NCBI GenBank assembly: GCA_903929765.1
Contig: CAIYVX010000047.1
Location: 1 to 35,762, forward strand
Length of the DNA: 35,762 nt
Source: an uncultured Planctomycetia bacterium
Lineage (GTDB): Bacteria; Planctomycetota; Phycisphaerae; FEN-1346; JAACEH01
Reading direction: 5' to 3'
Shown here: positions 1-35,762 of the stretch, piece by piece
Layout: the number at the start of each line of letters is the position of its first letter
Numbering within the stretch: the stretch's first letter is position 1
Notes under the pieces: model-generated
Seen by the model: only the letters and a program-made list of their open reading frames with translations
Told to the model about the DNA's origin: nothing
Database searches by the model: none
Made by a program: the position numbers and the translations under genes

Positions 1-1
1 G

Positions 2-118
2 TTCAAACGTCCGGGCAGCCGCTGGTCGCACGATGGCCTGGGACGGATGCTGGCCTTGAAGCTGATGCGACTCAATGGTCTCTGGGAAACTCTCTGGCCG
101 CACCTGCGGGCCGCCTGA
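2..118 (+). CDS. C-terminal end of a transposase (partial, cut by window edge)
   Basis: An open frame enters from the left edge and ends at TGA 116-118, giving 39 residues. It contains R-W-S-x-D-G-L-G-R-M-L, then L-K-L-M-R-LNG-x-W and a Trp-Pro-His near the end. A Trp-Ser-x-x-G block followed by a hydrophobic helix and an N-G-x-W block resembles the C-terminal end of some DDE transposases (ISKra4 or ISLre2-like). That family assignment is an impression from a short fragment. A perfect inverted repeat begins two bases after the stop, which fits the end of an insertion sequence or its terminator. Confidence 0.5.
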   Translation, partial: FKRPGSRWSHDGLGRMLALKLMRLNGLWETLWPHLRAA

Positions 119-120
119 TT

Positions 121-179
121 CCCCAAAACGTTAATGCACCCATTCCGCGCCAATCGTTGGACTTTTGACCGTTTTGGGG
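121..179. repeat. Perfect 10-bp inverted repeat after the transposase end
   Basis: CCCCAAAACG at 121-130 is matched by its exact reverse complement at 170-179, with a 39-base spacer. It sits directly behind the transposase stop codon, so it could be part of an IS end or a long-loop transcription terminator. The long spacer makes an efficient terminator less likely. Confidence 0.55.
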
Positions 180-242
180 TACAATGCTTCGTTACCTCGG
201 CTTGGGCGAACTTGACTACTAACGACCGGCACCGGAAACGCA

Positions 243-959
243 ATGGAATTTCTCCTGGCGGCCATAATGTTCATTGAGTCCGGCGGCGACCCGAACATGA
301 TCGGTGCGCACGGCGAACGCGGCCCGCTTCAGATCAAGCGGGTCTACTGGAACGACGCCTGCCGCCAACTCCTCGACGAGGGCGTGCCGCGCAGCCAAAT
401 CCCGATGAGCTACGACCGCTGGGTCCGCGATCCTGAGGCCTCGAAGCGGATCGTGCGTGCCTATTGGCGGCGCTTTTGTCCGCAGGCCTACCGCGACCTG
501 GACTGGGCGACGCTGGCCCGCGTCCATAACGGCGGCCCGATAGGCGAACGGAAGACGTGTACAGCGGACTACTGCCGTCGCGTGCAGGCGAAGATGTGGC
601 AATTGGAAGCGGTGGCCCGACGGGCCAAGCCGCCGGTTGTGGCGCCGGAGAAACCGGCCCTGCCGTCCGAGACGCCGATTGTGACGCCTGAATTGGAAAC
701 TCCGGCCGACCCCGCGATGCTCGAAGCCGGGGACCCCGACGCGCCGTACCTGTCGGTTTTTGCGAGCAAGGCGACGACTGACTCGCCGCAGCCCGTCGTC
801 CGCCCGGCAGCGCCGCACCGGTCCTCGCCCGCGCTCGCCAGCCGCTCGGTCGGCCATCAATTCGTCGTTTTCGCCCCCTACGTCGCCCTCGGCCTGATCC
901 TCTTCCTGGCCATCCCGCTCTTCCGCTCCCGCCGCGAAGTGGCCTGGAGCCGGGCGTAA
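243..959 (+). CDS. SLT-like lysozyme/transglycosylase domain protein with C-terminal membrane anchor
   Basis: The 238-residue protein starts almost directly in a lysozyme-like fold. It has I-E-S-G-G-D-P (Glu12 as the likely catalytic acid), a G-x-x-G-x-x-G-P-L-Q-I block at 21-31 and R-V-H-N-G-G-P at 93-99, the three landmarks of SLT/goose-type transglycosylases that cleave peptidoglycan. Residues 120-205 are a Pro/Ala-rich linker, and about 208-228 form one hydrophobic segment followed by Arg residues, which suggests a C-terminal tail anchor. There is no N-terminal signal peptide, and an in-frame stop at 213-215 with no start codon between it and 243 rules out an upstream start. If tail-anchored, the catalytic domain would be cytoplasmic unless another export route exists. 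The ribosome site is weak. The function is inferred from motifs. Confidence 0.65.
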   Translation: MEFLLAAIMFIESGGDPNMIGAHGERGPLQIKRVYWNDACRQLLDEGVPRSQIPMSYDRWVRDPEASKRIVRAYWRRFCPQAYRDLDWATLARVHNGGPIGERKTCTADYCRRVQAKMWQLEAVARRAKPPVVAPEKPALPSETPIVTPELETPADPAMLEAGDPDAPYLSVFASKATTDSPQPVVRPAAPHRSSPALASRSVGHQFVVFAPYVALGLILFLAIPLFRSRREVAWSRA

Positions 960-983
960 GACCCCTACAGATATTCTTTTCAC

Positions 984-2324
984 CTACCCAACGTCGTTGA
1001 TTTTCCGTTGAAGGTCTCTCGCCGGCATGAACCGCACCGGACGCCCGTCGATTCTCTCCAGAAATCCCATTCGCACCAGTTCCATGATGTCGAACCTTCC
1101 GGTCTGATAGCTCACCGCATTCGAGTTCGCATGAGAATCGAAAGTGTATGTGGCATTGGGATTCCGCAGGGCATGGGCCAGCAGGGCTCGCTGGCGGTCA
1201 TTCAGCGTCGGATGTTGCCGCAGGAGTTTCGCCGTGGCTTCCAGTTCGCTCCGCTTGCGTTCCACGTACTCGCGAAAGGCCGTGATGGCGCGGTCGATGA
1301 CCTTGAGGTGATAGAGAATGAAATATGTGGCGTCAAACTCATCGGTTTCGGTGTTCATGAAGGCCAGATAGTATTTAATGGGCCCTTTGCGGATGATGCT
1401 CGAAATGCTCAGGTATTCCGCCAGCCAGTAGCCCTGGTGCAACATGCTCCAATAGAAGACCGCACGGGCTGTGCGGCCATTGCCGTCCACATAAGGATGG
1501 ATGTAGGAAATGGCGAAGTGCAGCATGATGGCCCGCACAGCCGGGTGCATGAACTCATCTTTGTCGGTAGGGTTGGCCAGCCGAAGAACCTCTTCGATTC
1601 GCCATGGGATTTCCTCGGCCGGAGGTGGCGTATGCACCGTTTCGCCGGTTCGCACATCCACGACATCGACACGCCTCTCGCTGGGAGCCTGGAACCGTCC
1701 GGCGTCAGCGGCGTCGTGAAGGGTTCCCTCCGTCACCAACCCGTGAAGTTCGTGAAGCATCTGGACGGTGAGCGGCTGATCCTTCAACTCGCGAATCCGG
1801 CGAACGGCCCGGTAGTTGTTCAAAATCATCCGTTCAGAACCGTCGCGCGGCTGTCGGCCCTCGCGAAGCATCTTTTTGGCCTCGCGTCGCGTGGTGACCG
1901 CGCCTTCAAGAATGCTGGAGGAGATGGCTTCTTCCATGAGCGAAGCGACAAGAAACCTTTCTGCTTCCAAGGAACTTACCGGGCTGGCGGTATTGGATTC
2001 GAGGCTCCCGGCCGCTCCCTGGTCGATGCGGTGGAGGAGTTCCTGGGCGGAATCGGGAAGCCAATAATAGAACTTTGTTTTTCCGGAGGCACTCAATTGC
2101 AGCGGTCGATATTGTTGCCGACGGATCAATTTCAAACAGGACCAGACTTTCTCGGGCGATTGGTCGCTTACCGGGCCACGTCGCTTGACCTTCGACCATG
2201 GGTAATATTTATCGTTCATCCTTCGCACCTCTGGCACTCGGCTTAATTGGCCCATGAGATCCAGTAGCTCAGAGGCAGGGAGAAGGGCCGAGTTTGTATT
2301 AGGCGGCGGAATGATGCGTGGCAT
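984..2324 (-). CDS. Fic family protein (class II, AMP-transferase fold) with C-terminal winged helix
   Basis: 446 residues. The Fic core motif H-P-Y-V-D-G-N-G-R-T-A-R lies at 276-287, with catalytic His276 and the phosphate-binding loop intact. S136-x-x-x-E140-G141 matches the inhibitory (S/T)xxxE(G/N) helix placed N-terminal to the core, so this is a class II, self-inhibited Fic enzyme. Such enzymes transfer AMP from ATP to hydroxyl side chains of target proteins. Residues about 380-446 resemble a winged helix, suggesting DNA binding or autoregulation. Start ATG has AGGAG six bases upstream. No Phd-like antitoxin gene is adjacent, as expected for class II. It converges with the lysozyme-like gene. 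The AT-rich upstream region carries two matching dyads that look like operators. Confidence 0.94.
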   Translation of the reverse strand: MPRIIPPPNTNSALLPASELLDLMGQLSRVPEVRRMNDKYYPWSKVKRRGPVSDQSPEKVWSCLKLIRRQQYRPLQLSASGKTKFYYWLPDSAQELLHRIDQGAAGSLESNTASPVSSLEAERFLVASLMEEAISSSILEGAVTTRREAKKMLREGRQPRDGSERMILNNYRAVRRIRELKDQPLTVQMLHELHGLVTEGTLHDAADAGRFQAPSERRVDVVDVRTGETVHTPPPAEEIPWRIEEVLRLANPTDKDEFMHPAVRAIMLHFAISYIHPYVDGNGRTARAVFYWSMLHQGYWLAEYLSISSIIRKGPIKYYLAFMNTETDEFDATYFILYHLKVIDRAITAFREYVERKRSELEATAKLLRQHPTLNDRQRALLAHALRNPNATYTFDSHANSNAVSYQTGRFDIMELVRMGFLERIDGRPVRFMPARDLQRKINDVG

Positions 2325-2362
2325 GATTATGCTCCTAAACTACACCTTGCCCGAATGACAAC

Positions 2363-2454
2363 TTCTTTATGGTCTATGACATTCTATAAAGAAAATCGTC
2401 GTTCTGGAAGAAGAATTTTAAAAAATCTTTATGGTTTGTCACAAATTATAAAGA
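2363..2454 (-). promoter_or_regulatory. Duplicated operator-like dyads upstream of the fic gene
   Basis: Two dyads share the same layout. The first is TTCTTTAT (2363-2370) and ATAAAGAA (2386-2393); the second is TCTTTAT (2426-2432) and ATAAAGA (2448-2454). Both have exactly 15 bases between arms, and the spacer starts GGT in both. Corresponding arms are 62 bp apart, close to six helical turns. On the minus strand the second dyad overlaps a TATAAT-like hexamer (2445-2450). The region is AT-rich in a GC-rich genome. It is likely the binding site of a dimeric regulator, possibly the Fic protein's own winged helix. Confidence 0.65.
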
Positions 2455-2526
2455 AATTGTCGATAGCCAAAGGCAAAAGACCATTTTTTTCACTATTGGA
2501 ACACTCTTTTCCCGCCCGTCATTGAA

Positions 2527-2555
2527 TTGACACGCCCTCACTTCGCGTGTACCAT
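2527..2555 (+). promoter_or_regulatory. Sigma-70-type promoter for dnaE
   Basis: TTGACA (2527-2532) and TACCAT (2550-2555) are separated by 17 bases. The consensus -35 and correct spacing put the start site near 2562, about 35 bases before the GTG start of dnaE. Confidence 0.65.
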
Positions 2556-2596
2556 GCCTCCGTCGTGCCCACCTCAAACCAATCGGAGTCCGATCC

Positions 2597-5500
2597 GTGG
2601 CTATTCCTTTTGTTCACCTGCACGTGCACAGCGAATACAGTCTTCTCGACGGAGCTTGCCGCGCTGACGAGTTGGCCGCGCGGGCCAAAGAACTCGGCCA
2701 GCCGGCCGTGGCCCTGACCGATCACGGCAACCTCTTCGGCGTGGTCGATTTTTATCTGGCCGCTCAGAAGGCCGGCGTCAAGCCGATCATCGGCTACGAA
2801 GCCTACATCGCCCCCGGCAAACGCACCTTCAAGGAACCGAGCCAGGGCATCCGCGACGCGGGCTACCACATGGTCCTGCTGGCCCGCGACCTGGAAGGCT
2901 ATCGCAACCTCCTGAAACTGGCCACGACGGCATACCTCGACGGGTTTTATTACCGCCCGCGCATCGATAACGAAATCTTGAAGGAGCTTTCTGGCGGGTT
3001 GATCCTGCTGACCAGTTGCCTGGCGGGCCAAGTGCCGTCGCTCCTGGGGGCCGGTCATTACGAAGAGGCCGTGCGGGTGGCGACATTTTATCGCGACCTG
3101 GTCGGTCCGGAAAATTTCTATCTCGAACTTCAGAACCACGGCATCGAGGACGAACTCCGGGTCATGCCGCTCCTGGCGGACGTGGCCAAAGAAATCGGCG
3201 TCGGCCTGGTCGCCACCAACGACGTCCATTACCTCCGGGCCGACGACTGGCGGGCTCACGACGCCCTGCTCTGCATTTCCACCGGCAAGATGATCTCCGA
3301 CGAAAATCGCATGAAGTACCCTGAGCGCGAATTTCACCTCCGGTCGGCCGAGGAAATGGCCGAGCGGTTCAGCTCCTATCCCGATGCGCTCGAGAACACG
3401 GTGAAAATCGCCGAGCGCTGCAACCTGGAACTCTCCTTCAAGGATCGTCACGCCCCGGTCTACGTCCCGGCCGACGGCAAGACCGACGCGGCCTACCTGC
3501 GCGAACTGTGCGAAAAAGGCCTGGTCGAGCGTTACGGCGAGGTCACGGACGAGCTGCGCGAGCGGATGGACCGCGAACTGAAGGTGATCGAAGACAAAAA
3601 GTTTTCGAGCTACTTCCTGATCGTCTGGGACTTCGTCAACTTCGCCCGCCAGAACCGGATTCCCTGCGGCGCCAGGGGTTCGGGCGTCGGGGCCCTCGTG
3701 TCCTACGTCCTGGGCCTCTGCGACGTGGACCCGCTGAAATACGGCCTCCTGTTCGAGCGCTTCATGGACCCCAGCCGCAGCGAAATGCCCGATATCGACA
3801 TGGACATGTGCCAGGACGGCCGCGCCCGCGTCATCGAATATGTCCGCAACAAGTACGGCGCCGCCAACGTCGCCCAGATCATCACTTTCGGCACCATGGC
3901 CGCCCGGGCCGTGGTCCGCGACGTGGGCCGCGTCATGGGCATTCCGCTTTCCGAGGTCGATGCCCTGGCCAAAAAAATCCCGGCCGAGTTGAACATGACG
4001 CTCGACAAGGCCCTGAGCGTCGAGCCGTCGATCAAGGAACTCTGCCGCACCGACCCGCGGATCAAGGATCTGATCGACATCGCCCGGCGGCTCGAGGGCA
4101 TGAGCCGCCACGCCTCGGTCCATGCCGCCGGCGTCGTCATCGGCGACGCGCCGCTGGTGAATTACGTCCCGCTCTGCCTCCAGGGCGAGGGCGACGTGAC
4201 CACGCAGTGGGCCATGGGCGTGATCGAAAAAGTCGGCCTGCTCAAGATGGACTTCCTCGGCCTGCGGACGCTCTCGATCCTTCAGCGAGCCGTGGACCTG
4301 ACCAAAGCCAACCACGGCGTGGAGATCGACCTGGAGCGCGTGCCCCTGGACGACCAGAAAGTTTTCGATCTCTTCGCCCGCGGCGAAACCAAATGCGTGT
4401 TCCAGTTTGAAAGTTCGGGCATGCGCGACCTCCTCCAGAAGATGAAGCCCGACCGCTTCACCGACCTGATTGCCGCCAACGCCCTCTACCGCCCCGGTCC
4501 GATGGAGATGATCAACGACTACGTCGAGCGGAAGCACGGCCGCGCGAAATACGAATTTCCGCAAAAGGTGATGCACGAAATCCTCGACGAAACCTATGGC
4601 TGCATGGCCTACCAGGAACAGGTCATGCAGATCTTAAACCGCCTCGGCGACATCCCCCTGCCCCGCGCCTACAAGCTGATCAAGGCCATCAGCAAGAAGA
4701 ACCACGAGACCATCGCCGCTGAGGAAACGAACTTCGCCGCCGGGTGCAAGGCTAAGAAAATTCCCGACAAAGTCGTCACCGAAATCTGGCAAACCATCGT
4801 CCGTTTCGGTGGCTACGGCTTCAACAAGAGCCACTCCACCCGCTACGCCAAGATCGCCTACCAGACCGCCTGGATGAAGGCCCACTACCCGGTCGAATTC
4901 ATGTCGGCCCAGCTCACTTACGACATGGTGGCCACGGACAAGGTGGTCGAAGAAATCGCCGAGTGCAGCCGCATGGGCATCGAAGTCCGCCCGCCCGACG
5001 TGAACGAGTCCGACACGGTCTTCACCGTGGCCGGCGGTCGGATTCGCTTCGGCCTGGCGGCGGTCAAGGGCGTCGGCGAACGGGCGGTCGAAGCCATCCG
5101 CGCCGCCCGGACCGCCGGCGGACCGTTCCGCTCGGTCTTCGATTTTGCCGAGCGGGTTGACCTGCGCCTGGTGAACCGGGCGGTGCTGGAAAGCCTGATC
5201 GAGTGCGGCGCGTTCGATTTTTGCGGCGCGCGCCGCAGCCAGATGCTCGCCGTGGTGGACCGGGCCTTGGCTCAGGGTTCGCGGGCCCAGGCGGACGAGC
5301 GGTCGGGCCAGTCGTCGCTCTTTGGCGGCGCTCCCGGCGGCGACGAGGGCGCTCGCGACAAGGAAGCCCTGCCCGACATCCCCGAGTTTCCCCCGAACGT
5401 GCTCCTCGGCAAGGAAAAGGAAGTCCTCGGCTTTTTCGTCTCGGCCAGCCCGCTGGCCCAGTACGCCGACCTCTTGCGCCGCTACTCCAAGACCACGACC

Positions 5501-6109
5501 GCCGGCCTGGCCGAGAAGACCGACAACGCGCCGGTGGTAATCGGCGGCCTCATCACCGGCCGGCGCGAGCGGCTCACCAAGCAGGGCAAAAAAATGGCCG
5601 TGATCGTCCTTCAGGATTTCGACGGCACGACCGAGTGCGTGGCCTTCGAGGAAGCCCTGAAGACCTGCGACGAACAGTTGCAGGAAGACCGCGTCGTCTT
5701 CATCGTCGGCGAAGTGAGCCGCAAGTGGGAACAGCCTAGCGTGCGGATCAACGCGGTTTACGGCGCCGGCGAGGCCATCGAGAAGATGACGGCCGACATT
5801 CACATTTCCCTGCGCGAGCAAGCCCTGGAGGACGAAACGCTCGCCGCCCTGCGCGACCTCCTGAAATCACGTCCCGGCAAAACGCCGGTCCACATCGAAC
5901 TGACCACCCCCGCCGGCGCTCACGCCGTGATCAAGGTCGGCGACGCCCTCCACGTCGGCCCCGATGCCGCCCTGGTCGCCGACATCGACAACCTTCTCGG
6001 CGAAGGCCACCTGATTTTAGTCGGCGGCAGCGGCCCACCCGTCGCCATGAAGAAAAGATGGAACGGCAACGGGCAGAAAAACGGGAATGGGTATGGGCGG
6101 TTGAAATAG
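2597..6109 (+). CDS. dnaE: DNA polymerase III subunit alpha (DnaE)
   Basis: 1170 residues, close to the usual length of about 1160 for DnaE1 enzymes. It is the catalytic subunit of the replicative polymerase. The N-terminal PHP domain opens with H-L-H-V-H-S-E-Y-S at 7-15 and contains the T-D-H-G-N block. The palm aspartates lie in P-D-I-D-M-D-M (Asp401, Asp403) and K-M-D-F-L-G (Asp552). The finger block G-F-N-K-S-H-S is intact. The usual phenylalanine after the second palm aspartate is methionine here, a mild variation. A helix-hairpin-helix region and an OB fold (V-V-I-G-G-L-I-T-G-R-R) follow toward the C terminus. The start is GTG, with GGAG ten bases upstream and a good promoter. The stop codon abuts a palindromic repeat. 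Confidence 0.98.
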   Translation: MAIPFVHLHVHSEYSLLDGACRADELAARAKELGQPAVALTDHGNLFGVVDFYLAAQKAGVKPIIGYEAYIAPGKRTFKEPSQGIRDAGYHMVLLARDLEGYRNLLKLATTAYLDGFYYRPRIDNEILKELSGGLILLTSCLAGQVPSLLGAGHYEEAVRVATFYRDLVGPENFYLELQNHGIEDELRVMPLLADVAKEIGVGLVATNDVHYLRADDWRAHDALLCISTGKMISDENRMKYPEREFHLRSAEEMAERFSSYPDALENTVKIAERCNLELSFKDRHAPVYVPADGKTDAAYLRELCEKGLVERYGEVTDELRERMDRELKVIEDKKFSSYFLIVWDFVNFARQNRIPCGARGSGVGALVSYVLGLCDVDPLKYGLLFERFMDPSRSEMPDIDMDMCQDGRARVIEYVRNKYGAANVAQIITFGTMAARAVVRDVGRVMGIPLSEVDALAKKIPAELNMTLDKALSVEPSIKELCRTDPRIKDLIDIARRLEGMSRHASVHAAGVVIGDAPLVNYVPLCLQGEGDVTTQWAMGVIEKVGLLKMDFLGLRTLSILQRAVDLTKANHGVEIDLERVPLDDQKVFDLFARGETKCVFQFESSGMRDLLQKMKPDRFTDLIAANALYRPGPMEMINDYVERKHGRAKYEFPQKVMHEILDETYGCMAYQEQVMQILNRLGDIPLPRAYKLIKAISKKNHETIAAEETNFAAGCKAKKIPDKVVTEIWQTIVRFGGYGFNKSHSTRYAKIAYQTAWMKAHYPVEFMSAQLTYDMVATDKVVEEIAECSRMGIEVRPPDVNESDTVFTVAGGRIRFGLAAVKGVGERAVEAIRAARTAGGPFRSVFDFAERVDLRLVNRAVLESLIECGAFDFCGARRSQMLAVVDRALAQGSRAQADERSGQSSLFGGAPGGDEGARDKEALPDIPEFPPNVLLGKEKEVLGFFVSASPLAQYADLLRRYSKTTTAGLAEKTDNAPVVIGGLITGRRERLTKQGKKMAVIVLQDFDGTTECVAFEEALKTCDEQLQEDRVVFIVGEVSRKWEQPSVRINAVYGAGEAIEKMTADIHISLREQALEDETLAALRDLLKSRPGKTPVHIELTTPAGAHAVIKVGDALHVGPDAALVADIDNLLGEGHLILVGGSGPPVAMKKRWNGNGQKNGNGYGRLK

Positions 6110-6157
6110 TAGGGCGGCTGGTAACAGCCGCCGTAATAAAAAGCCGTTTTCCGATTG
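6110..6157. repeat. Palindromic repeat, family R5 (TAGGG-GGCTG hairpin)
   Basis: TAGGGCGGCTG, a short loop and CAGCCGCC form a perfect hairpin directly after the dnaE stop. It is followed by a GCCGTTTTCCG tail and a TTGG. Related copies with the same tail lie at 21342, 23070 and 27849. It may also serve as a 3' RNA end for dnaE. Confidence 0.75.
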
Positions 6158-6175
6158 GTTTATAGGAGCAAAGTC

Positions 6176-6895
6176 ATGGCTGAATACGCAAGGCTGATAT
6201 TGGCTATTACCGCAGCATTTCTCGTTGTCTCTGGATGCCATTATAAAAACTCTAACACCGAAAGAAAAAACGCCCAAGCACCAGTTTTGTCTTTCCACAT
6301 GGACGGCAGCGGAGATCGCTGGGCCAACAAAACGCCGCTCATCGCAGAGGTCGGCCTTACCGGGAGAGGAGACTTTAACGGGATCGACATTAAGCGATTC
6401 CATTTCGAAAACGACCATCATTACCTCTACGTTTTTATGGAGTGTGAACCATCCCTCGAGGATGCTTATAATGAGAAGCCCTCATCAGGCGCTGTTGCGA
6501 AATTGCTCTTCGACGTCGACAACAACCCCGCGACCGGTTGCAAGAGCCTGCTTCAACCCCAGGGAAACAACGAGCAAGGTTACGAGGTTGGCGTGTTCAT
6601 CCAGTATGGCCAGATTATAAACTTGGTGTCCCAGACTGTAAAACGCGACCTTTTTTACAACATCGAAAACCTTAATGAAGAAGGCGAGGGAATCTACAGC
6701 CGGGATGAATTCAGGAGCGACGAGTGGGATAATAACCCGCTCATCGTAACAGGAAAGGCGGGCGTAGAAATGGCCATACCGCTCGACAGGCTTGGTGTGA
6801 AGCCGGGGCAAACGGTCAGGCTACTCGTGTTTGAGCAAAGCCACTGGTACGATAAGAGAGCCCTCGTTCCGGTCATGCTGACACTCAGTAAGTAG
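6176..6895 (+). CDS. Lipoprotein with CBM9/DOMON-like domain
   Basis: 239 residues from ATG 6176, chosen over the upstream TTG because AGGAG lies at 6164-6168. The N terminus is a lipoprotein signal with lipobox V-S-G-C, so the mature protein should be lipid-anchored in the cell envelope. The body has D-G-S-G-D-R-W, L-Y-V-F-M-E-C-E, L-L-F-D-V-D-N-N-P-A-T-G and a final A-I-P-L-D-R-L-G-V block. This succession is typical of family 9 carbohydrate-binding modules and related beta-sandwich proteins that read out a ligand. No catalytic residues are recognised. Base composition is lower in GC than its neighbours, which hints at acquisition. The exact ligand is unknown. Confidence 0.6.
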   Translation: MAEYARLILAITAAFLVVSGCHYKNSNTERKNAQAPVLSFHMDGSGDRWANKTPLIAEVGLTGRGDFNGIDIKRFHFENDHHYLYVFMECEPSLEDAYNEKPSSGAVAKLLFDVDNNPATGCKSLLQPQGNNEQGYEVGVFIQYGQIINLVSQTVKRDLFYNIENLNEEGEGIYSRDEFRSDEWDNNPLIVTGKAGVEMAIPLDRLGVKPGQTVRLLVFEQSHWYDKRALVPVMLTLSK

Positions 6896-7588
6896 TTCAA
6901 AAACTAGAAAACTAGGGACAGCCACCTATTACATTCCATACGTTCCTATTTCAAGGCCCGAAGGGCCGGAAGTGTTTAGCCGGCGGCGTGAGCCGCCGGT
7001 GCCGAGGCCACGAAAATATTCTTTTCTTCTTTTTCTTCGTAGCCCCGACGGGGCGGCAGTGACGTTCGCCCCGGGCGGGGCTGAGAAAAAAAGAAGAAGC
7101 CAGGGCTGGTTGGCGTGGCGGACCGTAGGCTCACGCCTACGGCTAAAAACTTTCGCCGCTTCGCGGCTGGGGAAGATGTGGCGGCAGGTGGGCAGCCTCA
7201 TTATTGGGCCGGGAAAAGAAGAAACAGCGTCCCCCAGCAATGCTGGAGGCTTCTAAAATAAAAGCAGAGGCAAAGAAGAAGAAAAAGAGGACTCTATGAT
7301 GCTCGCCTTTAACCACGGGCTTGCGCCGCGTGGCTACTATCAAACGCCGCTACGCGGCTAACAAATTGACCAAAAAAAGCGAGCGGACGGCGACGAGTTT
7401 CCTCCGTGCGCCATCCGCCCCTATAAACCTCGCCCGGCAGGCGTCTCCCCCGAAACCGCCCGGAGCGTCACTTCGCGGCCCATCTTCGTCGAGGGGCCGC
7501 GCCCCCCATTGTTTGCTTCGCGGCCCCGCCCCCCGACGAGGCCGCGTCCACTGTATTCAATTCGCTCCGGCTCGCCGACCGGCGCCGT
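6896..7588. repeat. Gene-poor stretch made of palindromic repeats
   Basis: I see no convincing gene here. Recognisable modules are an AGGGACAG motif near 6914; a two-hairpin R9 unit (6951-7003) with TAGCCGGCGGCGTGAGCCG at its core; a CCCCGACGGGG/GCCCCG hairpin cluster (7042-7082); a CCGTAGGC/GCCTACGG hairpin (7123-7143); an R2 copy in reverse orientation (7217-7253); and a GGGGCCGCG (7493-7501)/CGCGGCCCC (7519-7527) perfect inverted repeat. The last lies downstream of the small-gene cluster on the minus strand and could end that transcript. Confidence 0.65.
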
Positions 7589-7663
7589 TTACCACCCCCG
7601 GTGCGGCCGGCGGCGACGGTAGACCGGCAACGTCAGGCTCTGATTCGGTCTTCGATTTGTCAT
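7589..7663 (-). CDS. Putative 24-residue basic peptide
   Basis: ATG at 7663 is preceded by GGAGGAG eight bases upstream, one of the strongest ribosome sites in the window. The frame runs 24 codons to TAA and is Arg-rich (six Arg in the last nine residues). No family is recognised. It is the last member of a run of four small frames with the same orientation, which is the main argument that it is translated. It could be a chance frame. Confidence 0.35.
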   Translation of the reverse strand: MTNRRPNQSLTLPVYRRRRPHRGW

Positions 7664-7718
7664 GGCTATTACTCCTCCGCGTAAAAGGTTCCCAGGCTGC
7701 AGGCTTTACCCTTATGTT

Positions 7719-7796
7719 TCACGGCTCGGCCCGCAGCACCGCCAAGGCGACCGTAAGAAGCATGCCCAGCACCACAAACACGACAAAACGTGCCAT
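7719..7796 (-). CDS. Putative 25-residue single-pass membrane peptide
   Basis: ATG at 7796 follows a purine-rich GGAGGATCAGGAGC ribosome site. The 25 residues begin M-A-R-F-V-V-F-V-V-L-G-M and stay hydrophobic to about residue 20, then end R-A-E-P. This is one membrane helix with Arg at both ends. It lies 21 bases after the stop of the upstream zinc-ribbon gene, on the same strand, so co-transcription is likely. Small membrane peptides of this type often modulate a membrane partner; the partner here is unknown. Confidence 0.5.
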   Translation of the reverse strand: MARFVVFVVLGMLLTVALAVLRAEP

Positions 7797-7817
7797 GCTC
7801 CTGATCCTCCCGACCGC

Positions 7818-8000
7818 CTAACTCCACATACTCGAATCGCCGGCCTCGCGGCTGGCCGTGTAGACCGGAACGTCGTAGACCTCGGAATTGTGCCGCCGGC
7901 ACTTGCGGCAAAGCCGGTGCGCCGCATCGGTCCACATTTGCCGGTTGCAACGCAAGCACGGCAGGTACTTCTTTTCCATCGGTCGCAGTCTCAATCGCAT
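7818..8000 (-). CDS. Small zinc-ribbon protein
   Basis: 60 residues from ATG 8000, chosen over an upstream ATG at 8087 because AAGGAG lies eight bases before it and because the longer frame would overlap the preceding gene. It contains C-L-R-C-N and C-R-K-C-R, two C-x-x-C knuckles about fifteen residues apart, so it probably binds one zinc ion. The rest is short and basic, with no recognised enzyme domain. It is the second gene of a small-gene cluster that starts at a promoter with an attenuator-like leader. Confidence 0.6.
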   Translation of the reverse strand: MRLRLRPMEKKYLPCLRCNRQMWTDAAHRLCRKCRRHNSEVYDVPVYTASREAGDSSMWS

Positions 8001-8074
8001 CGCAAATCTCCTTGTCCCTTGAACTTCTTTCCTGCCGAAATTATTTCCGCCGCGCGCCGGGCCGACCCTGCGGC

Positions 8075-8257
8075 TCAGAACGCCCACTCATCCTCTTTCG
8101 TTTCGGTGCTGAACATCGGCAGCAGCCATTGGGCCCGGCACCGGCCGTTGGAGCAGCGCCACCACCGCGAGAAGTGGCGGCTGGTGGTCACCTTGGCCTG
8201 CGGCTGCATCGTCTCGCCGCAATCCGGGCATTGCCTGATGTCTGTTTTCAATTCCAT
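8075..8257 (-). CDS. Small zinc-ribbon protein, first gene after the attenuator-like leader
   Basis: 60 residues. C-P-D-C-G-E and R-C-S-N-G-R-C-R form a C-x-x-C / C-x4-C zinc ribbon of the kind found in small RNA- or DNA-binding adaptor proteins. AAGGAG lies ten bases upstream of ATG 8257. The leader of about 150 bases holds two hexaloop hairpins and an intrinsic terminator, so expression probably depends on read-through controlled by an ANTAR protein such as the one encoded just upstream. The molecular role is unknown. Confidence 0.62.
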   Translation of the reverse strand: MELKTDIRQCPDCGETMQPQAKVTTSRHFSRWWRCSNGRCRAQWLLPMFSTETKEDEWAF

Positions 8258-8293
8258 GATCGTCTCTCCTTCACTGCGATGCGACCCGGACCG

Positions 8294-8339
8294 AAAAAAA
8301 AACGAAGCCTCGCCGATCTGGTGATCGGAAAGGCTTCGT
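8294..8339 (-). terminator. Intrinsic terminator in the leader of the small-gene cluster
   Basis: On the minus strand a 9-bp stem (8331-8339 with 8302-8310), two small internal mismatches and a 6-bp inner stem (8323-8328 with 8313-8318) close on a 4-base loop. Nine U residues follow, covering 8293-8302. It lies between a promoter (8413-8441) and the first small gene (8257), so it must end transcription before that gene unless overcome. Its 3' arm holds GGCTTC, complementary to GAAGCC in the loop and arm of the preceding hairpin. Confidence 0.85.
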
Positions 8340-8359
8340 CGCCTGTCTTACTTCCTGGC

Positions 8360-8403
8360 CCGGGCTTCTTCGCCCAGAATTGTCGTCCGCCTTCATCGGC
8401 GGA
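8360..8403 (-). promoter_or_regulatory. Tandem hexaloop hairpins (ANTAR-type RNA target)
   Basis: The minus-strand RNA forms two 6-bp hairpins. P1 (8403-8386) is UCCGCC closing loop GAUGAA. P2 (8377-8360) is CUGGGC, with one U-G pair, closing loop GAAGAA. They are 8 bases apart and lie 20 bases before an intrinsic terminator. Two adjacent stem-loops with six-base loops before a terminator are the described target of ANTAR antiterminators. The known consensus has A at loop position 1 and G at position 4; here both loops have G at 1 and G at 4. The position-4 G agrees; the position-1 G is a deviation. Confidence 0.65.
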
Positions 8404-8412
8404 ACAATTGGG

Positions 8413-8441
8413 AATCTAATCCGAAATGCGGTTCCGTGCAA
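8413..8441 (-). promoter_or_regulatory. Promoter of the attenuated small-gene transcript
   Basis: On the minus strand TTGCAC (8441-8436) and TAGATT (8418-8413) are separated by 17 bases. The predicted start near 8406 places hairpin P1 at the very 5' end of the RNA. This gives the cluster its own promoter separate from the kinase-regulator genes. Confidence 0.5.
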
Positions 8442-8527
8442 GAGGAAAAACCGAAAAAATAAAAATTTTTTTTGCCGCTCTGCAAATCCCGACGAAAACG
8501 GGGCCGGCGGCGGTTTTTTCTCGCTTT

Positions 8528-9136
8528 TTACAGGCAATCTGCCGCGTCGAGTACGCTCTGCGCGATTTCGCGCATGGCCTTGCCCTGTTCCTGGCTCTTG
8601 CTCTGGAGGATGCGGTAGGCCTGGGCCTCGGTCATTTTTTTCTTTTCCATCAGCAAGCCCTTGGCCCGCTCGACCACCTTGCGGGTCTCGATGGTGTCGC
8701 GGAGGTTGGCGTTCTCGCTCTGAAGCCGCTCGAATTCCTCGAAGCGGTTCTGGGCCAGGACCATAGCGCTGGTGAGCTGTTGCGGCGTAACCGGCTTGAC
8801 CAGATACCCGAAGACGTGGGCCTGCATCGCCTCGTTCAGATACTCGTCGTCGGCGTAGGCCGTGGTGATGATCACCGGGCAGGGCCGCCGCTCCATGATC
8901 TGCCGGGCCGCCTCCAGGCCGGTCATGCCGACGCCGAGTTGGATGTCCATGAACACCAGCCGCGGGCGCAGGCGGTCGAGTTGGGCCAGGGCGTCCTCGG
9001 CCGTGGCAAAAGTGTAGATCTCTTCGCTGCCCTGGCGCGTGAGCATGTTTTCCAGACCCAGGCGGACGAGCGACTCGTCGTCGACGATGAAAATGCAGCG
9101 CGGCGGGCTGTTCTCTGACGCCGAACGGTCTTTCAT
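8528..9136 (-). CDS. ANTAR-domain response regulator (PdtaR/EutV type)
   Basis: 202 residues. Residues 12-125 are a receiver domain with acidic pair Asp19-Asp20, phosphoacceptor Asp64 (V-F-M-D-I-Q) and Lys114 (Y-L-V-K-P-V). A coiled helix from about 127 leads to an ANTAR domain (about 145-198) with V-V-E-R-A-K-G-L-L-M and M-T-E-A-Q-A-Y-R-I-L. Phosphorylated regulators of this class dimerise and bind tandem hexaloop RNA to prevent termination. The gene overlaps the kinase gene by four bases (ATGA), so the pair is translated together. The likely target is the leader about 120 bases downstream on the same strand. Confidence 0.95.
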   Translation of the reverse strand: MKDRSASENSPPRCIFIVDDESLVRLGLENMLTRQGSEEIYTFATAEDALAQLDRLRPRLVFMDIQLGVGMTGLEAARQIMERRPCPVIITTAYADDEYLNEAMQAHVFGYLVKPVTPQQLTSAMVLAQNRFEEFERLQSENANLRDTIETRKVVERAKGLLMEKKKMTEAQAYRILQSKSQEQGKAMREIAQSVLDAADCL

Positions 9137-10038
9137 GGTGTTTCTCCCGGATTAGGCAGGACGATTTCGCAACGGCACCCGCCCTCGGGTCCGCTGGCAA
9201 TGTTGATTTTTCCTTTGAGATCGTGCTCGACGATGCTGCGAATCAGCCGCAGACCGGTTCCGTCCGACTTCGTGTCGGGACAGCCGATGCCGTCGTCGGC
9301 GATGGTGATGGTCATGGTCTCATGGTCGGGCGAACAGGCGGCCGAAAGTTCGAGCCGGCCGTGCGTGCGGCCCGAGAAGGCATGGAGAATGGCGTTGGAA
9401 ATCAATTCGTTGACCACGATGGCCAGGCTCGTGGCCGACTTGCTGGAAACGGTGCAGACACAATCGTTGACGGTGACGGCGAGCCGCGTGGCTCCGGGCG
9501 AAAGGTATCCGGCCACAGCCAGTTCCGAGAGGCCCTTGAGCAAGCCCTGGACCGGCACTTCGCGGGCGTCTTCGCTGGTCAACAGGCGGTGAACCATGGC
9601 AATGGCCCGGATTCTCGCGGCGCAGCGGTCCAGCGCCCCCACGCTCGACGGATCGACGGCCTGACGCTCCATTTCCAGCAGCGTGACCACGCTCTGGAGG
9701 TTGTTGCGGATGCGATGATGGGCTTCCCGGATCAGGGTCTGGAACAGATCGGCCCGCTCTTCGGCAATCTGGCGCGCCGCCGTGAGTTCGACCTCGACGA
9801 TCCGGTGATGCTCGGCCAGCCGCTCGGCCTCGGCCCGCAGGTCGTCAACGTTCTCGGCCAGTTGTTCGATGGCCTGGGGCAGGGCGACGTGATCCGACAA
9901 TGTGGCGTCCCGGGCGTCCTTGGCGACGCGCTGGAGCACGGCAATCTGGTCGCGAAGTTCGTGGATCTTTTCGACCACGATCTTCTCGGCGGCTCGTTTT
10001 TCAGCGGATTGTTTTTCGACCTCTTTTTCTTCGTTCAT
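9133..10038 (-). CDS. Cytosolic HisKA_2 sensor histidine kinase (PdtaS/EutW type)
   Basis: 301 residues from ATG 10038, which has AAGGG five bases upstream; a TTG at 10068 lies against a repeat and is less likely. The first 100 residues are a charged coiled coil with no PAS, GAF or membrane segment. The phosphoacceptor box H-H-R-I-R-N-N-L-Q (His107/108) is of the HisKA_2 class that pairs with ANTAR regulators. The ATPase region has the N box V-V-N-E-L-I-S-N-A, then D-D-G-I-G and G-T-G-L-R-L-I. It phosphorylates the adjacent regulator. Without a recognisable sensor domain, its input must come through the coiled coil or a partner. Confidence 0.92.
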   Translation of the reverse strand: MNEEKEVEKQSAEKRAAEKIVVEKIHELRDQIAVLQRVAKDARDATLSDHVALPQAIEQLAENVDDLRAEAERLAEHHRIVEVELTAARQIAEERADLFQTLIREAHHRIRNNLQSVVTLLEMERQAVDPSSVGALDRCAARIRAIAMVHRLLTSEDAREVPVQGLLKGLSELAVAGYLSPGATRLAVTVNDCVCTVSSKSATSLAIVVNELISNAILHAFSGRTHGRLELSAACSPDHETMTITIADDGIGCPDTKSDGTGLRLIRSIVEHDLKGKINIASGPEGGCRCEIVLPNPGETP

Positions 10039-10069
10039 GGAGCCCTTCTCTGCCGGCGCAGCAACCAAG

Positions 10070-10093
10070 TAGGTCGGGTCAACAGACCCGACA
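10070..10093. repeat. Palindromic repeat, family R6
   Basis: TAGGTCGGGTC, a short loop and GACCCGACA form a near-perfect hairpin upstream of the kinase gene. A truncated copy lies at 27828-27843. Confidence 0.7.
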
Positions 10094-10100
10094 TCCCCTT

Positions 10101-10129
10101 ACTCTAATCGGTCTATGGTAATGGAACAA
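10101..10129 (-). promoter_or_regulatory. Possible promoter for the kinase-ANTAR pair
   Basis: On the minus strand TTGTTC (10129-10124) and TAGAGT (10106-10101) are 17 bases apart. Both hexamers are only moderate matches, but the spacing is right and no better candidate lies between the repeats upstream of the kinase. Confidence 0.35.
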
Positions 10130-10166
10130 GGGGGTCAGCGGCTTTTTTCAACAGCGAGGGCAAAAC

Positions 10167-10351
10167 CAGTGGCACGGGCATCTTGCCCGTGAGTCCCACG
10201 GGCGTCTCGCCCGTGGCCTTTGTTGTTGCTTCTTCTTTTGAAGCCCCCAGCATTGCTGGGGGACGCCGTTTCTTCTTCACCAGTGGCTTCAAAGAAAAAA
10301 CAAGCAGGGCCGGGACGGCCCTGCGACTCATGGGCGGGACGCCCATGCTAC
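10167..10351. repeat. Repeat cluster R1-R2-R1 between the kinase gene and xylB
   Basis: An R1 unit (10167-10219) has two successive hairpins, ACGGGC/GCCCGT and CACGGGC/GCCCGTG. It is followed by a pyrimidine tract and an R2 unit (10240-10277) with CCCCCAGC/GCTGGGGG. A second R1-like unit (10304-10351) has CAGGGCC/GGCCCTG and CATGGGC/GCCCATG hairpins. The TAG stop of xylB lies at its edge. Confidence 0.8.
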
Positions 10352-11982
10352 TTATCCTTTTTTTCGACGGCCGCCAGTCGGGCGAAGCTCTCTTTCAGCG
10401 CCAAATAGAGGCGGTCATATTCGCGATAGCGCTCTTCGTAGGCCCGGCGAGCCTGGGCCTCCGGTCGCGTCGCGGTCCGCAGGCGAACCGCCGCGTCGGA
10501 GGCCTCCGGCACGCTCCCCCAAACGCCCGCCCCCACGCCGGCCAGCAGCGCCGCCCCGTAGGCCGGACCTTCCGCCGCGTTGATCGTCCGCACCGCCTGA
10601 CCGTAAACGTCGGCCTGCATCTGCCGCCAGAACCGGCTCCGCGCCCCGCCCCCGGTGGCCCGAATCTCGCGCACCGGAACGCCCATCCCACGAATGATCT
10701 CCAGGCAGTCGCGCATGGCGTAGGTCACACCTTCCATCACCGCCCGCGCCATTTCCGCCCGCCCGTGCATGTTCGACAACCCGATCCAGCAGGCCCGCGC
10801 GTCGCTGTCGCCGTGCGGCGTGCGCTCGCCCGTCAGGTAGGGCAAAAAATATAGTCCGTGGCTACCCAGCGGCGACCGCGCCGCCAGGGCCGTGATCAGT
10901 TCGTAGGGATCAACCCCGCGCCGCCGGGCTTCGGCTACTTCCTCACCGCAGAGTTGGTTGCGGAACCATTGCAGGCTGCCACCGGCCGAAAGCACCACGC
11001 CCATGACGTGCCACTGGCCCGGCACGGCGGCGCAGAACGTGTGGACGCGACCGAGCGGATCGGCGGCCATCTCTTCGGCGTGCGCAAAGACGACGCCGGA
11101 GGTGCCCAGGCTGGTGCTCACCACCCCCGGACGGACAATTCCGTTGCCGACCGCCCCCGCCGCATTGTCTCCGCCCCCGGCCACCACCGGCGTGCCCGCC
11201 GGCAGGCCCAGCAGTTTCGCCCCGGCCGCATGAAGCACGCCCGTCACTTCCGGCGATTCGTAGCAGCGCGGCAAAAGATCCTTATCAAGCTCCAGCGCCG
11301 CCAGAAGTTTCGCCGACCACTTCCGCTGCCGCACGTCCAGCAGCAGCGTGCCCGAGGCGTCGCTCAGATCGGTCGCGAAATCTCCGGTCAGACAGAACCG
11401 GACGTAGTCCTTGGGCAGGAGCACCTTGACGGTCCGCTCCCAGACGTGCGGCTCGTGGCGGCGGACCCAGAGAATTTTCGGCGCCGTGAAGCCGGCCAGG
11501 GCCGGGTTGGCCGCCAGGCTGATGAGCTTCCGCCGCCCGCCGGCCCGGCGGGTGATTTCCGCGCACTCCTCGCCCGTCCGCTGATCGTTCCAGAGGATGG
11601 CCGGACGCAGCACGCGATTGGATTTATCGAGAAGTACCGAGCCGTGCATCTGGCCGGAGAGGCCGACGGCCCGGACGGCCCCCGCCGGGGCCACCGCCAG
11701 AACTTTTTTCGCGGTCCGCGAAACGGCCCGCAGCCAATGCGCCGGCTCCTGTTCGCTCCAGGCCGGGTGCGGGACCAGGCCGGGATACTCCGCCGACGCT
11801 GCCGCCACAACCCGCCCGCGTTCGTCGATCAGCAGGGCTTTGGTGGCGCTGGTACCGATGTCGAAGCCGAGCAGGTAAGATCTGCTTGCAGTGGCACGGG
11901 CATCTTGCCCGTGGGTCGCAGGGCCATCTTGGCCCTGCGCTGCTTTTTCCATGGGCGGGACGCCCATGCCACTGTTTTTCAT
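10348..11982 (-). CDS. xylB: Xylulokinase (FGGY family), with repeat-encoded N-terminal extension
   Basis: 544 residues from ATG 11982, chosen because AGGAG lies eight bases upstream. Residues about 35-46 are the first phosphate motif, G-F-D-I-G-T-S-A-T-K-A. G-L-S-G-Q-M-H-G is the sugar-site signature typical of xylulokinases; the adenosine region G-A-T-G-G-G-A-R-S and a further motif, L-G-T-S-G-V-V, follow. The enzyme phosphorylates D-xylulose into the pentose phosphate pathway. Residues 3-32 are encoded by palindromic repeats and precede the normal start of the family. The stop codon also touches a repeat. The gene follows the DUF2007-like gene by four bases and is probably its operon partner. 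Other FGGY kinases remain possible. Confidence 0.85.
   Translation of the reverse strand: MKNSGMGVPPMEKAAQGQDGPATHGQDARATASRSYLLGFDIGTSATKALLIDERGRVVAAASAEYPGLVPHPAWSEQEPAHWLRAVSRTAKKVLAVAPAGAVRAVGLSGQMHGSVLLDKSNRVLRPAILWNDQRTGEECAEITRRAGGRRKLISLAANPALAGFTAPKILWVRRHEPHVWERTVKVLLPKDYVRFCLTGDFATDLSDASGTLLLDVRQRKWSAKLLAALELDKDLLPRCYESPEVTGVLHAAGAKLLGLPAGTPVVAGGGDNAAGAVGNGIVRPGVVSTSLGTSGVVFAHAEEMAADPLGRVHTFCAAVPGQWHVMGVVLSAGGSLQWFRNQLCGEEVAEARRRGVDPYELITALAARSPLGSHGLYFLPYLTGERTPHGDSDARACWIGLSNMHGRAEMARAVMEGVTYAMRDCLEIIRGMGVPVREIRATGGGARSRFWRQMQADVYGQAVRTINAAEGPAYGAALLAGVGAGVWGSVPEASDAAVRLRTATRPEAQARRAYEERYREYDRLYLALKESFARLAAVEKKDK
11889..11974. repeat. R1-type repeat cluster inside the xylB reading frame
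   Basis: Three hairpins follow each other: ACGGGC/GCCCGT, CAGGGCC/GGCCCTG and CATGGGC/GCCCATG. The outer ends are GTGGCACGGGC and GCCCATGCCAC. The whole 86-base stretch is read in frame as residues 3-32 of the kinase without a stop. Confidence 0.85.
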
Positions 11983-11986
11983 GCGG

Positions 11987-12541
11987 CTACTCCTCGTCGT
12001 CAAAGTCGTCGAGGTCTTCGTCGTCCACGTCCTCGGCGTCCTCGGCGTCGTCATCGAGGCCCTCGAAGGGATCGAAGTCGTCATCCTTCTCGTCCTCTTC
12101 GTCCTCGATGTCGTCCTCAAACTCCTCGTCCTCGTCGATGGCGTCCTCGGCCTCCATGGCCGCATCGGCCAGGATTTCCGCCGCCTCAGCCGCCAACTCG
12201 TCGGGCACGAGAACCGGAATGCCGCGCACGGCGTTGCGCGGCGGAGGCTTGGTCGGATCGTGCTCGTCGGTCCCGATGAAGGCCGGAATCTCCGCCGATT
12301 CCAGGATCGACTTCATCGTCCGGGCCTCTTTCATGTTCCGGGCCTGCGTCACGGTCACCAACTCGGTGGTGTCCAGAGCTTCGCCCTCGACCGCCGGAGT
12401 TTCCTCGGCTTCCTCTTCCTCAGGCTCTTTTTCTTCGGGTTCTTCCGCCGCTTTGGGTTTCTTGGGCTTGGAATTCTTGGGATCCGGCTTGCCCTTGCGG
12501 CCCTCCGGACGCCCGCCGTCGCTCTTCTTCTTTTTCGCCAT
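11987..12541 (-). CDS. DUF2007-like protein with Lys-rich head and very acidic tail
   Basis: 184 residues. Residues 1-35 are Lys/Gly/Pro-rich and 36-55 Glu-rich. About 58-130 match the DUF2007 pattern: an L-V-T-V start, A-R-T-M-K-S-I-L-E-S-A-E-I-P-A-F-I and then G-I-P-V-L-V-P-D-E-L-A-A-E-A. The last 50 residues are nearly all Asp and Glu. DUF2007 is described as a putative signal-transducing fold with no established function. AGGAG precedes the ATG, and a consensus promoter lies 55-80 bases upstream. The end is four bases from the xylB start, so the two are probably co-transcribed. The acidic tail could be a protein- or metal-binding surface. Confidence 0.7.
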   Translation of the reverse strand: MAKKKKSDGGRPEGRKGKPDPKNSKPKKPKAAEEPEEKEPEEEEAEETPAVEGEALDTTELVTVTQARNMKEARTMKSILESAEIPAFIGTDEHDPTKPPPRNAVRGIPVLVPDELAAEAAEILADAAMEAEDAIDEDEEFEDDIEDEEDEKDDDFDPFEGLDDDAEDAEDVDDEDLDDFDDEE

Positions 12542-12595
12542 GTCGCTTCTCCTGCGTAAAGTCCGCTCGCGCCACCACCCGCGACCGACGCCGGA

Positions 12596-12623
12596 AAGAT
12601 AGCAAGGGCATTTGGAGTGTCAA
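12596..12623 (-). promoter_or_regulatory. Promoter for the DUF2007-xylB unit
   Basis: On the minus strand a perfect TTGACA (12623-12618) and TATCTT (12601-12596) are 16 bases apart. Start would be near 12590, about 50 bases before the ATG. Confidence 0.65.
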
Positions 12624-12726
12624 GAAAATAGTGGCGACTGTTTTTCTTTCTGTTTTTCTTGGCGGCTCTGGAATGGCCGCCGGGTTCCACGTTATACTGG
12701 CCGGGGCAGCCTTCGGAGGTGGACTG

Positions 12727-13557
12727 ATGAACGTGCTGAACCGACTCTTGCAGATCTTACAGACGCAGGCTCCGGCCGCAGCCCTGGGCCTCGCCGCCGT
12801 CGCCCTGGTCGGGTGCCTCGGTCGCGGCGAGCCGCTGCCGCCCGGACCCGCCCCGACGCCGGAAACCGTCAGCAAGGTACCGTCCGAGGCCGAACTGGTG
12901 CAACTGGCCAGGACCGATCTGATCGCCCTGTGGGAACTGAGCCTGAAACACTACGAACAATCGTATCACGACTACACCTGCCTCTTTGTCAAGCAGGAGC
13001 GGCTGGGCGACACTCTGGGCGCCGCCCAGACCATCCGGGCCAGCTTTCTGGAGCGGCCCGGCGGCGTGAAGTTGCAATGGCTCACCGGCGCCCAGGCGGC
13101 CGATATTATTATCTACGTCGCCGGAAGCAACGACGGCCAGGCCCTGGCCCATCCCACCGGCCCGCTGGGCCCCCTGCTGCCGTGGCTGCGCGTCGACCCC
13201 GCCGGCCCACTGGTGCTGGGCACCAGCCGGCGCCCGATCTCCGACTTCGGCTTCAAACGCAGCCTGGAAATCTTCCTGGCCACGGACCGCCAGGCCCTGG
13301 CGGCCGGCGAACTCCGGCTCGAAGACGGCGGGGTGCAGACCGTCGAGGAAACCGGCCGGCCGGCGCTGCTGCTGATCCGGCGCCTGCCGCCCGGAAAGGG
13401 TTACTCCGCCGCCCTGAACAGAATCTGGCTCGACCAGCAGTGGCTGCTCCCGGTGAAAGTCGAGGGCTATGACTGGGACGGCCAGTTGACCTTCAGGTAT
13501 CTCTTCAAAGACGTCCATTTCAACGTCGGCCTGAAGCCGGACGACTTTCAGCCGTAG
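12727..13557 (+). CDS. DUF1571-type lipoprotein
   Basis: 276 residues from ATG 12727, which has GGAGGT six bases upstream; the frame is open further 5' but lacks a better start. The N terminus is a lipoprotein signal with lipobox L-V-G-C. The body has a Y-T-C-L-F-V-K-Q-E-R block, an I-R-A-S-F-L-E-R-P strand and a final Y-L-F-K-D-V-H-F-N-V-G-L-K-P-D-D-F, a pattern I associate with DUF1571 proteins of planctomycetes, which have a LolA/LolB-like beta fold. It probably sits in the envelope and binds a lipid or hydrophobic ligand. A TATACT lies at 12693-12698 without a clear -35. It precedes the MMPL transporter gene, a common type of pairing for envelope lipid transport. Confidence 0.7.
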   Translation: MNVLNRLLQILQTQAPAAALGLAAVALVGCLGRGEPLPPGPAPTPETVSKVPSEAELVQLARTDLIALWELSLKHYEQSYHDYTCLFVKQERLGDTLGAAQTIRASFLERPGGVKLQWLTGAQAADIIIYVAGSNDGQALAHPTGPLGPLLPWLRVDPAGPLVLGTSRRPISDFGFKRSLEIFLATDRQALAAGELRLEDGGVQTVEETGRPALLLIRRLPPGKGYSAALNRIWLDQQWLLPVKVEGYDWDGQLTFRYLFKDVHFNVGLKPDDFQP

Positions 13558-13585
13558 TCCGGCGCGGCCGCCCGGCTGTTTTTCG

Positions 13586-13614
13586 TTGCCCTTCAAAGCG
13601 GGACCCCCTACCAT
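13586..13614 (+). promoter_or_regulatory. Possible promoter for the MMPL gene
   Basis: TTGCCC (13586-13591) and TACCAT (13609-13614) are 17 bases apart, with the predicted start just before the GAAGGAG ribosome site. It is a moderate match. Confidence 0.4.
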
Positions 13615-13632
13615 GTATCTGAAGGAGTCTTG

Positions 13633-15990
13633 ATGCCCGACGGCGCAGAAAAATCCGGCAAAGTCTTAGCCCTGGCCGTGGTGGTCCTGTGGCTCGCCGC
13701 CGCAGCGGCCCTGGGCCTGCTGGCTCACGCCCCCTCGGCAGCGCTGGAGTCTGGCCGGGACGTCTATCTGCCCACCTGGTGCCCCAGCCAGGCCGCCGAA
13801 ATCCGCCTCGCCCAACTCTTTCCCGATTACCGCCCCGCCACCGCCATCGTCGTCTTTCACCGCGACGCCGGCCTGACCGACGCCGACCGCGCCGCCATCG
13901 GACAACTGGTCGCCTGGATTCACCACCCGCCGGCGGACCTGGAACGTACGCTCCGCAAATCGCTCTTCTTCGCCCCGGTCGCCAGCGCCGTGACCGATCC
14001 GTTTCTGGCCACGCGCCTCAATTCCCCCGACGGCGCCACCACGCTGGTCGTCGTCGGCCTGCCCGACATCTTCACCGCCCTCCGCTCCCAGGCCACGGTC
14101 CAGGCCCTCGCCCGACATCTGCACGAAATGAATCTCGCCGGACTCCAGGCCGAGATCACCGGCAACGGCGGCTTCTACGAAAACTATGCCGCCGCCGGCC
14201 AACAGAGCGTCGACCGCTCCAGCCTGGCCGCCATCGGTCTGGTCGTGGTCATCCTGCTCCTGATCTACCGCAGCCCCGTGGCGATCCTCGTGCCGATCTG
14301 CACCATCTCCCTGGCGTTCTTCTGCGCCATGCACCTGCTTTACGCCCTGGCCCCGCTCGGTTTCGCCGCCGACCCGGTCATTGAGATGTTCGTCGTGGTC
14401 GTCGTCTTCGGCGCCGGTACCGATTATTGCCTCTTCCTCATCTCGCGCTACAAGGAAGAGGTCGAACTCGGCCGCGGTGAATGTGCCACGGCGGGTCTTG
14501 TCGCGCCGTGCCGAATGCGGACAGCCATGGCCGAAACCCTGCGCCGCACCGCCTGGCCCATCTGCGTCGCCGCCCTGACCGTCATCGCCGGCCTCTCGCT
14601 CATGGCCCTCGATAATTTTCTGGCCTTCAAGAAAGCCGGCCCCAGCGTCGCCGTCGCCCTGGCCGTCGGCGCCCTGGCCGCTCTGACCCTCGCCCCGGCC
14701 CTCTACCTCCTCGCCGGCCGGGCCATCTTCTGGCCGCGTTTTTCCAGTGGCACGGGCGTCCCGCCCGTGAGTGACAGGGGCATCTTGCCCCTGTCTTCTG
14801 CTTCTTCTGCTTCTTCTGCTTCTTCTTTTTCTTCCTACGCTCCCCCCATGAGCAGCCTCTGGGAACGCCTCTCGCACCTCGTCATCCGCCGCCCGCTTCT
14901 GGTCGCTGTCGCCACCGTGGCCCTGCTGGCCGTCCCCGCTATTTACGGCCTCCGCGCCAAACCGACGCACAACATTTTCGACGAACTCTCTCCCCGCTGG
15001 TCGAGCGTCAAAGGCTTCGAAATCTTGCGGCACGAATATCCGCCAGGCCTGATGGGGCCGATCACCGTCCTGGTCGAGAGCCGCACGTCGTTGGAAACCA
15101 AAGAAGGTTTTGCGGCGCTCGGCCGGCTCGCGACCGCCGTGCGGACCAATCCGCTGGTGGCCGAAGTCGTCACGCCGCTGCAACCGTTAGGCCCGCTCGC
15201 GCCGCCGTTGGCCTCGATCGATCAGGTGCCCGCCGGACTGCTCCGCGACCGGCTGGCCAATTATTTCTTCGCCGCCGACGGTCGCGCCGCCCGGCTCGAA
15301 GTCCTCCTCAATCGCGGCCCTTACGAAGACGACTCCGTCGCCGCCGCCCGGCAGATTCGCGCCGCCCTCGACCGCGCCGCCCAAGCCGAACCAAACCTCT
15401 CCGCCGTCGCCCTGGCCGGAGCGTCGCCGACGCTGGCCGACCTGGTCGACGTGACCGACGACGATTACGTCCGCGTCATCCTGGCCGTCCTGGCCGCAGT
15501 CTACCTCATCCTCGCGGCTTTCCTGCGCCGCCCGCTCCTGGCGGCGTTTCTGGTCGGCGGCACCGCCCTCAGTTTCCTCGCCGCTCTGGGCCTGGCGGAC
15601 CTCTATTTCGTTCGCCTTCAGGGCGCGGTCGGCCTCGACTGGAAAGTGAAATTCTTCCTCTTCGTCCTCCTCGTCGCCGTGGGCGTCGACTACACGATTT
15701 ACCTCTGTTCCCGCATCCGCCAGGAATCCCTCGCCGGCCGCTCGCCCGAAGATTCCGTCCGCGCCGCCATGGTCCGCACCGGCGGCATCATCTCCGCCGC
15801 CGGCCTGATCGTCGCCGGAACTTTCGGCTCGATGATGGCCGGCACCCTCGCCATGACCATCCAGCTCGGCCTGGCCCTCGCCGTCGGCATCCTCATCGAC
15901 ACCTTCCTCGTCCGCCCGCTCTTCGTCCCCGCCGTCTCGCTCCTCCTCAGCCGCCTTTCGCGCCGCTGGTTCCGGCGGTTCGAGTTGTGA
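13633..15990 (+). CDS. MMPL/RND family membrane transporter with two in-frame repeat insertions
   Basis: 785 residues from ATG 13633, with GAAGGAG five bases upstream. Two homologous halves each have one N-terminal helix, a large periplasmic domain and five to six helices. The two MMPL signatures are G-A-G-T-D-Y-C-L-F-L-I-S-R-Y in the first half and V-A-V-G-V-D-Y-T-I-Y-L-C-S-R in the second; their Asp-Tyr pairs are the proton-relay positions. Such proteins export lipids or hydrophobic compounds using the proton gradient. Residues about 284-293 and 372-401 come from palindromic repeats. The second insertion encodes a Ser-rich linker exactly between the two halves. It follows a DUF1571 lipoprotein gene. 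Confidence 0.9.
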   Translation: MPDGAEKSGKVLALAVVVLWLAAAAALGLLAHAPSAALESGRDVYLPTWCPSQAAEIRLAQLFPDYRPATAIVVFHRDAGLTDADRAAIGQLVAWIHHPPADLERTLRKSLFFAPVASAVTDPFLATRLNSPDGATTLVVVGLPDIFTALRSQATVQALARHLHEMNLAGLQAEITGNGGFYENYAAAGQQSVDRSSLAAIGLVVVILLLIYRSPVAILVPICTISLAFFCAMHLLYALAPLGFAADPVIEMFVVVVVFGAGTDYCLFLISRYKEEVELGRGECATAGLVAPCRMRTAMAETLRRTAWPICVAALTVIAGLSLMALDNFLAFKKAGPSVAVALAVGALAALTLAPALYLLAGRAIFWPRFSSGTGVPPVSDRGILPLSSASSASSASSFSSYAPPMSSLWERLSHLVIRRPLLVAVATVALLAVPAIYGLRAKPTHNIFDELSPRWSSVKGFEILRHEYPPGLMGPITVLVESRTSLETKEGFAALGRLATAVRTNPLVAEVVTPLQPLGPLAPPLASIDQVPAGLLRDRLANYFFAADGRAARLEVLLNRGPYEDDSVAAARQIRAALDRAAQAEPNLSAVALAGASPTLADLVDVTDDDYVRVILAVLAAVYLILAAFLRRPLLAAFLVGGTALSFLAALGLADLYFVRLQGAVGLDWKVKFFLFVLLVAVGVDYTIYLCSRIRQESLAGRSPEDSVRAAMVRTGGIISAAGLIVAGTFGSMMAGTLAMTIQLGLALAVGILIDTFLVRPLFVPAVSLLLSRLSRRWFRRFEL
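14483..14510. repeat. R7-type palindrome inside the MMPL gene
   Basis: GTGCCACGGCG and CGCCGTG flank a short centre. The same GTGCCAC-stem-CGTG design recurs at 19745, 19795, 31046 and others. It is read in frame in the cytoplasmic loop after the first MMPL signature. Confidence 0.6.
14745..14836. repeat. R1 repeat and CTT tract inside the MMPL gene
   Basis: GTGGCACGGGCGTCCCGCCC and a second hairpin CAGGGGC/GCCCCTG are followed by a CTTCTG/CTTCTT tract. All of it is read in frame. The tract encodes repeated Ser-Ser-Ala units. Confidence 0.85.
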
Positions 15991-16125
15991 TAGCAAGATC
16001 GCCAGTTTTAAGGCCGGCTGAAAATACTTGCGGAATCATGGAAACGAGAGACAATCAATGGGCGGGAACCTGCGGTGCTCGCGGGCCGAATGAAACTCGG
16101 AAACTTCGACTATGGAGGGAATTAG

Positions 16126-16488
16126 ATGAACTGCTATAACCATCCCGAGAAACCGGCGGTTGGGTTGTGCAAGTCCTGCTACAAAGGACTCTGTGTTGAA
16201 TGCGCCGCAACACTTCCGAACGGTCTTGCGTGCCGTCAAACGTGCGAAGAAAGGGTCGCCCTAATCAACAAGATTATCGAGAATAATCAGAAAGTTGTCT
16301 TCGCCGCCAATGCCCAGGTAAGAACATCCGCCATTTTCAGTCTTGTTCTCGGCGTGGTTTTGTTTATCCCTTTTCTGATTTCGGGAAATACAGGATTGCT
16401 CGTCATGGCCGTTCCGGGTCTCGTCTTCGTTGTTTACGGGATCATCCGCCTTTTGAGGAAGTCTCAGTATTATCCCACGACAAAATGA
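16126..16488 (+). CDS. B-box-type zinc finger membrane protein
   Basis: 120 residues with GGAGGG at about nine bases before the ATG. Residues 1-40 are a B-box-like zinc finger: C-Y-N-H at 3-6, C-K-S-C-Y-K-G-L-C-V-E-C at 15-26 and a last C near 40. About 66-84 and 90-110 form two hydrophobic helices, followed by a basic end. Bacterial proteins with an N-terminal B-box and C-terminal helices are common but uncharacterised; the finger is thought to mediate protein contact. GC content is lower than in the flanking genes. The 135 bases upstream show no other feature. Confidence 0.7.
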   Translation: MNCYNHPEKPAVGLCKSCYKGLCVECAATLPNGLACRQTCEERVALINKIIENNQKVVFAANAQVRTSAIFSLVLGVVLFIPFLISGNTGLLVMAVPGLVFVVYGIIRLLRKSQYYPTTK

Positions 16489-16503
16489 AACCCGGTGGCA
16501 TGA

Positions 16504-17760
16504 ATGCTCCGAAGGCGGGGTAACTTTTATTGGGGACAGTATACCATTTTCAGTCGAGTTCAATCTTTCGCCGGCTTGCTCATCGTCGCCGCGGCCTTTG
16601 CCATCGTCGCGGTCTGCGGCTTCCTCCCGGCCAGCGGCCTGCGCTCACAGGACCCCGCCCCGGCGGATTTCAATACCTTCTACGCCGCCGGCCAGTGTTA
16701 CCGGCAAGGCCTCGATCCCGGCGATTTTGATTCATATAGCAAGCTATATGAACAGTACGAAGGCCGTCCCGCCGACGCCCCCTGGTTTTACCCGCCGCAG
16801 GCCGCCCCCTTCGTCCTCCTCCTGGCCCTCTTCCCGCCCCGCGCCGCCATGCTGCTCCTGGCCCTGGCGAACCTCGCCGCCGCCCTCGCCCTCGCCTGGC
16901 TAACGCTCCGCTGGGTCACCCAGGCTCGCCCTCTCCGGCCCGTCTCGCACTGGCCCCTCACCCTCTGGCTCCTCCCCGCCGTGGCCCTGGCCACGCCCGC
17001 CGTCACCCACTGGATCAAGTCCGGCCAGGTCACCCTCCTGGCTGCCGCCCTGATCTTCGCCGGCTGGCTGGCCGCCCGCTCGCGCCGCGACCTCCTCGCC
17101 GGCCTCCTCTTCGGCCTGGCCGCCTTCAAGCCGCAGTTTGTCGTCCTCACGCTCCTCTGGTTCCTGCTGGAGCGCCGCTGGCTCCTGCTGGTCGCCACGC
17201 TGGCCGTCACGGCAGCCCTGTCCATCCCCTCGTCTCTCCAACTCGGCTTCTGCCACGGCCTGACGGCATTTCTCGGCAACCTCCACCTGCATGGCCGCCA
17301 GCCGCTCAACCAGTTGGGCAACGGCCTCGTCATGGGCCTGCCCAGCCTGCTCGCCGCCGTCGGCCTGCCCATGCCGTCGCCCCTGGCCCTCTTGGCGGCT
17401 GCGGCGCTCCTCGTCGTCGGGCTGTGGACCATGCGCCGCCATCTCTCCCCGGACTCTCTGCCGGGCCTCGTGCTGGGCGTCCAGTTGATCTTCGCTTACG
17501 GAAAATATGCCGACATGGTTCTGCTCTTGCCCCTGGCCGCCGGCCTCTGGCTTTTGGCGGGCCACCGGCGAAGCTCCTGGCCCTGGCTGCTGGCCGGCAC
17601 CCTGCTCGCCTGGACCCCTACCCGCGTCTTCATCGCCGCCGGCCATCCCGAATGGCAACACATAAAAATGATCGCCTTTGTCGCCGGCCTGGTCGCCCTG
17701 TTCGCCCTGGCCCTGCGGCCGGAATCGCCCAAAATAAAAGATTTATCATCAACATCGTGA
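16504..17760 (+). CDS. GT87/DUF2029-like polytopic glycosyltransferase
   Basis: 418 residues, about ten hydrophobic segments. The first loop has A-D-F-N-T-F-Y-A-A-G and, later, W-F-Y-P-P-Q-A, the Asp-Phe and Tyr-Pro-Pro blocks of GT-C fold family 87 (mannosyltransferases using polyprenol-phosphate sugars at the outer membrane face). A later A-F-K-P-Q-F block also fits. The first fifteen codons overlap a TTGGGGACAGTATACC-type repeat, so the true start could be slightly downstream. A 22-base AT-rich palindrome lies within the coding region at 16731-16752. Substrate is unknown. Confidence 0.75.
   Translation: MLRRRGNFYWGQYTIFSRVQSFAGLLIVAAAFAIVAVCGFLPASGLRSQDPAPADFNTFYAAGQCYRQGLDPGDFDSYSKLYEQYEGRPADAPWFYPPQAAPFVLLLALFPPRAAMLLLALANLAAALALAWLTLRWVTQARPLRPVSHWPLTLWLLPAVALATPAVTHWIKSGQVTLLAAALIFAGWLAARSRRDLLAGLLFGLAAFKPQFVVLTLLWFLLERRWLLLVATLAVTAALSIPSSLQLGFCHGLTAFLGNLHLHGRQPLNQLGNGLVMGLPSLLAAVGLPMPSPLALLAAAALLVVGLWTMRRHLSPDSLPGLVLGVQLIFAYGKYADMVLLLPLAAGLWLLAGHRRSSWPWLLAGTLLAWTPTRVFIAAGHPEWQHIKMIAFVAGLVALFALALRPESPKIKDLSSTS
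16731..16752. repeat. AT-rich palindrome inside the GT87-like gene
   Basis: TTCATATAGC (16731-16740) and its exact reverse complement (16743-16752) are separated by AA. It is read in frame as S-Y-S-K-L-Y in the loop after the catalytic Asp block and is far more AT-rich than the surrounding gene. Confidence 0.7.
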
Positions 17761-17816
17761 CGCGCCTCCCCGCGAATGGTAGACTGTCGCCAACTTTTTT
17801 GAACAGGAGCGGTATG

Positions 17817-19298
17817 ATGCAGGCAGGTCTCAGTATCAGAGCGGCCGCAGCGGCGCTGGGACTGGTTCTGACCATGGCCGCCGCAGCGCCGGCGCAGACC
17901 GACGTGGTCGAGCAGGTCCGCCAGCTCCGCGATCTGGTCAATCGGCAGCAGGAGCAGATCAACCAGATGCAGGGCTTGCCGAAGTCCGGCGCCCCGACCC
18001 TCAACGACGACCAGCGAAAAGAAATCCTGGCCCTGATCAAGGAAGAACTCAAGGACCGGACCCTGCCCGACTGGGTCACCAACCTGAAGATTACCGGCGA
18101 CTTCCGCTTCCGCACGGAGTGGATCGAAAAGGCCAACACCGAGGCCAACGAAATTTCCCGCACCGCCCAAAGCCGCGAGGAAACGCGCCAGAGAATCCGC
18201 GTCCGCCTGGGGTTCTTCGACAATGTGAACGATGAGGTGACCGTCGGCTTCCAACTCATCACCGGCGGCGGCACCAGGGGCTACGGCGGTTCCGATCCGA
18301 TTTCGGCCAACCAGACCCTCGGCGGCGACGGCAACCCGGGCTTCGAGAAAAAGTCGGTCTGGTTCGACCTGGCCTATGCCGACTATCATCCCAAAGCCGT
18401 GCCGGGATTGGACGTTTACATGGGCCGCCTGCCCAACCCCTTCCTCGAACCCGGCAACAGTGAAATGATCTGGTCGGCGGACCTGCGAATGGACGGCATG
18501 GCCGCGAAGTATCGCCGGCAACTTGGCGACGGGCTGACGCTCTTCGCCAACACGGGCGGGTTCTGGGTCAGCGAGGGCGTTGACGCCGGAGGCTCCTCCG
18601 GCACGGCCGTCCCGGACGCCATGCTCTGGGCCGCCCAGGGCTACGCCACACTGGCCCTGCCGCATGTGGCCAAAGGCGCCTACGCCACCGGCGGTTTAAG
18701 TTTATATGCCTACACGCACCTGCAGGGCGTGGTCAACCCGAGCGGCTACCCAACCGGCGGCGCCACGGCTGCCCCCGGCAACATCTTCCCCACCAGCGGC
18801 GGCGGCAACACCCTCAACCCCAACGGCACGCTCTACAGCGGATTCGATATTGTGAACCCCTTTGTCGAGTTCGGCCTGGACGACCCGTGGCTCCATAAGC
18901 GGTTCTCCGTCTTCGGCGACGTCGCCTACAACACGGCCGCTCGCCAGGGCCTCGTGATCTCTCCGGCAACCGGCGGTCGGTACACGTTGAACGGCAACAA
19001 CGCCTATGCCTGGCTGCTCGGGGTGAGCTACGGCACGCTGAAGAAGCCGGGCGACTGGCAGTTCTTTTACCACTACAAATATGTCGGCGCGGATGCCGTC
19101 GTGGCCATGTTCGACGACGCCAACGCCGCCGGCGGCGGAACCGATTACTACGGCTCGAAGGTCACGGTCGCCTACCAGGTGGCCACGGGCTGGGTCGCCG
19201 CCCTCAGCTATTACTACGATAACATCTGCCACGCCGACCTCTACCGCGAGTCGCCGTCCTACCAGCGCCTCCAGGCCGACTTCATCTTCAGCTTCTAA
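17817..19298 (+). CDS. Putative outer-membrane porin (Porin_5-like)
   Basis: 493 residues from ATG 17817, with AGGAG seven bases upstream; an ATG three bases earlier is also possible, and the longer open frame back to 17424 is antisense-free but overlaps the GT87 gene. The N terminus is a signal peptide ending A-P-A-Q-T. A short coiled coil (about 28-55, Gln/Leu-rich) follows, then alternating beta strands such as I-T-G-D-F-R-F-R-T-E-W and R-I-R-V-R-L-G-F and a final F-I-F-S-F, the terminal Phe of outer-membrane barrels. The coiled-coil start suggests anchoring to the cell wall, as in many planctomycete porins. A weak promoter candidate (GTGACG-17-TAGACT, 17757-17785) lies upstream. Confidence 0.75.
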   Translation: MQAGLSIRAAAAALGLVLTMAAAAPAQTDVVEQVRQLRDLVNRQQEQINQMQGLPKSGAPTLNDDQRKEILALIKEELKDRTLPDWVTNLKITGDFRFRTEWIEKANTEANEISRTAQSREETRQRIRVRLGFFDNVNDEVTVGFQLITGGGTRGYGGSDPISANQTLGGDGNPGFEKKSVWFDLAYADYHPKAVPGLDVYMGRLPNPFLEPGNSEMIWSADLRMDGMAAKYRRQLGDGLTLFANTGGFWVSEGVDAGGSSGTAVPDAMLWAAQGYATLALPHVAKGAYATGGLSLYAYTHLQGVVNPSGYPTGGATAAPGNIFPTSGGGNTLNPNGTLYSGFDIVNPFVEFGLDDPWLHKRFSVFGDVAYNTAARQGLVISPATGGRYTLNGNNAYAWLLGVSYGTLKKPGDWQFFYHYKYVGADAVVAMFDDANAAGGGTDYYGSKVTVAYQVATGWVAALSYYYDNICHADLYRESPSYQRLQADFIFSF

Positions 19299-19306
19299 AC
19301 AAATTT

Positions 19307-19350
19307 GAAGACTCCAGCGCTGCTGGGGAAGGCCGTTGCTTCTTCTTTTG
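19307..19350. repeat. Degenerate R2 repeat after the porin gene
   Basis: TGAAGACTCCAGCGCTGCTG and the following CTTCTTCTTTTG tail match R2 copies at 10240, 23656 and 27930 with several changes. The hairpin CCAGC/GCTGG is kept. It may end the porin transcript. Confidence 0.5.
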
Positions 19351-19402
19351 CTGCGTCTGAAGTCTGAAAACTGAGGACTATCTTTCTCTGCCTGTTTTAC
19401 TC

Positions 19403-19432
19403 TTGCATTTCCGCCCCGACAGTTGCTAAAAT
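19403..19432 (+). promoter_or_regulatory. Promoter of the tRNA-Gly gene
   Basis: TTGCAT (19403-19408) and TAAAAT (19427-19432) are 18 bases apart, and the start would be near 19439, fourteen bases before the mature tRNA end. Confidence 0.6.
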
Positions 19433-19452
19433 ACTCCCAGTTCGCCGCACGA

Positions 19453-19527
19453 GCGGGTGTAGCTCAGTGGTAGAGCGTCACGTTGCCAACGTGAATGTCG
19501 TGGGTTCAAGCCCCATCACCCGCTCCA
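19453..19527 (+). tRNA. tRNA-Gly (anticodon GCC)
   Basis: A complete cloverleaf is visible. The acceptor GCGGGTG pairs with CACCCGC (19517-19523). The D arm is AGCTCAGTGGTAGAGC, the anticodon stem CACGT/ACGTG holds loop TTGCCAA with anticodon GCC, and the T arm has GGTTCAAGCC. The discriminator is T19524 and CCA (19525-19527) is encoded. A T-rich stretch follows immediately and may end the transcript. Confidence 0.98.
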
Positions 19528-19744
19528 TTTTTTTCTTCTTCGGTCACCGAGTGGCTGGGGGGTTGTTCGGCTAGGTCGCAGCGTCGCCCGTCGGTGTCGG
19601 CGGGTATACACGGAACGCTCCGATGGGTAGCCGCCCTGGTCGCCGCTTGCGTCGGCAAAGGAGTCCGTGTCACCCGTTGTTCCCGGCGGGCCCGCGCGTC
19701 CGCCCTTTCACTTTTACCAGTTATGTGCTACAAATTCCCTGGTC

Positions 19745-19822
19745 TGTGCCACGGTCGGCTTTGCCCGACCGTGTCGAACGCCCAAAGATTCACGCACGGT
19801 CGGACAAGCCGACCGTGGCACA
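19745..19822. repeat. Inverted pair of R7 repeats before tig
   Basis: A copy at 19745-19773 (TGTGCCACGGTCGG, loop, CCGACCGTG) is followed by an opposite-orientation copy at 19795-19822. Each can fold alone, or the two can pair over 27-28 bases. The 200 bases before them, from the tRNA end, show no gene. Confidence 0.8.
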
Positions 19823-19857
19823 AGAAGTAGCCGCACACTTTTAAGGAGGGTCGTCTC

Positions 19858-21321
19858 GTGCCCGTCAAGATCGAAGATGCCGGCGTCTGCAAAAAGAAAC
19901 TCAGTTTCGAGGTCCCGCAGGAAGAGATTCAGACTGCGGTCAACAAGACCCTCGACGAACTGACCTCCGACTCGCACATTCCCGGCTTCCGCCCCGGCCA
20001 CGCCCCGCGCCGCCTGGTCGAACGCAAGCTCCGCGAAGAAATCCGCGACAAGGTCAAATCCGAGCTGATCGCCGACGCCTACAAAAAGGCCGTCGACGAG
20101 AACAAGCTCGACGTCCTGCGCGAAGAAGATTTCGATCCGGCCAAGATCGACATGCCCACCGACGGACCGATGAAGTTCGAGGTCCTGGTCGAAGTCAAAC
20201 CAGAAATCGCCCTGCCCGACTACGCCGGCATCCCCGTCGAAGTCGTCCGGCCCGCCGTCAACGAAGCCGACGTCGAAACCAACCTCGCCAATCTGCGCCG
20301 CAGCCGCGGCCGCTTCACCGAGCAGCCCGCCGACGTCACCATCGAAGAACGCGACATGCTCACCGCCGACGTGACCATCGCCGTCGGCGAGGAAACCATC
20401 CTCGAACAGAAAGACACCGGCCTGGCCGTCTTCCCCCAAGCCCTGGCCGGCATCCACTTCGACGACATGGTCACGGCCCTGGCCGGCAAGACCGCCGGCC
20501 AAACCGTCACCGTCACCGCCAAGGTACCCGAAAAATTTGAAAAGGAAGCCCTGCGCGGCCAGGAAGCCTGGGCCACCATCGTCGTCAAGTCGATTCGCCG
20601 CATCGCCCTGCCGACCCTCGACGAAACCTTCGCCAAGAGCGTCGGTTTCGAATCCGTCGAGGAAGTCCGTAAGACCATCCGCGAACGCCTGACCCACGAT
20701 GCCGCCGAAGGCCTCGAAAACGCCAAACGCGATGTCCTGGCCAAGTGGCTCCTCGACCACGTCGCCTTCGAGGTGCCCCAGGGCGTGGCCGACTCCAACG
20801 CCGGACGCATCTTCAACCGCCAGGTCGTCAGCCTCCAGAAACAGGGCGTCCCGGTCCACCAGATCGAGGAAAAGGCCGTCGAGCTGATGGAAGCCTGCAA
20901 GCAGCGCAGCAAGATCGAACTCAAGCTCTCCTTCATCACCTCCGAAATCGCCGTAAAGGAAAAGATGGAGACCACCGAGGACGAAGTTCAGGCTCGCGTT
21001 CAGATGATCGCCCAGGGCTACAATCGCCCCGCCGACCGCGTCTACGAAGACATGGAAAAGAACGGCTACCTCGACGCCCTCCGCGAACAGATTCGCGACG
21101 ACAAGGTCTTCGCCCTGCTCCTCTCCAAGGCCGTCGTCACCGAAAAAGACGCCCCGCCCCCGGCCCCACCCGAGGCCAAGCACGCCGCCGAGAAACCGGC
21201 CAAAGCCAAAAAATCGGCGAAGGAAAAGACCGAAACTGCCGATGACGAAGGTGCCGCCAAGCCGGCCAAGAAGCGCAAGGCCCCCAAAGACAAGGGCGAC
21301 GCCGACCAGGAAACCACCTGA
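19858..21321 (+). CDS. tig: Trigger factor (ribosome-associated chaperone)
   Basis: 487 residues from GTG 19858, with AAGGAGG eight bases upstream. The N-terminal ribosome-binding domain carries the signature G-F-R-P-G at 43-47. The middle FKBP-type PPIase domain (about 155-245) and the helical C-terminal chaperone domain follow in the normal order. The last 65 residues form a Lys/Ala/Glu-rich tail longer than in E. coli trigger factor (432 residues). It binds nascent chains at the ribosome exit. tig precedes clpP genes here as in many bacteria, linking folding to proteolysis. Confidence 0.97.
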   Translation: MPVKIEDAGVCKKKLSFEVPQEEIQTAVNKTLDELTSDSHIPGFRPGHAPRRLVERKLREEIRDKVKSELIADAYKKAVDENKLDVLREEDFDPAKIDMPTDGPMKFEVLVEVKPEIALPDYAGIPVEVVRPAVNEADVETNLANLRRSRGRFTEQPADVTIEERDMLTADVTIAVGEETILEQKDTGLAVFPQALAGIHFDDMVTALAGKTAGQTVTVTAKVPEKFEKEALRGQEAWATIVVKSIRRIALPTLDETFAKSVGFESVEEVRKTIRERLTHDAAEGLENAKRDVLAKWLLDHVAFEVPQGVADSNAGRIFNRQVVSLQKQGVPVHQIEEKAVELMEACKQRSKIELKLSFITSEIAVKEKMETTEDEVQARVQMIAQGYNRPADRVYEDMEKNGYLDALREQIRDDKVFALLLSKAVVTEKDAPPPAPPEAKHAAEKPAKAKKSAKEKTETADDEGAAKPAKKRKAPKDKGDADQETT

Positions 21322-21341
21322 TAAGGGGTTTGCCTTAATGT

Positions 21342-21565
21342 TGTAGGGTGGCTGCTTGCAGCCACGCGGCAATAAAATGCCGTTTTCCGCTTGGTGTTGC
21401 TGTTGCCGTTTCTGTTTCTTTTTCTGTTGCTGTCCGCCCTGAAAGGGCGCGGGGATCCTAGCCGGGGGTGAAACCCCCGGTACGAATCCAAACGAACAAC
21501 TGCTTCTTCTTTTTCTTCTTCTGTTTCACCCCTCTCCCTTGACGGGAGAGGGTCGGGTGAGGGTG
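21342..21565. repeat. Repeat cluster R5-R9-R3 between tig and clpP1
   Basis: R5 (21342-21400) has GTGGCTGC/GCAGCCAC with the GCCGTTTTCCG tail. R9 (21437-21489) has AGCCGGGGGTG and CCCCCGGT. R3 (21527-21565) has CCTCTCCCTT and GGGAGAGGGT, then GGGTGAGGGTG. TTGCTG/TTTCTT tracts fill the gaps. No gene is seen from 21322 to 21641. Confidence 0.8.
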
Positions 21566-21641
21566 TTGTTTCTTTTGCTTCTGTTTCTTCGCCTTAAGTC
21601 TTCAGCCTTAAGTCTTAAGCCTATTCTTAGGGGCTCAATCG

Positions 21642-22220
21642 ATGGCTTATAACGACTACCAGCGCCAACGCGCCATGACCCTCCAGGACCTTCTCCTGGA
21701 GAACCGCATCATCTTCCTCGAAGGCGGCATCGACGACGCCGTCGCCAACAACGTCGTCATGAAAATGCTTTTCCTTCAGAACGAAAAGAAGAACGAGGAC
21801 ATCAGCTTCTACATCAACTCGCCCGGCGGCTACGTCTCCAGCACCATGGCCGTCTACGACACCATTCAGTTCCTCGAATGCGACGTCGCCACCTACTGCA
21901 TCGGCATCGCCGCCAGCGGCGCCGCCCTGCTCCTGGCCGGCGGCTCGCCCGGCAAACGCTTCATCCTGCCCCACGCCAAGGTCATGATTCACCAGCCCGC
22001 CGGCGAAATCGACGGCCAGGCCGCCGACATCGAAATTGCCGCTCGCGAAGTCATCAAAGACAAGGCCACCCTGATCGACCTCTTCGCCAAGCACTCCAAA
22101 AAAACCGCCGACCAGATTCTCCAGGACATCGAACGCGACCGCTACCTCTCGGCCCCCGAGGCCGTCGAGTACGGCCTGGTCGACGAAGTCCTCAACGCGC
22201 CGGAGAAGAAAAAGAAGTAG
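21642..22220 (+). CDS. clpP: ATP-dependent Clp protease proteolytic subunit, paralogue 1
   Basis: 192 residues. The catalytic triad is Ser92, His117 (V-M-I-H-Q-P) and Asp166 (E-R-D-R-Y-L-S). The nucleophile lies in G-I-A-A-S-G-A-A, not the usual G-Q-A-A-S-M-G-A, so the residues around the active Ser differ while the Ser itself is kept. The end is Lys-rich. The handle helix and S-P-G-G motif (60-63) are normal. The gene precedes a canonical clpP by 137 bases and follows tig. Such divergent pairs often form mixed rings. The ribosome site is weak (AGGGG). Confidence 0.96.
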   Translation: MAYNDYQRQRAMTLQDLLLENRIIFLEGGIDDAVANNVVMKMLFLQNEKKNEDISFYINSPGGYVSSTMAVYDTIQFLECDVATYCIGIAASGAALLLAGGSPGKRFILPHAKVMIHQPAGEIDGQAADIEIAAREVIKDKATLIDLFAKHSKKTADQILQDIERDRYLSAPEAVEYGLVDEVLNAPEKKKK

Positions 22221-22233
22221 GTCGGCTGCTTTC

Positions 22234-22351
22234 CGTAGGGACAGGACTTGCCCTGTCCGGCTGTTGCTGTTCTCTTTCCTTCATGATTGGATATTGAGTG
22301 TTGGATATTGGATATTCGCTGTTTCTGACTTTTTCGCCCGAACATTCGAGG
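22234..22351. repeat. R4 and R10 repeats between the two clpP genes
   Basis: R4 (22234-22260) is GTAGGGACAGGACTTGCCCT followed by GTCCGGC. R10 (about 22283-22345) is rich in GGATATTGGATATTC and has TTTTTCGCCCGAAC near its end; a related copy lies at 24629-24700. Confidence 0.7.
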
Positions 22352-22357
22352 TAACAA

Positions 22358-22966
22358 ATGAGAAACCAACACCTCATCCCGATGGTCATCGAAACCACCG
22401 GCCGCGGCGAGCGCGCTTACGATATTTATAGCCGCCTCCTCAAGGACCGCATCCTTTTCATCGGCGGCGAGATCGACGACGACGTCGCCAACCTCGTCAT
22501 CGCCCAGATGCTTTTCCTCCAGAACGAAAATCCCGAGGCCGACATCCACTTCTACCTCAACTCGCCCGGCGGCATCGTCACCTCCGGCCTCGCCATCTAC
22601 GACACCATGCAATTCATCTCCGCCCCCGTCGCCACCTATTGCCTCGGACAGGCCGCCAGCATGGGCGCCGTCCTCCTCGCCGCCGGCGCCAAGGGCAAAC
22701 GCTTCGTCCTGCCCAACTCACGCATCATGATTCACCAGCCCCTGGGCGGCGCGCGCGGCACAGCCACCGACATCTCCATCCAGGCCGAGGAAATCATCCG
22801 CCTCCGCCTCATGCTCAACACCATCCTGGCCCACCACACCGGCCAGCCCCTCGAACAGATCGAAAAAGACACCGACCGCGACCGCTTCATGAGCAGCCAC
22901 GAAGCCGTCGCCTACGGCCTGGCCGACAAAGTCCTCGACCGCATGCCGCAAATCAAACGCGACTGA
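22358..22966 (+). CDS. clpP: ATP-dependent Clp protease proteolytic subunit, paralogue 2 (canonical)
   Basis: 202 residues with GAGGT at the right distance before ATG. The canonical active-site stretch is G-Q-A-A-S-M-G-A (Ser101), with His126 in I-M-I-H-Q-P-L-G-G and Asp175 in [11 protein letters not shown] at 69-72 and the handle helix are normal. It forms the tetradecameric chamber that degrades substrates fed by a Clp ATPase. No clpX or clpA follows, unlike the tig-clpP-clpX order of many bacteria; the next gene is a zinc-ribbon membrane protein. Confidence 0.97.
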
Positions 22967-23069
22967 GCGGTCGTTGCCGTTTTTGTTGCTTCTCGACCAC
23001 CCCAAACCGTGGGTGGCATGGTCCGGCGAAGACGGGCCATGAAAAATAAACCGCCAGACTTGGAGTTAT

Positions 23070-23272
23070 GTAGGGCGGTTGCGCCGTTTGCAGCCGCCAT
23101 AATTAAACGGTTCTTCTTCCGCTTGCCGTTGCTGTTTCACCCCTCTCCCTTTACGGGAGAGGGCCGGGTGAGGGTGTTGTTTCTTTTGTCGTTCGTAGGG
23201 GCAGAGCTTGTCTCTGCCCTGCCGTTGCTGTTGCCGTTAATTTTTAATTTTTCATTTTTAATTTTTAATTCT
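23070..23272. repeat. Repeat cluster R5-R3-R4-R12 after clpP2
   Basis: R5 (23070-23131) has TAGGGCGGTTG and CAGCCGCC. R3 (23138-23176) and R4 (23194-23222, GGGGCAGAGCTTG then TCTCTGCCC) follow. A (TTTTTAATTTT)n stretch (23237-23272, R12) precedes the next gene. The 100 bases after clpP2 show nothing else. Confidence 0.75.
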
Positions 23273-23286
23273 TTCCGGACTCGCCC

Positions 23287-23568
23287 ATGCTCGACGACAA
23301 ACCCACCACTCCGCCCGCCGACCTGCCTCCCCCCGCCCCCAAACCCGACTCCCCCGACGACTACGAGGACGTCGACGCCTACACCGCCGAAATGGCCTGC
23401 AAGTGTGGCAAGCAGCTCGCCGCCAACGCCTGGTTCTGTCCCCGTTGCGGCCGCATCTTCCTCCTCAACATGCTCTTCGCCCTGGTCGTCCTGGGCACCA
23501 GCTTCGCCCTGATGACCCACCTCGTCACCTGGCTCCTCTCCTTCTTCGCCACCCACAAACCGCAATAG
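23287..23568 (+). CDS. Zinc-ribbon protein with C-terminal membrane helix
   Basis: 93 residues. The first 32 are Pro/Asp-rich. C-K-C at 37-39 and C-P-R-C-G at 50-54 form a zinc ribbon. About 57-85 are one long or two short hydrophobic segments, then a His-Lys-Pro-Gln end. No enzyme domain is recognised. No ribosome site is evident. It follows clpP2 on the same strand after repeats, so linkage to proteolysis is only positional. Confidence 0.6.
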   Translation: MLDDKPTTPPADLPPPAPKPDSPDDYEDVDAYTAEMACKCGKQLAANAWFCPRCGRIFLLNMLFALVVLGTSFALMTHLVTWLLSFFATHKPQ

Positions 23569-23577
23569 TTTTTTCCC

Positions 23578-23745
23578 CGTGGCACGGGCGTCCCGCCCGT
23601 GAGTCCCAGGGGCATCTTGCCCCTGGTCTTTGTTTCTTCTACTTTTTCTTCTTATGAAGCCCCCAGCATTGCTGGGGGACGCTGTTTCTTCTTTGGTTTG
23701 CTGTTTCACCCCTCTCCCTTGACGGGAGAGGGTAGGGTGAGGGTG
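23578..23745. repeat. Repeat cluster R1-R2-R3
   Basis: R1 (23578-23628) has ACGGGC/GCCCGT and CAGGGGC/GCCCCTG. R2 (23656-23693) has CCCCCAGC/GCTGGGGG. R3 (23707-23745) has CCTCTCCCTT/GGGAGAGG. R1 begins nine bases after the stop of the preceding gene. Pyrimidine tracts join the units. Confidence 0.8.
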
Positions 23746-23809
23746 ACGACCTGCTCTCTACGCCCGCCTCGCCCTTGACTTTTCCGCCCCGCTCGTCAAA
23801 ATTAGGGCG

Positions 23810-24019
23810 ATGAAGAAGAAAAATGAACTTTGGATCAAAGGTATGATGAACAGTTTGTCAAAGAGTGAATTTCCGGATGAACCGATTGAAGCCATCGAGG
23901 ACTATATCGACGTGGAAGCCGCCCGCGCCGCCCTCAAGGAAAAGGGTGGCATGTCACTGTCCGAAGTGCGGAAAAAACTAGGCCTTAGCATTCCGCCGAC
24001 CGGCTTAAAACAAAAATGA
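23810..24019 (+). CDS. Small hypothetical protein
   Basis: 69 residues, charged, with a likely helical stretch (I-D-V-E-A-A-R-A-A-L-K-E) and a C-terminal S-L-S-E-V-R-K-K-L-G-L that resembles the end of a small antitoxin or HTH-like helix. No family is recognised with confidence. The stop overlaps the start of the ankyrin gene by four bases (ATGA), so the two are translated together. TTGACT lies at 23775-23780 with a poor -10 17 bases on (23798-23803); a start near 23810 would give a leaderless RNA. GC is lower than in the neighbours. Confidence 0.55.
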   Translation: MKKKNELWIKGMMNSLSKSEFPDEPIEAIEDYIDVEAARAALKEKGGMSLSEVRKKLGLSIPPTGLKQK

Positions 24020-24600
24020 GAACCTATATGAAATCCAAAAAATTTCTCATGCTGCTCATACCCGCCGCTATCATCTTGGCGGCCATAACAATCCTTGCCG
24101 TAAAGGGCCTGCCGCCCACCAAAAACATTTGTTGGTACACCACGCACGGCGATCTTGACGGGGTCAAACGATGCCTGAATTGGGGTGTCTCTGCCGATTT
24201 CAAGGAAAAACCAAACTACCCTACATCATTGTTTTACGCGATTGATAGTAGAGGTAATGAAAAGATTGCGCTGTTGCTCATTTCCCGTGGGGCCGACGTT
24301 AATGAGAAGGCCGCTGACGGGATAACTCCGCTTCACCTGGCGGCATGTTGTGGAGAAATTGAGGTCATCAAGTTGTTGCTCACCAAAGGCGCCGACGTGA
24401 ACGCCAGAACCACCAACGGTGCAACTCCGCTATTCGGAGCGGCCGGCTCTGGGCAACTGGAAGCGATCAAACTTTTGCTTGCCAACGGAGCAAATATCAA
24501 CGAAGCAACCGACGATGGTTGCACGCCGCTCCACTGGGCGGCAGGGCGCGGCTACACCGAACTGGACGGCTTCCTCCGCCAGCATGGTGCAAAAGAGTGA
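24016..24600 (+). CDS. Membrane-anchored ankyrin repeat protein
   Basis: 194 residues. About 8-30 form one N-terminal hydrophobic helix (anchor or signal). At least four ankyrin repeats follow, with the T-P-L-H-x-A-A and G-A-D-V-N signatures near 70-190 (I-T-P-L-H-L-A-A; A-T-P-L-F-G-A-A; C-T-P-L-H-W-A-A). Ankyrin stacks bind partner proteins; the anchor places this one at the cell envelope. The start overlaps the small upstream gene. No toxin domain is visible. Lower GC suggests recent arrival. Confidence 0.8.
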   Translation: MRTYMKSKKFLMLLIPAAIILAAITILAVKGLPPTKNICWYTTHGDLDGVKRCLNWGVSADFKEKPNYPTSLFYAIDSRGNEKIALLLISRGADVNEKAADGITPLHLAACCGEIEVIKLLLTKGADVNARTTNGATPLFGAAGSGQLEAIKLLLANGANINEATDDGCTPLHWAAGRGYTELDGFLRQHGAKE

Positions 24601-24628
24601 TTTGAAACTCGAATCGCAACTCTGACTT

Positions 24629-24700
24629 CATGATTCTGCGGTTCCGTGTTCGATATTCGATATTCGCCGTTTTATTTCGCCCGAAACTTTCGCTGCCGAA
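24629..24700. repeat. R10 repeat copy
   Basis: TTCGATATTCGATATTCGCC and TTTCGCCCGAAAC match the layout of the copy between the clpP genes with several base changes. Confidence 0.5.
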
Positions 24701-24754
24701 ACCGGTTATATTATTGGCCGTCCACAACCAGCAGCATCACTGATGCTCTACCCA

Positions 24755-24783
24755 TTGCTTGAAATGCCCCCGGTCTCTATAAT
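24755..24783 (+). promoter_or_regulatory. Promoter for the GT-C/TPR gene
   Basis: TTGCTT (24755-24760) and a perfect TATAAT (24778-24783) are 17 bases apart. The predicted leader is about ten bases. Confidence 0.65.
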
Positions 24784-24800
24784 ACTCCGCCGAGGTTCCT

Positions 24801-27635
24801 ATGGCCCGAAAGAATAATCTCCCGCAACTTCACCAGTTGACACGCGTCGATTTCACGTCCTGGCACCTCAAACTGGTCGTCGCCCTGCTCCTGGCCGCCG
24901 GCACCATCGCCGCCTTTCAGGGTATGCGCACCCACGAGTTCATCAGCTACGACGACCGCGACTACATCACCATCAACATGTTCGACCGCGACGGCCTGAT
25001 TGCCCAGCCCCCGAAACCCTGGTGGACGAACATCAGGTGGGCCTTCACCTCCGTCGATTCCGAAGGCCACTGGATCGCCGGTAACTATCATCCCCTGACC
25101 TGGATCTCCCACGAAATCGACATCTCCCTCTTCGGCATCGACAAGCCCAACGTCTGGCACACCGGCATCCCCTCCTCCGGCATGCACCACCTCATGGACC
25201 TCTTCTTCCACGTCGTCAGCACCGTCCTCCTCTTCCTCATCCTGACCCGCCTGACCGGTCGCCCTTGGGCCGCCGCCTTTGTCGCCGCCCTTTTCGCCCT
25301 CCACCCGCTCCACATCCAGTCCGTCGCCTGGGCCTCCGAACGCAAGGACGTCCTCAGCACCACCTTCTTCATGCTCACCATCATGGCCTACATCGCCTAC
25401 ACCGACCGCGCCGGACCCGTCTACAAGTTCTGGGCCGGACGACCAGTCGCCTGGCTCTTTTACCTCCTCACCTTCATCCTCTTCGGCCTCGGCCTCCTGG
25501 CCAAGCCCATGCTCGTCACCCTGCCCCTGATCCTCATCCTCCTGGATTTCTGGCCCCTCGGTCGAATAAAATTCGCCGACGACCTCGCCCCCGACGCCCG
25601 ACCCAAAACCACCGCCCAACTCACCCGACGCGAGCGCCGCTCACGCGACGAAGATCAGCAGCCCTGGATCTTCTGGCAACTCTGCTTAAGCGCCATCGAA
25701 AAAATCCCCCTCTTCATCCTGATGATCCTCGACGCGCAGCAAACCCACTTCGTCCAGGGCTCCGCCGGCGCCGTCGTCAGCGAAAACATGATCCCCTTCC
25801 AAACCCGCCTCGGCAACGCCCTCCTCGCCTATGGCCACTACCTCCGGCAGATCGTCTGGCCCGTCGACCTCTCCTTCTTCTATTCCTATCGCGAGACCGC
25901 AACGCCCGAACAGATGGACGTCTGGTTGCGCGACCTCCTCCTCTCGATCCTCGTCCTCGCCGCCATTACCACGCTCGTCGTCTACTTCGGCCGCAAATAC
26001 CGCTACCTCCCCGTCGGCTGGCTCTGGTACCTCGGCATGCTCATCCCCGTCAACGGTCTCTTCGTCCAGGTCGGCTCACAGTCCTACGGCGACCGCTACA
26101 CCTACGCCCCCTACATCGGTATCTTCTTCATGCTCGCCCTCGGCGTCGGAGACCTCCGAAACTACCTGATCCAGCGCCGCCCTGAAATTAAACGCGCCCT
26201 CACCGTCGGCCTGGCCGTCCTCGCCGTCGCCGCCATCGCCCTTTCCGGCCTCTACACCGTCCACATGCTCCACATGTGGCAGAACGACGAATCCATCTAC
26301 ACCCGCGCCCTCTTCCTCGACCCCGACAACGCCGTCGCCCACAACAACTGGGGCGGCATGATCTACCAGTCCAAAGCCCGGACCAAAGCCGACCTGGTCA
26401 ACCGCCTCAACATGGAAGCACAGAACCTCGACGTCGCCGGCAACCAGACCGAGGCAGAAGCCAAACGTCTCGAAGCCCAGGGGCCTCCGGCCGACGCCGC
26501 CAAACCACACGCCGAGGCCGCCAAGTTCCACGCCGAGGCCGAAAACAAACGCGCCGAGGCCGTCCGCGTCGCCGCCGAAGCCGATAAACTCTTTAATGAG
26601 GCCGAAGGACACTTCGCCCGCGCCGTCGAACTCAAGCCCGGCTACGCCGACGCCCTCGCCAATCTCGGCATGTTGACCTTTGAACGACACGTCGGAGAAA
26701 ACGTCTCCTTCAAACCCGTCGCCAGGAACCCGGCCGAAGCCCGCGACCACGCCCTCCAACTCCACTCCGCCCTGACCGGCAAGGAACCCGCCGGATACCA
26801 GAAAACCGAACTCTGTTACCTCATCGCCCTCGCCGTCAAGTTCGATCACCCCGGAGCACTCAACAACATCGGCAACCTCTACCGCTCCATGTCCCAGCAA
26901 GCCGAAGCCGAAGAACAGAAAGCCACCGCTGAGGGCCGCACCGCCGATGCCCTGCAATTCCACAAAGACGTCCTGCGCTACCGCACGGCCGCCGAAGCAC
27001 GCTACCGCAACGCCGTCGTCGCCAAACCCGACCTCCTCGAAGCCTGGGCCAATCTCGCCGTCTTCCTCGAAGCCGAATATCACCGCCAGATGGGCGAAGC
27101 CCAGAGCCGGGTCGCACATGGTCAACCCGCCGGGTACCCCGCCGAGAAGGCCGAGGCCGCCTACAACGAAACCATCACCTGCTATTACCGCGCCATGGAA
27201 TGCGATCCCCGCAGCGTCCGCATCCACGGACAACTCGCCATGCTCTTCTTCGAACGAAACCGCTACGCCGAAGCCCTGCCGCAATTCTACGCCGCGCTCC
27301 AATCCGAACGCCCGCCCATGGCCCTGATCAGCGCCGCCTGGATCATGGCCACCGCCTCTGACGACAAACTCCGTAACGGCAAACAGGCCGTCGAACTGGC
27401 CACGCAGGCCGTGCAAATGACCAAGGGTCAGTACCCCCAGGCCCTGGACGCCCTCGCCGCCGCCTACGCCGAGTGCGGTCGCTTCGACGATGCCCTCCGC
27501 ACCGAACAACAGGCCCTCGGCATCGCCCAGGCCTCCGGCATGAACCAGGCCATCCCCATGTTCCAGCAACACTTGCAGGCCTGCCAGAACCACCAGCCCA
27601 TCCGCACCCTCGTCACCCCACCGCCGGGACATTAG
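24801..27635 (+). CDS. TMTC-like GT-C membrane protein with C-terminal TPR repeats
   Basis: 944 residues. About 24-480 hold ten or so membrane segments. The first outer loop has the acidic pair Asp51-Asp52 in I-S-Y-D-D-R-D-Y-I, the catalytic type of motif in GT-C glycosyltransferases, and E-R-K-D-V-L-S-T at 180-187 is the block shared with TMTC/DUF1736 proteins. After 500 come TPR units (N-N-W-G-G; Y-A-D-A-L-A-N-L-G; L-E-A-W-A-N-L-A). Between the first TPRs lies an Ala/Glu-rich run of A-E-A repeats, about 545-605. Probable role: O-mannosyl- or similar transfer onto exported proteins. The stop codon is shared with a 125-bp inverted-repeat element. Confidence 0.8.
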   Translation: MARKNNLPQLHQLTRVDFTSWHLKLVVALLLAAGTIAAFQGMRTHEFISYDDRDYITINMFDRDGLIAQPPKPWWTNIRWAFTSVDSEGHWIAGNYHPLTWISHEIDISLFGIDKPNVWHTGIPSSGMHHLMDLFFHVVSTVLLFLILTRLTGRPWAAAFVAALFALHPLHIQSVAWASERKDVLSTTFFMLTIMAYIAYTDRAGPVYKFWAGRPVAWLFYLLTFILFGLGLLAKPMLVTLPLILILLDFWPLGRIKFADDLAPDARPKTTAQLTRRERRSRDEDQQPWIFWQLCLSAIEKIPLFILMILDAQQTHFVQGSAGAVVSENMIPFQTRLGNALLAYGHYLRQIVWPVDLSFFYSYRETATPEQMDVWLRDLLLSILVLAAITTLVVYFGRKYRYLPVGWLWYLGMLIPVNGLFVQVGSQSYGDRYTYAPYIGIFFMLALGVGDLRNYLIQRRPEIKRALTVGLAVLAVAAIALSGLYTVHMLHMWQNDESIYTRALFLDPDNAVAHNNWGGMIYQSKARTKADLVNRLNMEAQNLDVAGNQTEAEAKRLEAQGPPADAAKPHAEAAKFHAEAENKRAEAVRVAAEADKLFNEAEGHFARAVELKPGYADALANLGMLTFERHVGENVSFKPVARNPAEARDHALQLHSALTGKEPAGYQKTELCYLIALAVKFDHPGALNNIGNLYRSMSQQAEAEEQKATAEGRTADALQFHKDVLRYRTAAEARYRNAVVAKPDLLEAWANLAVFLEAEYHRQMGEAQSRVAHGQPAGYPAEKAEAAYNETITCYYRAMECDPRSVRIHGQLAMLFFERNRYAEALPQFYAALQSERPPMALISAAWIMATASDDKLRNGKQAVELATQAVQMTKGQYPQALDALAAAYAECGRFDDALRTEQQALGIAQASGMNQAIPMFQQHLQACQNHQPIRTLVTPPPGH

Positions 27636-27758
27636 AGCAGTTAACGATTGAATGGTCACTTCCAGGGTGCCACACCTTGGCTCCCGGCTGTATGGGGGCA
27701 AGGTGTGTGGAACGCCGGCATACTTTCCCAGAGAGAACACCCCATCGTTAACTGCTCT
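27634..27758. mobile_element. 125-bp MITE-like element with 15-bp terminal inverted repeats
   Basis: AGAGCAGTTAACGAT (27634-27648) is matched exactly by its reverse complement at 27744-27758. The interior holds a second, nested hairpin of the R7 type, GTGCCACACCTTG and CAAGGTGTG (27667-27710). No coding sequence is present. The left end overlaps the stop codon of the preceding gene. Perfect long ends with a small non-coding centre fit a MITE; a very stable transcription terminator is the alternative. Confidence 0.6.
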
Positions 27759-27768
27759 GAACAAAACG

Positions 27769-27970
27769 CCTCTCCCTTGGGAGAGGGTGGCACGAAGTGC
27801 CGGGTGAGGGGCTAAGGCTCATACAATGTAGGTCGGGTCAACAGTTATGTAGGGGGGCTGCTTGCAGCCACGCCGCCCTCAAACGCCGTTGTTCCAATTG
27901 GCGTTGCCGTTGTTTCTGTTGTTGCTTTTGAAGCCCCCAGCACTGCTGGGGGACGCTGTTGTTTCTTCTT
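27769..27970. repeat. Repeat cluster R3-R6-R5-R2
   Basis: An R3 variant (27769-27813) carries an extra inner hairpin GGCAC/GTGCC. A truncated R6 (27828-27843) runs directly into R5 (27849-27910). R2 (27930-27970) and CTTCTT tracts follow. No gene is seen from 27759 to 28028. Confidence 0.75.
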
Positions 27971-28028
27971 CTTTTTCTTCTGCTGCGCCTGAAGCCTTAG
28001 GTCTTAAGCCTTTAGCCTTTCTTTGCCG

Positions 28029-29219
28029 TCATCTCCCCCGCGTAAAATAAAAGAACTCCAGCACGATCAGCCCCAACCACCCGACCTGCAGCACAAAGAA
28101 AATAATGATCTGCACCCACTCCGCCCGGTGCTTCGCCGAGACGCTGAAATTCTCCACCACCACCGTATAAATATCTTCAATCGATTCCAGCTTGCTCTGT
28201 ATCCCGCTTCGCCACTGGGCAATCTTGAACTTCGCCGTCGCCAGATCATAAAACCGCGCCGAGTACCAGTCCCCGATCAGCTTGATCTCCCGCTCCAGCC
28301 GCTGCAACTCCGTGATCGACTGCATCCGCGCCTGCACGATGTCCATCAAGTCCTGCGCCAACTCTTTGCTCCGAAACAAGAGCCGCCCCGACCCCGGCCC
28401 ACCCACCAGCGCCGCCATGTGCGCCAGCCGCTCGTCCAACTGCCGGTCCATGATCCGGTGCCGCAACAGTTGCAGGTTCGCCAGCATCAGCAGGTTCAAA
28501 TCCTCTTCCACGTCCCCTTCCGGATCGAACAGAAACGCCCCGTCCCAGTCGATGATCGTCAGATCGTTCATCTCGTACTTGATCTGCGATTGCAGCGTGT
28601 ACTCCACCTCCCGCGGGTCCAGCTCCAGCCGCTCCGACTTCAGCAGCGACGCCAGGATCGACGAGTGTTTCAAAAATTGTTCCGGCGGCCCCTCGTACCC
28701 CGCCACCACAAACGCCGTATACTCCTCGCTGAACGCCGCATTGCCCCCGCGCACCACCAGAATTTTTCTCGCGGCCGCCAGCATCTGGGCCTCCAGATCG
28801 AACGTCGCGTGCTGAAACAAGTCCTCCACTTCGACCGTCCCGCGCACCAGCAGAATGTCCGGCGCATACCCGCGCAGCTCGAACGTCACCTCCCGCCCCG
28901 CCTTTGCCGTTTCTTCTTCTTCACCCCTCTCCCTTGAGGGGAGAGGGTAGGGTGAGGGTGTTGTTTCTTTTGCTGTTTTTTCTTCACCCCTCCCCCTTGA
29001 GGGGGGAGGGTAGGGTGGGGGTGCTGTTTCTTTTCGTTGTTCACTGTCCACTAACCACTGACCACTGACCACTGCCTTTTCCGTTCCCACCGCCACCTGT
29101 TGCGGCACCGACATCTGATAATACGCCGGCGCGCTCTTGGCCGCCTGCGGCGCCAACCCCTCGCCGCGCACCCCTTCGGCCATCTCGCCCAGAATAAAAA
29201 TCGTCATCCGCTGTTTCAT
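28029..29219 (-). CDS. RMD1/YagE (DUF155)-like membrane protein with repeat-encoded insertion
   Basis: 396 residues from ATG 29219; a GTG ten codons upstream is possible, and neither has a clear ribosome site. A strand-rich region (about 107-245, with E-Y-T-A-F-V-V) is followed by paired long helices, then one hydrophobic helix (about 370-390) after A-E-W-V-Q-I-I-I-F-F. That order is like RMD1/DUF155 proteins, whose helices end in a C-terminal membrane anchor, but the match is by eye and tentative. Residues about 47-105 are encoded by four repeat units and are Pro/Ser/Arg/Glu-rich. It converges on the GT-C/TPR gene. Confidence 0.5.
   Translation of the reverse strand: MKQRMTIFILGEMAEGVRGEGLAPQAAKSAPAYYQMSVPQQVAVGTEKAVVSGQWLVDSEQRKETAPPPYPPPSRGRGEEKTAKETTPSPYPLPSRERGEEEETAKAGREVTFELRGYAPDILLVRGTVEVEDLFQHATFDLEAQMLAAARKILVVRGGNAAFSEEYTAFVVAGYEGPPEQFLKHSSILASLLKSERLELDPREVEYTLQSQIKYEMNDLTIIDWDGAFLFDPEGDVEEDLNLLMLANLQLLRHRIMDRQLDERLAHMAALVGGPGSGRLLFRSKELAQDLMDIVQARMQSITELQRLEREIKLIGDWYSARFYDLATAKFKIAQWRSGIQSKLESIEDIYTVVVENFSVSAKHRAEWVQIIIFFVLQVGWLGLIVLEFFYFTRGR
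28905..29080. repeat. Cluster of repeats inside the RMD1-like gene
   Basis: Two R3 copies (28922-28960 and 28985-29023), TTTCTT tracts and a CCACTGACCACTGACCACTG run (29049-29076) together make about 58 codons read without a stop. They separate a short N-terminal piece from the strand-rich domain. Confidence 0.85.
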
Positions 29220-29272
29220 ATCTACCGATACTATCCGCCCCGCCGTCACCCGTCAACGTCCCGTTGTTGCTT

Positions 29273-29318
29273 CACCCCTCCTCCTTGGGGGAGGGTGGCC
29301 CTTCAGGGCCGGGTTTGA
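29273..29318. repeat. R3 variant with inner hairpin
   Basis: CACCCCTCCTCCTTGGGGGA, GGGTGGCCCTTCAGGGCCGG. It has the same composite form as 27769-27813 and lies between the divergent starts of the RMD1-like and Pro/Ala-rich genes. Confidence 0.6.
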
Positions 29319-29376
29319 GCCCAAAAACCGTCCGAACAGACTGACCCGCGGCGGATCTGGCTCCGCCTCTTTCCTT

Positions 29377-29405
29377 TTGCTCGCCAACAAACCGCTTGAT
29401 ACAAT
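29377..29405 (+). promoter_or_regulatory. Promoter for the Pro/Ala-rich anchored protein
   Basis: TTGCTC (29377-29382) and TACAAT (29400-29405) are 17 bases apart, placing the start near 29412. Confidence 0.6.
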
Positions 29406-29445
29406 CCCCATCATTGACCAACCGCCAAAAATGAAAGGTTCTGAC

Positions 29446-30297
29446 ATGAATGCCAAGATGATCGTCGTCACCGCCATCGCCGTGATTTCCGCCACCGTCG
29501 CCATCGTTGAGGGCGTCATGCTGTCACACCGGCCCACCGCAGCGCCGCCCGCGGTCGTGGCCCAGGCCCCGGCCGACCGTGTTCCGGTCGAAAGCCCGAC
29601 CCCCGCGCCTGGGCCGGTTCAGAATAACTCTAAGCCGCCGGCCGAGCCGGCCGCTCAGCCGGTCGCTCCGCCGGCCCCGAAGGCCACGCCGACGCTGCCG
29701 AGCGAAGTCCCCGACCTGGTCGCGCCGCCGGCGCCCACGGCCACGGCTGCCGCCACGGCGACCTCCGCCGAACCCGTCCTCACCGATGAAGAAAAAGCCG
29801 CCCGGGACAAAGCCCTGGCCAAAGCGAAAATGCAGGAGGCCATGACCCTCCAGATGGACCAGGCCACCAATCAGATGATCGACCGCCTCAAACTCACCGA
29901 CGCCCAGAAACAACTGGCCGCGCCCACCATCGAAAAACTCCACCAGACCATGATTCAGTTGGCGACCGGTCCCATGAACGCGGGCAATGATCTGGCCCCG
30001 AAGATTGCCGCCATCCGCCAGAACGGCCTGCTCGCCCACCTCAGCCAGGACCAGATTGACGCCCAGGTGAAGGCCGAGCAAGCCAAAATAACGGCCCAGA
30101 TCCAGGACCAGGTCGTCGGCGGCATGGCCAACCTCTCGACCACCCTGAACGAACTTCGCCCCGTCCTCGACGTGACCCAATCCGCCACGGTCGACCAGAT
30201 GCAGAAAGAGATTACTCAGCAGCAGGCCATGATGAAAAAAATGATGGGCGCCATGACCGCCCAGCCCGACGCCCCCATCGCTCCGAACGCGCCGTAA
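29446..30297 (+). CDS. Hypothetical membrane-anchored protein with Pro/Ala-rich linker
   Basis: 283 residues from ATG 29446, which has AAAGG seven bases upstream; ATG 29431 is five codons earlier. One hydrophobic helix at about 4-23 anchors the protein. Residues 30-105 are Pro/Ala/Thr/Val-rich, a flexible linker across the envelope. About 110-283 are helical and rich in Gln, Met, Lys and Ala, with Q-Q-Q-A-M-M-K-K-M-M near the end. The helical region resembles periplasmic helical proteins with Met-rich ends, but no family is recognised. Confidence 0.6.
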   Translation: MNAKMIVVTAIAVISATVAIVEGVMLSHRPTAAPPAVVAQAPADRVPVESPTPAPGPVQNNSKPPAEPAAQPVAPPAPKATPTLPSEVPDLVAPPAPTATAAATATSAEPVLTDEEKAARDKALAKAKMQEAMTLQMDQATNQMIDRLKLTDAQKQLAAPTIEKLHQTMIQLATGPMNAGNDLAPKIAAIRQNGLLAHLSQDQIDAQVKAEQAKITAQIQDQVVGGMANLSTTLNELRPVLDVTQSATVDQMQKEITQQQAMMKKMMGAMTAQPDAPIAPNAP

Positions 30298-30416
30298 CCG
30301 AGATCACCCCTGGTCGGGTGGCCTGGCGGCGGCGTTTGCCGCCATGTTTCGCCAGCCGCCCCCCAAATCTCCTCGGCCGCTGTTTCTTCTCTTCTTTCAT
30401 TTTTAATTTTTCGTTT
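30298..30416. repeat. Convergent gap with short palindrome and AT tract
   Basis: GGCGGC/GCCGCC lies near 30329, with another GGCGG/CCGCC pairing around it. From 30398 a TTTTTAATTTTTCGTTTTTA tract (R12) runs into the stop codon of the GNAT gene on the minus strand. Confidence 0.5.
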
Positions 30417-31235
30417 TTAACTTTTAATTCCCGCTTCCCCGCCGACCATCTCCCCATTCGCCCACAAATAATAACTCGGCTCCGAATACAAAAATCTCGC
30501 CACGTACCCGCACGACTGTTCCAGCGTCGGATGCCACACCTTCGCCGTCTTCGCCCCCAGATAACTCCGCGTCCACCGCCCGATCTCCCCCAAGAGCCAC
30601 CCGCGCTCCTCCTCCGCCAAAGCGTTCACCGCCGCCACCAGCGCCGCCGCACTCCGCGCATCCGCCCGCCCGAGGCCCGCCGCCGCCAGCGCCTCGCGCA
30701 GCCGTTCCGATTGCGGCGGAGGCGGCGCATCGTATTCCGTCATCCCCGCCTGCGCAAAAAATGGATGCACCCGCGCCATCGCCGCCAACGCCTCCACGTA
30801 CGGCGTTCCCGCTTGCGGCAACGTCTCCCGCACCAGCCGCGCCGCCAGCCCCAGCCCGCGCCAGTTCGGCTCCAACACCACGCGGCTGATCGTCCGCAAA
30901 TGCGCATTCCAGAACCGCGCCCGCCCCCGCGCCGGCAGCCGCGCCACCAAAGGCGCCAACGCCCGATTCCGCGCCGCCAAGGCCACCGCCGGATAGCTGT
31001 ACGCAATCACCCCGATCAACTCCCCCTGACCTTTGTTGTTTTCGGGTGCCACGGTTCTGCTTGCAGAACCGTGTTCTTCGCTGTACCGCAGTACAAATAT
31101 CTTCGCCACCCCGCCGATCAAATGACTCCGATAATGCAACCCCGCCAGGGCATACCAATCCTCGAGCCGCCCCGCCTCCACCCGCACCCCCGCCACCAGC
31201 GTCGACTCGCGACGTTCTTTAACCGTGCCTTCCAT
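30417..31235 (-). CDS. GNAT-like acetyltransferase domain protein
   Basis: 272 residues with GGAGG ten bases before ATG 31235. The core has G-V-I-A-Y-S-Y, then R-V-V-L-E-P-N-W-R-G-L-G-L-A-A-R-L, the acetyl-CoA pyrophosphate loop (R/Q-x-x-G-x-A type), and then V-E-A-L-A-A-M-A-R-V-H-P-F-F. This pattern occurs in GNAT proteins found next to ParB-like genes. The C-terminal third is helical and unassigned. Residues 55-64 come from an R7 repeat. The stop codon lies in an R12 tract. It follows the ParB-like gene on the same strand across a hairpin. The substrate is unknown. Confidence 0.65.
   Translation of the reverse strand: MEGTVKERRESTLVAGVRVEAGRLEDWYALAGLHYRSHLIGGVAKIFVLRYSEEHGSASRTVAPENNKGQGELIGVIAYSYPAVALAARNRALAPLVARLPARGRARFWNAHLRTISRVVLEPNWRGLGLAARLVRETLPQAGTPYVEALAAMARVHPFFAQAGMTEYDAPPPPQSERLREALAAAGLGRADARSAAALVAAVNALAEEERGWLLGEIGRWTRSYLGAKTAKVWHPTLEQSCGYVARFLYSEPSYYLWANGEMVGGEAGIKS
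31046..31073. repeat. R7 palindrome inside the GNAT gene
   Basis: GTGCCACGGTTCTGC and GCAGAACCGTG form a perfect 11-bp stem. It is read in frame between two strands of the GNAT core. Confidence 0.85.
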
Positions 31236-31251
31236 AACTCAATCTCCCTCC

Positions 31252-31274
31252 AAAATAGGGACAGACCCTATTTT
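31252..31274. terminator. Perfect hairpin between the ParB-like and GNAT genes
   Basis: AAAATAGGG (31252-31260) and CCCTATTTT (31266-31274) are exact complements with loop ACAGA. The arms end in A and T runs, so the RNA of either strand could act as a weak terminator. The TAG stop of the ParB-like gene (31268-31270) is inside the stem. AGGGACAG motifs near 6914 and 16533 look related. Confidence 0.55.
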
Positions 31275-32044
31275 TCCCCCGCCAGAAAACTTTCCGCCAG
31301 CCGCACCAGATTCTCCGCCCGCCCTCGCCCCCGCTCCGCGTGTTCTTTGCCGTTCGTAGGGACAGGGCTCTGCCCTGTCCGGCAGTTTCTTTTGCCGTTG
31401 CCGTTCGTAGGGGCAGAGTTTATCTCTGCCCTGCCGTTGTCGTTGCCACTTCTTCCCGCCGCACCCAACGCCTTCCTCACCACCTCCATCTCCTCCACCC
31501 GCAAAAAGAACGTCATCGGCCGCAGCGTCCCCGCCCGCGCCGCCTCGGCCCCCACCGGTCCCGGCAACGCCTCCCGCCCCAGCGCCAGCGCCCGCTCCAG
31601 CGCCGCCCGATCTTCCGGCAGAAACTTCGCCAGCGCCGCCACGTCTTCCCCCGCCGTCCCCGCCAGTTCCGCCACCAGCGCCGCCCGACGCATCGGATCG
31701 TCCCGCCCCTCCAGCCGATTCAGCGTCGCCAACAAGAGCAGCGCCTCCCGTTCATCCACCTCCCACACCTCGCACCGCGCCGTCGTCCGCCCCAGCCGCC
31801 GCAACACCTCCAGCCGGTGATGCCCGTTCAGCACCTGGTACCGCGCCGCCCCGCCGGCCTCTCCGGGTGCCACACTTTGAAGCTCCGACGAAGTCGGAGC
31901 CAAAGTGTGTGTTTCTTCTTTCAATGGTCTCACCACCAGCGGCTCATACCGCCCCGTCCGCTCGATGTGCCGCTGGAGTTTCTTCATCCCCTCTTCGGTC
32001 ATCACATTCGAGTTCCGCGTTATGCAGATCTCCACATAAACCAT
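31268..32044 (-). CDS. ParB-like nuclease-domain protein, possibly 5'-altered by the RIT element
   Basis: 258 residues. A ParB/sulfiredoxin-type core is visible: R-N-S-N-V-M-T-E-E, then I-E-R-T-G-R-Y-E-P-L-V-V-R-P-L, and Y-Q-V-L-N-G-H-H-R-L-E-V-L (the G-x-H-R motif that binds the nucleotide). Two repeat-derived stretches interrupt it, about 45-60 and 204-230. The first codons lie in a TTATGTGGAGA motif that recurs 89 bp away beside the recombinase trio, no ribosome site precedes ATG 32044, and the N terminus is short for the family, so the original start may be lost. It is likely a regulatory or DNA-associated ParB relative, not the chromosomal partition protein. Confidence 0.7.
   Translation of the reverse strand: MVYVEICITRNSNVMTEEGMKKLQRHIERTGRYEPLVVRPLKEETHTLAPTSSELQSVAPGEAGGAARYQVLNGHHRLEVLRRLGRTTARCEVWEVDEREALLLLATLNRLEGRDDPMRRAALVAELAGTAGEDVAALAKFLPEDRAALERALALGREALPGPVGAEAARAGTLRPMTFFLRVEEMEVVRKALGAAGRSGNDNGRAEINSAPTNGNGKRNCRTGQSPVPTNGKEHAERGRGRAENLVRLAESFLAGEK
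31353..31434. repeat. Two R4 repeats inside the ParB-like gene
   Basis: Copies at 31353-31383 (GGACAGGGC/GCCCTGTCC) and 31403-31434 (GGGGCAGAG and CTCTGCCC) are joined by TTGCCGTTGCCGTT. They are read in frame near the C terminus. Confidence 0.85.
31867..31911. repeat. R7-type palindrome inside the ParB-like gene
   Basis: GTGCCACACTTTG, an inner GCTCCGAC/GTCGGAGC hairpin and CAAAGTGTG make one 45-base unit followed by TTTCTTCTTT. It is read in frame just before the G-H-H-R motif. Confidence 0.8.
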
Positions 32045-32128
32045 AATATGCGGTGTTGGACGTTATGTGATCCTGAAGTTTTTGAATGCTTTGCGGCGGT
32101 TCTCTGGGCATGGTAGTTCTCCACATAA
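32029..32128. repeat. Direct and inverted motifs at the proximal end of the RIT element
   Basis: TCTCCACATAA occurs at 32029-32039 and again at 32118-32128. A reversed TTATGTG lies between at 32063-32069, and CGTTATG occurs twice (32018-32024 and 32061-32067). TTATG-N10-CATAA at 32020-32039 looks like a recombinase core site. No gene lies between 32045 and 32130. Confidence 0.55.
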
Positions 32129-32130
32129 TG

Positions 32131-33141
32131 TTAGAGGGAATCAAGCCAGGTAAGGATCTCCGGACTCGATCTCCAGCGTTTGCCGACGCCGGGATCCCCG
32201 GTTACTTCACAGGTTTTCAACGCTTGGGCCTTCATTTCCAGGTCGATCTCGATGTAGTGGTTCGTCGTGGCGATGCTGGCATGGCCCAGCCAACTGCGGA
32301 TCACGTTGACCTCCACGCCCGACTGGAGCAGATGCATGGCCGTGGTGTGCCGGATGGTGTGTGGGGTGACGTTTTTGTTTTTTAACCCTTCCGCCGTACG
32401 GGCGGCCAAGGCGATGTACTTTCCAAGGATGTCCTCGATGCCGGAACGGCTTATCGGACGGCCAAAGCGGTTGAGGAACACATGATCGTCGGGATCAAGT
32501 ACCCCCCGGCTCTGTAGCAGTTGTTTCAGGGCCTGCGCGGTGCTTGGCCAGATCGGACAAGTGCGCCACTTCCGGCCTTTGCCCAGGACCTCGGTCTTAC
32601 AGGGTGCCTGAAGTGACAGCCAGGAGACCCTGGTGTCGGCCGCCTCCTGGACCCGTGCCCCAGTGTTGTACATGAACAGCAGCAGGGCATAATCACGTTG
32701 ACCCCGGGGGGCCTGCCGATCAACCGCACCGAACACGGCACCGATCTCTTCCTTGGTGAGGTACTGCACCTGTGGCGGGGCAGCGCCTCGTTTGAGCGAG
32801 ATTGTGGCAATCCTACGGCAATGATCGAGCAGCCAGGGCTCCTGGCGGGAGATGTACTCGTACAAACGGCGCAGGGACGTGAGTCGATGGTTACGGGTCT
32901 GGATGGAGTTGCCGCGTCGGCGCTCGAGGTCCGCGAGGAAGCCCAGCACGACCGCTTCCGTAACGTCGGTAACGAGTACCTGCATGGTCGGCTTCTTCAG
33001 GCTGGCTGCCACATACCCCAGGAACAACTTGATGGCGTCGCGGTAGCTCTGGATCGTGTTGCTGGCGACGTTTCGCCGGCAGACCAAGTGGTCCTCGAAG
33101 AACGACCGGACGTAGGGGGCCAGATAGGCGTCGGCATTCAT
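32131..33141 (-). CDS. ritC: Tyrosine recombinase, third gene of the trio (RitC)
   Basis: 336 residues with GAGGAGGTGAGG before the ATG. The N-terminal half is the SAM-like core-binding domain. The catalytic half has Arg in T-G-A-R-V-Q-E-A, then H-T-I-R-H, L-G-H-A-S-I and the nucleophile Tyr in T-N-H-Y-I-E-I-D. All active-site positions are present. It overlaps the middle gene by four bases. Confidence 0.93.
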   Translation of the reverse strand: MNADAYLAPYVRSFFEDHLVCRRNVASNTIQSYRDAIKLFLGYVAASLKKPTMQVLVTDVTEAVVLGFLADLERRRGNSIQTRNHRLTSLRRLYEYISRQEPWLLDHCRRIATISLKRGAAPPQVQYLTKEEIGAVFGAVDRQAPRGQRDYALLLFMYNTGARVQEAADTRVSWLSLQAPCKTEVLGKGRKWRTCPIWPSTAQALKQLLQSRGVLDPDDHVFLNRFGRPISRSGIEDILGKYIALAARTAEGLKNKNVTPHTIRHTTAMHLLQSGVEVNVIRSWLGHASIATTNHYIEIDLEMKAQALKTCEVTGDPGVGKRWRSSPEILTWLDSL

Positions 33142-34544
33142 GGCCTCACCTCCTCACCGGCCACCAAGCCGAACTGCCGGCGAAAGCGGTCATTCGCCTC
33201 CTTCAGCAGGTCCGCCGTGATCGTCAGATAGACCTCCGTGGAGCGGATCTCGACATGCCCCATGAAGGTCGAGAGACCCATGAGCCGACTCTGCACATCG
33301 ACGCCCTCACGGTACCAGCGTAATAGGCGGTGTACGGCAAAGGCGTGACGAAGGTCGTGCAGGCGGGGTCCGCGTTGCCCGTTTTTGCGGTTAATGCCGA
33401 CGGTGGTGAGCAACTGGCGGAAGATCGGCCCGATGGTTCTCTGGTTCAGCGGCCTGCGCCAGAGTGTCACGAATAACGGATCTTCGTCGTTGACAGGTTG
33501 CAGCACCGCGTATCGGGCGTCAAGATAACGCTGGAGGAGGTCGCCCATTCTTGGGCCAAACGGGACCATACGGCTCTTGTGGAACTTGGTCTGGCGGATG
33601 AGAAGGATGCCACGGTCCAGATCCACATCCCGCAAACACAGGCGGCAAGCCTCACCGACACGAAGCCCCAGCGCATAGAGCACGGCGATCAAGGTGTGGC
33701 TGACCTGGGGCCGCAAGGGGAAGAGGTGGTTCCGGGGCAACTGACGGGCCGCGTCCAGAATGGCGGCCATCTGTTTTTGGGTGACGATGAACGGCCGGAA
33801 GGAGGTTTTCGATGCCCTCTCGTCATACTCCAGTCCGGCGCCCAGAGGGTTCTGGACGATGACTTCGGTGGCCAGGAGGTGCTCGAAGAACCCGCGTGCC
33901 ATATGCACCATCTTGAGGCGCCGAACCGGACCGCAGGCTATCTGGTCAATCCAGCGGCGGATTACCCCGGCGGTTACGTCTTGGACAGCGGTGACGGCCT
34001 GTGCTCGAAGAAAGCGGTCCAAGGTCTCCAACACCGCTTCGTTGTTTTTGTACTTCTTGCCGACCGCACGGTGGAGCCTGAGGTAGGCTTGCAGGTGTTT
34101 CTGGAGGGGACCTGGCGGTGGCGGGTTAGCTTGGCAGTCGGCCAGAGCCAGCTCTGGTTTGTGCGATTGAGCGGCATGCGCGATCTTCGTCCAACTTTGG
34201 TCGCCGTGGCGAACCTTAAACTCCGCCATGGGGTTTGAGGCCATCAGGCCGGCCTGGACCACCGCGTCCAGGTAGCGATCGAGCACCTGGCACTGCTTGG
34301 CGGCGTAGCTCGTAGTGACGCCGGCGGAGATGCGAACGATCCATTGGACAAGGACCGGCTCGCTGATGATCAGTCCGCCTTCTTGTGAAGGTTCCCCGCG
34401 TGCAAACCCCAGGAACTGCCGAACTGCGTGGCGATGCAACTGCTCTGTTCCTGGGCCCTGGTCGGACAACGACCTCAGGTGGCACTGTAGGACACGCTCA
34501 GCGTCAGCCCAACTCACGACGCCGCTCTGGTTCTTGTTGCTCAT
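33138..34544 (-). CDS. ritB: Tyrosine recombinase, second gene of the trio (RitB)
   Basis: 468 residues, the longest of the three, with GGGGAGG before the ATG. A long N-terminal part suggests two DNA-contact regions. The catalytic domain has Arg in L-G-L-R-V-G-E-A, then L-H-D-L-R-H, M-G-H-V-E-I and Tyr in T-E-V-Y-L-T-I. The active site is complete. Four-base overlaps with both neighbours indicate coupled translation and a joint complex. Confidence 0.93.
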   Translation of the reverse strand: MSNKNQSGVVSWADAERVLQCHLRSLSDQGPGTEQLHRHAVRQFLGFARGEPSQEGGLIISEPVLVQWIVRISAGVTTSYAAKQCQVLDRYLDAVVQAGLMASNPMAEFKVRHGDQSWTKIAHAAQSHKPELALADCQANPPPPGPLQKHLQAYLRLHRAVGKKYKNNEAVLETLDRFLRAQAVTAVQDVTAGVIRRWIDQIACGPVRRLKMVHMARGFFEHLLATEVIVQNPLGAGLEYDERASKTSFRPFIVTQKQMAAILDAARQLPRNHLFPLRPQVSHTLIAVLYALGLRVGEACRLCLRDVDLDRGILLIRQTKFHKSRMVPFGPRMGDLLQRYLDARYAVLQPVNDEDPLFVTLWRRPLNQRTIGPIFRQLLTTVGINRKNGQRGPRLHDLRHAFAVHRLLRWYREGVDVQSRLMGLSTFMGHVEIRSTEVYLTITADLLKEANDRFRRQFGLVAGEEVRP

Positions 34545-35731
34545 ACCAGATCCTCCCCATCGCCGATGGCAACCGCCCGCAGGTGCTCGACGTCAATCTT
34601 CGTGTACCGTTGCGTGGAGGCCAGATTGTGGTGTCCGAGGTAGTCAGCGATGGACTTCAACGGGACGCCTTCATCAAGAAGTCTCTGGGCGCACGAGTAG
34701 CGAAAGGTGTGTGTGCCCGGTCGATCAACTTGCACACCAGCCTGGGCCATGTACTTTCGCAGTTGATAGCCCAAAGCATAGGTGTAAACCAAGGGCGGGA
34801 ACGGCGGTTTGGTCGAGAGAAACACCTGCCGGTGTGGACTCTTGGGACGGCCGTTTCGGAGATAGGCCAGAATCGCATTGCCCGTCGAGGGCGACAATGG
34901 ATATCGCGTGGTGTTGCCCGCCTTCCGCGAGCGAACGCACAGTTCTTCGTTCCGCCAATCAATGTCGTCGAGTTGCAGCCGAATCACTTCGATGCCGCGT
35001 AGCCCATAGGCCAAGAGCAGACACAGCATGGCGTAATCCCGCCGCCCCTGCGGCGTCCGTCGATCCACGGTCGAGAGCACCTTCTGCGTCTCCGAGCGTG
35101 TCAGGAATCTGGGGCACTCTTCGTGTCGGAACAACCGTGGCCCCGTCACCAGCGGCGACAGGTCTCTCGAGGTAATACCCTGCCGGTACAGGAAGCGGAG
35201 GAACCCCCGCAGGATGGAGCAGAACTGACTCGTCGTCTTGCGCTGGTACCGGCCGCCCAGAGAAGTAATGAATCCCTGGATGGCCTCTGGCCGGATCGCT
35301 CCCAGATGGGCCACGCCGTGTTCGTCCAGGTAACGAGTAAATGCCGCACAGCTCTGCCGGGTGTTCTTGGCATACTCCACGCACACGCCGCGGTGGTCCA
35401 GTTGAAAGGCAACGTACTTATCCACAATCGCTTGCTGGGGAAAGTTCGGCGACATGACCTCCGGGGACGACATCAGCCCCCGTCGTTGCAGGTAAACCAG
35501 GAATCGTCCGAGCATCGATCGCCACAGTCTGGGACCATGCCCAGTCGACTTGATGTACTCGATGAAGGGCCCGATCCAGGCTGCGAACTGATCGACATCA
35601 CGCACACCCCGCTGTTCCACAAGGCAAAGCAACTTTTTTTCTGTAAATTCATTTCCGGTCCGTCTCTCGTAACAGTGGCTTAGGCGTTCTCCGATTCTGT
35701 TATGGTCAGATAAACTTTTCCCGTTTCCCAT
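34541..35731 (-). CDS. ritA: Tyrosine recombinase, first gene of the trio (RitA)
   Basis: 396 residues. The N-terminal core-binding domain is followed by a catalytic domain with Arg in Y-G-L-R-G-I-E-V, then H-T-F-R-Y, L-G-H-H-N-L and Tyr in T-Q-R-Y-T-K-I-D. The second motif has R-Y where many relatives have R-H. It is the promoter-proximal gene; its promoter would lie at or beyond the window edge. The ribosome site is weak (GAAG). Confidence 0.92.
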   Translation of the reverse strand: MGNGKSLSDHNRIGERLSHCYERRTGNEFTEKKLLCLVEQRGVRDVDQFAAWIGPFIEYIKSTGHGPRLWRSMLGRFLVYLQRRGLMSSPEVMSPNFPQQAIVDKYVAFQLDHRGVCVEYAKNTRQSCAAFTRYLDEHGVAHLGAIRPEAIQGFITSLGGRYQRKTTSQFCSILRGFLRFLYRQGITSRDLSPLVTGPRLFRHEECPRFLTRSETQKVLSTVDRRTPQGRRDYAMLCLLLAYGLRGIEVIRLQLDDIDWRNEELCVRSRKAGNTTRYPLSPSTGNAILAYLRNGRPKSPHRQVFLSTKPPFPPLVYTYALGYQLRKYMAQAGVQVDRPGTHTFRYSCAQRLLDEGVPLKSIADYLGHHNLASTQRYTKIDVEHLRAVAIGDGEDLV

Positions 35732-35762
35732 TCTTCGCTTTGTTCCATCAGCACGGCGGTCA

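Follow-up and report, generated by a model that had tools for sequence, protein, structure and literature searches.

The leader of two small zinc-ribbon genes, zn1 and zn2, in the window (the whole 35,762-nucleotide stretch of DNA analysed) is very probably a transcription attenuator controlled by an ANTAR protein, with the same regulator probably acting in trans on a second copy at another locus of the genome (G000:C62); binding of the regulator to the RNA is predicted. Of the defining features of an ANTAR antiterminator that we tested, it lacks only an A at loop position 1 (A1). Best filed as new are loops that begin with G (G1), the presence of three hairpins, an altered contact surface on the regulator, and zinc-ribbon targets. 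A preliminary description had proposed an ANTAR attenuator for small genes at this place, and that proposal is well supported, since the leader recurs in another genus and elsewhere in the same genome.

A kinase, the regulator, a promoter-like pair, three hairpins, a terminator, zn1 and zn2 follow one another on the minus strand. That an ANTAR regulator and its kinase lie just upstream on the same strand, as first described, was borne out by Pfam and by the sequence. The histidine kinase (9133..10038, minus strand) has HisKA_2 and HATPase domains and no sensor domain recognisable by Pfam, and its stop codon overlaps the start codon of the regulator gene (ATGA). The latter (8528..9136, minus strand) encodes a 202-aa REC-ANTAR response regulator (Pfam E-values of 2.5e-25 for REC and 2.3e-19 for ANTAR), in which the ANTAR domain (PF03861; 69.4 bits against a curated cut-off of 27.3) lies behind the REC domain (89.2 bits). 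Its best PDB match was 1s8n (5e-33), and a search of the whole genome to which the window belongs found it to be the sole ANTAR protein.

All leader parts named in the preliminary description (a promoter, two hairpins, a terminator and a zinc-ribbon gene) were present on the minus strand by sequence and RNAfold. The promoter-like -35/-10 pair TTGCAC-17-TAGATT (8413..8441, minus strand), with an A/T-rich tract before it, follows the regulator after a gap of 86 nt. Its match to the sigma-70 consensus is weak (~7/12) and a consensus scan made no call; we consider it credible mainly because the same position recurs in all three leaders, those of the window, of C62 and of a relative, G001. RNA folding then places hairpin H1, UCCGCC[GAUGAA]GGCGGA (DNA TCCGCC[GATGAA]GGCGGA; 8386..8403, minus strand), and hairpin H2, CUGGGC[GAAGAA]GCCCGG (DNA CTGGGC[GAAGAA]GCCCGG; 8360..8377, minus strand). 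These are the two hairpins originally claimed, but a third hexaloop hairpin had been overlooked: H3, AGGC[GACGAA]GCCU (DNA AGGC[GACGAA]GCCT; 8331..8344, minus strand), separated from H2 by a 15-nt linker. When the minus-strand leader was folded, as had been suggested, the predicted hairpins and terminator formed with an RNAfold z of -4.3, and 0/200 shuffles folded as well.

The intrinsic terminator, ACGAAGCCU..CCGAUC-ACCA-GAUCGG..AGGCUUCGU plus a U-run (8294..8339, minus strand), was drawn by RNA folding with an outer stem that pairs in the three leaders, and its T-run comprises nine T. The loop and 3' arm of H3 (ACGAAGCCU) are at the same time the 5' arm of the terminator, so H3 and the terminator are mutually exclusive, and 3/3 leaders share this arrangement. 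For a transcript ending just after H3, RNAfold drew H1, H2 and H3 consecutively, with closing-pair probabilities for H3 of 0.99, 0.85 and 0.53 depending on the leader. When the whole transcript was folded, H1 and H2 persisted and the terminator absorbed H3. In the second loop of G001, GACGAC, RNAfold drew G1-C6 closed. H3 is the equivalent of the canonical ANTAR P2 hairpin, and it is the conserved mutually exclusive element and the decisive part of the leader design. The switch had earlier been sought in pairing between GAAGCC of H2 and GGCTTC in the 3' arm of the terminator. This pairing is possible in the window and not conserved: we rejected it as the main mechanism because it is shortened at C62 and cannot form in G001, where H2 and the terminator arm are not complementary.

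The relative G001 is a Phycisphaerae MAG from another genus of the same family (record JAAYDY010000122.1), and in a scan of genome contigs this record was the only true relative, the other matches being mainly to the REC domain. It encodes an ANTAR protein 59% identical to that of the window and a kinase with MASE3 and PAS domains. After the regulator come the promoter-like pair TTGGCC-18-TAGTAT, hairpins with loops GACGAA, GACGAC and GACGGA, a terminator that overlaps the third hairpin, and the zinc-ribbon pair (identities of 38% and 67%). The preliminary description would have been contradicted by loss of its two hairpins in such a relative; they are kept in G001, which has both the regulator and the zinc-ribbon genes. 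The second locus in the window's genome, C62, was found through a zn2 search, independently of the leader, and consists of a promoter, hairpins with loops GACGCA, GACGAA and GACGAA, a terminator, zn1 and zn2, with no ANTAR gene at the locus. Since the genome has one ANTAR protein, the C62 leader is probably a trans target of this single regulator.

We compared the three leaders, which come from two genomes and include two paralogues in one genome, by alignment. Paired cells made up 87-88% of the total compared with 79-82% in shuffles, and 4-5 pairs, two of the leaders being paralogues, had changed on both sides compared with ~2 in shuffles; pairing fell to 20-52% when the partners were slid. 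H1 has a paired change from C-G to G-C in G001 and H2 has three pairs changed on both sides, while the stem of H3, the best conserved hairpin, is identical in 3/3 leaders. We take this covariation as support, not proof, of the predicted folds.

In the proposed mechanism, transcription would start at ~8406 and pass H1, H2 and H3. With the active regulator absent, the terminator would absorb H3 and RNA polymerase would stop at ~8294. Phosphorylation by the kinase would allow the REC-ANTAR protein to bind as a dimer to successive GANGNN hexaloops and to keep H3 closed, and transcription would then proceed into zn1 and zn2, a direction of control that we infer. The copy at C62 would be governed by the same protein in trans.

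Searches for further copies indicated that the leader is rare. A motif derived from the leaders themselves (three hairpins spaced by 22-36 nt, each with a stem of 3 bp or more and a C-closed GANG[ACG][AC] loop) had three occurrences on both strands of the 2.58 Mb of sequence examined, namely the window leader and its two homologues, a count that shows rarity and, given the origin of the motif, carries no independent P value. A covariance model trained on the same three full copies recovered all of them, G001 contributing one and the window's genome two (E 1e-32 to 5e-24); the next independent match in the two genomes had an E of 0.18, those between being the reverse strand of the leaders, and full leaders were confined to these loci in both genomes. 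A covariance search of related genomes had been suggested at the outset; among 298 genomes of the class, 44 of which have an ANTAR gene, it gave nothing convincing outside the family. Matches there were weak, the strongest (E 4.5e-5) coming from a genome that lacks ANTAR, and those inspected had none of the loops and look like chance matches. The ~1.5 kb flanks of other ANTAR loci of the class held no comparable downstream leader, and no Rfam family exceeded its gathering score at the leader; sroD came nearest, a weak match with 18.9 bits for a threshold of 50. Pairs of the degenerate motif CGANGRMG (206+194 and 179+180 matches in these two genomes) were uninformative, the genomes being G+C-rich. 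Hexaloops followed by a T-run gave 56 and 4 matches; among the matches listed, overlap occurred only in the three leaders.

Each of the three leaders has three hairpins of at least 3 bp with a 6-nt loop, and the loops read G1-A2-N3-G4 with a C-G closing pair in 9/9 cases. The invariant G4 and closing C-G are expected from EutV and NasR (PMC8934654, PMC7496416). Position 1 is G in 9/9 loops and A in 0/9, whereas known ANTAR targets have A1 and G4 (PMC3369931, PMC7496416); the G noted early on for the window thus extends to the second genus and second locus. A1 is reported only as >50% conserved in an actinobacterial set (PMC8164766), and in E. faecalis replacing it by U made binding and induction weaker (PMC3369931). 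According to the EutV-RNA structure, G4 stacks on Tyr164 and bonds with Arg142, Lys149 and Glu160, while Met172 acts as a plug in the loop; contacts run from Asn173 and Arg175 to the stem and from Arg177 to the backbone of position 2, and A1 has no direct contact (PMC8934654).

A gapless alignment to EutV showed that the residues holding G4 (R142, K149, E160 and Y164) are kept in the window and G001 proteins, while four others are replaced in both (M172Q, N173E/K, R175G/S and R177A/P) and R168Q is found in the window protein only. In the other alignable ANTAR proteins of the class, position 175 is always Arg or Lys and Tyr164 is absent in most. The residues would be consistent with G4 being read in the conserved way and the remainder of the loop taking a different seat, and replacement of M172, N173, R175 and R177 may mean that binding is lost or altered. 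We give an even chance to the further reading that leader and regulator have co-evolved into a variant ANTAR code, in which G1-A2-N-G4 loops are read by an ANTAR domain that has exchanged its Met plug and its stem contacts (Gln172, and nothing basic at 175 or 177). Such a code would probably be orthogonal to that of the A1 systems, and it would join three tandem sites to a regulon of zinc-ribbon rather than nitrogen genes. Separately, many ANTAR proteins of the class (L201, L203-L206, L210-L212, L216, L219, L220, L222 and others) have His at the position of EutV Tyr164 and a QESQKRR-like loop, with no comparable leader nearby, which suggests another RNA preference.

The first gene past the terminator, zn1 (8075..8257, minus strand), encodes a 60-aa zinc-ribbon-like protein (CPxCG..C....C; CxxC...CxxxxC), and the second gene of the unit, zn2 (7818..8000, minus strand), a 60-aa CLRC...CRKC protein; both have good ribosome-binding sites. 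Neither protein matched a Pfam or NCBIfam family above cut-off. Structure models were middling (pLDDT 71 for zn1 and 67 for zn2) and had no significant PDB match; insignificant resemblances linked zn1 to zinc ribbons in NrdR and in subunits of RNA polymerase I, and zn2 to ribosomal protein S14. A cluster of very small target genes had been envisaged; the zn1-zn2 pair is tightly linked to the leader, but the further small ORFs are not conserved. These are a hydrophobic ORF of 25 aa (7719..7796, minus strand), which has a good ribosome-binding site, and a 24-aa basic ORF (7589..7663, minus strand); neither was seen behind the leaders of C62 and G001, and their membership is uncertain. Further downstream, three copies of Acido-Lenti-1 (RF01687; 6954-6999, minus strand; 7123-7168 and 7313-7359, plus strand) lie near one another, two above and one below the Rfam gathering score. 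Extra copies of zn2 occur in the window's genome, in G001 and in other Planctomycetota, with no leaders nearby. A third zn2 paralogue (L117 1474-1650, minus strand; G000:C6), likewise with no ANTAR leader nearby, is preceded by small ORFs that by eye resemble an entericidin and a small membrane protein, and a distant planctomycete genome (G420) has nine matches to the zn2 (CLRC...CRKC) profile.

Among eight genomes of the order, the search for zn1 returned three full-length or strong matches, each exactly behind a leader. This constant association raises the alternative that a downstream zinc-ribbon protein reads the attenuator and regulates its own synthesis, the neighbouring ANTAR operon being incidental; C62, with leader and both genes and no ANTAR gene in cis, and the degraded ANTAR contact surface relative to EutV point the same way. 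We nevertheless judge it unlikely, as G4 hexaloops, closing C-G pairs and terminator overlap form a specific ANTAR target signature, both leader-bearing genomes have this ANTAR clade with the G4 pocket intact, and zn2 relatives in other Planctomycetota do without such a leader. Still less probable is that the terminated leader, a product of ~110 nt with two stable hexaloops, is a small RNA whose three ANTAR sites titrate the regulator, with read-through secondary. EutX/Rli55 sequesters EutV in such a manner (PMC5821096), and C62 provides a second such leader; however, both copies stand directly upstream of the same genes at conserved spacing, no riboswitch family was matched, and the best conserved hairpin is H3, whose overlap counts for antitermination. 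The weak promoter match would suit a terminator that is not regulated and is read through in part, its repeated hairpins being fortuitous. This is the least credible explanation, given that both genera share the triple hairpins, the letters of the loops and the overlap with the terminator, that their stems show paired changes, and that the triple motif is absent from the remainder of the 2.58 Mb.

The favoured reading, an ANTAR-controlled attenuator, has a close parallel in Enterococcus faecalis, where EutW/EutV and the eut leaders (PMC3369931, PMC8934654) also combine a histidine kinase with a REC-ANTAR regulator, G4 hexaloops and a last hairpin overlapping the terminator; EutV has a trans target, ef0120, as proposed for C62. 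The P1/P2/terminator layout of eut, nas and ami leaders (PMC3369931) is the same in the window leader. In contrast to eut, the latter has G1-A2 in place of A1, a third hairpin where eut has two, a longer last linker (15 nt against 5-12 nt) and zinc-ribbon instead of ethanolamine targets, and its regulator differs from EutV at M172, N173, R175 and R177. The NasR-nasF leader of Klebsiella oxytoca (PMC7496416) is alike in its tandem C-G closed hexaloops, G4 preference and terminator overlap, and differs in a SELEX preference for A1, a one-component NIT-ANTAR regulator and nitrate genes. Actinobacterial ANTAR-target RNAs with PdtaR-like regulators (PMC8164766; PDB 1s8n) share the REC-ANTAR protein and have loops that tolerate deviations, but in most cases it is a ribosome-binding site or a coding region that they overlap, and seldom a terminator.

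Searches for ANTAR targets have used seeds with A1 and G4 fixed and can therefore miss G1 leaders. The EutV structure left open the reason for A1 (PMC8934654), which a natural pair changed in both RNA position 1 and the protein contacts makes testable. The leader described here adds an example from the Phycisphaerae and points to a candidate ANTAR regulon that lies outside nitrogen metabolism.
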